Assembly (NCBI GenBank): GCA_963377175.1
Contig: CAUJNA010001591.1
Coordinates: 190,001-254,000, forward strand
Reading direction: 5' to 3'
Source of the DNA: Effrenium voratum
Taxonomy: Eukaryota > Sar > Dinophyceae > Suessiales > Symbiodiniaceae
DNA length: 64,000 bases
A program made the translations under genes and the position numbers. Position 1 is the first letter of the stretch; every line of letters starts with the position of its first letter. This document shows positions 1-64,000 of this stretch, one piece after another. The notes below the pieces were generated by a model, which was not told the origin of the DNA, made no database searches, and was given only the letters and a program-made list of their open reading frames with translations.

Positions 1-257
1 GCCTCAGCGGTCTCATTCCGGCTGTTTTTGCTGTTTCCGGCAAATTTATGTGACTTCGGTTGAAATTTGACGCATTTCGGATTCCGGCTGAAATATCCGC
101 CGAAAGAGTTTCTAGGTACTCTGAAATACTCCAAAGATTCAGTTAGGCTAAGACAACAAACAGCTACTTTTTCTTTAAAAAAAAACAAACCAAAACAAGA
201 GCTAAAGCCATGCGAATTTGTTGGGGGGGGGTTCTGAGGTGTCGGACACCTCTGCAG
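1..257 (+). other. Intron sequence before the first PPR exon
   Basis: AT-rich, with an A-run near 178. No exon or repeat family is recognised. Confidence 0.5.
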
Positions 258-356
258 GTGCTCTTCGGCGCCTTCGCGGACGCGTGCATCCGCTGCGGAA
301 ACCTCAAGCTGCTGTGGCAGCGCTTCGAGCTGTTGAAGCAGAAGGACCTCACCCAG
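258..356 (+). CDS. PPR gene exon 1 in window (33 aa)
   Basis: It reads [20 protein letters not shown] and then a second helix ending in KQKDLTQ, which is typical PPR helix A and B sequence. It follows a CAG acceptor and ends at a GC donor (GCGAGA). The phase is 0 on both sides. Confidence 0.8.
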
Positions 357-3300
357 GCGAGAACAAAAAGAAACGCGAAAAGCGGCCCATGGTGTTTTTT
401 TTGGGACCCCAGAATAAATCAAGGATCTGTTTTTGTTTTTTGTATATTCCCGTAGGGCTGTTTTGGCTCTCCAAAAGTGGCCTGATTCCAACTACCCCAT
501 AATCAACCAACCAGTTTATTAATATGGGGGGTGCTTCTCCCTGGGTGAAATGTGGGGACTCACGGAGGGGCAGGGCTTTTTAAAGTTCGGGGGGTGGTCA
601 GATTCTCTCCAATAAACCCAGGGACACCCGACACCCGCCTATGAATAAGTTGATTAATATGGGGTCGACATGACTGTGGATGGTTGCGAAAACACAAAAG
701 TGGTGCAGGATTTCGTCCATACACAGTAGGACCGTTGGTGCACTTGAACTTCAAAGCTCGCAAGAAGCAGTCGCACCAGGAGTTTGGTGTCGTGTTGAAA
801 TCCGCCCAAAAATTGGAGATGGATGAGGTAGGCCAAGCTTGTCCTAGAAACAGTGGCAAAACACCACCCCTGTCGCACGAAATTACGTCGTTCACTCCAT
901 GAGTTCCTATGTGATGACTCAAGTTCGGACTCCAATAGCCAATCCACGCATGAATTGAGAAATTGATATCAGGACACCCTTGTTGGATTTCAATCCGTTG
1001 TTCTAGAGGGTAAAATGGAACACCACCCAACCTCCAAGCCATCAATCCAACCCGTACAGGGGAGTTAACGACTGTGAAATTCAAAGGGAGCCCCTCAAAA
1101 GTGGTTTGTGGACAGTCCGTGAAAAGATGATGCCCACCATTTCGGGTCCCCTATTCCAATCTAGTCGTTGGATGTCCGAAGTTCGTCATCGTCACTTTTA
1201 GCGGGGCATCTGGGGGCAGCTATGTCAAGCGGATCCAGTTTCTCCAGGTCTCCGGCCCCACCTACGGCAGCATGATGAAGGCCTTTGGCCAGGCTCAGGA
1301 CGTGTCCACGGCCGCTGGTCTCAGACTCTCAGATCGCGGTTCGGTCAACACATCGGGCGTTAAAAACCAACCCTTGGGTTTTTTTGGTTGCACGCAAACC
1401 AATTGCCAAGGGTCTGGTCTGTTTTTGCGGGTTTATTTCCCAACCCTAGGGTTTTTTGGTGGCGTGCAAACCAATTGCCACGGGTCTGGTCTGTTTTTGA
1501 GGGTGCCCTTGTTCGTTGGTTTTGAAGGTAAACCAAATGGAAGCTAAACCAGGTTTGGGGGTCGCCGAACAAACGTGATACACCTATATTGGGGGGTATG
1601 GGGAGAGTCTCTGAACTGATGTCCACAGCTAGCCTTCGCATCTCTTGACCGCTATGCAGGGTGTTGAGCCTGCATCGGACAGTCCGAGGCTCTTTGGTTG
1701 GACTAAACCAGGAAACAGCTTGAGTCTTGAGTCCGCTAATCGGTGGGGACCATATGAATGAGGCCTGAAGCGCTTGTCCTAGCAGCAGTGGAGACTTAAG
1801 CTTTCGGATGAGATGGTAAATGACACCGCATCCTTCTTAGATACTCTCAGGGAACCCACATCCAGCCACTTGCTGTAGCGACTAGGGAAAGCCTCTCCTC
1901 GGAATAAACACACACCTTTGGACTCTAATTACCTGCAGATAAACACGGAGCCCAACAAACAAGTTCGTGTGTGCTGAGCACCCTCCTTGGTGATCCCTGT
2001 TTAAGGCCGGGCTTTCTTTCGGGGTATGGGAGTTGGCCAAGTCACAATTGGGGTTCCTTTGCATTTTCCGTCCATCTTTGCGCGTTGGGTGCCAAATGGT
2101 AAAATACTGGGGGGCAAGTTCCTTCTCTGAGTTTGCTCCAAGTAGCGGTTTGGATGGGTGTTCTGGAGGCTAGGGCCTGGTTTCCAACTTGGGCTTGTCT
2201 TAAGTTTGGGACCCTCCCAAATTGGTGGTGTTCCTTTTATGTTCCCTTTTAAAACCAACCGAAAGCAGGTTCCCAAAAAAACCGCGAGGCCCATGTACAC
2301 CATTTGCAAGCTTCAAATGTCCAAATTCTTCAAACCAGCGGGTGAGACTGGTGGGCACTGTTCCCTTTAACACCAACGGGGCTTCCCCAAGAAAGCCGCC
2401 AGGCCGCTTGTAAGCACTGCAAAAGCGAAAGCACCGGAGCCGTGAGGTGAAGGAGCTCTGGCGGCACATGACGACGAAGAAGGTGAAGCTCACTGCTGTC
2501 ACCTTGGGCTGCATGGTGGAGGCGCTACCCATTGGATCATGGCTGGGGAGGGAGGGGAGGGAGGGGAGGGGGAGGGAGCCCAAACAAGCCCCAGAATAAG
2601 GCTGTAGTAAGGGCTTAATAAGAGCTTATTATTGTTTGGGCTCCCTCCCCTCCCCTCCCTCCCCCGCAGTCCCCATGATTGGACGTCCAAAAGGAAATCG
2701 ACGGGGGGCTCCACGGGAAAACCAGACGTACACCCAGTGGCGCAGGTGAAGAGCCTTCGGTGTGTTTGTTGAGGGGGGCTTCCCTTTAAGCAATCAACAT
2801 CCAAAAACAAGCTTTTACCACTGGCAGTTTGTTTTTTGTTTTTCCGCTTTTCTTGGTCGCTTTTTGGTTCGACAAAGGAAGGTTTGCAGGGGGGTCGAAG
2901 ACCAACGAAAGTCTTGACCAGCCTCCAGTTTCCTCAAAGAAGGGCCTTAAGGTTCTCGATTCTAGTTCAAAAGCTTCCCTTTAAGGGACCCAGTTTGAGT
3001 GCAGGCTTTGGTCACGAATCACCACGTCAGCGATGCCTGGCGTATCGTGCGGGCGCTCAGCGGGCCATGGGGCAAGCTGAAAATTTTGGGTCCCAAGTTT
3101 GGCCTGTGTCCTGCTTGTGACTTCCCCAAAATTAGCTTTGTTTTTTTGCTTTTTTGGGGTCCCTTTGTTTTCCACTAACCAGGCAAAAACGATATTTTGT
3201 TGCTGGGAGGTGAGACTTGGGCTTGTCTAAGCCTTGTGACCATCTTGACAAAGTCGATCTTTCGTTTGGGGCGCTCATCTTTTTTTGTCCAGTTGAGCAC

Positions 3301-6300
3301 CACAGAATTGCACCACCACCCCAAGCCTCCGGGAAAACAGAGATTAATGACCCATCATGCGGTGATGGGCAAGGTTCGACCTGTTTTGTTTGAGGATTTT
3401 AGTGCGGGCCTGCGTATACACCTTATAATTGATCACCGTTTCAGTACTGTAAGTTATCTTCGAATTGGTCGGAAGCCCATACTAATCAGGGGTGGCTCAC
3501 CCTTTAGTCATTTTCGAAGGAATCTCCTAGATCAATGGGATGTAGTGTCAGCGCCTTAGATACATGTATAGGGAAATATTTTGGGCACATTGACGTTTAG
3601 GTAGGCATGTTTGTTTGCCATGTTAGTTGGTGGGTTTCTCTTCGAATTCCAGCAAGCGCAAACGGCTGTCGTGGTTTCAACTGGCCTTAGTTCTTGGCTC
3701 CGGAAATTCGTGACTCGGACATTTGTTGGGAGTTTGGAGGGACCCTGCTTTTTCAACCCTCAATGCTGTGTTTGGGGCCCACAAACCAAAAGGTAACATG
3801 GAGGACGAAAATCCGTTGCTTGGGGCTTAAAACTTGGTGGCTCCCAGCCATCCCCTTAGCCTTTTAGCCTTTTAGCTGTTTAGTGTTTAGTGGTTGGATT
3901 TCCGAATTTAACCCACTAAAAGTTAATGACCTTTGGCTGGGGATCTGAAAACGAACGGCCCAGAAAACCAGGACCCAGAATCTTTCAGCCCAGGTGAATG
4001 ATACCTGGCTCAAGGAAGATCAACGCGTGCGGAGCCCAGAGCCCCGGTCCTGCGACGGGGAACACCTCCAAAACGGGTACCGCTCGCTCCCTGGGTCTAA
4101 AAAGGAACTTGATCCTGTTTGGGACGACCATGTTCTTACCTCTTAAAAACACAACTTTTCAACTTGTTGGGGTTACATGGGCTATATGTCTGTAAAAGAT
4201 TAACTTCCCCAGGGCCTGGATTTTTAAGGGGTAAGTGTTAGTTGGCAAACCAAATGCTCGGACTTGTTTTTGCCCAAGCTCCTGGAAGCGAGGGAAGATG
4301 TTCGGCCACTTCCTGTACCAAGAAAGCTCGCCTTAGTGACCAGATAGCCATCCCCACCTTGCTTCCATTTGCTTAAGTTCTTTTGTTGCTATTTTCCCCT
4401 GTTGGTTTTAAAGGGAATCTATGACTACTGGAAGTTGTCCAGGGGGCTTAATCAAATGGAAGTTTGGAAGTGCAGAAGTGGCGTTCCATGCCAGTAGAGC
4501 CGGCGAAGCCGGCGGAAGTGTCAAGAATAGGAGAACCATAGTTCGCTTTCTCAGGGGTCCCTATGACACTATGTTTCCCTTTTTGGTGGGTTTAAACGAC
4601 AGTAAACTCTTGTTCTACCCGAAACGGGTGTCCTGCATAATGTTGCTCACTTCCTGAGTTCATGAGCTTTAAACTTTTTGGGAAGACCATTTTAGTGGTA
4701 AATATAAAAAACATGGTTTCTTGTTTTGGGCCATCTCAGCCAGTGAGTCTGAGGACCTTGTCAACACTGTGATTTACTCCACCATCGTCAAGGGCTTCAC
4801 CATGTCCCGGCAGCACGACAAGGCGCGCTCGTTGCGAGCCGCGTCTCGAGGTCGCTCAGCGAGGGGGCAGAATGAAATCTGGCGAGCTCACCTACAAGCG
4901 CATGAAGGTCCTTTTCTTAGGGATCCCATACTTGAGGTCTTGGCATGGTGGAATTTGCAGCTTGAGTGGCTGTGTGTTTTTTGAGGGAGCCCTTTGCAGG
5001 TTGGCTTAACAAAAAGAGCAGAAGAACAGCTACAAAACGGAACCCTCCTTATTTTGACACATACCCATGTGATAACAATTCTGAATAGGGAACCCGAAGT
5101 GGTTGGTGGTTGCATAAATCCAGCGGTGCAAATGATCACCAAAGAGTTCAAGTATGTAGAAATCCGATCAGCGCCTCAGTTCCGAATTTCCCCAGGAGGA
5201 TTGTCAGTTTTCCCACGGTCCAGATCTCCACCTCAAACCTGCCACAAGACAACAGAGAACGGCCGGAAATATATATATATATATATGTGTGTATGTATAT
5301 ATATATATGTTTTACAACTGGTATTTGTTCATTGCACATTCGCGGGGTTAAACCATTAAGCAGACATATCCAAGTAAATGATGCCCCCAAAGCAGTGCCT
5401 GATTTCAATTCACCTCCCCAGAATAATTGTTTTTTCGAGCATCCTCAAGTGAATCCCAGATGATGAATTCATCAAATGTGGGTTGGACCGGGTTGTTTCG
5501 TTCCTGGGTTCAACATTAAGCAGGCTCGCTCCGAACTTGTAAAAGCTGATCGACGCCTGAAAATTGAACGGGTTCTTCTCTTGTACCGTTGTACCAGGAC
5601 CCATAGTTTGACCCTTGACTCCGTGTGCTGCGTTTGCAACTTGTTTTTTGGGAACCAAATTGAAATCAGCGGGTGTTTATGTCCTTGCAAACTGGCCGGA
5701 CACACTAATTAATGTTGACCATCAACCTGCAGGCAGATGAACGGGGCGGGCGTCTGTTTCCAGAATGTGAAAGAGTCCCTCTAAAAGGCCTTGCTTCCTG
5801 TAATGTTCCATCAAACTGACCGTTCAAGGACACCTATGCCAGTTTTCTACTGGTTGATTCCCCATTCTTTTCAACCATCGTTCTTTCCAAAAACCGGATC
5901 CGTTCTCCCTGGGTTTCCGGAGGTTTTCTAGAAAGATTTGGATCCCTGGAAAGAATGGAAATAGAAGGCACCTCTAGAAGCTTCCCTTTCGAGCAAGTTA
6001 TGCGGCCGTGGGTCAACACCAGTGGTACCATTTTGGGGTAGGTGCACCACCCATTTCAGAACCTATAATAGTCAGGATTGGGATGTTCACTGGGGGTACG
6101 GGGTTGTGACCCATAGCCATGTTTTTGCCGATCGTCAACTCCGGCGCTTCCAGCTGGACCTGCGCAGGTTGTGGCCATCTACAAGGAGATGAAGGCCGGG
6201 CGATCTTTGCGCGGGCCAAGCGGCCCTCACTGAGCATACCATGACTGACCTTTTCGGGATTCGGTATTTCAGGCTTTGGAATTATGGTAGGGGGAAACCA

Positions 6301-8635
6301 AAGGCGAAACCAAAGGAACAGATGATGGGTATCTACTACAACAAAGCCAACTAACTGTGAGTGCTCATAGTTTGTGCCATCAAACCAGCTCCCTGGTCTT
6401 GAACTTGTGTTGAGGAGGGTGTTTCCGTGAAACTTCAAGCGAGCACGCCAATAGAGAAATGAGGCAACTACTGAAAGGGTTGCTATGTAGGGAACCAAGA
6501 CGTGTAAGTCTGCCTTGAAAAATCCAACAAATAGACTTGTTTTTGAGACAGGGGACGGGGAATGGCCTGGGTGCTACCTTGTTCTATATCCCCCCAAGCA
6601 CACAAAAAGGGCATGGGCAATGCGTAAAACAAACCCAGACGCCGTTGAAGCCACCGAGAGTCTCGGGCCGGTTGAATCCAGGAGCGTGGCATCGCCTGCA
6701 ACACCATTACCTTCAACACCATGCTCAACGCCTTGGCGCGCCGGGAGCCCCAGATGGCCCAGCGTTTTTGGATGTTTTCGGCCCCTGGAAACTCGGTGGC
6801 TAAGCCAGCCATTCGGTTCCTTAGCTTTTTAGCCTTTTGGTGTTTGGTGGTTGGATATCCGTATTTAACCCCAATAAAATTTAAACTTTTAGCAGGGGAT
6901 CTGAGAGCAGCCCAGTAAAACGAGCTCATATGCCAAAAAGGTCGTAAGGCGATGGCCCAAAACATCGAATCGGTTTCGGCTTCCCGGTTCCGAGCCGCAG
7001 CTTTCGACGAGTTCGGGGGGGCTGCCTGAGGCTGCGGCATGATGCATGAAGTGCCGCGTCTCCTGGAGGTGGGACCCGATGAATTCGGACGCGTTTGGGT
7101 TGGTGGGCTCCATTTGACAGACTTCCCAGCGGAATAAGGGGTAGTTTCTTTGTAAAGAGACATGCCCCTAGGTCTCTGTTTGCCTCGGGGTGATTTCAAC
7201 GGCTTTTGGTCGCCCGCTGAAAGTGAGCTTCCTGTTGGGTCATGTTTCAGGGGGAAACGTTGGGAGGAACCACAAGCAGAAGGAGCAGTCTTGCTGCGAG
7301 CTTCAAAAAGGCCTCAGCTCTGCCCTTGCTGCCCTTGCTGATTCATAGCTCACCCAATCTTGCCTGAGCCAGCTCCTCTTGCAAAGGACCGATCTGCCAA
7401 TCACAAGACCACGCTTTTTGCAGAAAACTCACAGTGCGGCCTCAGGTCTCCCGAGCGAACTTGCTGCCAACAGCCCCCTCTCTGCGGCGTGGTCCACCGG
7501 ATCCAACTCTCGGCCATCTTCAGCCACAACCAGTGATTCCATGTCCTTGTGGGTAAACAAGCGAACCACCATGAACCACCCTTTAGCCAAATGAACCATG
7601 GCTCTGGCAACTGGGATCCACTAAAGTAGGGCTAGCACATTGTTGAACGCAATTCTTTGGCTTCCTTGTCCAAGGTACCATTTGTCTACCCTTGTGCCAG
7701 ACATTTCGGAGAAGCAGTGCAGATCTCTCTCGTGCCAGCCGGTCACAATTTACTTGCATATTATTTTAGAGGGACATTGCAGAACTCACGAAATTTACAA
7801 AACAGGAGGAGCATTGGGACGCCAGCCCGAGGCTTTCCTTGGAGACAAACCCAACGGAGCATCTTGTTTGAGGGGGTGTAACACAAATCGCCGGACACCT
7901 CTCAGGTCCCCTTCAAGTCTTAAGCCTTGGTTACAGATTGGACATTTCTCGCCCTGTGGACTGCACGCGCTCGGACACTGAAAAAAAACACATGCCGCAG
8001 CCCTGTCCGCGTTGATGGCAGCGAACGGATTTGACAGGCGCACTCCCGTGGAATGTATCGCGCCGCGCGATTGGCAGTCAACATCGTGACGTCAAAGTGC
8101 ACCTCCAAATATGCGGTGGCCGAATTGCTGGACCCTTCGGATTGACGTCCACCCACAAAAGCCTGCAGGTCCCTTCTGACGCCTGAAACCAGTGAGTCGG
8201 CGGAGGGGGTCTGGGTCTTTTTGCAACACTTAGACACTTTGCCCAGCGATTGATCAAGTTGTCCATTGAATGAAGACATCCATAAACAAGTCGATCAGCT
8301 TGGCTTGCTTTTGGCAGACGACCCCAGTTTGCTGACCAACCCCTTGATTGAAAATGAAACAAATCTTGCCACTCCTCCGAGGGGCCGGCTTTTTCTTGGT
8401 TTCCTTCAAAGCGGTGAGTAGAAAATACCCGTCGTCATCTGCCACAGTCGAAATACACTGTTCCCAATGTCGTGAACATGAGACTTTGTTGGAACCTACC
8501 CAACGCTATGTTCCTCAAGAAGTCCCACATCCGCCAATGCACAATGAGCTGATAGCGGTCTGATATTTTTGGACAGAGTGCGGCAACCAACACCTTTCAG
8601 TGGGAGTGATCCATCAAAGTCATAGAGTACCACCT

Positions 8636-8666
<31 letters not shown>

Positions 8667-11600
8667 GCTGACCGGTGAACGCACACGATCCGCAAACCGG
8701 CACGCTGAGGATGTCCCTCTTTTGGACACCTCTGCTTGAGGTCCCTTTTCAATTGTTTGTGTCTTGCTTTTGGTGAGCGTTTTACAATCCTTTTTCTATC
8801 AAAGCAATCAAGTTTCCAATTGTAGTTGCACTCCAAGATAGTGTCCACTGCTCCAAACCACTACCCCCAAAGTTTAATCTAGGTCCCCCACTAGTGCTCT
8901 TTTACCCTTTTTTTGGGGAGGCTTCCCCTACTAAACTAGACTCCAGAAAAAAGTTGGCACCCCTATTCTAACCTCTCTACTGGAGGACCTAGCTATATAG
9001 CAGTGTGGGCTGGTTTCCCATGATGCCATACAACTGGTTGATTAACTCGTGAGCTCCTAGTAATGGACCTGGTATACAGCCACCGCAATGCTGCTATCCC
9101 CCCCCCCCCCTCGGTTTTCCCTGTGGACATCCCCCGTCAAACACCCGCCCCTGGCCAGGACATGCGCGACAGCGACCCGCCGGTGCATCCAGACATTGTC
9201 ACCTACTCCACCATTGTAAAGGCTGGGGAAAGGAGCCAAGCAGCTTTGGTTTTTGTAAAGTTGTGCTTGGAATGCTAGACTTACGAAACTCCAGGGAGCA
9301 ACCATGTTCGGAGGTTTGGCTGACCGTGCATGGGGCATCGGGACCCACCCCTTCAAACTAAAATTGGACCTTCAAAATGAAGGGGGAGGGAGTTCTATGG
9401 CGAGCTTACGCGGAGGCAAAACGAGCTCACAATGATGTGGGTTCGCTACTTGGGTGTTCCCCGTTTCACTTGTTGACAGTTGTTGCAGTTACTGTGAAAT
9501 TTGGAGATTTGCAAATAGTCCCTTTTGTGGGGTGAGAACTTGAAAATGGAGCAGGGGACCGCACAGCCGCTTTCGTTAAGATCCAGGGGGTCTTGGTATG
9601 ATGTTGACGCCTGTTTGGGGAACAGAAGGGCCCGCCATGGGGCCTGCGTTTGTGAAATACCTGGAAAAATCAGAACCGCACGCATCAGTACACCATTCCA
9701 ATGTACTCTGGAAAAGGACATGTGACCCAAACCTTGAGAAAACCAACAAAAACACAAACACCCCGAGAAAGCCTAAACCCCCCCCCAAAAAAAAAGCAAC
9801 CCCCTGGGGGAAATGACCAGTACCTCCCAGGTTTGTTTGTTTTTTTTTTTTAAGGGGGGGTTCTCGAAGTTTTTCCACTTCCCTTATTGTCCCCTCAGTG
9901 TTTTCCGATTATTTCTTTCATATTATCTCCCAGCATTCCATTATATAGCATTCCCTTACCATTGTCTGAGAATTCTCTTAAAAGTCATATTATGTCCTTG
10001 AATATTCCCCCATCCTTGCCATATTCCTTTAGTATTCTCTTGCCCCTAGTATTCTCTCAGCACTCCCCAGTATTCCTTTAATATTCCTCAATATTCCCCT
10101 AGTATGTTCCTAATATTGACAATACTTCCCTAGTGTTCCCTTAATATTCCCCTACCCCTTAGTATTCTCTATTCTTTTAGCATTATCTCACCCCTAGTAG
10201 TTGTATTCTCCTAGTATTCCCCTAATATTGCCCTAGTAGTCCTTAGTATTTTCTTGGAATACCCCTAGCATTCTCCCAATATTCCCCCAGTAACCCGAGC
10301 ATTCCTTAGTATTCTCTTGGTTTATTCATAGTATTGCCTCCCTAGTATTCTCCTAGCATTTCCTCTTGTTATTCCCCTGGTATTCTCTTATTATCCCCTC
10401 GATGTTTCCCTAGTTCTTTGCGACTCAGAAACTGGAGCGCAGATGCAGGATACCAGGGGAAGTACAAAGGGGAATGGAGAATACTAGGGGAATATTTGGA
10501 GAATACTAGGGGCGCACCCAGAAAATATTAAGGAATACTGAACAGCATTAGGGGAATACTATGGAAATACAAATCTAGGGGTAAGGGAATGCTAAAGAAG
10601 TAGAGTACTATTAGAGGAATACTAGGGGAACACAACTCTGGGGGTAAGAGAATTCTACAGGAATGGGGAATAGCAGGGGAATGTTGAAGAAAAGGTAGGG
10701 AAGTACTAAGAAGCTGCTAAGGGGAATATTGAAGGAATATGTGGGGAACACTTGAACACTGAGAGAAGATTAGGCGTATGCCAAGACAATACAAAAGGAA
10801 TTTGGGGAATACCAGGAGAATACAGAGAAGATTATGAGGCAATATGCGTGGAATATTCGGGGAGTACCAGGAGAATACTAGGAGAATAATAAGGGAAATG
10901 CTAGGGGTATATATATATATATTAAGGGAGCACCAGGGGATCACAAAGGGTGAATACTAAAAAAACAGTGGGGGAGTACTGAAAAGCATACTTGGGAATA
11001 GTTACTAGGGGAACACTGAGGAGATACTAGAGGGTATAACAGGAGAGAACTAAAGGAACTTTCTGGGAATACCGAGGGGATGCAAGAAAATTATTGGGGA
11101 ACATAAGGGTATGCCAAGAAGATACCAAAGGCACACTGGGGGTAATGCTAGGGGCATAATTCTAGGAGGGTACTAATTAGGGGAATACTGAGGGAATTTT
11201 GAGGAAAGATGCTTGTGGGTGGTCTTCTCCAAAAATCACCAAAGACTGCATGTGCGAGAAAAGGTGCATCCATCTATGCCAAAGTGTAAAAACAGGCTGA
11301 TTTCAAAAACACAGGCCCCATGGCGGGCCGCTCTCTTGGGGAAAGGGGTTTTTATTGGGGGTTCTTCATTTCAGGAGACTCTGGGCTGCTGCATCGGGGC
11401 CATAGTGCAATTTCAGATAGTTGTTTTCCGCTCTACTGGTGACAATAGCGAGGCAGCCAATCGCGGGCCTGGCTTAGCATGATTCCGAGGATGCTGAGCG
11501 ACCGATGTTGGTTACATTTGTGCGTGGTGTGGTTGTGCCTTGGCTAGTAGGCATTTGTATGTATTTGTCGGTCGATCTGCAAGCAGTGCGGTTGGGGTTC

Positions 11601-14600
11601 ACATAGAAGTCATGTAGCTTGTTGGATGCAACAAACTTAAAAACTGTCCCGATGCCCAACGTTGTCATCAGATTCATTCGGATCCCTACCGAAACCTATT
11701 CGCATGTACCCCTAGTTGTCGTTGTTGGGAAAACAGCTGAGATCTTGGTGGTGGTGTTCAATTTATCCATATATGTTTGCAACTGTCCTATTGGCTAGCA
11801 ACTGCAGCAATTTTATGTTCCTGAAAGGCAGTGTGGCTGAACAGTCCCATGTTGCGTCATGGTGCACGTTGTGCATGTACGACTTTGCTTTCATGCGCTT
11901 GCCTTTCGAGCTGTTTGAAAGTACAATGATTACCCTTGCAGAAACAGGCAGGAATTTCCGGTTGTGAAAGCCTGTGAGCTCCCAAAAAGGAGGTTCTTGT
12001 GGGTTTGTTTAAACATTTTTATTTATTTTTTCGCCAGTTTGCAGTAAGTCTCCTTTGGCGATGTTGTCTGGTTGGACATTCGTTGCCCGGGATCCTGTCA
12101 AATGTGGCTGGGCCAATATTTCCTTGTTCTATGATATTGTTGGGTCAATCTAGGTCTTTCTGATGAGGGTATTTGTTTTGTGTTTGTATGTTAGGGAAGC
12201 CCAAAGGAAAGCTACCCTTTGCAGGGTTCCCTCAAAGGATCAAACACCTGGGGCACAGTCCTATCCGCCTTTGCTAGGGCTACTGTATGGCTGGGGACGT
12301 CGTCTGGGGCTCAGCATCGGGGTTCTTGGGCTTCCCTTTTTTGGGAGAGGCACTTTGTAGAAAACACAACCTCTCAGTCCCTTTCTGATTTTTAGAAGGC
12401 GATTGGGAATTGGTTTGAAACTGGTTGCGCTTGTTTTTGGCCCATCCACGAGCTGCTAGTTGGGGCGCTGTTTGTGGTTTGCTGCTGGTTTTGCGAGCGT
12501 TTCTGGGTACTTGGCGATTTGCCGGGGTGCTGGATCCGTTGACACCGCGATGGCTCAATGTTCCGCTCAAGCCGGCCATCGCGAACTCAGGGGTGCTCGG
12601 AACCTCAAAGCAATGACCAAACTGAGGGTGGAACTCTTTGATTTGTTTGTCCTTTGCCAGCGACCGGACATGGAAGACCGTGTGGGGTCGTAGCAACCCT
12701 GAGAAGCCTGGGGCAAAGAGTGAGGCGGAGCCCCGAAAAGGGCCGGAAGATTCGAGTCTTAAGCCTGGGGTTTGGGGTTGACGGACACGCAAGCCTGAAG
12801 TTCACCAAGTTCCGGGCAGATGTGAATGGGAGAACTATCCCAAATGATTCCCATTGCTTCCTCAGCGTAGGCACTGAACAAGTGGAAAGGGTACCACATC
12901 AACATGTCCAACAGCGTGTGGTGTTTTTTTTGGGTTTCCTTTAAACACAAGCCCAAACAAAGTATGTTCATGAAAAGGATGAGCCCTCAACATGGGCGGA
13001 AGCTCCAAACAACCTTAAGACAACCAAAAGGGTTGAAGGTTTCAGAAGAGACAGTCGACACTCAGGACAAGGGCTTCGCACTGCTCAAGGAGATGAAGAC
13101 CCATGGCGGCGTGAAGCCTGACGAGGCGCGTCACGCGCTCCTCTCTTCCCCGAATGACCCAGAGTTCCACCATTTCCCTTCATCTACAGACGTGTAGCTG
13201 TCATTTGCGTGCATGTTCACAACTCTCTCAAAGGCTGACGCCAGTGCCCTTTTACCCTTTTTGGGGGAGGGTTCCCCTTCTAAAATAGACTACCGAAAAA
13301 AAGGTACCCTTATTCTAACCTCTCTACGGGAGGAGCTAGGATACATTTATCTTCACTTCCCCTCTCATCTTCCTTCAGCTGCGCGCCCACACGCCTGGCA
13401 GATCTTCAGTTCCTCGCTTTGTTCAGTTCCTGCCGTCACGGCCGGGTTCGAAGCCAGCGGCGGGTGGAATCCTCTCGTCAAAAGATGCACCCCTGGCCAG
13501 GCCAACACCTAGGAGAACCAGGAGTTGGTTTAAGCAGCAGGGAGCTGGCCCAAATGCAAGCTGGCCTATCCTCTTTTTAACATGTAAGCGGACCGGGGGC
13601 TTCCCCAAAAGGGAGGCTTTCGGCTTGCGAAACCCTATGATCGTCAGTTTCCGTGATTGTTGAGGGCAAACTGCTCAAAGGCGATTGCCCTGGAATAGTT
13701 TGCTTGTCAACTTGCTAGCAAAAATGGACAGAACCGTGGGAACTCCCAATTCTGTATGATGCAGGGAACCTCTTCGGATGGGGGAATTCAGCATTGTGGC
13801 TGGTTTTCCAGTATCACAGAAGTGGAAAGGCAAGTCCGGCCAATTTTGCCCTGGATTTTGCAGGGCGGTCTTACCATTTTCAAGTTACGGTGCTTTACAT
13901 CCAAGGTATACAGTTGGTTTCTTGGATTAATTCCGCATCACCATTGTGCTTCAGTTTCCTTTTTGGTGTCGTGATGTTTGAAGATTACAACTCCCCTACC
14001 CCCCCCCCATATCTCGTTCCTCGCCTGATTGGGGATCGCCCGGCGAATGGTTGCAAGCAAACCAATCAGAAATTGGAATGGAGGATCTGAAAATCCGCCA
14101 GGGCTTTTCTCTTATCCCTTGGTGTCGAGTGGCCCCGCGGCAGGTGCTCTACAACAGCCTGCTGGCCCTTGGGCTGCAGAGTCGAGGCTCCTGACAGCTG
14201 ATCTGATCCCGTTTTCCAGTTTGGCAAACCAAAGGAACCACCCTATTCATTCATTCCTTCATTCATTCGTTCGTTCGTTCGTTCAGTCATTCATTCATGA
14301 AGATGGATGATTGCCTACAATAGTGCTGCCTGGGATCTGGGTTTACTGGAGACCAAATTCCATTTCTTGTGCCATGCTCTTTGGAGCATTGAAATATGAC
14401 ATTTGAGCATTGGTCGCAGATATGTAAACAGCTCCTGTAAAACAAGACCTGACATGTTGATATCCGCTTTGGGAATTTGGCAATGGACAATCCTTTGTAC
14501 AAAAAGCGTCCAGGTTGAGGGAGTCAGTTAACCCTCACTTCTGTGCTACCTTTTCGGTGGCCCTTGTCCGTGAAGTGCATGTTCGTCTTGCTTGAGGTTT

Positions 14601-17600
14601 GCCGGCTTTCACCTGGGATTCTGTTTGAGGGCTTACGAAGCATTGTAATCAAGAAGGGACACCGTGCGCTTGTTAAGGACACTAAAGAAAACCAATGATC
14701 AAGGTCCGCTAGCGGCTTCTTGATTCAGGTTGGACACCCAAGGCGCCGAATGGCAAGACGCGCTCTTCGATTGCGTTTTCCGTTAGCGCCCATTGTGCTG
14801 AACAGGTTTGTTCCTTTCCTCTTTCTTTGTTCGGTGTATCTCACATGCTAGTCGAGCACTGTCACCGATGGCACACCGAATCAAGTTGCTTTTGTTTTGG
14901 TGAATCATGACAAGCAGTGCGCACTCTTCGGTATGTTTGGTTAATGCGATGATTTGTGGGCTTCTATGTGCGACGGTTGAGGATGCTGATCAGATGGCCC
15001 TAAACCCTGCCCAGTGATTCCCTTGCTTTCGTGGGAGGCTGGCTTGGAAATCAACCACTTGTTGTTCCATATTTTTACGGGACCACAGCTCTGTGCGTGT
15101 GTGTGTCCGTTCGTTTATACGGGTCTGGCTTGGTTTGGGGGTACCCTTGTTGGTTGGTTTGTCTGAAAACCAAAGGAAACCACATTTTTTATTTTTATTT
15201 TTATGTTTATTTGTTTTTGTTCGGGGGGCAACAGACACACCCATATTTGTGTGTGTGTGTACTGTTTATGCACGTGTTTGTGCATCTGTACGTTTGTGTG
15301 TGTGCTCTCCCAGCATCCCAAGCCTCGGAATTGAATTCATGGCGTTTCGCTACATGGCTTGCCAAAACAAGGCGATTGAATCGTTGGGAGCCGGACGTGA
15401 GTGCCTGGGGTGTCCAAGAGGGGGGTTCCATTTGTTTGGGGCGATTTTCGGGGTATGGGTCAAAATTCAACCAGCAGGGGGCCACAGGTTTTTAGTTGTT
15501 GGTCTCCATTTGCCAGGGATCCAGTTTGGGGTTACCCTATTCTTGCCCCCTTTGCCGTGTGGCATGCCTTCGTGAAGCCCCGCAGCCCCTGGTGCGGCTT
15601 GAAGCTGAGGACGGCTGTGCCAAGCAGTCGCGGGTGGAGGATGCCCTGGCCTTGTTGCAGGAGATGAAGGACCAGGGAGCCCGGAGCCCTGGGCCTGGCG
15701 CTCCTTTTGGCGCCCCTTTAAAACCCGCAAAAAAAAGAGGAGCACCCTCAAAACTTGGTGGCTCCCAGGCATCCGGTTCCTTTGCCTTTTATAGCTTTTT
15801 GGTTGGTTTAGTGGTCGGATGTCCGAATTTAACCCACGAACAGTTCGTCACTCTTGGCTGGGCATCTGAGCCCGGTCTTGGGGAAGCCCAGCCATCCCGG
15901 CCCAAGGAAATCGAGACGGAGTGCAGGTTCGCCATTGGTTCCAGTAGCGGCAGAGTGGTTACCATATTGGCGCAATGGAACTTTTTGGACTTGTTTTTTC
16001 GGCCCACAGAAACACGATCAATCCGGAGGACCCGCAGGGTGGTGCATTCCCAGGCTGAATTAGCTATTTCCAGATCAATCCGACATGATCAATTTGGCGG
16101 TGGCCCTTTTCAGGGCTAACTTTGTAATCCCTTTGAATGGGTTTGACCGAATCGCTGAGTTTTACTAAGAGACACGATTCACGAATCCCCGCCCTTCCAT
16201 GAAAGAGATGGATTTTCCGGAAGCAGCTTGGCGCCTCCAAAGTAGCTGGGCCAACCCCCAAACAACCAGGTGTTTCAGACAGAGGACTTCCTGCGCCAAG
16301 AAGAGTGGGATCTGGAAAGGGGCAAAACGTTCTCTTCGAATCTTTGAGGGTCCTAAGTAGCCCATGATTTGCGGTGGGTTTGGTAGGGGATTCGTGAATT
16401 GTAGATTCTTCAAATCCGCAACTATGAGGTACTTGGACCCCTTGGGAATGAGATCGATTGCCTGATCTTACCCGTGCCTGAGGAAAGTAGTCCCAATGTT
16501 TTCCGGACCCTCGGGTCCTACCCAACTGCGCTCGATTTGGGGTGGGTCGGAGAGCAGACGTCTCGACTTTTGTAGGGGTACCTTCCCTTTCCATTCTTCT
16601 TTCTAGAAAGCCTTCAGAACCCAGGGACAACGGCTGCATGGTTTCCCTTGCACCCTCCCTCGCAACCCCAGCCCTAACTCCTCTAAATCACGGTAGGCTC
16701 GCGCAGAATTATACATGCATTCGAAGAATAACCCTACAGAGTCGCGTTTCTCATGTACTTTTTGGCAGCCGTGCACCCAAAAGTTGTCTCTTGGTCGCTG
16801 CCTGTTTTGGGCGGCGGTGATGCTGATGCAAGGGCCAGAAACTGCACGAACAGGAGTTTAGGCCTAACTCAAGAGTTGCCCTAAACCCCAAACCCTAAAC
16901 CCTAAACTCCCAAACCCTGAACCCTACACCGTTGGCGAAGCGTCCTGTAGACTTTAACAGCCGCTGGCTGTTTAGAAGAGGGGAATGCTTTGAACGTGGC
17001 CATTGAGGTCCAGCCCAACTTGTCTTTTTTGGGGTCCTTTCATGGTTGTTCTTGTGAAACATTTTACATTTTTGCTTATTGTGGTTTAGTGGGAAATACC
17101 CACTGAACTGCTAAACTATATTTTTTGCTCCCCTTCCAACATCAACCAAGCAATGGGGAAACAAAACAAAAACGGTCACATGTTTCATGAATTGCGAAAG
17201 AGGGGCTATAAGGCTTCGATGGCCGAAATAAACAGAAAAGCCCAGATGAAATCATTGTAGGATGAAAATGTTCGTAGTTATTTAGCCCCTCCTACTGGGT
17301 TCACTATAGTTCCATTTCTTTTATGGAAGCTTACATACGGAGCAGAGTCTCAAACCACAATGTTATTTGTAAACGGTTCAATAGGCGGTTCAATAGACGT
17401 CCCTTTGCATCCCTTTGTGTTTTTAAACATCACCTTTTTGGCCTTCAAGGCGAGTTTCCCTTAAGGGTGACGGTTTTGTTGGCAAACATAGGGAACTCAG
17501 TTTCATTTTTAAGGTCCTTTTTGTCCCATAGGTGGTGTTTGAAGGTCAAATCAATTGGGAAGTGAGCTTACTTCGTGAGGGACCCGCGAAAACAAAAGAA

Positions 17601-20600
17601 GAACACGGAGGTTGGACCCTCCAACTACACGCTGAGCATCCTGTGCAAACTTCTGGGCCGGGCGAGGCACGCCTCGAGTCGAGAGTGTCGAGTCCAGCCG
17701 ACCGAAATCAGGGACCTGGTGGCCATGAAAGTGACATCGAAATTTGACGCTGAGAATATCCGGTTGAAGAGAAACCTGAAAGGAACATTCTGTTGCAGGT
17801 TTTCCAACAGGGTTTTTCAGGATTTTCTAGAAGTGACATCCCCAAAAGGAACTTTGAGGACCCCTGAAACCGCTGACTTCAAGTGATTCAGTTTAAGGGT
17901 GTCCCTTTTGGAGAGCACCAGTTTAGGGGTTAGTTCAAAGTGAGGCCAAGAGACAACCGGTTCCTCTTTGTTTTGTGTGTTTGTTTCTTTTTTTTGGGGG
18001 GGGGGAGGGAGGTGGCGGTTTGCTGTTTTGAGGCAACCCCTCCCTTGTTGCAGGGATCATAGGATAACTACTTGAAAGGGGTCTCCAAACAAATGTGCGT
18101 CTTTAATTGCCATGCTTCTTTGTAAGGTTTGAATGCTCGACCCTCAATTTTAGAGATACCATTTTGCAATTCGACGCATGACCTTGCCCACCACACCAAA
18201 CATATAAGCAGCATAGGTTTACTATCTATATATACACATACATATATAATCCTGTATCAGGTTGGAAGGCTTGGGTTTACAGGCTTCATTCTGCAAGGAG
18301 TGTATTGGATCATGCGGGGCCTTTTGGCTCAAGCATGATCCAAACTGGCTAAATTTTAACTTCTGGTTTGCGGGTTCGGCAAGTGTTACTTGTCGAATGT
18401 TGGCAGTTCCAGGAGTTGACTTTGCCGTACACACGGATCGTCCTATCCTGTCCACAGGCGCCTACCTCGACTTCAAGCGCCATGTGGGCAACTTGCTGGA
18501 GCAGGGGAATCGTGGCAAGGCCCGGATGCTCTGGCTTTCAGCTGTGGAAGTTTTGCATGCCCCTTTCGTGCAAGCTCCCCTGCCCTTGGTTGATAGTGGG
18601 GAGATACCCCACCTGCAATTTGCACCCTGCATTGATGCCCAGTGTGCGAGATGTGACGGGTCCCTTGGCGGCTTCAAGTTCCCGTTCATCGGCACTTGGT
18701 GCCGGCGTGCAGTCTTGGTTCAAGAAGGTGCATCTGCAGCGGAGGCTTGGGCCGCCTATCATGGGTGCTATGAGGGGGATCGCCTGTCTGAGGCCATGGT
18801 GGCTGAAGCAGGCAGTGGCCTCCGTGCCCAGGACATCATCCCGATGTATGTCTCCGCCATCGCTGGCCGGGTGGAATCTGGCGACCTCCCCTTCGTTTCC
18901 TTCAGGGGCTTCATGGGACCTGGAGGAAATGGAGCTTGGGTGCTCGGAGGTGGACCGAGCCATGGCCCAGGGAGAGCGACTCCCTGGCCAGAGCCACAGC
19001 GGGGAGGCTGCTCCGTGGGTGGCTGGACGAGGGTAGGAGGAACCTCCCTCTGGGCGGGCTTTGCGCCTACTGCGGGAGCAGAACTCACTCTGTGTGCGCT
19101 TCATGTGGCATCCATCAATGCGAAGTCTGCCCCATCCGCTGCTGCCAAGGCTCTACGCTGGGGGGCGCTGCTCTTAGCCATGGCGTTTCGCGGTGACGCC
19201 ACTCCTGGGCGCTATGCCACTGAAGCCATGGAGCACTCCGGGGGCGACCCGGGCGGCTCTGGCGAGGGGCTGATGTCTCGTGTGCAGGAGGCCAACGTTC
19301 GAGCTTTTCGGCAGAAGCACGGGCTGTTGCAGGACTCCGACTTCGGCTTTGCCTTTGAGGCCTTCGAGGATGCGGTCCGCGCGGGTGGCCACTTCGTCGC
19401 CGCTGAATGGGCGCGGGTGCGGGCGGAGCAACAGGCTCACCTCCTCCCGGCAGGCGCGGCAGTGGTGGAGGCGGACCCCTGGCGAGTGACGCCGGTGGGG
19501 CCATCGACCCTCCGCCGGCCGGCGGTGCGGCTCCCCACAAGCAATGTGGGCCTGCGGTTGAGGCAGAACCCGGACAACGCCGAAGCGGTCGGCCGCAGGG
19601 TCAACCTGCTGACGGAGGCCTTCATGAAGCTGGGCGTCCTTCGGCCCCGGAGGTACGACGACCCGAAGCGCTATGCCGACTGGCAGCAAGCGGTTCGGAG
19701 GCTCGCTCAGGAACGAGTCACCCAGTCCGAGGCAACCACGATCTTGAACGCGGTGAGGACGTTCCAGGAGCTCTCGCTCTTCCTCGCAGCCAGGGGCGTG
19801 CAGGACCCGGAGGAGTTGGACTTTCACGCCTTCCTTGAGCAGGCTATGTCGCCATCGCGAGCGCTGCAGTCATTGCGCTGGCTGTCCAACAACGGCAGGT
19901 TGCAGTGGCAGCTGGACCGCCTGAAGCCCCCCAAAGTTATTGGGAAGGTGCGCAAGGCGAGGTCCCAGGCCGTGGTGGTGGAACCGCCCATGCTGCTCAC
20001 CCTGGAGGGCCGGATCATCGAGATGCAGCAAGCCCGAGATCCAGCTTGGACAGCAGCGCTGTCGTCGTGGCTCGTGGCTTCGGGTTGCCTGCGCTACAAG
20101 CACTTGAGCTTATCCACCCCGGTGAAGATCAGCAGGGAGTTCTTCCACGGCCACTGCCGCAAAGGGAAGCAGTCCCATAACCGGCAAGGCTTCGACTGGT
20201 GTGCACCAGCTCGTTTCTCCAACGGTTGGCATTGGGCCGACAAGTGGTTGGAGGACTATCAGGGGCTTGCGCCGGAGCAGCACGACCCGGCCTCTGGCCA
20301 GGCGTGGCCCATCCGGGAGGTGCAGAGGGTGACTCAGCACCTCTTCCATGGCGTGGTGGAGCCCCTCGAGCAGCTCACTAGCTATTCCTGGAGGAGGTTG
20401 CTGCCGACGGTGGGCTCTTTGATCCGCCTTCAGGACGCGGAGATCGTTTCCCTGGGAGACTGGCAGGACAAGGTCGAGGAGCGTGTCTCGATGCCGTTCC
20501 ACTACAGCGGCGGCAAGTACGCCTTGTCCATGCGGACCAAGATGAGAGCCTTCCTTGTGGCGGCCAAGGTCGCGGACTGCGAGGCCTGGGAGACGGTCAC

Positions 20601-23600
20601 GGAGGAGGAGATCGCCGAAGCCGATGAGGAGGCCAAGATCAAGGCCGCTCAGGCTTGCCGAGGGGACACAGAGGTGATCTGGGCCCAGGCACCGCAGACC
20701 ACGGCGCTGAAGAGGCGTTTCTCCCTGAGCCAGTCGCTCGTGCACAGTGCCCGGGAGCGGATGAGGAAGCCGGCCCCCTCGGCCAGGGCCATGCCATCCA
20801 GGCTGGGCGAGATCTTCCTCACGGGACATTTGAAGAACGGTACAGCGTTGTGCCCGGACTTCAACACAGGCGAATGCCGCCAGGACCCGTGCGCAAGGGA
20901 GCACTTGTGCGCGATGCTGCAACAGACGGGCAGGGCATGTGGAGGACGCCACCCGGCAAGCGAGTGCCGAGCAAAGCGGCGGATGACGGAGGCGAAGCTT
21001 CGCGAGCTGGGGTTGCCTGTGCCGGCTGACCCTGTGGAGGTGGGGGCGACCCGCCCCGCAGGAGGCGCCGGCTCAGAAGCGCCGGAGGATCTTGCCGCCG
21101 CCACTGCCAATCGCCCCGGCCGGGCCCATGTCATCCAGACCGTCGGCCGAGGAGCTCCGCGAGGCTGCAGCAGCCAGCCGCGTTGTGGAGGTCGAGGATG
21201 CGGAGATCGGCGAAATTCCTGCCTCGGTGGATACCATGCGCCCGGCACCAGCCGAGGTCCCGGGCAACTTCTTGGAGATCCCGGAGTGCCTGGGTTTGAA
21301 CCCAGCCGACAGCAAATGGGACCGGTTGGCAACCGTGCGGGGGAAGTCCGCCCAGACCCCATCGCTGATCTACAACAACGTGAGAGGAGGAGCCCTCTTT
21401 TTGGCGGGCATCCCCACGGCAGTCACGGCCGCAGCCTTTCCAGCATGCAGCCTCCAGGTGGTTTGCTTCCCGGAGAGGCTGGCCCAGCGGCAAGGTGTGC
21501 CCCTGTCCGGGGCTCACGCGGAGTACTTCGCCATCGCCCACGCCGACCGACGACAGGAGGACTGGGACAGGGTGTGGCCCCTGGTACGGCGCTCGCTCTA
21601 TCACGGAGACGTCGTCATCGTCCACTGCATGGCGGGGCGTCACCGAGCCGCTCTTGCTGCGGCGATGTGGCTGGCGATGCTGAAGGGGATCAGCCTGGCG
21701 GACGCAGCGGGGGAGATCCGGAGATGCCGCGATGTGGAAATCACGAAGACCCTGCAGGACCGCAAGCTGGCCGGATGGGTGCACCAGGCGCTGGCGAGCT
21801 CCTCAGCAGGTGTGTCTGAGCCGGTGTGCACCGGTTTCATGGCCACTGCGAAGAGCCAGGTCCACATCAGTACGGCCAAGGGATACCCGCTCTGGCAGCG
21901 CGTCGAGCTGACCGGCTGGCCTATCCGCTGACCACCTCGGACAAGTTCGAGGCCATCGCATGGGAGCAGCGCTTTTGCCGGACTTGCCTGAGCAAGTGCC
22001 CGGCTAGTTTCCTCCCTCAGTGAGCCAATTTTGGCCATGGGCGCCGGATTCGGGCTGCCCGAATTTAGTCCCCCATTTTGCACGCCATAGGAGTGCCGCG
22101 GGGCATTTGCCTGATACATTCTTCCGGGTGAAAAACGGGAGCGGCAGTACCAGGCATTGGATTGCCCCGACATGCATGAGTCACGGAGCATAGCCAGTCG
22201 ACCATGCGGCATTCGTTTTTCAGACAGTTTCAACCGATTTACCATGCACCGTGGCAGGCACCCTGGGGATACCAGGGAGGAGGCCGGGGGGCGTTACCTC
22301 CCGTACGGCCGTCGGCCGCGGTATGCGGAGTTACCGGCGAGTGCACGCCAGGGGTCATCTTCCATGCCATTTTTAGCGAGTTGAGGGTTGGGTTGAATTC
22401 GGTTGTGTGTTTCCTCCGTTTCCCCCCCTCTCGTGTTTTTGGGGAGTCTGTTGAGGCCCAAGTGATTTCGCTTACACCTGGAAATCGCATGGCGACTTCC
22501 CTTGTCCCGTCAGACGGAGCCGATTGCCTGGACAGGCTCGGCAAGAATTTTCAATTGGCAGCGGAGGTAGTGGAAGCGCTTTCCAAGGCGGGCATCGCCA
22601 ATTTGGAAGAATTCCGCTTTTTCTTCGATGGCTTGGGAAGATCCAGTTGGGAGCGGAAGCTCAGATCCAAGCAGCCAGATTGCGGAGAGCCTGGCATTCG
22701 GTCTCGTTGTACTACAAGACCGCCGAGCAGGACCGCTCGCGGGTCGCCATTGAGGACCTCGATTCCCTTCTCGGGGATACCGAGTTGAGATCCGCTAAGG
22801 AAGCCTTCTGGGTACGCTACAAGCTCAAATTCCCCACGGAAGTGTACCCCAGCGATGCTGCCGTGTCCAGGGCTTCCAGGGAAATGTCCAAGCGCCTCTT
22901 GTGCGTGACGGCCGTCTGGAAGGTGAAAACCTTGCAGTGGCAGCTCGGCACCTCAAGCAAGAAGCGCAAGCTTGGCGAAGGCCTGTGGACGGAGGAGCCA
23001 GACGACGAGCAGCCCGGGCACCAGGACTGGGAAACGTACCTGGACAGGCTCTTCACGTTGCTGCTGGCCTACGCCCTGGGCGGGGTGAAAGCGCTGGACA
23101 ACGCGCCCCCGGCCAAGGAAGAAGACGCGCTCGGGGCGGACACCACAAAGTTCGTCTACGTGCCGTTGGACGTGGTGATGCGGTACCACGCGAGAGCCCG
23201 GCGCACATCGGCCAGCCTGCCCTATGCCAGCCGACTGGCATGGCTCCAGCAGCGGGACACTGAGGAGAGGGCAGACTGGGTGAGCCGTTTCAGGGAGTCC
23301 ACCCTGACGCTGGGCCAGGTCATCAAGGCCACATACGAGGCACGGGACGCCCACTGGGTCCCGACCGGAAACCTCTCGGCGCCGACCAGGGAGCGCCCGC
23401 AGGCGTCGCCTGCCAAGCCGGCAGCAAGGGGGGGCAAACCCCCGCTGGCAAAGCCGATCGCAGGGAGAGCGGTCGCACGCGCCATGAGAGATGGCACCGT
23501 GCTCTGCCAGGCTTTCCAACATGGGCAATGCAAGGCGGGGCAGTCATGCCCCAACGGCCAGCACAGGTGCGCTGCGATCCTCAGGGGCGACCGAGTCTGC

Positions 23601-26600
23601 GGGATGCAGAATCACGGAGCCAAGGAGTGTCGGGCAGCGAAGAAGTCTTGAGGGTGCCCTGGGGGGGAGAGGGACTCCCCCATAGGGTCAGAACTCTCGC
23701 ACCCCCACACCGGAGCCCAGGAGGGCGGCCCGTTGATGGTCGACCTCATGTGTGGTCCCAACATGCCCCTGGCGAAGGCGTTTCTGTTTTGTGGCTGGAG
23801 GGTGCTGCCCATCGACTGGTCGCTGGACCCGGGGCACGACCTGTCTAACCCGGTGAGGCAACAAGCACTGGAGGCGCCGATGCGGTCAGCAGCCTTCACA
23901 GCAGCAGCTCTGGACTGCTCCACGAAATCCAGGGCCAGAGAGATCCCCAGAATCTTTGCGGACGGCCGCCCAGGTCCCAAACCGCTGCGTTCTGAGGCAC
24001 ACCCAGAAGGTTTGCCCGGGCTTGACCCCAAGAACCAAAGGCGGGTGGACGTGGACAATGCGGCATGCTCCTGGATCCTGAAGCAGCTCCAGGCTATAGC
24101 AGACGATGGCAGAGGGGCCCTGCGGGAGAACCCGGCTCGAAGCCTCCATTGGTCCCTCCCGCAGGAGGAGACCATGATGGAGTCCGGCCTCTGGTACGAT
24201 ACAACGTACTCGGCATGCGTTTTCATGTCAGCGCGTTGCAAACACCAGCGGCTGCGGCACAACATCCATGAGATCGAGCTGATCCACCCCCGCGAGTGCC
24301 ACCATCAGCATGCAGCCTGGGAGTGGGATCCTTGGGAGGACACCCAGGGAGACACCAGTTCCCATCCAAGGAGGAGGCGGAGTATTCGGCCACCCTGGCC
24401 TTCGCCATTGCGGTATCGGTCAGTTGGTGGGCGGTCCGAGAAGGGCATGCCCGACTCCACGTGCCTCGGATGCCGCCGCTGGAGGCGTGTGGCCGACGGC
24501 AACACTGGCTGGACATCGATCCCAGAGCTATGCGTAGCTGGGCCATGACTCCGCTGGCCATCACACTCGGGTTGCCACCACTGCATCCCGAGAAGCGGGC
24601 ACGGCTGCTCACGGTGGTACGAGTGGCGGACGTACTTGCCGATGGTAAGCTGCCTCCGGACGTGGTTTACGTGGGTCAGGGCCACCACTCCCACCGGGTC
24701 CCACGGTCTCAGTGGGCATCACCGTTCGTGCAGGGGCACACCTGTACGACGGACGACTGGCTGCCGCTCTACGTGGACTTCGTCCTCGCCAATTTGCAGG
24801 CGGAGCTGCCTGCGCTGCCAGGCAAACGGCTGGCATGCGATTGCGGCCCGGACGGTGTCTGCGAGGCAGATGCGCTGGCTGGGATGGTCTTTGATGCGAC
24901 CCATCCGGATGCCGAGGCTAGCCTGCCCAGAGTCACTGGGAGGCGGCACAGGCAGGCCAGGGGCTCTGTGGTCAGGGCGGCGACCATCATGGGATCGCTC
25001 CGAGGCAGTGACGCTCTGCAGTCGATGTCACTCTGGTTTCCGCAGGAGGACGTAATCTTGGCCTTTCGCAAGCTCTACCCGGCAGAGTGGTTCCAATCTT
25101 TTCAGTGGCCCATGTTGGAGGACCTGTTGAACAAGGAACCCTTTACGTGCTACTTGGACTGGCGCCAGAGCCGCGGGATGGAGTGGGACGGACCCCTGGG
25201 GCCGCCCTCTTCGTCCAACGCTAGTCGGAGGCGGCAGCGGTTGGCAGAGGGGAAGCAGCATGGAGCCTACAACCACAAGGCCTCCATTCCACCTCTGGTA
25301 GGATATGGGCTGGAGCCGGACGCCCATTTCGCCGCATCCCTGCAGTGGACCCACACGGCAACCCCGTTGGAAGTCCCTCCTACGTTGGACGACGACCTGT
25401 GGTACGCGGCCAGCATGGTGATGGAGAATCACGACCTAAAGAGTCGCCGCCAGGCGTCCATCGGGGCCATCAAGGAGCTGAAGCGCAGGTGGGCGCCGGT
25501 GTCCAAGCACCTCGTGGCCTTCCAGTCCGAAGCCATCCGAGGAGTTACCTCGAAACGCGATCTGGGTTTGCTGGGGCTCTTCGTCGTCCTCATGCAGTGG
25601 GGCGACTTCGCCCTCCCTCACGGCTTCATCAAAGGCCTTCCAGCAGTGGGCTATGCCCCTCATTACGGAGTCTTCCCCCACCAGCCCGTCGAGGCGATCG
25701 CCCACTCGGAGGTACTGGCTGGTTGGGAGGAACACAACGCCGCCACCATCGCAGGAGTGCGGCCGGGTTCCACGGACTCCTTCGTTCTTGAGCAGTCCAC
25801 AAAGGATCACAAGGACAGGTTTTGCACCCCCCCGATGAACCTGAGCCAGCTCAAGCGGTATGCCAAAGGAGACCCATACCGGCTCATACCTCGCTGTGTC
25901 ATCACACAGGCGTCTGGCAAGCAGCGTCTGATAGACGACGCAGCACGGGGCGGGCAGTCTGCATCGTCCAGAGATGCCAACAAACTTGTTTTGTGTACGC
26001 CGCTCCGCCCAGCGCTCCACGTCCAAGCCGCGGCAGCCTGCCTTCAGGAGTGCACCTGGGAGCGGTTCGCGCAGCAGGGGCAGTGGACGGGAGCTGGAGA
26101 TGATTGGCCGAATGCCTACCGCCACTGTCCTATGTCACGACAGGAGGCCCTGGCCTGCGTAGTAGTTTGGTACCACCAAGAATGGCAGGAGCCGGCCTTC
26201 CAGGTGTACCACGCCCTCTTGTTCGGCCTTCCGTTGGCGGTCACCTCCTTCAACCGCTACTCCCGGATGGCAGAAGCTATGGGCAGGCGTTTTCTGGCAA
26301 TTATGGTGTCCATGTATTTCGACGACAGTCACATCACGGACCGCGCAGTACACGGCCCATCAGCCCAGTGGAGTTTTGGTGCCCTCAACGACCTGCTGGG
26401 CACCCCATTTGCTGAGGAGAAGCGCCAGGGAGCTGCGGATGTCGGTACCTTCTTGGGGCTTGATTTCGATCTCTCGGAGGTCCACACACATGGGCGCGCG
26501 CGGTTTTGGGTTCGAGAGCGACTCGAACAGAAGGTGCTCACCTTCATGCGCGAAGCCAGGAAGAGCGGGAAGTTCACCCCGGGTCAAGCCGCGAAACTCT

Positions 26601-29600
26601 ACGGCATGGTCAACTTCCTGGAGCATGGCCTCTTCGGGCGCATTGGCTTGGGCGAAATCCAGGCGTTGAAGGAGCACCAGTACGGGGGCTCCAGCAGAGC
26701 CAACGCCAGCCTCCTGGCGGCTTTTGACGTGTTGGAGGCTATCATCAGTATGCGCCCCAGGAGAGAGCTGATGGTCCTCCCCATGGATGTGCCAAGGGTG
26801 GTGGCTGCCTCGGATGCGGCTTTGGAGGCACCTCGTCAAGGATCCGGCGGATACCACTTGGTCTTCCAGGACGGTGGCGTGCAGATTCGGGAGGCCTTTG
26901 TGGCCATCATCCCCACGCAGACCTATGACATGTGGGGACCAGGAGACCATAAAATAGCCCAGTTGGAGCTTTTCATGGTGGTGCACGCCCTTACGGCGAG
27001 ACCCGACCAATTCCGCGGGAGACGCGGAGTGTGGTTCATCGACAACATCGCCAGTCTTATGTGTTTGATCAGGGGCAGGAGTGACAACCCCGACTTGGCC
27101 AAGATGGCGACGTATATTCAGTGTTTGCTTTTTGCGTTGCGAGCCTCACTTTACTGGGAATACATTCCATCCAAATCCAATTGGGCCGACGCGATCAGCC
27201 GATTAGGACCCAGTGACCCATGGTACAGGGCCAACCACTTCAAGTTGAATTTCAGTCTTTTCCCTCCAGCTCTACTGAGGCTTCCGTACCGAGCAGTGAT
27301 TACCTTTGCTGAGTTCCTGTGAGTGCATTGGGAGAGTTGTGAAAGAGGTTGTGAAAGTAAGTGCGTTGGGAGATGTATCCTGCTTGATGCAGGGCATCCA
27401 GAGCTTATCGGGGGTAAACCCGATGTGCCGAGGAAATCGGCGAATTGACTGGGCCACAGCATGAGGAAATTCATGCTGTGGATACCAATGCAAATCCCAC
27501 AGGAAAAGGTGGGTTGTCAGGCTATCAGACTCGTAGCGCATCGCTGGAGTGAAAATGCTGCGGTGCTGTTTATGTCAAACCTCCTTGGGAATGTAATCCT
27601 GTATCAGGTTGGAAGGCTTGGGTTTACAGGCTTCATTCTGCAAGGAGTGTATTGGATCATGCGGGGCCTTTTGGCTCAAGCATGATCCAAACTGGCTAAA
27701 TTTTAACCCCACCCTATCCCGCCCTAGGTCACCGGCCCCCCTAGTTGGGACGTCCGTGATCTTTGAAGAGCGCGCCGCGCTTGGGGAATGCCTGGGGGAC
27801 CAGGCCCCCAGTCAGTCAGTTAGCTCTGTGGTGGGAGATGTATCCTGCTTGATGCAGGGCATCCAGAGCTTATCGGGGGTAAACCCCTCCCTTGTTGCAG
27901 GGATCATAGGATAACTACTTGAAAGGGGTCTCCAAACAAATGTGCGTCTTTAATTGCCATGCTTCTTTGTAAGGTTTGAATGCTCGACCCTCAATTTTAG
28001 AGATACCATTTTGCCATTCGACGCATGACCTTGCCCACCACACCAAACATATAAGCAGCATAGGTTTACTATCTATATATACACATACATATATACACAT
28101 GAACACTTTTTTTTGGGACACACACACACACACTTTTTTTGGGGGGGAGGGGGGGAGAAAGCGTTCGGAGCGCCTCCTCGCGACCCTTGCTGCCCCTGTC
28201 AGGCTCACCAACTTCGCCCCCCCAAAAACGCGCGCGACGGAAGCCATGCGGCCGTGGGGGACCGGTGCGCTCACCGTGCGCTCGCCGTGGGCCGCAGGCG
28301 CTTGGAGCAGGCCTTCCAGATGGTGCACAGCTTCACAGAGCAGTACGGCTTCAGGGCCAACATCCAGGCGAGATGTTTCTGTGAAATGTTTGCAGGTGAT
28401 ATATGCATTTACTCTCATCTAGAATCTAGCCTCATGAAGACTTCCCCCCTGTTTTGCCCGGAGGGTCCAAAAAGTTGGTATTTGCCAGTGCAGTGGAGCA
28501 CAATAGCCGCGAGGCACAGCTGAAACAAGTTCATCACACACCAACACCAACACTTCATGGATCACCTGATCGCTTGTTTCCACCTCAGCTGCCGGAAGAT
28601 ATTCCTCCTCTCCAGGAGCTTTGCTTGTCAACCAGAGCTTGGGCTTCTTGGCAAACCTCCCGGATCCGAAAAATCGAAGAACAAACAAAAAGAAAAAACG
28701 AAAGCCACAAAAATGCCGTCGATTCGACGCGGCCGAGCGTCAGGTCTACACCTGCCTCATGCAGGCCTGCTTCCACAACCGCCAGGGCCAGCGCGCGGTG
28801 GCGCTGCACGATCAGGCGCGTCTCGGTCGGGGCGACGGAGTCGGAGGACTGCAGGGGCCCTCACCGGCCGTGAACATGTGCACAGGGAACCACTCTGGAA
28901 ATTGGTTGGCACATAGTTGGCGGACAGAAATCCCGAAATACCAGAAAGTGGCTATCCGGGTTCTCGGACTTACTGTTGGCGGTTTCCCGTCAAGCACCCG
29001 TGAGGGTAAGGATGCTCTACCAAATGAAGGGCGCCTGGTGTGGGATGGGCCACGTTTCTCGCCCAACAAGTTGTTGGGCATGCTGATGCTGCGGGCAAGG
29101 TGATGAATGTCCAATGTCCTTTTGCAAGTATGCAACCCCTGAAATCAGTGAGTCACTGTTAACTGTCTATATATATATATATATATATATTATGTGTATC
29201 ACATCGGGAAGGTGCCGCAACATGCTCGAGAGTCGGCGACCTTTTCCTGGCCGCCATCTTTGTGCGTTGGCTTCGACGTGTCAGGCAAACAGGTTAAGAT
29301 GCTGAGGGAAGTGGTCCGAGTTTACTCCAAATATAACCACGGTTCTCGGCGCCGGTGGTAACCTGCTTGCCTGACCTTGGAACAGTCAAACAGTCAGGTG
29401 GTCAAGGAAGGCGGCTGCATGCCTGATGAGAAGACCTATACTGCCCGGGCTCCCGAGTCGATTGAAAGCCTGGCGTCATGCCCAAACAAGTCCCAGCAAT
29501 TCCATGTCCCTTGTGGCGAAAACACCTGTTACAGTTCCTTTAAAGACCAAAAGGAAAGGGTTGGTTGCCGAGCATAGAAATGTGCGATAGACGGGATGGG

Positions 29601-32600
29601 TTCCCTTGATTTTCTTTCGATCAAAAAGGATAGTTGATGTCTACTTAAACTTGTTCGGGTATGATGTGAACTGACCAAGTGACCTGGAAAATCCATATTT
29701 TCCAAAAGCCAGCCTGCAAGACATGGGTCCTTGTGTATTTGAGTGGGGAAACCATGGTTGAAACCATGGTTGGTTGGTATTTACGTAGGGGAATCGACTC
29801 CGAATCCGTTGGGTTTCTGAACGGTGCGAGCGGATGTCGCAACTCCATCCCCATGAATTACTTGTTGCCCTTCAGCCCTGGAGGAGATTTGAAGGTACAA
29901 GCTGTTGCGTCGCGGTGGTGGATCGATCCCCTCGCTGAAATGCAAAGCGAGTCAATTGAATCTAAGCTTGAGGTTTTCCATGCTTGGTTCCCAACACAAT
30001 AGCTGTTCTGTTCTTTTTGGTTGACTCGGCTTGGCAGGCTAATATTTAGTTTCTCTTTGGGGTAAGAACATGGAAGTCAGCTGTCAAATACAGGGGTCCT
30101 TTGGCAAAGAAGATTCTTGGGCTCTTTCTTAAATGTATCCCCAGAACTGGCCGTCCAACGACCTTTGGCGACACCGGCTCCAACGCACCCCTGGTCCAGG
30201 AGTTGGAGGTGCCAACCCGGTGTTGAACCATGAAGCGCGCTTCTTTTCCGCATAGGCTTCATGGTCTGGTAATTCGGTCGATCAACGTTGGGTTACATCT
30301 TACATATTTGCCCTTTAGAATGATGATACTAAAGTCAACTCGCAGGCTCAGGGTTGAACATTGCCCAAGGAGGCTTCTTGGTTTGGTTGGTTGGTTGGTT
30401 GGTTGGTTGGTTGGTTGGTTGGTTGGTTGGCTGGCTGGCTGGCTGGTTGGTTGGTTGGTTGGTTGGTTGGTTGGACCTGCGTCCGAGGGTCCAAGCTATT
30501 TTCCCCAACGCCTGCTGCGGAGGTCATGGTCCGCGGATGCCTCCAGGGAGGTTTGGTGGACAAGGCCCTGCAGGTTGCGCGCTGCGCATTCCACCTGCCG
30601 CTGGGCAGAAATGCCCGAAAAGAAAGTGAGGTTGGTGGAAAGGGGGATTATAGGGAACCCATCCATTTGAGGGGTTCCTCTATAGGAAGACAAGCCCAAA
30701 TGAGGATGTTGTGTGTTGCTAGTACCGCAGCTCCGGGTGCAAGGGGTCGTTCCGTGCCGTTGTTCGGGTGTTCGCTGTCCTGCAACTGTGGGTTTTGCCG
30801 TGAGGAGGGCTCGAGGCATGTCAGATGGCCTCTCAGAGTCATCGTGTATTAGTGAGGGGTGCGATCCCTTTGTAAGAAGATACCACCCCAAAATGTCTTC
30901 CTTTGAATGTCATCCCTTTGTACCCAGAAATGTCTCATAGCTTGGTTCAAATTTAAATGGCAACCGGTAAGGAGCCAAGACCGGAGTTTCCTGAAATTCT
31001 AGGGGACACTTCCCTATTCTTTCCAGGGATCCTTCTTTCCCAAACACCATCAGAACCCCAGGCGAAACAGATCCGGTTTTTGAAAAGCACGATGGTAGAA
31101 AAGAATGGAAAAGGAATCAACTCCTAGGAAAGCTTGGCTTCCGTTGAACCCCCCTGACCCCGCCAAAACGCAAGGGGCCACGCAAGTTCACCGCGGCCTA
31201 ACACCCGAACTTTGGGTCATGTCCGTTTTGGCTTGCCTTCCCGGCCCAGCTTCGTTTGGAAGACGGTGGCATCTAGGTCCCCCAGCTAGGTGCCCTGAAA
31301 GCCGTTTCTTTTTTGGGGGAGGGTTCCCCTACTAAATTAGACTACAGAAAAAAGCACCCTTGTTCTAACCTCTCTACTGGAGGACCACACCAGCAACGGC
31401 TTTCCATGCACTAAGCCTGGGCGTTTGCTCACTGTCAGGAACTGCAGACCGAATTGCCGCCTGATGGGGGGGCGAATGGGAGCAAGCTGTTTGGCTTGGC
31501 CCCTCCTGCCTTTTCGGGCTATCCTCAATCTTCTCGGCCCGAATCGGAGAAAAGGCAACAAGCAACACATGGGCAGACGAAGGTTTGGGCCCAAGAATGA
31601 GTGGGGCCTTCCGCTCGTGAAGACCCCGGATTTGAATTGTGCCTCAGGTGGCCCAATTTCAGCCTATTGTGGACCCTATTCAAATAAACATGATTTTTCC
31701 CACCAGCACCCCCCCAATCACTGCCTTTTGGACAGTACTTGCGATTTTGGACATAGGAAAATGTAGCTGGTGGTGGCAGACTCTAAATCTTCCAACTTCC
31801 GTCGGGTAAGCGAATGGGGGTTTCTTTATTTTAGGGTATACTTTTTTTGGTGGTTTTAAAGGTCAACTCGTCCGTCCCAGGCCGGGCCACGACATGCGGC
31901 AGACCTGCGTGATGCAAGGGGTGGGGGGCTGAGAGCCTTGCGCCGCGGAGGGTGAGCTGGGAGTCTGGGAGTGCCGCTTTTGAGAAAACGGTGGCTGGCA
32001 AAGGGACACCAAAAGGACACCGAAGGGCCAGCCCAATTTTCTTACGAGCTCATACTTGGCCAAGGCTTTTTTTGGGGGTCCAAATCCTTGAATCCAGCTG
32101 ACAAGCTGGGGCGAGCTAGCAATTCGGGGGAAGGTACAAAGCCTGCGAACAGATGGGGAGAGTGAAGAACCCAAACCTGCAACCCTTGGCATTTCCGCAC
32201 ATTTCAACGAGCATGGCAACTGCTGGTTTGAGCTGCTGCTTTTGGAGGGTAGCAAAAGAAATGAACAACACAGAGTTATATAAGTTGATAAACCAGGAGG
32301 TCAAGGGCACAACGGGCTGCAGGGGTTCCTGATTGTGCTCCAGGGGCCTTTTTGTAGGATCATTTGGGCGTCCCGGGCCCTCTTGGACGTGGGAACACAT
32401 ATCAAAGTCAGTTCCGCTCAAGGGCCGACTTTGAGAAGGGCAAAATCAAAAGAGCATGTTTTCAGAAGCCCCTCTAGACCCCTTTGTTGCTCAACGACCC
32501 ATCTTTTCAGAAACCAGCAACCAGGGGGAACATCAGTTGTTTCAAGAACGATGCTTGGACAGAATGAGGAATCAAGCTCTAGAACCCTCTCAAAAAGACA

Positions 32601-35600
32601 ACTGTTGATGAGTACTGTTGCGCCCCTGGCCAACTGCACAATTCCCTATGGACGCGAATTTATCATTTTTGGATGAGCTTAGGTTGATATTGCTTTGCGC
32701 GAGCAACTTGTCCAGTTGACTACCCTCCAGACTAACATGGACGCTCCCACCCTTTAAGACTTGGTTCCGTTTCTAGGGGCCTTTTGGGAGTTTCCATAGA
32801 GGGAGTGTACAGATGTTGGGCTTCCCAAAAGGGGTTCTAATCAAAGGGCAGCAATCCCGCTTGAAGTGCTCCCGCTGAAGTGCTCCCACTGCTTGGGTGC
32901 AAGGTATCCCAAGCTGAACTCTTGGCCGTGAAAGGAACAACCCCTTCAAGGTCTCACCACAAATCCTAGGCTCATATTTTCTTTCTTTCTTTCTTTTCCT
33001 TCCTTCCTTCCTTCCTTTCTTTTCTTTCTTTCTTCCTTTCTTCCTTTCTTTTCTTTTCTTTTCTTTTCTTTCCTTTCTTTTGGACAAAGTTTTCCTTGAA
33101 AGTGAACCACACCAAGCAAGCCGGGCGCCCGGTGTTTGTATTTTCCCCCGGCCAACGGAGATCTAGTTGCACGCCGAACCGTTCGGCAGCTTCCGGCTCG
33201 CTTGTCTCTCTCGCGTGCTTAGGTGGAGATGGGCTGCCTTGAGGCGGGGCCGGGAAGCCGTCAGGTTGGTTGTTCGCATTGGGGATTTGAACCCCTGGTT
33301 CTTGAGGAGATCAAAAGAGCCCTCCCTTAACCACCAAACCACCAATCCAAACCACCAAGTAGAGGGAAGCTGACAAAAGGCACAGAAGGCTTCCCGGCAA
33401 AACATAAACTAACAGGCGACGTATTGTGACTCGGCGTTTGCGACATTCGTAAAGGTTTTGTTTGGTTCATAGTATATAGGAATCCCAGATTCTTGGTTGG
33501 TGAATTTAGCCACTGGGCTCAAACCGGCCAGTGTCCGGTAGTTCTATGGGAGAGAGCGGTCTCCGCGTTTCAGCCGTTGGCGAATTATGATTCATGATTT
33601 GAACCAGAAGGGATGGTTGCAGAATGGCTTTAACGTGCGGATCGCGTTAAATAGTTGTTTGAATATGTTTAAAGAAGTGCCGGGTGGTAACCAAACGAAT
33701 CAAAGGGCACTCTTTTCAGCCCATTTAATTTCAGAGACTGCTCCCCTAGGTGAAGGTTCTCCCTCCAAAAGACACCCCCTATCGGTTTATGAATTCATTG
33801 GAGTGATCCAACTTAATCTTTGGCGGAACCAACCAATGGATGTTTTGGGTGGGGAGGCACTTTCGAGGTGGTTCCAACTCTTATTTTCAATCTTCATACT
33901 CAAATGTCTATTCTTTGTAGTAGAGTTCTACTTGCCTTTTCTATCTTAGATGTGTTTGTCTGCTTAGACAACTCAATATATGTCTGTCTTGTCTATTATC
34001 TATTTCTCGTTCATGGGATTTTCAGTCAAATCTCATTCATACTGTGGATGGACGAACTCCTGCACCAAGAAACCCTGGTTTCTGATGATTCCCCGGTAAA
34101 TACCAACAAATGCCGGTTTCATCCATGGTGTCCATGTGGTGCGAAACGAAACGGATTTCGCAACCATCGACGGTGTCTGTTCTTGAGTCTCCTGTTCCTT
34201 GCGCCAAGCCCTGGCCAGGAGCTCCTGGGGTCCGTGTCAGCAGAGAAGCGTGAGGCCTTGACCAAGGACTGGGACGCGTCTTTTGGCCCGTGGCCGGGGG
34301 TTCCCTAGCCGAAGGTCAAAACAGGGACGCTCGTGATTCGGAGGCTGGTTGTTTTCGCCTTTTGGTGGTGTTATATGGGTGTGCGTTTGTAAAGGTAGCC
34401 ATTTTTAAAGAACACCAACAGGAAACCAGCATTTTGAGGGGTCCCCTAAAAAGCAAAAACAACAACGAATAAAACACTCATAATTAAGCATGACCTCAAA
34501 AGCTCAAAAAGCGATCATTTTGTGTGAGTCGTTTGGTTTTCCCGCCGGGGAACGGAATCCTGTTTGTTTGCAGTTTCTTGGGGGGGGGGGAATTGCCTGA
34601 GGCACTTCTTGAAGGGTGTGTTTTGGCTGCGGGTTTTTCACTAGGCTCACTGCTTCCTGGACTTTAATCTTTCTGGGAAGACCATTATAGTGGTAAACAA
34701 CAAAATCAAACTTTCTTTGGCCAATCCACTCAGGAAGTGAGTAGGTGATGAACCCCGCTGGTCCGACCTATTCGGGAAAATTGCTTTGCACAGTGCCAGG
34801 TTCTTTGGAACATCCTTGGAGTCGCCTTAGGCTTCAGCTTTTTGGGTCCTGTGCTAAAAAAGGTGCCATCCCTTTTTGGATGTTTGTCAAAGCCAAAGCC
34901 TCAGTTGATCAAGAGAAACCTGAGGGTCCTTATCCTTCAGCAAGTTCCTTTGAGCCAAAGGGTTGTATTTTTTTCTGGGGCAGCCTGTGGATTCTTTACT
35001 TTTGAATGGGTTTTGAAAGGGAAACAGAAAACCGTTGCCACTTTGGATGTCCAAATCTCCGAAATACCCAGAATATCTTTCTCAAAGGTCCCTTACCTAT
35101 CAAGGTGCTTGATTCCCCTGCTGTCAATACATGGCGTCCCCAAGGCACAAGGCCTTTGGACAAGCGCTTCAGGGGTTGACGGTAAGTGCCTGGCAACTAT
35201 TTTCAATCGTTTGAGGGCCTAGATGCTCCCCTGCAAATTGACATGGACCCCGAAAACCAACATTTTGGGAGGAGTTCTCAAAGAGTCGGGGAATCGCTTC
35301 TTGGGTTCCATATTGATCTGCAGGTAATTAGAGCGCGGCTGCATGGTATCCATAACCCAAATTACCTCATAATCTTGAGAATAATGCGTGTAATTTATCC
35401 ACTTGGGTCAGTCAGAAAAGCATGCCCCTCCCGGAACAGTGGAGTCATCATATGGTCAAGGCTATCCTGAAACTGGCTGGTTTCATGATGGTTGCCTCTC
35501 AATATCTTTTCCGAAAGGATAAAGGACCTAATTTGTTTCGTAGCAAGATGTAGTGATTCTCGAAGGCAAAGTGCAGGTGACTTTTAGTTTCAATTGACAC

Positions 35601-35770
35601 CAACAGACAAGCAGGGGTCCAGCTCCCGTGTTTTTTTGTTAAGGACTAAGCAACAAGTTGGGCGACGTTGGTCGCTCGTGTGGGGGAGCTTCTCTAGTCA
35701 AGCTCACCGCATTTGCTGCGCCCTCCACTTGCAGGAGCTTCAAGAGCAAGGAATCTCGTGCCCTTCGCAG
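258..35770 (+). CDS. Multi-exon PPR protein gene (5' end outside window)
   Basis: PPR proteins are helical-repeat RNA-binding proteins that usually act on organelle transcripts; that role is inferred from the family. The exons listed separately join into a continuous chain of roughly ten 35-residue PPR motifs, with hallmark strings such as [77 protein letters not shown] and [14 protein letters not shown]. Exon order follows protein order, all on the + strand. Core exons run to 30,599; exons at 31,881, 34,219 and 35,735 are a probable C-terminal extension. Sixteen of 18 core donors are GC, two are GT, and every acceptor is AG followed by G. About seven or more residues are missing between the exons ending at 3,052 and starting at 4,754, so one very short exon was probably not found. 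The first exon, promoter and target peptide lie upstream. The boundaries are mine, chosen for frame and repeat spacing, without RNA support. Confidence 0.85.
672..727. repeat. F7 inverted-repeat element, compact 56-bp form
   Basis: ACTGTGGATGGTTGCGAAAA faces GATTTCGTCCATACACAGT. It is almost a bare pair of inverted ends. Confidence 0.78.
1161..1220. repeat. F2 element, right-half fragment
   Basis: F2 copies run from CTTGGTGGCTCCCAGCC through CTTTTTAGTGTTTAGTGG and GAATTTAACCCAC to AGCGGGGCATCTGAGGG and CAGCCCAG. This fragment has only the part from GGATGTCCGAA to the end. Confidence 0.6.
1248..1310 (+). CDS. PPR gene exon 2 in window (21 aa)
   Basis: It encodes [20 protein letters not shown] plus [12 protein letters not shown] is a clear PPR helix A. 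The acceptor is CAG and the donor GC (GCCGCT). It continues exon 1 in phase 0. Confidence 0.8.
1376..1503. repeat. Local 55-bp tandem duplication, 73-bp period
   Basis: Two copies (1,376-1,431 and 1,449-1,503) share GCAAACCAATTGCCA and GGGTCTGGTCTGTTTTTG. They lie in the second PPR intron of the window. Confidence 0.8.
2447..2521 (+). CDS. PPR gene exon 3 in window (25 aa)
   Basis: It encodes [18 protein letters not shown] followed by TLGCMVE, the end of one PPR motif and the start of the next. The acceptor is GAG and the donor GC (GCGCTA). A G-rich inverted repeat begins about ten bases after the donor. Confidence 0.78.
2531..2684. repeat. G-rich inverted repeat with G-quadruplex potential
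   Basis: The left arm holds GGGG/GGG runs (2,544-2,578) followed by AGCCCAAACAA. The right arm starts TTGTTTGGGCT (2,633) and continues into CCCTCCCC runs to about 2,665. Outer arms ATCATGG and CCATGAT extend the symmetry. It starts about ten bases after the GC donor at 2,522. Confidence 0.8.
3005..3052 (+). CDS. PPR gene exon 4 in window (16 aa)
   Basis: It encodes [16 protein letters not shown], which completes the motif begun in the previous exon (TLGCMVE + ALV). The acceptor is CAG and the donor GC (GCGCTC). Confidence 0.75.
3833..3963. repeat. F2 element, copy 1
   Basis: This is a full-length F2 copy in the intron between 3,052 and 4,754. The ends form only a weak, imperfect inverted repeat (GGCTCCCAG against GCTGCCCTCAG). 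Confidence 0.82.
4362..4462. repeat. F6 inverted-repeat element, copy 1
   Basis: The ends are CTTCCATTTGCTT and AATCAAATGGAAG. The inside has TTTTCCCCTGTTGGTTTTAA, GAATCTATGACTACTGGA and CCAGGGGGC. Confidence 0.85.
4646..4747. repeat. F8 inverted-repeat element, copy 1
   Basis: The left end CTCACTTCCTGAG and a degraded right end CTCAGCCAGTGAG enclose GGGAAGACCATTTTAGTGGT. Six bases separate it from the PPR exon at 4,754, so it may supply part of that splice acceptor region. Confidence 0.8.
4754..4822 (+). CDS. PPR gene exon 5 in window (23 aa)
   Basis: It encodes [20 protein letters not shown] followed by HDK. The acceptor is GAG and the donor GC (GCGCGC). The F8 inverted-repeat element at 4646-4747 ends six bases before the exon. 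About seven residues of PPR sequence expected before DLVNT were not found. Confidence 0.85.
5267..5309. repeat. AT/GT microsatellite
   Basis: Two AT runs separated by GTGTGTATG. Confidence 0.92.
5847..5977. repeat. F5 inverted-repeat element, copy 1
   Basis: F5 ends are CTAGGGGTTGATTCCCCATT and AAGAATGG..CCCCTAG. The inside has AACCATCGTTCTTTTCC, TTCTAGAAAG and GGATCCCTGGAAAGAATGG. No coding capacity. Confidence 0.85.
6004..6118. repeat. F4 inverted-repeat element, copy 1
   Basis: F4 ends are GGCTGTGGGTCAAAACC and TTTTGACCCATGGCC. The inside has GGTACCATTTTGGGGTAGG, a CCCATTTTAGTCTATTTTAG block and GGATTGGGATGTTCACTGGG. No coding capacity. Confidence 0.86.
6168..6194 (+). CDS. PPR gene microexon, 27 nt
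   Basis: It encodes VVAIYKEMK, helix B of a PPR motif. It joins HDK of the preceding exon and ERGIACNT of the next in phase 0. The acceptor is CAG and the donor GC (GCCGGG). Confidence 0.75.
6682..6739 (+). CDS. PPR gene exon, 58 nt
   Basis: It encodes [19 protein letters not shown] and the first base of an Arg codon. It ends at a GC donor (GCCGGG), and the split codon is completed by the exon at 7031. It is a strong PPR helix A match. Confidence 0.82.
6790..6915. repeat. F2 element, copy 2
   Basis: Full-length copy, about 50 bases after the PPR exon ending at 6,739. Confidence 0.82.
7031..7068 (+). CDS. PPR gene exon, 38 nt
   Basis: It completes the split Arg codon and encodes [12 protein letters not shown], the helix B that should follow NALAR. 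The acceptor is GAG. The donor is GT (GTGGGA), one of only two GT donors among the core exons. Confidence 0.75.
8642..8666. repeat. CA microsatellite
   Basis: About eleven CA units in the PPR intron after 7,068. Confidence 0.93.
8879..8992. repeat. F1 inverted-repeat element, copy 1
   Basis: F1 consensus ends are CTAGGTCCCCCAGTAG and CTACTGGAGGACCTAG, inverted repeats matching at 15 of 16 bases. The inside has TTTTTTGGGGGAGGG, CCCCTACTAAAATAGACTAC, AGAAAAAAGG and TACCCTTATTCTAACC. The ends include GT after AG at the left and AG at the right, so a copy could in principle be spliced out. No protein is encoded. This copy has both ends and lies in the PPR intron after 7,068. Confidence 0.88.
9159..9221 (+). 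CDS. PPR gene exon (21 aa)
   Basis: It encodes [20 protein letters not shown] plus [12 protein letters not shown] is a textbook PPR helix A. The acceptor is CAG and the donor GC (GCTGGG). Confidence 0.88.
9222..12277 (+). other. PPR intron, 3.1 kb
   Basis: It is dominated by the strand-switching minisatellite (9,886-11,200). The flanks have no recognised gene. Confidence 0.5.
9886..11200. repeat. Strand-switching minisatellite region
   Basis: From 9,886 to about 10,430 the + strand repeats variants of CCCCTAGTATTCC at 12-20 bp spacing. From about 10,470 to 11,200 the reverse complement (GGAATACTAGGGG) is repeated instead. The switch lies around 10,425-10,470. No coding signal. Confidence 0.85.
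12278..12301 (+). CDS. PPR gene microexon, 24 nt
   Basis: It encodes GYCMAGDV, the link expected between STIVK and DKGFALL in this motif. It follows a TAG acceptor and ends at a GT donor (GTCTGG). The short length alone would be weak evidence, but the residues, phase and order all fit. Confidence 0.7.
13066..13125 (+). CDS. PPR gene exon (20 aa)
   Basis: It encodes [23 protein letters not shown] helix B and the linker to the next motif. The acceptor is CAG and the donor GC (GCGCGT). Confidence 0.88.
13240..13339. repeat. F1 element, copy 2 (left end degraded)
   Basis: The core AATAGACTACCG and TACCCTTATTCTAACC are present, and the right end reads CTACGGGAGGAGCTAG. The left inverted repeat is mostly lost. 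Confidence 0.8.
14144..14164 (+). CDS. PPR gene microexon, 21 nt
   Basis: It encodes only VLYNSLL. It joins KPDE before and DGCAKQ after, giving the standard PPR string PDEVLYNSLLDGCAK in phase 0. The acceptor is CAG and the donor GC (GCCCTT). Confidence 0.75.
14245..14298. repeat. TTCA/TTCG microsatellite
   Basis: ATTCATTC and GTTCGTTC tetranucleotide units in the PPR intron after 14,164. Confidence 0.9.
15610..15678 (+). CDS. PPR gene exon (23 aa)
   Basis: It encodes [20 protein letters not shown] followed by DQG. It has complete helix B features. The acceptor is GAG and the donor GC (GCCCGG). Confidence 0.88.
15753..15891. repeat. F2 element, copy 3
   Basis: Full-length copy in the intron after 15,678, with a short insertion before the final AGCCCAG. 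Confidence 0.82.
16571..16634. repeat. F5 element, half copy
   Basis: It holds GTAGGGGTACCTTCCCTTT, TTCTTTCTAGAAAGCC and CAGAACCCAGGGA only. Confidence 0.65.
16879..16926. repeat. Interstitial telomere-like repeat (CCCTAAA type)
   Basis: Five to six degenerate CCCTAAA or CCCAAAC units occur in a row. TTTAGGG is the telomere repeat reported for dinoflagellates. Confidence 0.75.
17044..17147. repeat. F3 inverted-repeat element, copy 1
   Basis: F3 ends are GGTTGTTGTTGGGAAAAC and TTCCAACGTCAACC, which are inverted repeats. The inside reads TTTGCTTATTGTGGTTTAG, an AACTGCTAAA block and TTTTTTGCTCCCC. No coding capacity. Confidence 0.84.
17611..17666 (+). CDS. PPR gene exon before the DIRS insertion, 56 nt
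   Basis: It encodes [18 protein letters not shown] plus two bases of an Arg codon. It ends at a GC donor (GCACGC). The codon is completed at 28,298, across an intron of 10.6 kb that holds the DIRS element. Confidence 0.87.
18035..18248. repeat. Left copy of 214-bp duplication flanking the DIRS element
   Basis: This is direct-repeat partner of 27,882-28,095. The two copies align without gaps and differ at one base (A at 18,168, C at 28,015). The copy ends exactly where repeat A1 begins. Confidence 0.95.
18249..18360 (+). repeat. DIRS split direct repeat A1
   Basis: These 112 bp are identical to A2 at 27,596-27,707. They start ATCCTGTATCAGG and end AAATTTTAAC. The repeat contains the 11-bp inverted repeat and the spliced-leader-like sequence described separately. 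Confidence 0.95.
18305..18343. other. 11-bp inverted repeat around a spliced-leader-like core in A1
   Basis: The arms are TTGGATCATGC and GCATGATCCAA, perfect over 11 bp, with a 17-base spacer. Bases 18,319-18,333 read GCCTTTTGGCTCAAG, which is the 3' end of the dinoflagellate spliced leader (GCCATTTTGGCTCAAG) minus one A. Possible roles are a recombinase core site, an RNA hairpin or a captured spliced leader. Confidence 0.7.
18397..21130 (+). CDS. DIRS ORF1 part 1: tyrosine-recombinase-like protein with Cys-rich fingers
   Basis: The C-terminal half looks like a tyrosine recombinase, the integrase of DIRS elements. The first Arg is in GCLRYKHL (Arg codon 20,092-20,094), the box-II-like SYSWRR is at 20,380-20,397, a Trp is in LGDWQ near 20,455, and the nucleophile-like Tyr is in MPFHYSGG (20,503-20,505). 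Arg-to-Tyr spacing of about 37 residues is normal. The box-II His is replaced. A CCCH-type finger follows (20,851-20,968). An upstream finger, [17 protein letters not shown], is read in another frame at 19,062-19,130, so frameshifts are likely near 18,915, 19,035 and 19,135. Another near 21,090 leads into the phosphatase-like part. I chose the ATG at 18,397 over the one inside A1 at 18,262; either is possible. Confidence 0.78.
21092..22023 (+). CDS. DIRS ORF1 part 2: dual-specificity-phosphatase-like domain
   Basis: The string [20 protein letters not shown] (HC motif at 21,623-21,646) carries the C-x5-R signature of cysteine-dependent phosphatases. It sits after a beta strand and before a helix, as in dual-specificity phosphatases. 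Upstream text such as [18 protein letters not shown] fits the fold's N-terminal part. The frame is shifted relative to the recombinase ORF, with the join in the Pro/Ala-rich linker near 21,040-21,130. The frame closes at 21,931, but a shifted frame continues [20 protein letters not shown] to a stop at 22,023, so a second frameshift near 21,915 is likely. The substrate is unknown: protein, RNA cap or nucleotide are all possible for the superfamily. Confidence 0.72.
22024..22488 (+). other. DIRS spacer between ORF1 and ORF2
   Basis: No convincing coding signal. The spacer is less GC-rich than the ORFs and is a possible promoter or leader region for the Gag-like ORF. I see no clear element in it. 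Confidence 0.5.
22489..23651 (+). CDS. DIRS ORF2: Gag-like protein with C-terminal CCCH finger
   Basis: The start [18 protein letters not shown] is read in one frame, and the rest (from [20 protein letters not shown]) in another, so a frameshift lies near 22,650. The protein is mostly helical and charged, contains KKRKLGEG, a possible nuclear signal near 22,960, and ends with [20 protein letters not shown] and a further Cys/His pair (23,502-23,628). This resembles the finger at the end of the recombinase segment of ORF1. Position before the Pol-like ORF and a nucleic-acid-binding finger suggest a Gag role; this is inference. It ends with a TGA at 23,649-23,651, and the same frame stays open into the next ORF. 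Confidence 0.7.
23736..24362 (+). CDS. DIRS ORF3 part 1: methyltransferase-like domain
   Basis: The start [20 protein letters not shown] (23,742-23,762 core) resembles the SAM-binding motif I of C5-cytosine methyltransferases. [13 protein letters not shown] (23,913-23,951) sits where the catalytic PC motif would be, and ENP (24,126-24,134) matches the position of the ENV motif VI. A methyltransferase domain is a known feature of many DIRS elements, where it is usually of the adenine type; this one looks more cytosine-type. Activity is uncertain because the PC motif reads DC. The frame is the same as the Gag-like ORF, after its TGA. A frameshift near 24,340-24,362 leads into the next segment, where [20 protein letters not shown] continues the domain. 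Confidence 0.62.
24296..27322 (+). CDS. DIRS ORF3 part 2: DUF4326-like, reverse transcriptase and RNase H
   Basis: This is the replication polyprotein. A DUF4326-like segment (24,662-24,890) runs from [20 protein letters not shown] to [19 protein letters not shown]. The reverse transcriptase follows: fingers with [12 protein letters not shown] (near 25,919), motif A in [14 protein letters not shown] (near 26,091), motif B in [17 protein letters not shown] (near 26,217), and the catalytic YFDD at 26,315-26,326. GTFLGLDFD (near 26,449) is the motif D/E region. The RNase H part has Asp in AASDAALEA (near 26,804), Glu in [11 protein letters not shown] (near 26,959), Asp in WFIDNIASL (near 27,033) and Asp in [10 protein letters not shown] (near 27,181). 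This pattern is typical of DIRS Pol proteins. The stop is TGA at 27,320-27,322. The true N-terminus is the methyltransferase segment in another frame. Confidence 0.9.
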   Translation: MPPSACSLGVGSLGGHPGRHQFPSKEEAEYSATLAFAIAVSVSWWAVREGHARLHVPRMPPLEACGRRQHWLDIDPRAMRSWAMTPLAITLGLPPLHPEKRARLLTVVRVADVLADGKLPPDVVYVGQGHHSHRVPRSQWASPFVQGHTCTTDDWLPLYVDFVLANLQAELPALPGKRLACDCGPDGVCEADALAGMVFDATHPDAEASLPRVTGRRHRQARGSVVRAATIMGSLRGSDALQSMSLWFPQEDVILAFRKLYPAEWFQSFQWPMLEDLLNKEPFTCYLDWRQSRGMEWDGPLGPPSSSNASRRRQRLAEGKQHGAYNHKASIPPLVGYGLEPDAHFAASLQWTHTATPLEVPPTLDDDLWYAASMVMENHDLKSRRQASIGAIKELKRRWAPVSKHLVAFQSEAIRGVTSKRDLGLLGLFVVLMQWGDFALPHGFIKGLPAVGYAPHYGVFPHQPVEAIAHSEVLAGWEEHNAATIAGVRPGSTDSFVLEQSTKDHKDRFCTPPMNLSQLKRYAKGDPYRLIPRCVITQASGKQRLIDDAARGGQSASSRDANKLVLCTPLRPALHVQAAAACLQECTWERFAQQGQWTGAGDDWPNAYRHCPMSRQEALACVVVWYHQEWQEPAFQVYHALLFGLPLAVTSFNRYSRMAEAMGRRFLAIMVSMYFDDSHITDRAVHGPSAQWSFGALNDLLGTPFAEEKRQGAADVGTFLGLDFDLSEVHTHGRARFWVRERLEQKVLTFMREARKSGKFTPGQAAKLYGMVNFLEHGLFGRIGLGEIQALKEHQYGGSSRANASLLAAFDVLEAIISMRPRRELMVLPMDVPRVVAASDAALEAPRQGSGGYHLVFQDGGVQIREAFVAIIPTQTYDMWGPGDHKIAQLELFMVVHALTARPDQFRGRRGVWFIDNIASLMCLIRGRSDNPDLAKMATYIQCLLFALRASLYWEYIPSKSNWADAISRLGPSDPWYRANHFKLNFSLFPPALLRLPYRAVITFAEFL
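27367..27421 (+). repeat. DIRS split direct repeat B1
   Basis: These 55 bp are identical to B2 at 27,832-27,886. They start 45 bp after the stop codon of the reverse transcriptase ORF. A small hairpin, CCTGC-TTGAT-GCAGG, lies inside. Confidence 0.93.
27422..27595 (+). other. DIRS 3' noncoding region between B1 and A2
   Basis: The element's 3' noncoding region starts after the ORF3 stop at 27,322. Outside the split repeats (27,422-27,595 and 27,708-27,831) I see no genes and no poly-A tract. Confidence 0.6.
27596..27707 (+). repeat. DIRS split direct repeat A2
   Basis: This is the internal partner of A1, with 112 of 112 bases identical. It lies between B1 and B2 as expected for PAT-type elements. 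Confidence 0.95.
27652..27690. other. Same inverted repeat and spliced-leader-like core in A2
   Basis: This is the identical copy within A2; the core is at 27,666-27,680. Confidence 0.7.
27832..27886 (+). repeat. DIRS split direct repeat B2 (3' terminus)
   Basis: This is the terminal partner of B1 and marks the 3' end of the element, next to the right copy of the 214-bp flanking duplication. Confidence 0.93.
27882..28095. repeat. Right copy of 214-bp duplication flanking the DIRS element
   Basis: It starts at the end of repeat B2, overlapping its last five bases (AACCC). The flank then continues into unique intron sequence with CA repeats toward the PPR exon at 28,298. Confidence 0.95.
28298..28367 (+). 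CDS. PPR gene exon after the DIRS insertion, 70 nt
   Basis: It completes the split Arg codon and encodes [20 protein letters not shown] then NIQ. With the exon at 17,611 the total is 126 nt, an exact number of codons. The acceptor is CAG and the donor GC (GCGAGA). Confidence 0.87.
28744..28815 (+). CDS. PPR gene exon (24 aa)
   Basis: It encodes [20 protein letters not shown] then LHDQ. The acceptor is CAG and the donor GC (GCGCGT). Confidence 0.88.
29168..29191. repeat. AT microsatellite
   Basis: About twelve TA units in the PPR intron after 28,815. Confidence 0.92.
29398..29442 (+). CDS. PPR gene exon (15 aa)
   Basis: It encodes [15 protein letters not shown], the end of one PPR motif and the start of another. 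The acceptor is CAG and the donor GC (GCCCGG). Confidence 0.82.
30379..30474. repeat. GGTT microsatellite with GGCT core
   Basis: About 24 tetranucleotide units, with a run of four GGCT units in the middle. It ends 48 bases before the PPR exon at 30,523. Confidence 0.95.
30523..30599 (+). CDS. PPR gene exon, 77 nt
   Basis: It encodes [20 protein letters not shown] then CAFHL and two bases of a Pro codon. It follows GAG, just after the GGTT microsatellite at 30,379-30,474, and ends at a GC donor (GCTGGG). Confidence 0.83.
30999..31127. repeat. F5 element, copy 2 (opposite orientation)
   Basis: Full copy, reversed relative to copy 1: it ends GGAATCAACTCCTAG. Confidence 0.85.
31273..31386. repeat. 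F1 element, copy 3 (right end truncated)
   Basis: The left end CTAGGTCCCCCAGCTAG is intact. The right end stops at CTACTGGAGGACC, without the final TAG. Confidence 0.85.
31881..31920 (+). CDS. Probable PPR gene exon, 40 nt
   Basis: One base completes the Pro codon left open at 30,599, and then [13 protein letters not shown] follows. The acceptor is CAG and the donor GT (GTGGGG). The fit rests on phase and position only; the residues are not a PPR signature. Confidence 0.5.
32980..33080. repeat. Polypyrimidine CTTT/CCTT microsatellite
   Basis: About 100 bases of pure C/T on the + strand with mirror-like order, capable in principle of triplex DNA. The Lys/Arg/Glu-rich minus-strand ORF here is a by-product. 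Confidence 0.95.
33262..33350 (-). other. tRNA-like pol III promoter remnant, possible SINE head
   Basis: On the minus strand GGTTCAAATCC (33,283-33,293) matches the tRNA B box exactly inside a GGGG..CCCC stem. An A-box-like TGGTTTGGTGGTTAAGG lies at the expected distance upstream. The acceptor and anticodon stems do not fold properly, so this is not a working tRNA gene as read. Confidence 0.35.
34041..34174. repeat. F7 element, copy 2
   Basis: It runs from ACTGTGGATGGACGAACTCC to GCAACCATCGACGGT and holds CTGATGATTCCCC and GGTGTCCATGTGGTGCGAA. It lies 44 bases before the exon-like piece at 34,219. Confidence 0.83.
34219..34254 (+). CDS. Possible PPR gene exon, 36 nt
   Basis: It encodes [12 protein letters not shown] between a CAG acceptor and a GC donor (GCCTTG), like the core exons. 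It lies right after the F7 element at 34,041-34,174. The assignment rests on splice signals and position. Confidence 0.4.
34255..35734 (+). other. Intron-like sequence with F8
   Basis: It holds F8 copy 2 and a G-run near 34,578. Nothing else is recognised. Confidence 0.45.
34646..34741. repeat. F8 element, copy 2, with TAGG target duplication
   Basis: CTCACTGCTTCCTGGAC faces CTCAGGAAGTGAG, with the shared GGGAAGACCATTATAGTGGT core. TAGG flanks both sides. Confidence 0.87.
35735..35770 (+). CDS. Possible PPR gene exon, 36 nt
   Basis: It encodes [12 protein letters not shown] between a GCAG acceptor and a GC donor (GCCCTC). It could follow the exon at 34,219 in the C-terminal region. The homology is weak. 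Confidence 0.4.
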
Positions 35771-35824
35771 GCCCTCGTTGCTGTGGGATGGGTGGAGCAT
35801 CCCAGACCTCCAGTGATCATTCAA

Positions 35825-35948
35825 CTAGGTCCCCCAGCCAGGTGCCCCTTCTCACCCCTTTTTTGGTTGGGAGGGGAAACCCTATTAAAACAGACTACAG
35901 AAAAAAGAAACGGTACCCTTATTCTAACCTCTCTACTGGAGGGCCTAG
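35825..35948. repeat. F1 element, copy 4, with 4-bp target duplication
   Basis: Both ends are present and TCAA flanks the copy on each side. It lies 54 bp after the exon-like piece at 35,735-35,770. Confidence 0.88.
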
Positions 35949-36984
35949 TCAAGTTGTTTGCTTGTTTCTTCTTTTTAGGGCAAGCAAACGCCCCTTTCGA
36001 ATCAACTGTCACCCAAAAACCGTGTTGTCATTTTAAGTCCTTTCCCTGGGCTTCCCTTCTGCATTACTCTTTGCCCTGATTAACCACTAGTACCAAGGGA
36101 GCCACAAGACAAAAGGGCACTCGACTCCTTCCCTGCCTGATCCCTGGTACCTACCATACGCTTCTGTTATGCCTACTGCAATTCAAGCTGTTCTTCCTTC
36201 ATTATTTTGTGAGAACGGGATAATTCATGTTCGCAATAACGAAGGAATCTGCAGGATGGGCTTTGAGAAATAGCATCTGGAAGACTCAGGTATTTGCCTT
36301 GCGCTCGTTCGATCTCGCAGCCGGGATGTGATGTCCGAAGGTGCAAGCAAGTCGCCGGTTGGAGCCGTTGGAGCCAACTGAATTGTCCTCTTCCACTTTT
36401 TGCCAATTCAATTTGACCCCTCCCGTATGTGCCCAAGGGGTGCCTGAACTCGAAGGCTCCCTTGGTGCTTGTTACCTTTCAACCCGTCTAAAAGCATCAA
36501 AATGGGCAAAGCCAAAATGGGCAAAGCCAGCAGACGGTGTTTTTTCTCGCAGTTTCCTTTTCACAATGATGAGAGGAGTGAGAGGAGTACAATCAAGAAG
36601 AATCATACACACAAATTGACGTAGGCATCCGGGTAAATGAGAAGATGCCGCAGACATTGACCTAGACATCCGATCCTGCGAGTCCAGACAAAATCATCCT
36701 GATGCAGGCCAAGGCCTTGCCCGGCCTTAGCAGGAGTACGTTCCTCATTGGGGGCATGATTTTTCTTTTGGGACCCTCCGGTGAACATCATGTAGGTGGG
36801 GAGTTTATATCCACCAACCACTTTCTGCAGGTTCCTTATTTCAGTTCATGGCCATGGAGTTCTGCTTTGAAAACCAGTCACAAGGGAACACAGCTGGCTT
36901 ATGAAGCGAGTCCCTAGCCCTTTTGGGCATTTTGCTTGGATGTGAGGACTTCAACTTTTTGCCTACTGATGGGTTTTTCCATGA

Positions 36985-37035
36985 AACCACTAACAGTTAA
37001 ACTTTTAGCAGGAGAGCAGAAAGCAACCGAGAACC
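36985..37035. repeat. F2 element, fragment
   Basis: It shares CAGTTAAACTTTTAGCAGG with the right part of F2. The rest is not recognisable. Confidence 0.5.
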
Positions 37036-37498
37036 CTTGGCGTCTTGGAGTCAATGGGGGGGGGTCGTCGGAAGGCGTTTCTCCAAAACGTTTCGGGGGG
37101 CCAAACGCGGAGGTCCGCCGCCGGCCGCGCAAGTGAGCGGTCGGAAAACAAATCGACAGACGCCCAAGTGCAACCTGCTTGCCACATCTCTGCGCCGCAG
37201 GAAGAAGCATATTACATAGAGAGATTGGGTCAAGTAAGTGTGTTTACTTAGCATCTTCATATATTGTTTGGTATGTGGTTGATACACTTCTTCGTGCGAT
37301 GGGGCTAAGACCCGATCGCCAGCGGTGATCTTGTGTGGCTGGCAGCAGTTTCTGCTTGATCAAAAGCATCGAGAAACCTGGCGAGGATCTTTGCGCCCGA
37401 TTCTGCCGGAAAATGATGGGGGCTTGGGACCAGGACTTAAACTCATGGAAAATGACAACTACGCTTCCAACGGGATTGTTGTTGGGGGGTTCTATGTT

Positions 37499-37619
37499 TC
37501 TTGGTGGCTCCCAGCCATCCCCTTAGCTTGTTAGCTTTTTAGCTTTTTACTGTTTAGTGGTAGTTTCCATTTACCCCACAACAGTTAAACCTTTAGCGCG
37601 GGATCTGCGGGCAGCCCAG
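37499..37619. repeat. F2 element, copy 4
   Basis: Full-length copy from CTTGGTGGCTCCCAGCC to GCGGGCAGCCCAG. Confidence 0.82.
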
Positions 37620-39566
37620 GTTTGTCATGGCTCACTTGGCAAGAAGCCTAGGTGCCCAGTCCGGTGCATCTTCAAAGGCGTGGGAGTTGGCCTGCAGTGC
37701 TAAGGTAACCCTTTGGCGGTTTGGATCGGTAGTTTGAGGATTTGACCCCGTGGCGTTTGTAGAGGCTCTTGGGATTCCATGATATATGGAGTGAGCCAAC
37801 AATTCCAAGAAGTGGGAACCCGCCCTCATCCAAATGGAAACGGCTTGTTTTTTTTTTTTCCTGGCAGGGAAGATGGTTGAGACCGTTGTTATTGTGAGAA
37901 GCATCCAAACTGTCAGCAAGTGTCGATTTCCTCAAACTCTGAATCTGCGGCCGCTTGACAGATTTGTTTGTTGGGTTTCTCACAGAAACATATCATATCA
38001 TAACACGCAATTGCTATAGTTGTGACATATGACATGTTTTGTGTGTTCGATGTGCAACGTATACCCCCTTCCGACGCCGGAACAAAAACCGAACGGGTGC
38101 TTCTCCGGTTGGTTCAAAGGGAATCCAAAAGCACAACTGCACACTTGAAATGGGTAGCCCGCGAAAAGCCGTGATCATGAAACATGATAGTATGTTCAAA
38201 GTATGCAAACGTGTCCCAAAGCGTCAAAACAGAATGGACGGGAACAAACTTGGAATGAGCCCCTATGCATCTCCGCGTCCCAAGAATGACCTCCCTTGGT
38301 GTGAACGCACTGATTTGCATCTCGCCAAGGTGAACTACATGCAACTTCTACTATACACTCCTTCATTCTGATTCATTCCTACGCGAAATGCCTGAACTAC
38401 AATCTACAATTTCAGGGTAGTTTGGATGCACCACCATCGCTCAACGAGAAACACATGTTTCACCTACGAAAGGTGATCACTTAGACGAAATCATTGAGGT
38501 ATTTGGGCGCCGGAAGAGGTGGGGTGGACTTTGGGCCGTTGCCCGTTTGTCATGAATACCCTATCAACCTGTTGGATTAGAGTTCATTGTAACTGTTTTG
38601 CAAAAGTTATCAGGTGTTGGGTCCACAATGCCGTGGTCAGAATCCATGCTTTTGGTTGTTGCGGCTCGAGTCGTCCCTTCTCGGCTTCATTTTCGGAGGT
38701 TTTGAGCTTCGGCAAGCACCGGGGGCGCCGGGCTCGGCCGAACACGAGCGCACCCATATCTCAGAAGGCGGTAAGGGACCCTCAGGGATCATTTTGGGGT
38801 GACGCGTATGTTTCAAGGGGCCTGGAGACCTTTGTTTGTTGTTTTGGTTTGCTGTTTTGCGAGTTGGGATTGGTTCCGGTTGCTTCAGACTGAGGGCAAA
38901 AGAGAAGGAAACTCACTTCGGATCCACCATTTGGAGAACCCATACGCCACGGAGACCCAACTAGTGGTTTCATTAAGTTATATCCAGATTTACGAAGGGG
39001 ATACTACGTAGTTGGGGGCCAGGAGAGACAAGTGGTTTTCAATCAGGTTCCGAGCACCTTGTGAACGGCTTCCCCTTCCCAACAAAAAATCAAGAGGCCA
39101 TTGCAATTTGTCTTGCCATGTTACTAAGGGCTTACCCACTTCTCTTAAACAAGCATAAGCAAGCGACAGATCAAAGCTCGCTCAAGGCTCTTCACCTCTA
39201 AAGGGCCCAGGTATGAAGATACTTTAGCCCCTTTGACAAGCCATTTGCAAATCCAGAAAGGGTACTTAGACCCTTTAGGTACAGCATTGCTTGGTATTTG
39301 GGGCTGACTGGACGATGGCATGGGATCTAACCTTCGCGAAGATGTTTGGTTCGGGCAACCTTGTACAGCATGTTTTTCTGAGATAAACAGTAGCTGAACA
39401 ATCAGTTTGTTCGATCTGCTTTTGGATCTTTGTAGTCAAGGCAACCTGGCCCTTAGGCACTTGAGGCACCTTGTACTTCAGCTGAGATGGGCTGCTGCAC
39501 CCGAGGCTATCTGGACTTTCCATTAGTCTTCCCAAAGGTTGACCTTTCATTCCCAAATTATCCCAA

Positions 39567-39594
39567 ATTATTATTATTATTATTATTATTATTT
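39567..39594. repeat. ATT microsatellite
   Basis: Nine to ten ATT units. Confidence 0.93.
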
Positions 39595-40817
39595 TCTTCG
39601 GGGGGGCATGCCGGATTGCTTTTGGTGCGAATCTCAGCATCGGTTGACGTTTGACCCGGAACCTCGCATGGAATCGACCCTGGAGGTTCTTATCCGATCC
39701 TGGACGATCTACCCTGCCCTCCCAACCTAAAAAACAAATGAAATCCGAAGCTGCAAATGCCCAGGTTGTGTGGTGAAATCCCGTGGATAGGTGCCAAGTT
39801 AGGATTCTGGAGCCTCAAAAGGTCGGCTTAGCCCCCTCATGAAGCGTCCAGCGATGTAATGACAAGGCTGAAAAGATGCTCCCAGATCTTGGGGATGTAC
39901 TGTAACATCGGCGTCTCAGAGTTCTGGGAGGGCGAATGACCGATTTATACTTTCAGAAACCCACGGAAGATGGTCCCGCCAGCACTTTGGGTCGAATTGC
40001 CAAACTCAAACGGCACTTTGGGTGCCATTCGATAGGGTTTGTGAAGTTTGTACCATCTACTACCAAAGGCAAAAACTAAGGCTGGAATAGTTTCTTGATT
40101 GATTTGATTGGGCCGGGAAGTATATATTCCCCCCCCTAACAGGGACTCCTTAACAAGCTACCCTGCTAGTAATCCGACGCATCCCAGGTGCACATTCGCT
40201 GAGGTACGTGCACAAGATCCTGCATACTGTGCTGCTTGTCTTGGCGAGCTTTTTACCGAATGGGAAGCGTCGCTTTTTGTCTTGTGCACTCAATTCGAAT
40301 GTTGGGACATTGAAACGCATGATGGGTGTGCCCGTTTTTGGGACCGGCTTTTGGGGTATTGGTTCAAAGGGAACCAAAAGGGAAACTCGCATTTTCGGGG
40401 CTGGCGCTATTGTAAGACACACCCATACTCATGAACATGTGCTCCGGGCCACGTGCGCGGAGGTATCCGAAACTGTTTGCGCAACGGGAGCTGTTTGCAC
40501 ATTCCTTGGAGAAGCTCCTTTGCCCGCCAATAATTGTGGAAGCGTGATTGCTTCAGCACAAGCTGCTGGAAGAAGGAGAAGCGGAAGGGCAGGAAAGTTG
40601 AATTGCTTTTGAGGATGGAAGGAACAAGCAATGCAAGCACACAGATGGCAAGCCCGGGGATAGGCGAGTGCCCCAAAAAGTTTTGTTGGCGGACTGATTC
40701 TTGAAGTGGGGTGCAGGGGAGAAACACGACTCGCGTTCCAGAAGGGCAGACCGGCGCTTGAGCTGGGGATGTTTGTCAATAATCCATGAAACATGTCCAC
40801 ACTTGATCTCACCTATT

Positions 40818-40930
40818 TGGCAGTGGGTCAAAACCAATGGTACCATTTTGGGGTAGGTGCACCCCCATTTTAGTCTATTTTACTGAGGATTGGGATGTTT
40901 ACTGGGGGTACGGGATTTTGACCCATGGCC
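40818..40930. repeat. F4 element, copy 2
   Basis: Near-consensus copy with both ends. Confidence 0.87.
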
Positions 40931-41390
40931 ATTCCGTTATGTCCCGTATCTTCGGCCAAAGAGCAGCCTTTTGTGGGGGGCGCCTTAGCCGGCCAAGTAA
41001 ACTGAGCATTTGCTTGAGGGTTTTCGGGTGGGGGATGCTGGTGGCGATGTTTGGGTTTGGCTTGCTCGAATGTCGACGCGGACAAGGCTCAGATTGGATG
41101 GTTGCTGGGCAGTTTGCGGCAAGATGGGTTTCAGCAGCAGAACTTCCACTTTGCAGGGCAACTGAGGGATCGACAACAGTTTTGCGAATTGTTTGTTCGA
41201 AATGTTTGAACAGGGAGAACCCCGCACCCTGATGCTCGGCACTTGGAGCTTGGGTTCGGCCTTTGTGTGAAGCAGCTGGGTGCTCTAGAAAAGCGCCAGT
41301 GATCGCAATCAAAGAGATTCACTGGCCTAACGTTGTATATAGCTGGGATTCCAGACTCTGGACTCGTCAATCAGAGCCTTAGCTGAGCCT

Positions 41391-41551
41391 TACAAGGTCC
41401 CCCACCTAGGTGCCCTTTCTCAGCCCTTTTTTGGTTGGGAGGGTTTTTCTACTAAAGTAGACTACAGAAAAAAAAAGGAAAAACATGAAAAATAAGACAA
41501 ACAAAACACATTCGGGTACCCTTATTCTAACCACTCTACTGGAGGACCTAG
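41391..41551. repeat. F1 element, copy 5 (long form)
   Basis: An A-rich insertion of about 45 bp follows the AGACTACAG core, making this the longest copy. Confidence 0.87.
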
Positions 41552-42388
41552 CTTAGCTTTTGTCTATGAAGGCAAGAAAATACGACACGCACACCGTGAA
41601 AGCTGCACCTTGCGACAGTCACAGCCACAAATGGCTGCGGCCGCCCTTTTGCTTCTGTCTATGCTACTGGTTGCCTAGGGCTCCTTAAAAGATACATGTT
41701 GCAACCATTTGAAACATGGCTTTTTCCACCAAAATAAGGGGACACCTCCATTTACAAGGCAATGCTCAGGTGTATAATGTAAGGATCCCTGTTGCCCCGT
41801 AGCAGGTGTTGTTTCTGACTCGGTTCAACTCGCACTGTGTGGCGAGCTCATTACAAACACGGGGCGAGCGATCCCGGGAGTACATGATGAGGTCTGAAGG
41901 CTCTTGACGTGTCGATTCCAGAATTTCCAGTTAGACGAGTGCGCCTTTTGCTTGGTTTTGATTCTAGTTGCGTTCTCATAAGTTGACCTGGGGGATTAAT
42001 GGAGGTGCATCGCCATATTACCCTCTTGGTGCGTTGCATCGCACGGATGGCGCCCAACTTTTGCCCTGCGCCATGTTTGCCCGCCCAAGGCTTGGGCGAT
42101 CAATCTGACTAAGCCGTCCTCCGCTGGAACCTCAGCGATGTGCCGCCAAGTGCAAGGCTACTGCGAGGTTCGGTCAAAGTATCCTAGCTCCGCTATGGGT
42201 CACTTGAGCGCCACCAAACTGGAGCAACAAACCACTCGCTTTTTTTGACTCGCCTTTTTGGTGGCCTATTTCGACTCCGGCTCATATGGATTTATCCGCA
42301 AATATGATATGGAACAACGAACTTGGGCTTTGGTTGGTTGATGTCCCTTTCGACCAAACCCGCTTTGGGTGCCCAGCCCAACAAAACA

Positions 42389-42412
42389 TTATATATATAT
42401 ATATATATATAT
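42389..42412. repeat. AT microsatellite
   Basis: About twelve TA units. Confidence 0.92.
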
Positions 42413-42793
42413 TTAGGGTCAACCATCATGTTTGTGTTGGGCGGGGGGGGGGGAATCCCCTGTCTTGACACAGCGACTCATGGCCATGCTGGGTCGATCT
42501 TGCACTCGCGGGTCTCAAGGTTCCTGACAGCATCAAGATATCTATGGCTAGGGGCGTTTTGGTCAGTTCCGCCATGACTGACTTCTGGTCCTTTTGACTT
42601 TGGGAATGGAAAACCTATTCACCTTGCTTGCCCAATTGACCTTGTGTAACCTGTGACTACCCCACGATGGTCAGGCTTGCCCCAATTGCAACATCCTTAA
42701 ACCGCTGTTGTTTACACAGCCTCCGGTGGTTGTTTACGCCCATTTTTCCCGTTCCTAGGCTTCCCATCTTGCCTCCGCTTGCAAGATTGCAAG

Positions 42794-42838
42794 GCCCTGG
42801 CGGACTTCGTGAGCTACCTGCGCGAGGAGGGGTTGGGG
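42794..42838 (+). CDS. Isolated exon-like piece, 15 aa
   Basis: ALADFVSYLREEGLG lies between a CAAG acceptor and a GC donor (GCCTAG), in the same style as the PPR exons. The gene it belongs to is unknown. Confidence 0.4.
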
Positions 42839-45648
42839 GCCTAGGTCCTCGGTGGAGCGAGCCACCCCAAGCATGGCGCTGGTCTTTGGGCGCCCAAAGC
42901 GCCTGGGATTGTTTGGAGACAAATTTGGCTTTCCTCTAGTGGTACCTCCCCGTTCTTCCCAGGGATCCTTCTTAGAAATCCTCCAGAAGCGCGGGGAAAA
43001 CGGCTGGCTTTCGAAAAGAACGATGGTTGAAAAGAATGGGGAACCAACCCCTAGATTTCCCGCGCTTTTCAATTCATGAACCAATGGTTAGACTTTTGAG
43101 GGAACTGAAAGGGGCTCCAAAGTAGAAGATCCAACTTGCCCCATGGATTTGGCTATGTGCAACCCACGAAGCAATTCTGCGTAGTCCTTCTCAAATCCCT
43201 GTGAGCGGATCCACCCTGCATCTGAAAGGATCCCCTCTCTACTCAACCAGGGGCGGGGCGAGTCTTAAGCTCTGAAGGCTGAAAGCAGGAAATCAATCCT
43301 GGGGCCCTCCTTTGGGAGGATTTACACCAGGAACTACGAATAGAATAGGGTGGTTAGCTACGTAGGGGACCAGGGCAAGCCTAGAATTGCCTTTGGGCAT
43401 GTGACGCTTTTCCGCTGTTTTTGCCAGAAACTGATTGAACAGTCCATGGGCCATCCATCTAGAGACAGCCACTTAGTCAAGGCTTCACAAGGTCACCTTT
43501 TCCTTGTTGTTCAACCCTTTGCATTGAATTGAAAAGGTGTGCAAATAGCCACTGATTGGGACTGGAGTTGTTTTGCCCATTCAGCACATTCTACATCATC
43601 CACTTCACAAGCTCGCGAAAACAAAAGAAAACCAAAGAACGCTAAGAAGAATCGAGAAAACCGACAAACCCCAAAAACACAATTCTGAGGAGAATCTTTG
43701 GTTTGGCTCATTTGTTGTGGTTTTTGGTTTTTGGTTCTCGAGCTTTTTTGTTTTCTTCGTTTTAGTAATTCCTCAAACACCAAAAACACTCAGCGCTTTT
43801 TTGCTTTTCTGGGCCATCCACCCGAAAAACCCAAGAAGTGATGGCTTTTGTTGTTTGATGAACAACCAACCTTTTGCAGTTGGAAACGCTGCATGTTGCA
43901 TGGTGTTTCTTTTGACACGCACCAAAATATGCATGTCGTGCTGGAGAATTGCATGTTGTATGACAATGTTGCAGCTTAAACATGGACCATTTTTATTCCG
44001 CAATTACTTGGGTTAAAACCCAAGAAGGCAGCTGAAAGAGATGGAAAGCTATTTTTAGGGCTAATCACACCTGAGAATACTTGACAGGAAGTACTGTAGG
44101 CCCTGCACTATTCATTTATGTCAGTTAGCTTTATTCATCCAATTCCTTGGGTTCAAAATTCAGGGCTTCAGAATTGACATATTTGATGGATGGAAATGGC
44201 CCCGAATGTCCTTATTTTTAAGAGGCCCCCTTTAAGATGTTCAGATAGCACCAGGGCTTGACCCTGGGGCCTAAGAACCGCATGTTTTCGCCAAGAAGTT
44301 GAATCGGCTCTACTCCAGTGTCTAGGATCCCAACGAAAAAGCTCCATGCCACTGACCGGTGTTCAAGTAGCTCAACTCACCAAACATCTGCTCACATGCA
44401 AATGTTTGTGTTTTTGTTGGGGGGCTACATATCTTGAATTTAACGGGTCCAATGTAAACTGGAACACATGAAGAATACGGGGCCTATTTTTAGCCAATTT
44501 ACCCAACACATCCAACTCACTCAACCCATTCAGCTTGCATGCTTGTTTATTGAAGATGTTGAGCATAATGTATGTCTTGCAGCGTTTATCCATCGATTTC
44601 CTTCTATTGACTCATGAAACCAAAGAAGGGCTTTCGCGACCAAACGCATAGGGGCCCTTTGCAGGGTTGGTGGTTCGAAGAGAACAATGCTGAGTATAGC
44701 ATTATGTGGTTCATCTCCGCTAATGTGTGTGCAAAACCCTTGCAATGACTCAACGGTGATAGAATGGGATGATTGACTGTATCAATCCCAAACCCATGTC
44801 TCCAAGAATTTCTGCAACGCAAACAGTTTCAAGGTAAAAAGTCACTTCCCATGTAGAACATGCCATTTTTGCCGTACACCACAAAAAAAGCAATTTTTGC
44901 CACGTTGAGCCTGTATGACTCATGCGCCAGTACCCAATGCGGTATTTGGCTCAAGCAATTCAGTCCGTCGACTAACCCTCGCAATCTCGTCGTCGGGGCA
45001 CCGTCGGCAAAATTGGTGCCGTGCCCGAGCGCTTTGGTCGGGGTGTTTGGTTGGGATTGTTGCGTTTGCCTTGCGCCGGTTGCGTGCTGCTTGCGCTACG
45101 GCTTGCGCTCGCTGCGCTCGCTTGCTGAGTTCGCGCGCTGGGTGTTGGTGCTTTGCTGGTGCTGGCTTGCTGCTGCTGGTTGGGTTCTTTACTTGTTGTA
45201 AACTGGTCGCCATTTTCGTTTGCATGTTGTGCCAACTGAGGGCCGCTCTGCCCTTTGGGGCTGGGGACTTGAACTGTGTCAGCCTTTTGGGCTTGGTTGG
45301 GCCTGTTTATTCCTCCCCGAAACGCTGTTGCACAGGTTATCAGCCGTAGGCCTCGTCCTCGGTTGGCGCCGCGAACCCCTGTTTGACAACCCTGCAGGTA
45401 CCAATGCTTCCCGCTAGGTACTTGTCATCCTCATGGCGGCTAACGATCGGCCCGTTGTTGTTACTGATAGGTGGGTTTGGGATGCTGTTTGTAGCGACAC
45501 CCAAACCCAGATCGACCTATTTTCTCTGGGCCTGACCCAGGTGATGAGCATTAGCATAGCGACGTGCAATCTTCAGGTAGATCGAGTGCCAATCGCACTT
45601 CATATTTTCGGTCAGTGAGAGCGGGGCTATTTGTCCCAGCTCTGAGTT
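42839..45648. other. Non-coding stretch, 42.8-45.6 kb
   Basis: It holds F5 copy 3 and a TTTGGCTCAAG string at 44,945-44,955 that matches the end of the spliced leader. The short frames at 44.9-45.4 kb are low-complexity and unconvincing. Confidence 0.4.
42936..43054. repeat. F5 element, copy 3 (opposite orientation)
   Basis: Both CTAG ends are present, with inverted repeats of about 22 bp. Confidence 0.87.
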
Positions 45649-46594
45649 TTGGTGCTGATGATGGACGAGGGCAAGCCCTGGCTGACGGAAGTGTTTGAGC
45701 AGACCAAGGGTGGCGAGCTGGAGGACCTGAACCAGATCATGGACCATGACATTTACAAGAATAACTCCGCCGCTGGACAGTCCGAATTCCAGGTCCGCAA
45801 CCTAATATGGTGGGCGTGCAAAGAAGCCTGGGTCTGTCGGAGGACTGACACACGCTTCCTCATAGGCCAGTTTTCTTCTGTGTGCAACAAGATACTTCCG
45901 GACAGGCTGTCTGAGCAGGCGTTGCAGAACCTGCTCTTGGAGGACCCTCCCTACTTTCACGACTTGACCTACGACGAGATAGTCCAGGCAGCTGCCCATT
46001 TGGCGGGTGTGCGCAATGGAGCTTGTAACCAAGGGTTACCATTTCCTTCAAGGATTGACTGAGATAGTGGGTTATTGTTGCAGGGCAGGGTATGAAAAAG
46101 CGTCGTTGCTGAGCAAGGATAAGACGCAGCCTTTGCAATTGATGTCTTCGAGAAGGTTGTGGTGCACCTTTTGCAAAGGGCTGGGGTGTCTCCCGAGCAG
46201 TAGGAGCGCTTGCCTGGGAAGCGGTAGGCTTGTGGGCGCCTGGTGCTGCCTTCGCCGAGTTGCTGCAGAAGGCTGGACTAAGCCTGTTGCTTTCGAGGTT
46301 TCCAGGCGTGCGCAGTGCTTTGAGCTTTTCCGGACCGTACTTTAAGGCTTATCAAATTCTTGCCCGTTTTGCTGGGAGACACGTCGCGCCCAACGGAGGC
46401 AGTACCGGAGCTCATTGACCCAGCGGGCGCCAGACACGCTGAAAAGGAGTGCTGGCAAGGTCACATTCGACAACTTGCTGCAGCAGGCAATGCTTCGAAA
46501 TGAGCATTCGCCGGGCGAGACAGGGAGACTACCTCGGCATGCCTGCTTGCCACACATCGCATCACACGGGTTGGCGCACAGCGCGGCAGTCCTG
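45649..46594 (+). CDS. Candidate multi-exon gene of unknown function
   Basis: An open frame from 45,649 to about 46,004 reads like real protein: EGKPWLTEVFEQTKGGELED, FQVRNLIWWACKEAWVCRRT and YFHDLTYDEIVQAAAHLAG, then a possible GT donor. Further exon-like pieces follow: FAIDVFEKVVVHLLQRAGVS (46,132-46,200), GAAFAELLQKAGLSL (46,230-46,290) and TLKRSAGKVTFDNLLQQAML (46,415 onward). The pieces are in different frames, as expected for exons. I recognise no family. They could be exons of one gene or a decayed copy. The last piece runs into the GAT trinucleotide region. Confidence 0.4.
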
Positions 46595-46599
46595 ATCAG

Positions 46600-46835
46600 C
46601 CATGATGACTATGATGAGGATGATATGACGAGGATGATGACGACATGCGGCTTTGCACCCGGATGATGATTATGATGGTGATGATGATGATGACCATCAT
46701 GATGATAACCACCATGATGATGACTACGCTGAGGATCATCATGATGATGACTATGATGAGTTTGAACTATCTTCGGAGCACCCCTTGTGTCGATGATGAT
46801 GATGATGATGATGACGATGATGATGATCACCACAA
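46600..46835. repeat. GAT/ATC trinucleotide region that switches strand
   Basis: Blocks of GAT/ATG repeats alternate with ATC/CAT blocks. Asp-, Met- and His-rich reading frames on both strands are by-products. A candidate exon (46,415 onward) runs into its start. Confidence 0.9.
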
Positions 46836-47708
46836 TGGTGATTTTGAAACAGATTTATCACCACCCTTCCCGCGGGCCCCTTTTTGCAAGGGGTCAGCGG
46901 ATTTGTTAGCATCCTATCAAGAGGTATGCATGCGCTGTCCCACCCACCCAGCCTAACGCTAACCAGAATTGCGCAACTGCCGAACCGGTACTGAACAAAT
47001 AGATGCCTGCCGACCACCTACTGCCGTGCTAACTTAAGGTGTGCCTGCGAAACAAGTCCGATGTTGATTGTGAGTTCATATATCTGAGATTTGATGCCAA
47101 CTGCAAGATGTAGTTTCAGTTATGGCTGCCTTTCAGGTTTGACTTGAAAGGGGGTAAATTCAGAAGGATCCCTAAAAACAAACACAGGTATGATTCTGGT
47201 AGTTCACTTTGGATTTGAGGTTCAGGCCAGTTGCTACACCGACCAGAGCTCGGGCCGAAGGCGCTCCGTGCATTGGGCCTGGTGTTTTCTTCCGCCAGAT
47301 TTGACGGCAGGCTGTCCTTTTTGCCTCGTGCGAAACCGCCCTAGTGTTTCAGGTTTCAGGAAAGCACAAAGAACTGGCAGTTTGGTTGATCGATGCTTTC
47401 CACTGGTTTGAGGTTGCGTGTGACTGTCATCGAAACTGTCTTTGGGTGCAGGGCATGCGCCGACGCCGATGAACGGACACTGGTGTCTCTCATAGCGTTG
47501 TTTTTTCGGCAAGTATTGCCTCTGTCCATTCGAGCTGGTTTTGCCTTCACTTGCTGTCCACCCTGGGCACATGGCCTCGCCAAATTTCTGGGGCTCCCCG
47601 CCAGTTCCCAGGCAGAACTGGAACATCGGCGGTTTTCTGAGTTCATAGGATTCCAAACTGTCCCCAACCCTAAAACCCCCACCTCCAGTGCTCTTCTTTC
47701 CTGTTCAT

Positions 47709-47816
47709 GGTTGTTGTTGGGAAAACATTTTGCATTTTTGCTTATTGTGGTTTAGTGGTTGAAATCCCCACTCAACTGCTAAAATTTGGTTTTTTGCTCC
47801 CCTTCCAACGTCAACC
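47709..47816. repeat. F3 element, copy 2
   Basis: Close to consensus, with both inverted ends. Confidence 0.86.
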
Positions 47817-48091
47817 GAGTGTTTTTGGAGGGGTGAACCCGAGATGTTCTGCTACCCAGTTCCTCCAAAAGGCCCAAAAGAGCCCTAAGGCCCTTGGAGG
47901 AAACGAGTGGAAACCGAAACCGGGTGCAGGTGAGACCAGTTGGGCTCCGACGCAGGCAGAGTTCAAAGCAGGGGGGGATGGCAAAGCGGACTGCTGTGGG
48001 ATTTTTCCAAAAATGCTGAACCCCCTTCGTGGTTGGCATTAAAAGGGAAACCAACCATCTCGGAGGAGTTTCTATGTTCCTTGCCCACGTC

Positions 48092-48140
48092 ACTGTGGAT
48101 GCACAAACTCCTCCATCCGGGAGCCCATGTGCTGAACACC
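48092..48140. repeat. F7 element, left fragment
   Basis: It shows ACTGTGGATGCACAAACTCC and GGGAGCCCATGTGCTGA; the right half is missing. Confidence 0.55.
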
Positions 48141-48897
48141 CAAGAGCTGCACGGAAAGGTCTACTTTCCACAATCACAGTTAGCTTGTTTTGGACTCCCT
48201 GAAAGTGGCGCTGGCATAGAGCCGGCCACGGAATTCATCCACTTTTTAGGAATGCTGCAACTGCCTGTTTGCCCTGGGAAACGGGGATGAATAGATCTTC
48301 AAACAATCCGGCGCAAGGGTCCAAAATAACGCCATATGCTTGACGACCACCCATTTGAAGAACCAGCAAATGATGAATGATGAATTGTTCAATTGGGGAT
48401 GTGCCTATTATCATTCATTGAGTTGATCTAGCTGCTTGAATAAGTCTTCATCACCATTACGCCATCAACGCAAGGTATGTGGCCAGAGAGTTATGGTGAT
48501 GGATCCGACGATGGCCCTTTGGAGAGGTCCCATTGTGGTTGAAAGGGGTTGAAAGGGGCGAAACGGGGTTAAAAGGGGTTGAGCATCCGCAAATGGTTTT
48601 GGAGGGCTTTTCAGGGGTTAATCTTACGTACATTTGAGGCCTGTACTCCTCCCAATCAACACGTGCATCGTTGGGCTTTCATCATTGGGTTGGTAAGTTC
48701 CACCCACTTGGCCCTCTTGATTGCACCCAGTCCTATTCAAAGGATGTACGTCCGCCAAATTCAATACCACCTGTACCAGCTGCCAGCTGTTTCAAAGTTT
48801 TTTTGTTTTGCCTGCAGTGGGTGAGTTTAGGTGGTGTATCCTTTCACCCCTGTTTACCTCTCTCGCAAGGGGCCAATTGGACTCGTAGGCGCACTCG

Positions 48898-49740
48898 ATG
48901 GCCTTCAGAGGCATCGAGCAAGTGCCAGAGTTACGGCGAGACTCTGAAGTTCAAGGCCAATGCGGGGATCAAGCCGCTGTCTCGCTCACATCCTGGCATG
49001 AGATCTCAGCTCCTGCAAGCTTTTGCTCATCCAGGCACGCCGATTCCCAGTTCAAGACAGGCAGCGGCTTTTCACGGCAGGCTTTCATGCAACCGCATCC
49101 AGCGCAGCCGCTGCATCCGTCGGGCAACTTTTGGCCAGCAGAAGCACCTATCCATGGCTCCCACTCCGATTCCCAGTTTGCAGCCTCTTCATGGGGTGGC
49201 CACTTTTCACAGCAACCATCCACGCAGCCTGCCTCGCAGTTTGCAACACATTTGTCGAGCAACTTTGTGCCAGCTGAAGAGCCCGTCCATGGCGCCGACT
49301 GCCAGTTTACAGCATGGTCGTTTGGCGCCTGCTCGTCACAGCAGCAGCCAGCCACACAGCCTGCCTCGCAGTTTGCAACACATGTGTCGGGCAGCTGTTT
49401 GCCAGCAGAAGCGCGCAACCACGGCACAGACTACCAGTTTGGAGCATGCCCGTCTGGCGGCTGCTTTTCACAGCAGCCATCCACACAACCTGGCCCTCCC
49501 TTTGGCAACTTCTTGCCGGCAGAAACGCCCCGACATTTTGAAGGCTCGATTCAACGTACTGCACCTCCTTCACACTTTTGCTTAGAGTCACGACGGCCTT
49601 CCGACTCCCAGCCTGCAAGATCTGGTGGTTTTCCTCGCTCGAGCCGGCTGGAGCCCTATGGGCGGTCGACTTCCAGGCTGGCATCGTGGCTTCGGAGCCG
49701 GGCAGACATGGATCCCCATAGGGTCAAAGGCTCGGTGTAA
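48898..49740 (+). CDS. Tandem-repeat reading frame of unknown function
   Basis: An open frame of about 280 codons contains four units of 40-44 residues: FSQQPSTQPASQFATHLSSN is followed by FVPAEEPVHGADCQFTA-type text, rich in Gln, Ser, Ala and Cys. Units lie at about 49,104, 49,225, 49,357 and 49,483 with a 121-132 bp spacing. Two other frames over the same DNA are also open for 150-300 codons because most unit lengths are near multiples of three, so the coding frame is not certain. No known domain was seen. It could be a large exon or a coding-like minisatellite. Confidence 0.35.
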   Translation: MAFRGIEQVPELRRDSEVQGQCGDQAAVSLTSWHEISAPASFCSSRHADSQFKTGSGFSRQAFMQPHPAQPLHPSGNFWPAEAPIHGSHSDSQFAASSWGGHFSQQPSTQPASQFATHLSSNFVPAEEPVHGADCQFTAWSFGACSSQQQPATQPASQFATHVSGSCLPAEARNHGTDYQFGACPSGGCFSQQPSTQPGPPFGNFLPAETPRHFEGSIQRTAPPSHFCLESRRPSDSQPARSGGFPRSSRLEPYGRSTSRLASWLRSRADMDPHRVKGSV

Positions 49741-51594
49741 TCTAAGTCCAGTGATCCGAATTCCCTTCGCGCCCTCAAGATCAACCAGTGGTCTGGGGCT
49801 GGGAATTCACCAGAGCCGAAGTTCAAGGTGGCGCCTGAAGATGGGAAGCACAGTCATTGGGAGGTCCTGGTGGAGGGTTTACTCAAGGATTTCTGGGCGC
49901 GATGAATAAAAATCATGCATGTTGAGTAATTCCTAAAAGGAAAGCAACAGCACACATGTTCCACACATGGGGTATTGCTGGCCCCCACATGAACATGGTG
50001 GACTTTCCCCGTTTAGTGAGGAAAGCTATGTTGGTTGTTTGCACTACTGGTCAATTCATGAAAAGGACATTTGGATCAACCCCCACATCATTTGACGTGG
50101 ATTCATGCCTAATGAGAAGATTGCGAATGTCCGCTTCTCCTCGGGGCCTTGTCGGGTCCCCAAAAGTTTTCTGAGAAAGGAGGATCATTTCCCCAAGCTC
50201 CACTTGCTGCAGGGGGGTCGGTTTGGCCAATCCAGTTTAGATACTCGCTTTCTTTCCCAAGTTGTAGGGAGTTCGCTGGGCGGGGTTTAGGGCCTTTAGT
50301 TTCTGTTCCTTGGGTCAGCTGGTGGTCCCCAACTTGTGTGGTTCCTGACATGTCCCATTTGTGGAATCGGGGTTCCGTGCCAAGGGTGCCTTCAAAGGGT
50401 GATGGTGTCATTTGCCCTCAGTGAACGGTAGCTTCCAACATAACTCTGTAGCAAAGTCGTGGACACTCCGATCAAAGATACCCAAGACTAGCATCCGGGC
50501 GCCCCGTCACTTGGCGAAGGACACCCTCGTCACTTGGCAAGAATGATACTGGTACTACTAAGTCTAGATGTAACCCACCCCGCTGTAGTCGTATCTCGGA
50601 TTTTCCCAATTCTTGGGCTCACCATTGTAGTAAGCTGGCCAGAGCTTGTTGATCCTCACCATTTTTGTTAGTATGCCCAATTCCCAGATTCTCCAACTGG
50701 GTTTCTTAAGGCAGGCCTCGAGCGGATAGCAAAGCCACCGCCGCCAGCGCTTTCCGCTTGCCAGTCCGATGACAGGCGGTGGCCTCAGTGACAAAGTCAC
50801 TCGCTGAAGGCATCCAGAAAATCCAACCCACGAGCAGCATGGTTTTGAATGCAACCCCGGCTTTTCGTCACATGAACTCCTATCATTGCGAAAACCATTG
50901 CCTTAGGGAAAGCTGCTCCGCTAAACGAAAGAAGCATGTTGTCTTTATCTAACATTTGAACACACCGGTAGTCTTTCTGCGCCCTCTTGCACAAATGTAC
51001 CATGGTTCCCGCCGGCAAGAGTTGCTTTCATTGCGAGAGGCTCCCAGCTACCAACAGGTGCCGTGACCACTAGTCCTCGATAGTCCTCGAGTTGACCGGG
51101 GGACCCTTCGGCATGGTGTGCCCATTGGAAGACGCAAGTTCGATTGCCAACATGACCCGGAGTTTTGTTTCGTGGTTTGAGTATATTATAGGTTTCCACG
51201 ACTTTTGTTATCTCTGTTTTTTGGTTGGTTTTCAACACTACAGGGCCCCATGGTAGCCCCTTCAGCAAATCTCACACCCAAACCCAAATCGGGGGTCGCT
51301 ATGTTGAGCGAGACACACCCATTTGTGCCATGGTCAAAACACCCGTTCACTTGGGGCAAGTGGAGATGGTTATCAACCCTTTAGTTGCAACCATAATTGC
51401 TCTCGGCGGCTGACCTTAAGGCATGCATCCCAAATGGGATGTGGGTCAGCCAAGCATGCAGCTCCCGACATTATTTTTTTTTCCGTGAGCTCTAAAGCAA
51501 GCTTACCTATGATTACCCCGAGGATTCCCTTATGTCAGGTTAGGTTGATATGGAAGTTTGCCTAGATGTAACTGCAACTTGACCACGACGAGCA

Positions 51595-51810
51595 TTGCCA
51601 AGCCGTTTTGACCCTGGCCCGTGCCAAGGCAAGGGCAATCGTCGCCCAGATCGCTTCCACGACATCCGGAAATGGGCTCGAAACTCATTGGGCACGGCTA
51701 TGTTGCTCGCTCATGTCATCAAGCTGCATGAACTGCTGCAAGCCTTCGCTAAGCAGCTCATCGCCGCAATGAGCCGAGTCGGCTACGTCTTCAGGTCGGA
51801 GCCCCTGTGG
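51595..51810 (+). CDS. Weak exon-like or pseudogene segment
   Basis: The string SLGTAMLLAHVIKLHELLQA then FAKQLIAAMSRVGYVFRSEP is helix-like and GC-rich compared with its surroundings. The opposite strand is also open. No family is recognised. Confidence 0.22.
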
Positions 51811-53347
51811 AAGAACCGAGTGCCTTCCAGACAGGAAGCCCACTATCATGGGGTTAGCGTGGCCCGTCCTGGATGGATCCGACAACATGCTCTTATAGTA
51901 CTCATATGTTCAAGCCACGGTACAGGGAACCAAGCCCAGTTTCTCCAGTTCGAACCTTCAATACAACCTATTTGCTAAGTCAGCTAAACATCCACAAATA
52001 TAGACCTTTTGCTCAGCTGTGAACTTGTCCAACTCACCGAGAAGACATAGCGTGGCGAAAGGTATGGTACACGTAAAGACAAGAGTTTAATTCCCCTTTG
52101 GTTTCTCCTATCAACCACGTTACTCGGAGTTTGTCTCTTGGTGTCGAATGATAGCCTGGAAAAGCATAATTTGCCGATGATTTGATGAGCCAATACGCAC
52201 TAGAGTAAGTTTGCTTTAGATAGCTGCATCATGTGTTCGACCAGATCCTATCAGTCATACTGCCTCATGTTGCTGATGAGGTGAGATGGGATATCTCTGG
52301 CACCAACGGCATCGGTCATTTTGTCAAGGTAGCTTTGTGTTGCCAGGCCATCGAGGTGTCAACTGTTTTTAGGGGACCCCCCGAAGGAAGGCCACTGGAG
52401 GGCTGTGATCATCGACTCATCGATCCAAGTGCTCATGAGCCATGTCATGAGCATGTCTCGGGTGAGTTTTCCGAATTGAACCGCATGCAACTCGGAGTTG
52501 GCAAGATGCTGTCCCTATACTTTTTGTGGGAGAGATGTGTTTGCAACCTTTGGTAGTTGGTAGTTGTCGTTAATCAACCCCAGTTTATTGATCGGGGGGT
52601 GTTCCCCAGTGACGATTCCCCACTGAGTGCCCCACCCAATGAGAACCGGCAGACCCAAATACGTGAGGTTCCGCCCCAACTGAGATCTGGTGAATCTGGC
52701 CCAGTAGGCTGGAATGCAGCGGACCCGAGAAGCCATAGGGTGTGTCGTTTTCAGAGGATACCCTTTTTTGGGCGTGTTTTAAAGGGACACCAAACGGAAA
52801 CCGGCCCTCTGAGGCTTCCCTCAAAAGACAAGCTCATAGGGAAATAGGCGAGGTTAGAGTTTGCGGCTACCAAGATCCAGAAGGTGCCCTTCAGATGACT
52901 TGCAGGGAGCCAAGGGATGGATGCACAGGGACTGGGAAACCATGTAGTTAGCTTTAGAGGTAGCTTATTTTCCTTGTGGTGGTTTTCATATCACCTTTTG
53001 GCTGCTTCCGCGGTGCGATGTTGACAGGCTAGGATGGAATTGTGTTTGCTGTTTGCAATTCAAGGGACCTTCTGGAGATATTTGGCTGACGAGAAGCCTG
53101 TGCACCAGGTGTGGGTGTCCTGCAAATGGAGAAGGACATCCTGTTTGGGACGCTCGAAGGGAAGCAAAGAGGGCACTGTTGCCATTGGCTCTATTTCGCA
53201 CGCCACCCAGTGTCATGAAGTTTGGTTAGTCCTGAAGCCCTGAAGTTCCTCTCGGAGAGATCAGCCATGTTACTCCCTTGATTGGCTCGGAGGACCCTCC
53301 AACCTGGACAACGATAGCGATGCACACCCCTGAAGGACCCTATGGTT

Positions 53348-53444
53348 CACTCTCTGCACCTGGACTTTAAATTTTCTGGGAAGACCATTTTAGTGAAAAC
53401 GAACAGTTTGGACTTTTGTCTGGCCAATGCACTCAGGAAGTGAG
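53348..53444. repeat. F8 element, copy 3
   Basis: It has GGGAAGACCATTTTAGTG and the right end CTCAGGAAGTGAG; the left end is partly changed. Confidence 0.83.
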
Positions 53445-53950
53445 ATGGATGCAGACTTCTCCGCCCTAAAAGCAATCCAGCAAAGGCCGCCAAAAGGTTC
53501 GAGGAACTCGAAAGCCCGGCGCTGAGGCAGCGAGCAGTGATGAGCCATAAGGAACTTCGCATCGCGTCTGAACGAGCACCTGCCCACTACGGGAGGTGCC
53601 TAGGATTTCACCGAGCGGTACCCGTTTTTTCCTTCTGGGGGTTCAGACAGGGAAAAGGCAGTGCAGATTTGTCGCCCGGTGCATCGAGTCACCGCTCTCT
53701 GCAGCTTGCGACCAAAGGGCCGTGCCAGTTTCACCATATCCCCAACCCCTATGGGAGGGGGAGGGGAAAAAGGTCACACCAAGCCTACGAGACCTTCCGA
53801 TTCCACACATGTTTCGGAGCTCGGAGGCCATCTTCGACCGGGGGATGAGCAGTTGTGAGAGGGGACGAAAGAAACAGAGATGTCTTCTGAAGAAAGTCGA
53901 TGTCTTCGGTTCCCAGCCACAGACTTGTGCCTATTGGAGTTTAGAAGGAT

Positions 53951-54047
53951 AATGTTAACCCCGGATTAAGAAACCCCTGGTTGATTAATAGGGGGTGGGA
54001 ACAACCCCCTAGTAATGGCACGGGTTTATTAATCCTGGGTCAACATT
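53951..54047. repeat. F9 inverted-repeat element (97 bp, 26-bp arms)
   Basis: AATGTTAACCCCGGATTAAG at the left pairs with AATCCTGGGTCAACATT at the right, about 23 matches over 26 bp. The middle reads TTAATAGGGGGTGGGAACAA. Similar phrases near 500-545 and 52,565-52,630 may be fragments. Confidence 0.82.
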
Positions 54048-54452
54048 CCTAGAGATATCCTATGTTTGTTGCCTTGGAATTTGCAGACACTTGCCCATTG
54101 GGCGGTGTGTTCTTCGACGCGCCGCCGCTGGTTCCCAGGGAGCGAAACGCGCTTTGGGTCGAAGGGCCTTTCAGTGCGGGAACTGGAAGGACTGACGACA
54201 AAAAGTCCAGGCGATGTTCATCGCAGATGTGTTTTTTTGGTTATGATGTTTCCTTATTTGAGTGAAGCCCAAGCATGCTTCCAACTGTTCCCGGCCAGTC
54301 AAGCGTGCAGGTCTGGTTTGGGTGTGAAACTAGTTGCGGATCCACCGTGAAAATTAGAAAGTGCAGACCTATGTGTTGGCCTTGAACTGCTTCAGCTCCA
54401 GCCACGCTTGCACCTGGCAACGCATTCTAGTTCCTAACCAGGGAAGCAACCT

Positions 54453-54557
54453 GGCTGTGGGTCAACACCAATTGTGCCATTTTCGGGTACACCCATTTTA
54501 GTCTGTTTTAGTGGGGATTCGGATGTTCACAGGGGGTACGGGCTTTCGACCCATGGT
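54453..54557. repeat. F4 element, copy 3
   Basis: Both ends are present; the middle is slightly shortened. Confidence 0.85.
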
Positions 54558-55780
54558 ACAAGCACTACGGCGGCTTCCGCTACACATCACCGCTTCCTTG
54601 GTTGGGTTGCCAGGGCGCCGCTGTGTGAGGTGCGGTTTTTTCAAGCTCCGCCGCTACGAGCCAGATGCAGAAGAGCGGCGAGCTGAGAAAAGGAGCAGAT
54701 GGCTGACCAAAGCTATGGACACAGCTATGGCCCAGACGCGTGGAGGGGGGGAGTCATACCGACTCTTTAGGTGTCTTGAGTCTTGGAAAGCATACTATGG
54801 TGTCTTTCCCTCAGGTAAATGCACCTAAGATAACGCTGCGGTCTTTGCTGATTCTTATTATTGAAACGGGCATCCCTATGATTGCCTGGTTCGGATCTTG
54901 GGAAGGAGACTAAGTTTATGAGTTATCCCCTCCCCAGGCAATGTGCGGGCGGGTAGGGCCTTTTTCCAGTGGGATTTTGAGCCCTTTGCTGACTGCTCTC
55001 GCTTTCAAAGCTGCGGCGAAAGTTCTTTTGCAATCGCTGCCAAATGATTTGGAGGTGTGAGCAACTTACCAAATTGTTGGTCACCCAGAATGAGTGTTGG
55101 GAGGACATAGTGGGGAATCACCAAATTCCCCCATCAAGCTCCAGGGCCAATTCTGTTCATGTCGTTGAAATGACTCTCTGCAGCCCATCGAAAGCAAGCC
55201 AATGCCCCTTTCGGGTCCAGAAGCAGACATATTTTTTTTCCAAGCATAGACAGGCTTTGTGCGGCCACTTCCATTCTTTCTTGTTGCGGGAGACCGGCGA
55301 TGTCCACATCTTCTAGACTTCCAGTAGGCTACAGCCAAGGGGTGCGGAACCGCTGCCGTAGCGAACCACGGCAAACAAACATCGAAGCTAAAACAGAGGG
55401 TGAGGCACAGACTTCGAATCCGCGGCTTTGGCTTTTCCATCAGTTTCCGGCCTTCAGGGTTCGGATAGATAGACATATGGCTGAAAGTTAAGATGGACTC
55501 CTCGAAGATTTGGACCCCCTCTTTCCAAAGACTCAGTTGTTCAGTGGCACCCTTTTTCCCTTTTTTTGGGTTGCTGCCCCACTAAAAATGGTCTTCCCCA
55601 AAAAGGGTTCCCTTTTTTTCCATGGTCACTGAACAACTGGGAAGAGGCCCCCAGGGACCACAAGATTGTTTTGCCTGATTCAGCCAGGCAATCTATGCTT
55701 CTGCGCCTGCCCAGCGGTCTCTCGCCGCCACCTGAGGGGAAAGAAGGAGTTCAGTACGTGGGGTCTCAGCGATTCTATAC

Positions 55781-55900
55781 CTAGGTCCCCTAGTAGTGCC
55801 CTTTTGCCCTTGTTTGGTTGGGAGGGTTCAACCCTACTAAAATAGACTGCAGAAAAAAGGAACGGTATCCTTATTCTAAGCTCTCTGCTGGAGGACCTAG
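55781..55900. repeat. F1 element, copy 6
   Basis: Both inverted ends are present. It is directly followed by a half copy of F5. Confidence 0.88.
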
Positions 55901-55904
55901 CCTT

Positions 55905-55971
55905 TCTAGAGTGTGATTCCCCATTGGTTTCAAGCACCGTTCTTCTCAAAACCCGGCCGTGTTCCCTGGGG
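55905..55971. repeat. F5 element, half copy
   Basis: It has the left half only, including GATTCCCCATTGGTTTCAAG, directly after F1 copy 6. Confidence 0.68.
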
Positions 55972-56694
55972 TTGTTGAAGCTTTTTTAGCAAACGAACGA
56001 TACTGGGCGTTCTCCTATTTTGATGCAAGCCCAAATGGGCACGATATGTTAAATGTTGACACCACGGACCGCTTTAAACGGTCGGTGTCAGAATGTGCGT
56101 TTCTGATTGTAGCCGCGTGGGTTTTGACGGACGGCATATCACCAACGAGAGGGAGGCATCTAGGATCAGGTGGGTTTTCAGGTGCAGACACACGGGCTGT
56201 TGTTCAGACTACCTTCTTGGACTGAATAAAGTATGGGTTGTTTCCAGCGAAAAAAAACCCAACATGGGCGGTTCCCTTTCGGTTACACCCCAAAGAGGAG
56301 TCCCTCAGACAAGAAAGTGCTTCCAGTTTCCTCTTGGAGGTCTCCCAAGCTCATAGAAACTGAGGCAGAACCAGCTCTTCCAGTACATGGCCCATATCGT
56401 CAAGGCGGGTTGGCTGAGGCTTCGAACGAGCGAGGTCCGTTCAAACCCCGCTGTGACCAGCTCCTTCGGCTGGAGTTTCTAACTTGTTTTTTGACAGGAC
56501 CCCTCAATGTTCAGCTGCGCCGTACGCGTCTGAAAAGTGTGTGCAGTCCTGCCCGGGGGCGCCAAGGCCGCTCGCTTCGGCTGTGTATCGGGCATGGCTA
56601 GCGCTGTATACGCTGTCGCTGGCAACGCGGAAGTCATCGCTTGCTGCTGCTGGCCCCTTGCCTTTGCACTTGCACGGCGTGCAGATTTCAGACA

Positions 56695-56809
56695 TGGCTG
56701 TGGGTCAAAACCAGTGGTACAATTTTGAGGTAGGTGCACCACCCATTTTACTCTATTTTAGTGGCGATTGGGATGTTCACTAAGGGTACGGGATTTTGAC
56801 CCATGGCCA
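56695..56809. repeat. F4 element, copy 4, with possible ACAT target duplication
   Basis: Both ends are intact, with ACAT on each side. Confidence 0.87.
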
Positions 56810-57271
56810 CATAGGATACATTCCCTTTCAGGCCTCGAAAAGGCTTGCACACAGTGCAAGAACTTCGAGCCCATGCCTGTCGCAGCTGGGCACTGTGCCG
56901 AGGCCTCAAAAATTGGGGCCCCTTGTACATGAGTGGTCCCAAGCAACGCCTCATCTGTTATCGGTCTGGCCATCCGCGTTCTGTTTTCTGCAGAGGTCTC
57001 TTGGGGCGGCTTTGAATGGATCGTGCTTCGCGTTCCCGGCGGTCCGGTCATGTTGCGCATGTTGCACTTTGCTTCGGGATCCCGTGCTCAATGCTCCTCG
57101 AACTCGGGGAGTTTCTGTGCCGATCCGGTTCAGCACTGGGATTTGGTCACGCTTCAACCAGGGATGGGCTCAAAGAATCAAAGATTCTGTCAGCCGAGGG
57201 ACAAAAGAGCAAACTGCTTGATGGGCAAACTCTGCGTAACTCTTCGATGTCTGGCTTGGCTGGTGTGACCT

Positions 57272-57383
57272 GGTTGTTGGAAAACATGTTTCACATTTTC
57301 GCTTAATTGTGGCTTAGTGGTTGAAAATCAACCACTGAACTGCTAAGATGTTTCATTTTTTTGCTCCCCTTCCAACGTCAACC
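57272..57383. repeat. F3 element, copy 3
   Basis: Both ends are present; the middle reads TTGAAAATCAACCACTGAAC. Confidence 0.86.
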
Positions 57384-58361
57384 AAGTTGAATGTTGGAAA
57401 GAAGTCAGCTGCCCAAAGGCTTGAGAGCTTCAGCTGCGTGGATGGCCCAGACCTCTAGAGGTGCCTCTCTTTTTTTGAACACAAATGTTTTCTTGGGTGC
57501 TTCCCATTAAAACTGACGACTGTACCAAAAAAATCGGGTTCTGGGACGGCTTCAAGATGGTCACTTTCCACTGGGCTAATGTGGCGTCCTGAGGTGGTGG
57601 AGTTGGGACCTCTAAGCCAAGACATTCTACTCCTCACTTTGGCATGTTTGGTTATATGAATATATATATATAGATGATCTGATTTGGAGACAGCTAGGGA
57701 CTTTGTATACTGTACTGTGGGTTGCATGTGTTGATCGATTGTTTCGCAAGCCTATTAGGTAAACGGCGACCTCACAAAGGTTTGAGTTTGCGCTCAACTT
57801 CACCAATGATAAAGTGTCTTGTAGGAATAGTGGGAAGCCTTTGATTTGGGTCGGAGAATTGTACTTGTGCCAGCACTATGCTTCTTTGTATGGTTTTCCC
57901 GACCCCTTGGTACTGTAATTCTCCCAATTACGGTTCAAGGGCAACCTTAAAAACAAACACACCCACATTGTTCACCTATCAGCTGCAGGATGTTGTCCAT
58001 CCACCTGGGTTCATAACAGCCTTTGACAGGCTTCCTAATAGGTCCCCTTTTGGGTGTTCGACACATTACCTTTTGGTGCCAGTTTAACATGAGTTTCCGA
58101 ATATTTTCAGGTTAGAACATATGGGGAGAAAACTTGCGCGATACCAGGCGCAGAAGGGGAACAACGTGAAGATTTTCACTGCCGCGGGGTCTGCCGCGGA
58201 GGCGATTCGATGGTGAATTGTCATTCTAACTGAAAACGGTCTGGTGAATTTATGCGCACCAGCCATTTGGGAGGGAGTGCTTAGCCATATTAAGGACTCC
58301 CCCAAGTTCGTTTCAAGTGACTTTTTTCTTTAGTTCCCTCAAATGTTGCGGGGGAACTCTC

Positions 58362-58470
58362 CAAGGTCCCCCAGTAGTGCCCTTTCACCTTTTTTTGGGG
58401 AGTCCCCTACTAAAATAGACTACCGAAACAAAGGGTATCCTTATTCTAACCGCTCCACTGGAGGTCCTAG
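58362..58470. repeat. F1 element, copy 7
   Basis: It has AGGTCCCCCAGTAG at the left and CCACTGGAGGTCCTAG at the right. Confidence 0.87.
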
Positions 58471-58885
58471 TCTCTATTGATCGGAGGTGAGGAAAGGGAA
58501 CAACAAACAAAAAGTCTCTAAGCTGCCCGGTGGCATGCGATCCAGCGTGTTGAGTCTGCCTTCCTTAGAGCCGATTTGTTTTTGCAAAGGAATCATCCCT
58601 CTGAGGTGATGCGCTTGGCTCCCCACTCGCGTCGTTTGAGGAACCAAGCCTTCCTGGTCCGCCGGTAACCTGGCTAATCTACCCTGCATGAGACTGTGGT
58701 GCCCTCAAGTTTTGGGAATTGTCTTTGCTGAGTCATGGGCCAAATGCGTTTCACTCGGCGCCTTGTCACTGATTCTCTTTGGGGTTGCTCTAGAGACCGG
58801 TAGAAGCTTGGCGCCTTCGTCCTTGAGGTTTGGGAGCGCGAAACCCTTCGGTTCCTTTCTGAGAACCATGTCTGTGGCACGTAGC

Positions 58886-59008
58886 CCATGTGGATGGACA
58901 AAATCCTGCACTTCAGGAGCCCTGGCATGATGATTCCCCTGCAAATACCAAGATGGTTTCCCATGGTTTCCAAGTGGTGCGAATTGGATTTTGCAACCAT
59001 CCACATGG
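58886..59008. repeat. F7 element, copy 3
   Basis: CCATGTGGATGGACAAAATCC at the left pairs with GGATTTTGCAACCATCCACA and TGG at the right. Confidence 0.87.
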
Positions 59009-59619
59009 CTGGCACTTCAGGCCGCAGAGATTGAGGCGCTTGTGAGTGAGGCAGGGGGGGGGGTTCTGGGGGGGCGGTCAGGCCTTAGGCTTCTTTTTCG
59101 GATTTGACCGTTAAGATTTTCCCCGGGAGTCCCAACCACCATTAAAACCACCCGGGTTTCTGCAACCACTATTCTTCTTCAACAGGATTTCACCATCTAA
59201 ATAATCATAACATTTGAAGGGGGGTTGAACCCTAGGTTTTACCATGTTGGAACATGCTTGTTTCCCTATATCATCCTGAAGATTGAGCATGGAGTGAATC
59301 CAACACAACCAGCCATTACCTTTAGGTTTGGAAGTTCCCCGCTAAGAAGTGTCAATCCCTGTTTGGGTTTGCTGTTCACACCAGGGTCACTGGGCAACTG
59401 GCGGCAGGCAGATGGTTCGCTTGACGATTTTGGGCACCTGGATGTCTCGCAGCCGTTTCTCGTGCGTGTGCATGTGCAGAACTCTCCTCATTATGTCGAA
59501 CCAACATGTGGCGTGGAAAACATGTGGCGTGGAATGCTTGGATGGGCTGCGAATCTTGTTTCATCCACTACCAGCCACGGATTTCTACATATCTTTCAGG
59601 AGTTGTCCGTTGTATTCAT

Positions 59620-59826
59620 GGTTGTTGTTGGGACACATTTTACATGTTTGCTTATTGTGGCTTAGCGGTTGAACTCCAACCACTTAATTAACTGCTTTTT
59701 GTCCATGTTGTTTGTTTTTTTTCCGCTCCCCTTCCAACGTCAACCAATAATTTCCGGTAGATTTGCCCAAGTAAAGATTGTTCAACCAGCATGTGGAAAC
59801 CGTCCCATCTATTCTTGACCAACTGT
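59620..59826. repeat. F3 element, copy 4, with shared 3' extension
   Basis: The F3 unit (to 59,745) is followed by about 80 bp, including AAGTAAAGATTGTTCAACCA, that are shared with the copy at 60,624. Confidence 0.85.
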
Positions 59827-60010
59827 ACCGTCAGCGCCTTCACTTCAAACCGCCGCCTGCTTGCCTGCTCGTTTTCTGGCGCCAGTCCGATGCCCGGGAC
59901 CGCCTGACCATCGTCTCAGGGGGCGTGGAGCCGCGGCCTGGCGAGGCGGGACTTCGGACGCAGGCGGACGCTTTTTATCCCATGGCGCCGGAATGCCCGA
60001 AGTAAGGTTT

Positions 60011-60123
60011 TTAGGTCCCCCAGCTAGGTGTTCCTTCTCTCCGCTTTATTTGGGGGAGGGTTCCCCTACTAGACTACGGAAAAAAGGGTACCCTTATTTT
60101 AACCTCTCTACTGGAGGACCTAG
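60011..60123. repeat. F1 element, copy 8
   Basis: The left end is TTAGGTCCCCCAGCTAGG and the right end CTACTGGAGGACCTAG. Confidence 0.87.
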
Positions 60124-60370
60124 ATGTCTTAGTCAGGGGGAAATTGTGGGGAAATTTGGTTTGCCTAGTTTTATCCTAGTTTTATCCATTCCATGTCTTA
60201 GTCAGGGCAAATTTGCCCGAAAGAAGGTGAGATTGGTGCTTTCTCGGCGTGACGCGGGAAATACTATCCGTGTGTTATCCATGTTGAGCAATATCTCATT
60301 CCATTTCTTATGGGGAAATTCAATTCGGTTTGCCTGGTTTTATCCTAGTTTTACCCATTTATCCATTGCC
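60119..60370. repeat. Local duplications around TTTTATCCTAGTTTTATCC
   Basis: ATGTCTTAGTCAGGG occurs at 60,124 and again near 60,194. GGTTTGCCT-GTTTTATCCTAG occurs near 60,158 and 60,329. The region starts at the right end of F1 copy 8. Confidence 0.7.
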
Positions 60371-60454
60371 GAACTATAAATCGCTTTTACCAGGCTTGGG
60401 CAATTCCTGCTTATCAAATGTTTTGCGCCATGGCTCAAAGAACCTTGTTGCGGG

Positions 60455-60605
60455 CTTCCGTTCAAGAAAATCGGACCAGGGCTCTGCCTCAGAAATCGCC
60501 AAGGCAGTGCTCGCGCAGAATGGCGCCTGTGCTTTGGCGGAGGTGCGCCGAGCGGCAGTAGCGGTCGTCGAGCTTGCTTGTGCGCGGGCTGAAGCGAGCT
60601 ATGAG
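60455..60605 (+). CDS. Weak Ala-rich exon-like segment
   Basis: SEIAKAVLAQNGACALAEVR followed by RAAVAVVELACARAEASYE reads as a helical segment. It is directly followed by F3 copy 5. No family or clear splice sites. Confidence 0.2.
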
Positions 60606-60623
60606 GATCACTGGGTGACACGT

Positions 60624-60811
60624 GGTTGTTGTTGGGAAACATTTTACATGTTTGCTTGTTGTGGTTTAGTGTTTGAAATCCCCACGTACCTGCTAAAAAA
60701 TATATATTTGCTCCCCTTCCAACTTCAACCACTAATTTCTGGTAGGTGTGCCGAAGTAAAGATTGTTCAACCAAAATGTGGATACCGTCCCATCTATTCT
60801 TGGCCAACTGT
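60624..60811. repeat. F3 element, copy 5, with shared 3' extension
   Basis: The F3 unit ends at 60,730. The extension to 60,811 matches 59,746-59,826, ending CCATCTATTCTTGGCCAACT. Confidence 0.85.
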
Positions 60812-60945
60812 AGTCGGGGATTCATGAATGGTGGATTGCGCTGGTTTCAGCTTAGTCCCATTCATTTGTCAATGCCATATGGTTGTTAAAGCAAGAGATG
60901 CGGGGAGATGTTTTTCCCCCGTGCTCGCGCCGGCATGTGTCAAAT

Positions 60946-61053
60946 CTTGGTGGCTCCCACCCTTAGCCTTTTAGCTTTTTGGTGTTTAGTGGTAGTTTCA
61001 TTCAACCCACAAAAAGTTAGTCACTTTTAGCGGGGCATCTGAGGGCAGCCCAG
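60946..61053. repeat. F2 element, copy 5
   Basis: Near-consensus copy ending CATCTGAGGGCAGCCCAG. Confidence 0.82.
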
Positions 61054-61176
61054 AAATGTAGAGATTCGACATGGCACAGACTTCACGCTGGGCAAAAACG
61101 GTGCCTCTGGGCTTCCGCCGCGGAAGCCTGCGACGCCTGCGATCAAAAGCTTAGGGTGACTCTTTGGTGACTCGCC

Positions 61177-61295
61177 CTAGGTCCCAGCTAGGTTCCCTTT
61201 CTCACCCCTTTTTGGGTTGGGAGGGTTCCCCTACTAAAATAGACTACAGGAAAAAGTTGGTACCCTTATTCAAACCTCTCCACTGGAGGACCTAG
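61177..61295. repeat. F1 element, copy 9
   Basis: Both ends are recognisable; the left is CTAGGTCCCAGCTAGG and the right CCACTGGAGGACCTAG. Confidence 0.87.
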
Positions 61296-61696
61296 CACCA
61301 GTCAGGGCGCTTTCAACAGACGGGTTCCGATCGCTTGCCGCAAGGGATTCTCATGTGTGCCGCATCCGAAAAAGAACAATTGATTTGGCTCGGAGCGTGG
61401 ATTTGGCTCTGCAGCCAGCAGAGATTTGAAGTGTTCCCTACTATAGTGGCTGGAAGCACTGCGATTGTCGAGCCGGATTTTCGTATGGGTATCAATGATG
61501 AGCCACATCTAATAGCCGCTGGGTAGATGAAGGTTAGTATTCGACTCACCCCTTGTCTTCAATCATGTGCGGCCAGAAACGAAGGACTCTAGATCCTTGA
61601 CCATGGGCTTCCCGCAGACCTCCAAGTGTGTTTTCGGTTGTGCCTACTGCATCCTAATGGAAAGCCCAAGCACCTGAAGCGCCTCACTTATGGTTC

Positions 61697-61823
61697 CAGG
61701 GGTTGATTCCTTTTGGATTTTTTTCAGCCCTCGTTCTTTTCCAAAAACCTGCCATTTCCCAAGGGTGTTTGGTGGTCTTCTAGAAAGAAGGATCCCTGGA
61801 ATGGAAATGGAAGTTACCCCTAG
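61697..61823. repeat. F5 element, copy 4
   Basis: Full copy from CAGGGGTTGATTCC to GTTACCCCTAG. Confidence 0.85.
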
Positions 61824-62862
61824 AATGGTCCTCAGCTTGACTAGCTGCTTCGATAGGCAGGGCATGACCTCTGTGAACGCGGGGTGAAGTAGATAAGCTA
61901 GACCGCCCATGGGCCCAAACCGCCACTCCCAGCCACCTACCCCTTCCACAGTAGCAGAAGTTTTCCGATGCCAAAAAGAGATTCCTCTAATTGCACAGGC
62001 GGGCTCCAAGAATGTCAAACCCATAAGACGCTTAGCAAGGGTCTGGAGTCAAGGCCCTTGCAATCAACCCTGTTTGAGGACCTTGAGTCTCTGAGAACCG
62101 GCAATTTATCCAAGATCTTGAGCGCGCAACACCGTGGCAGACCTTGGAGAGGCGGCCGGCGGGCTCATGTTGTTCCGGCCAAGGTTGACGATAAAGCGCA
62201 CTGGTGGTTGCTTTCCGCAGGAACCAATCAACACTCATAGGCTGGGTTTTTGGGAGGTGCTCCAACTTATCTTTTACGGGGGCGGAATCATTTCATCCCC
62301 AACTCAAAGGAGTGCCCTCACCTGAAACTCTCGCCAGGCCGCACGAGACGCTGGGGAGGATGCCTGGAGAGCCCAGGGAGACTCTAGCAGCTGTGTCTGT
62401 GTGTGTGTGTCTATGTGTGTGTGGGGGAGTGCGTGCAGGATTCCACCAGACCAGCACATGGGTATGCAACCAAAAGTACACGGGTTTCGGCGCTGCTCAA
62501 GTCGTTGATTACTCTATACAAATTTCGACTCAACACCCAGGGATTCTCTTTTTTGGGAGATCAACTACGCCTGGGTTTAAGTATGCCTTGGGTCGGTTAT
62601 TTGAACGATGGGTTTAAGTTTGCCTGCGCTGAAATTTGCCCCGAGAGCGTGTTGCTGCATGCGCATGTTGATTCTTTGAGGCTACACTAGTTTGGTGGTG
62701 GCTTGAGAGTTTTATGTGGTTGCTTCCCATCCACAAAGTGCTTTGGAAACGCGCGCAACACACACCCAGTTGTTCATTGGCACTTTGTGAAGCCTCTTTT
62801 TGTTTGGGGAACCCGGCAAACAACAACTGTTAGACCCCAAAACGGGTTCACTTTGCCTATCA

Positions 62863-62975
62863 CCTCCATTTGCTTAAGAACATTTTTCATTTTCCCCTGC
62901 TGGCTTTAAAGGGAATCCTAAGGGAATCTATGACTACTGGACTTATTTTCCAGGGGGCGAAAAAGCAAATGGAAG
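62863..62975. repeat. F6 element, copy 2
   Basis: It has CTCCATTTGCTT and AAGCAAATGGAAG ends, with the same core and a duplicated GGGAATC. Confidence 0.85.
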
Positions 62976-63460
62976 AAATCATGTGCGGGTAGCTGGGTAT
63001 TTCCATCCCATAGCCAACTAACCGAAGCCTTCGGACGAAGAACCGAGGCTTTGCTGCTCCTCGACTTGGAGCAGCTTTACAAGGCGCTGGCGACGGGGGG
63101 TGCGATCCCCGGGTAACGCGTCCCAACAGAATACGGATAATACGCGTCCAAATACCGGGACCCCTTAAGCGGCTTGCCTCCTGAAGCTCAACCAACCTGA
63201 AGCGAGTACCACAGACACACACGCACGGTTTGTTGCACGGAGCCTTATTGGAAGACGAGACCATGGGAGGGTAAAGCTCAGTGTGATTTGAAGGGCCCTT
63301 TCGGCAAACCCTCTGTGAATCATTTTGGGTGTCTAACATTGTCCAGCCCAGCTCTCCAGCGTAACCCCAGACTTCTGATTTGGGGCGCTTGAAGAACTTA
63401 AAGGCTTGCTGGGCACCATGGGCGGCGGGGGCTGGCTCTGTCGATGCGGGAATTCCTATC

Positions 63461-63575
63461 CTAGGTCCCCCAGTAGTGCCCTTTACCCCTTTTTTGGGCG
63501 AGTGTTCCCCTACTAGAGTAGACTACAGAAAAAAATTGGGTACCCTTTTTAGAATCTCTTTACTGGAGGACCTAG
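63461..63575. repeat. F1 element, copy 10, with 4-bp target duplication
   Basis: Both ends are intact and TATC flanks the copy on each side. Confidence 0.88.
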
Positions 63576-64000
63576 TATCTCTTGGCACTCAGTTTTGCTG
63601 GCAAGTGTCTTCAGTATTCCGAGGCCGACAAGTCCAAGCCGTTCCTGGCCAGCCAACCCTGCAGGTGCCATCTCTGTGGCTGAAGGAGCGGAACAAAAAA
63701 AAGACACGCAGCAGACATCGCAGGAGTAAGTGAGAACTTGCAGGCAACCACCCTTTCTGCAATTGGAAGGCGTTCAATCATTGGCCCACTTTGGTACACG
63801 CATGGGAGAGCTTGCAAGCCTCCAACGAACCTCAAGAAGGGCTGAGGCCTGAATTGGCCACACTTGGCCCGTATACTGACTGTCTACGTCAACGCTTGGT
63901 GCCAATCTCGCATTGTGCCCTTTGAAAGTATGGCCGAAAAGATGACCCTCTCTCCCACGAACATAGCCCCTGTGGGAGGGTGCCTGGAAGATCAAGTTCC

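Follow-up and report, generated by a model that had tools for sequence, protein, structure and literature searches.

Within the window (the 64,000-nucleotide stretch of Effrenium voratum contig CAUJNA010001591.1 that was analyzed), a retroelement was found with recombinase-like, Gag-like, reverse transcriptase and RNase H parts together with three extra domains, confirming the composition given in an initial annotation made from the sequence alone. Its features, with the basis for each, are as follows.

18035-18248, no strand: flanking 214-nt direct repeat, left copy (213 of 214 positions identical with 27882-28095)
18249-27886, +: whole retroelement, outer end of A1 to outer end of B2 (split direct repeats)
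18244-18360, +: A1 terminal repeat (117 nt, 99.1% identity with 27591-27707)
18397-21084, +: ORF1 first part, tyrosine-recombinase-like protein (frame 1; motifs and relatives)
20848-20967, +: CCCH-type Cys/His cluster of ORF1 (pattern)
21047-21892, +: ORF1 second part, dual-specificity-phosphatase-like domain (frame 2; PF00782, E = 1.6e-4)
21895-22023, +: ORF1 C-terminal Cys-containing tail, to the stop codon (frame 1 again)
22489-23651, +: Gag-like ORF (begins in frame 1, changes to frame 3 at about 22632)
23736-24338, +: Pol N-terminal methyltransferase-like domain (frame 3; identity with relatives and fold)
24347-24646, +: Pol methyltransferase-like C-terminal part and linker (frame 2; tblastn with relative P0012)
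24647-24880, +: Pol DUF4326 domain (PF14216, 31.4 bits, cut-off 25)
25796-26730, +: Pol reverse transcriptase, end approximate (domain models over relatives, placed by tblastn)
26750-27322, +: Pol RNase H, start approximate, to the stop codon (domain models over relatives; motifs)
27362-27421, +: B1 internal repeat (60 nt, 97% identity with 27827-27886)
27591-27707, +: A2 internal repeat (comparison with A1)
27827-27886, +: B2 terminal repeat (comparison with B1)
27882-28095, no strand: flanking 214-nt direct repeat, right copy (comparison with the left copy)

The sequence gives the order A1-ORF1-Gag-Pol-B1-A2-B2, and two hallmarks of the DIRS order were present, namely split direct repeats (A1-ORFs-B1-A2-B2) and a reverse transcriptase and RNase H in a single ORF. 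Elements of the DIRS order are not known to make a target-site duplication. The 214-nt direct repeat that adjoins both ends of this one copy, sharing five bases with A1, is unexpected for recombinase integration, a point against the reading favored below. A word search on duplication in PMC2685390 returned nothing. Scans of the whole window for tRNAs and Rfam families gave no matches.

The ORF1 frame is open from position 18250, with its first ATG at 18397. The first part carries the recombinase-like motifs GCLRYKHL (20083-20106), KGK (20161), TSYSWRRL (20377-20400), LGDWQD (20452-20469) and FHYSGGKY (20497-20520) and is 36 to 92% identical to its relatives. An Arg-to-Trp spacing of 23 residues was observed in six of the nine ORF1 relatives (the six that could be measured), equal to the R247-H270 distance in an alignment of XerD, XerC, FimB and FimE. 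A Pfam search of the window ORFs gave no recombinase match, none of the 29 solved-structure hits to a profile of the ORF1 relatives was a recombinase, and when profiles were compared with those of E. coli recombinases the catalytic part was not covered (P = 0.19). Judged by its motifs and Arg-to-Trp spacing, the first part fits a recombinase-like protein. The profile of the ORF1 relatives matched muscleblind zinc fingers at chance level only (E values of 5.9 and 6.1). Tblastn with relatives P0088 and P0080 aligned the C-terminal tail up to position 22005, and an ORF1-wide search, in which the 7990 candidates with the most shared words were scored, retrieved three proteins, all very near the window sequence.

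The sequence HCMAGRHR at 21623-21646 corresponds to the HC-x5-R loop of phosphatases, and a C-x5-R loop was present in the window copy and in eight of nine relatives. The phosphatase-like domain that had been proposed here was upheld by this loop and by the phosphatase fold found for the predicted structure of relative P0088, but its PF00782 match lay under the Pfam cut-off. The predicted model of the whole of ORF1 was poor (mean pLDDT of 53.6), and the fold matches listed for it were all phosphatases and did not cover the recombinase-like part. Relatives P0085, P0087 and P0088 unite the recombinase-like part and the phosphatase in one chain, the two being in frame in P0085 and P0088; beyond the phosphatase, the tail of P0085 aligned with the Gag region in another frame, indicating that this copy is not fully intact. 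These relatives came from a phosphatase-centred search (7998 candidates scored) that found nine proteins, of which six were aligned and three (P0080, P0084 and P0089) omitted as spliced or frameshifted models. The six-row alignment contained no invariant Asp that could be the general acid in columns 811 to 854, before the Cys. The chances that the phosphatase is catalytically active on some substrate appear evenly balanced.

The Gag-like ORF was recognized by tblastn with relative P0028 (44% and 49%) and holds a second CCCH cluster at 23502-23630, for which zf-CCCH scored an E value of 0.15, under the cut-off.

The methyltransferase-like domain at the N terminus of Pol contains a 12-residue motif at 23913-23948 and a 10-residue motif at 24123-24152; its identity is 55% with Pol relative P0012 and 64% with P0003. 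The predicted structure of relative P0002 has the fold of C5-methyltransferases; the fold matches listed for the domain were C5 enzymes, including DNMT3A and DNMT3B, and the scores for M.HhaI (10.6) and DNMT3A (9.7) were tied within 1, with DNMT3 not singled out. At the sequence level, PF00145 (DNA_methylase) was found in none of the window ORFs and in 0 of 28 Pol relatives at an E value of 0.1, and neither set gave a Pfam match to Dam-like methyltransferases. Profile comparisons with five C5-methyltransferases placed DCSTKSR on the PCQ motif (P = 0.009 and 0.0059). One control pair gave 0.46, but another unrelated pair reached 0.013, hardly worse than these values, and the comparisons count for little. 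A profile of the methyltransferase-like and DUF4326 domains had one hit among solved-structure sequences, a ribosomal protein at an E value of 1.2. The cytosine-type methyltransferase-like domain of the initial annotation was supported by predicted fold and motif register, on which its identity rests, but not by any Pfam match, and two of its motifs were altered.

The methyltransferase-like domain was matched at all in 46 proteins, and motifs were counted in the 28 of them where the match was nearly complete, a different set from the 28 near-full-length relatives used for alignment. In motif IV the Cys was present in 26 of 28 and the Pro in none, its position being occupied by Asp (27) or Glu (1). 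Motif VI, Glu-Asn-Val in C5 enzymes, had Glu in 27, Asn in 25 and then Pro in 26, and motif I was without the GxGG common to the five C5 enzymes. The CpG observed/expected ratio was 0.77 in the element and averaged 0.63 in the flanks; such a ratio, above that of the flanks and with no CpG depletion, speaks against CpG self-methylation. The altered motifs I and IV and the absence of depletion would suit a dead enzyme retained as a fold that binds cytosine or nucleic acids, the loss of the motif-IV proline meaning no methylation. We rate this explanation a little below even odds, as the motif-IV Cys and motif-VI Glu are largely retained and a dead enzyme need not retain either. That the domain methylates the cDNA is a guess that we regard as doubtful.

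The DUF4326-like domain was borne out by a profile match above the cut-off, spanning residues 118 to 195 of the ORF beginning at 24296 and including CDC-x6-CEAD (24836-24871). Of 28 Pol relatives, 25 showed it with an E value no higher than 0.1, and the structural matches included viral DUF4326 proteins (Solumvirus, 33% identity, rmsd of 2.9). The family phrog_464 of PHROGs, whose function is not assigned, matched 11 of 12 pieces of Pol relatives, lying over the DUF4326 part in the first; PADLOC gave no hits for four proteins. The reverse transcriptase was marked by DDWPNAYRH (26099) and YFDDSH (26315-26332), with PF00078 (RVT_1) found in 6 of 28 Pol relatives at an E value of 0.1. RNase H had no Pfam hit and was assigned by the motifs ASDAALE (26807), IAQLEL (26954), FIDNIA (27035) and SNWADAISR (27176). 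A Pol profile had 0 hits among solved-structure sequences.

Conservation was assessed in 84 Pol relatives, of which 81 had the reverse transcriptase and 41 had at least 600 residues before it; 28 were chosen for alignment as near full length, and pieces of 12 of these made up a smaller alignment. The initial annotation had named two kinds of evidence that would refute it, full-length relatives without the extra domains and the lack of significant profile matches. Both Pol extras were kept by 37 of the 41 long relatives, the four exceptions (DUF4326 alone in one, methyltransferase-like domain alone in one, neither in two) being gene models named Symbiodinium sp. CCMP2592. The comparison is one-sided in the case of the phosphatase, as the nine ORF1 relatives were retrieved with a phosphatase query and recombinase ORFs without a phosphatase could not appear. 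Among the 40 shorter relatives with a reverse transcriptase, 5 had both Pol extras. Distances in the 28 relatives correlated with those of the reverse transcriptase for the methyltransferase-like domain (r = 0.71), DUF4326 (0.87) and RNase H (0.84), values reached by 0 of 2000 permutations. Sequence comparison shows that the Pol order of C5-methyltransferase-like domain, DUF4326, reverse transcriptase and RNase H recurs and co-diverges in the relatives, and the three extras are shared by relatives from other dinoflagellates. The longest contig was 243,959 for both the ORF1-type P0087 and the Pol-type P0019, suggesting that they lie on one contig. Scans that reach close relatives only gave pattern matches in viral contigs for the whole Pol (36), the methyltransferase-like domain (14) and DUF4326 (33) and in 39 stretches of prokaryote genomes, none of which was confirmed by tblastn.

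The element may simply be a further branch of SymbioDIRS-Dnmt3, in which a Dnmt3 was captured once and is fast evolving or degenerate, DUF4326 and the phosphatase being passengers. The host group, the A-coding-B-A-B repeats and a methyltransferase in the reverse transcriptase ORF are alike in the sections consulted of PMC5890265, and the structural matches include DNMT3A and DNMT3B. We consider this branch unlikely, in view of the lack of PF00145, the model named there for DNMT detection, the tie between M.HhaI and DNMT3A, and the conservation of the extra domains among relatives. That gene models, or insertions nested in this one copy, created the combination artificially is very improbable despite the several frame changes seen by tblastn with relatives and the database relatives that resemble spliced gene models. 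This reading is already contradicted because the domains are combined in single proteins: one protein contains the four Pol parts, in order, in 38 of the 84 Pol relatives, and the recombinase-like part is joined to the phosphatase in the three relatives named above.

We favor, at a probability of roughly 75%, the reading that this is a recent yet frameshifted copy from a lineage of dinoflagellate tyrosine-recombinase retrotransposons (split-direct-repeat type of the order DIRS) to which the extra domains belong. In retrotransposons of this type, reverse transcription of the RNA yields a circle by way of the split repeats, and the recombinase then inserts it. By analogy, the element's RNA would become a cDNA circle helped by its split repeats and be inserted by the recombinase, which the phosphatase would accompany. 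The methyltransferase-like domain and DUF4326, in the same chain as the reverse transcriptase, would accompany the new cDNA and act on or around it, the former perhaps binding or marking cytosines of the new copy. Modification by the element of its own DNA, its RNA or proteins of the host, as had been suggested, stays inferential: the active site of the methyltransferase-like domain differs from that of C5 enzymes, and CpG depletion is absent. DUF4326 might, tentatively and by analogy with the proposal for viruses, strip phosphates or ADP-ribose-derived marks in host defence; the proposed role in ADP-ribose processing is based on viruses (PMC9503650, in part). More speculative still, the lineage could carry a virus-like anti-host-defence kit made up of a changed C5-methyltransferase missed by Pfam, an ADP-ribose- or phosphate-processing DUF4326 and a recombinase-fused phosphatase. 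Were this true, elements classed as devoid of a methyltransferase would conceal one, and NAD/ADP-ribose-based immunity would act against algal retroelements. Extra enzymatic domains in retrotransposons indicate which functions a mobile element may require to counter its host, and DUF4326 within such an element makes an ADP-ribose role testable in a new setting. Symbiodinium genomes are reported to be methylated mostly at CG and to contain DIRS elements with or without DNMT (PMC5890265, in the sections consulted), and elements counted as DNMT-free may carry a C5-like domain invisible to Pfam.

The claim that this combination was previously undescribed agrees with our searches of open-access papers, and "phosphatase", "DUF4326" and "PF14216" have 0 occurrences in the main text of PMC5890265 (de Mendoza et al. 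2018). SymbioDIRS-Dnmt3, as presented there, also has a separate recombinase ORF, but its DNMT clusters with eukaryotic Dnmt3, whereas the window domain has altered motifs and escapes Pfam. In the portions consulted of PMC4157794 and PMC8547959, PAT and Ngaro share the split direct repeats (A1-ORFs-B1-A2-B2), reverse transcriptase, RNase H, a recombinase-like ORF and a Gag zinc-finger-like motif; PAT has a Dam-like methyltransferase and Ngaro none, whereas the window element has a C5-like one plus DUF4326 and a phosphatase. The dual-specificity phosphatases PTPMT1 and DUSP28 have the fold and HC-x5-R loop in common with the ORF1 domain, which in contrast is fused to a recombinase-like protein and lacks an invariant general acid in the alignment. 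PF14216 is common to the element and to giant DNA viruses and phages (PMC9503650, PMC7824862, PMC6450098, each in part), and similar structures are predicted for DUF4326 proteins of Solumvirus, Marseillevirus, Pithovirus and Pandoravirus. In the viruses and phages of those reports, however, DUF4326 is fused to Macro, SLOG, NADAR, replication or restriction-modification parts, whereas here it lies within a retrotransposon Pol.

A DIRS-type retroelement at this position had been proposed in the initial annotation, and the proposal was borne out by the A and B repeat pairs, which define the ends of the element and give the order A1-ORFs-B1-A2-B2.

18249-27886 (+), DIRS-type retroelement
18244-18360, repeat A1, 99.1% match to A2
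18250-22023, ORF1 (recombinase-like, CCCH and phosphatase-like), first ATG at 18397, stop codon ending at 22023
22489-23651, Gag-like ORF, one frame change near 22630
23736 (approximate) to 27322, Pol (methyltransferase-like domain, DUF4326, RT and RNase H), starting in frame 3
27362-27421, repeat B1, 97% match to B2
27591-27707, repeat A2, 99.1% match to A1
27827-27886, repeat B2, 97% match to B1

The near identity within both repeat pairs argues for a recent insertion. The G+C content was 0.62 in the element versus 0.49 to its left and 0.50 to its right. DIRS-type elements are copied through a circular cDNA, formed by way of the split repeats and then inserted by a recombinase, and this element would be expected from its type to follow that route with its own recombinase. 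Target-site duplications are not expected from recombinase insertion. In this one copy, a direct repeat of 214 nt with one mismatch (18035-18248 and 27882-28095) adjoins both ends and resembles a very long target-site duplication; alternatively, it may be a tandem repeat that predates the insertion, or an assembly error.

In frame 1, ORF1 is free of stop codons from 18250 onwards. Its relatives aligned first in frame 1 (to 21084), then in frame 2 (21047-21892) and finally back in frame 1 (to 22005). Pol switched from frame 3 to frame 2 between 24338 and 24347. With the change in the Gag-like ORF, these shifts indicate that either the window copy is broken or the assembly contains indel errors. 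Similar CCCH-type Cys/His modules were observed in ORF1 (20848-20967) and Gag (23502-23630), with 34 to 42% identity when ORF1 relatives were compared with the Gag region by tblastn, which would fit the copying of a single module from one ORF to the other. Downstream of the phosphatase, the tail of ORF1 (21895-22023) has an extra Cys/His stretch, common to the related proteins P0086, P0087, P0088 and P0090, which perhaps binds zinc.

Elsewhere in the window, an imperfect palindrome of approximately 790 nt (10019-10805) matched its reverse complement at 65.6% identity, and a dispersed repeat of approximately 115 nt occurred in many copies of roughly 75 to 90% identity. tRNA and Rfam scans of the window, including this repeat, gave no match.

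8879-8992, 13243-13339, 31271-31386, 35825-35948, 55781-55900, dispersed repeat
58361-58473, 60012-60123, 61177-61295, 63461-63575, further copies

The initial annotation was also right in observing extra domains in the element, and the case is now stronger than sequence reading alone could make it. DUF4326 exceeded the Pfam cut-off in the window Pol, and 25 of 28 near-full-length Pol relatives matched it at an E value of at most 0.1. The four Pol parts occurred in order in 38 of 84 Pol relatives (E value of 1e-3). RT was present in 81, of which 40 had fewer than 600 residues ahead of it; among the other 41, both Pol extras were found in 37. The remaining four were P0045 (DUF4326 only), P0047 (methyltransferase-like only), and P0049 and P0071 (neither). 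The DCSTKSR motif was absent from the methyltransferase-like region of P0027 and P0030 (by motif count) and P0028 (judged by eye), with Pol retained, as if the activity had been lost in side branches. Since the phosphatase relatives were found through the phosphatase itself, the evidence for its retention is narrower.

Across the 28 relatives, the methyltransferase-like domain and RT had the same mean pairwise identity, 0.55, with RNase H at 0.56 and DUF4326 at 0.46, compared with 0.29 in the linker after DUF4326. Correlations of domain distances with RT distances were 0.71 (methyltransferase-like), 0.87 (DUF4326) and 0.84 (RNase H), and 0.47, 0.69 and 0.74, respectively, in the 23 closer relatives; 0 of 2,000 permutations reached the observed value in each case. 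These correlations fit a domain set inherited together, the methyltransferase-like domain less tightly. The closest named Pol relatives were Effrenium voratum gene models, P0084 (98% identity over 11% of the Pol query) and P0080 (92% over 22%), which makes that species, or a very close one, the probable source of the window. Contig scans able to reach close relatives confirmed none in viral or prokaryote contigs. Among predicted viral structures, the two-domain model matched a Solumvirus DUF4326 protein (33% identity, rmsd of 2.9, E value of 1.5e-3) and DUF4326 proteins of other giant viruses and phages.

The methyltransferase-like domain and DUF4326 are part of the same polypeptide as RT, which would allow them to act at newly made cDNA. 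In a passage of PMC5890265, de Mendoza et al. raised self-methylation of retrotranscribed DNA as a possible function of retrotransposon DNMTs, and reported there that the CG content of SymbioDIRS-Dnmt elements was no different from that of DIRS without DNMT. CpG self-methylation of the present element is not supported by composition, as CpG observed/expected was 0.77 in the element versus a flank mean of 0.63 (standard deviation of 0.05, 4-kb windows). Passages of other papers assign DUF4326 to the rhodanese-phosphatase superfamily and predict a role for it in processing the terminal phosphates of ADP-ribose or of ADP-ribose breakdown products (PMC9503650), predict that it bridges NAD signalling and DNA modification (PMC7824862), and list a DUF4326 gene of medusavirus among those transferred between the virus and amoeba (PMC6450098). 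A putative counter-defence through phosphate or ADP-ribose processing is possible.

Among open-access papers mentioning DUF4326, none was on retrotransposons by title, and a search of such papers for a phosphatase domain in retrotransposons matched only PMC9025612 and PMC8381588, on other subjects by title. Neither "phosphatase" nor "DUF4326" occurs in the text of PMC6338049, on accessory domains of retrotransposons, or in the main text of PMC5890265. Within the open-access papers searched, the domain combination is thus undescribed. The split-direct-repeat layout, A1-ORFs-B1-A2-B2, is the same as that given for PAT, Ngaro, VIPER and SymbioDIRS in passages of PMC4157794, PMC8547959, PMC6681497 and PMC5890265.
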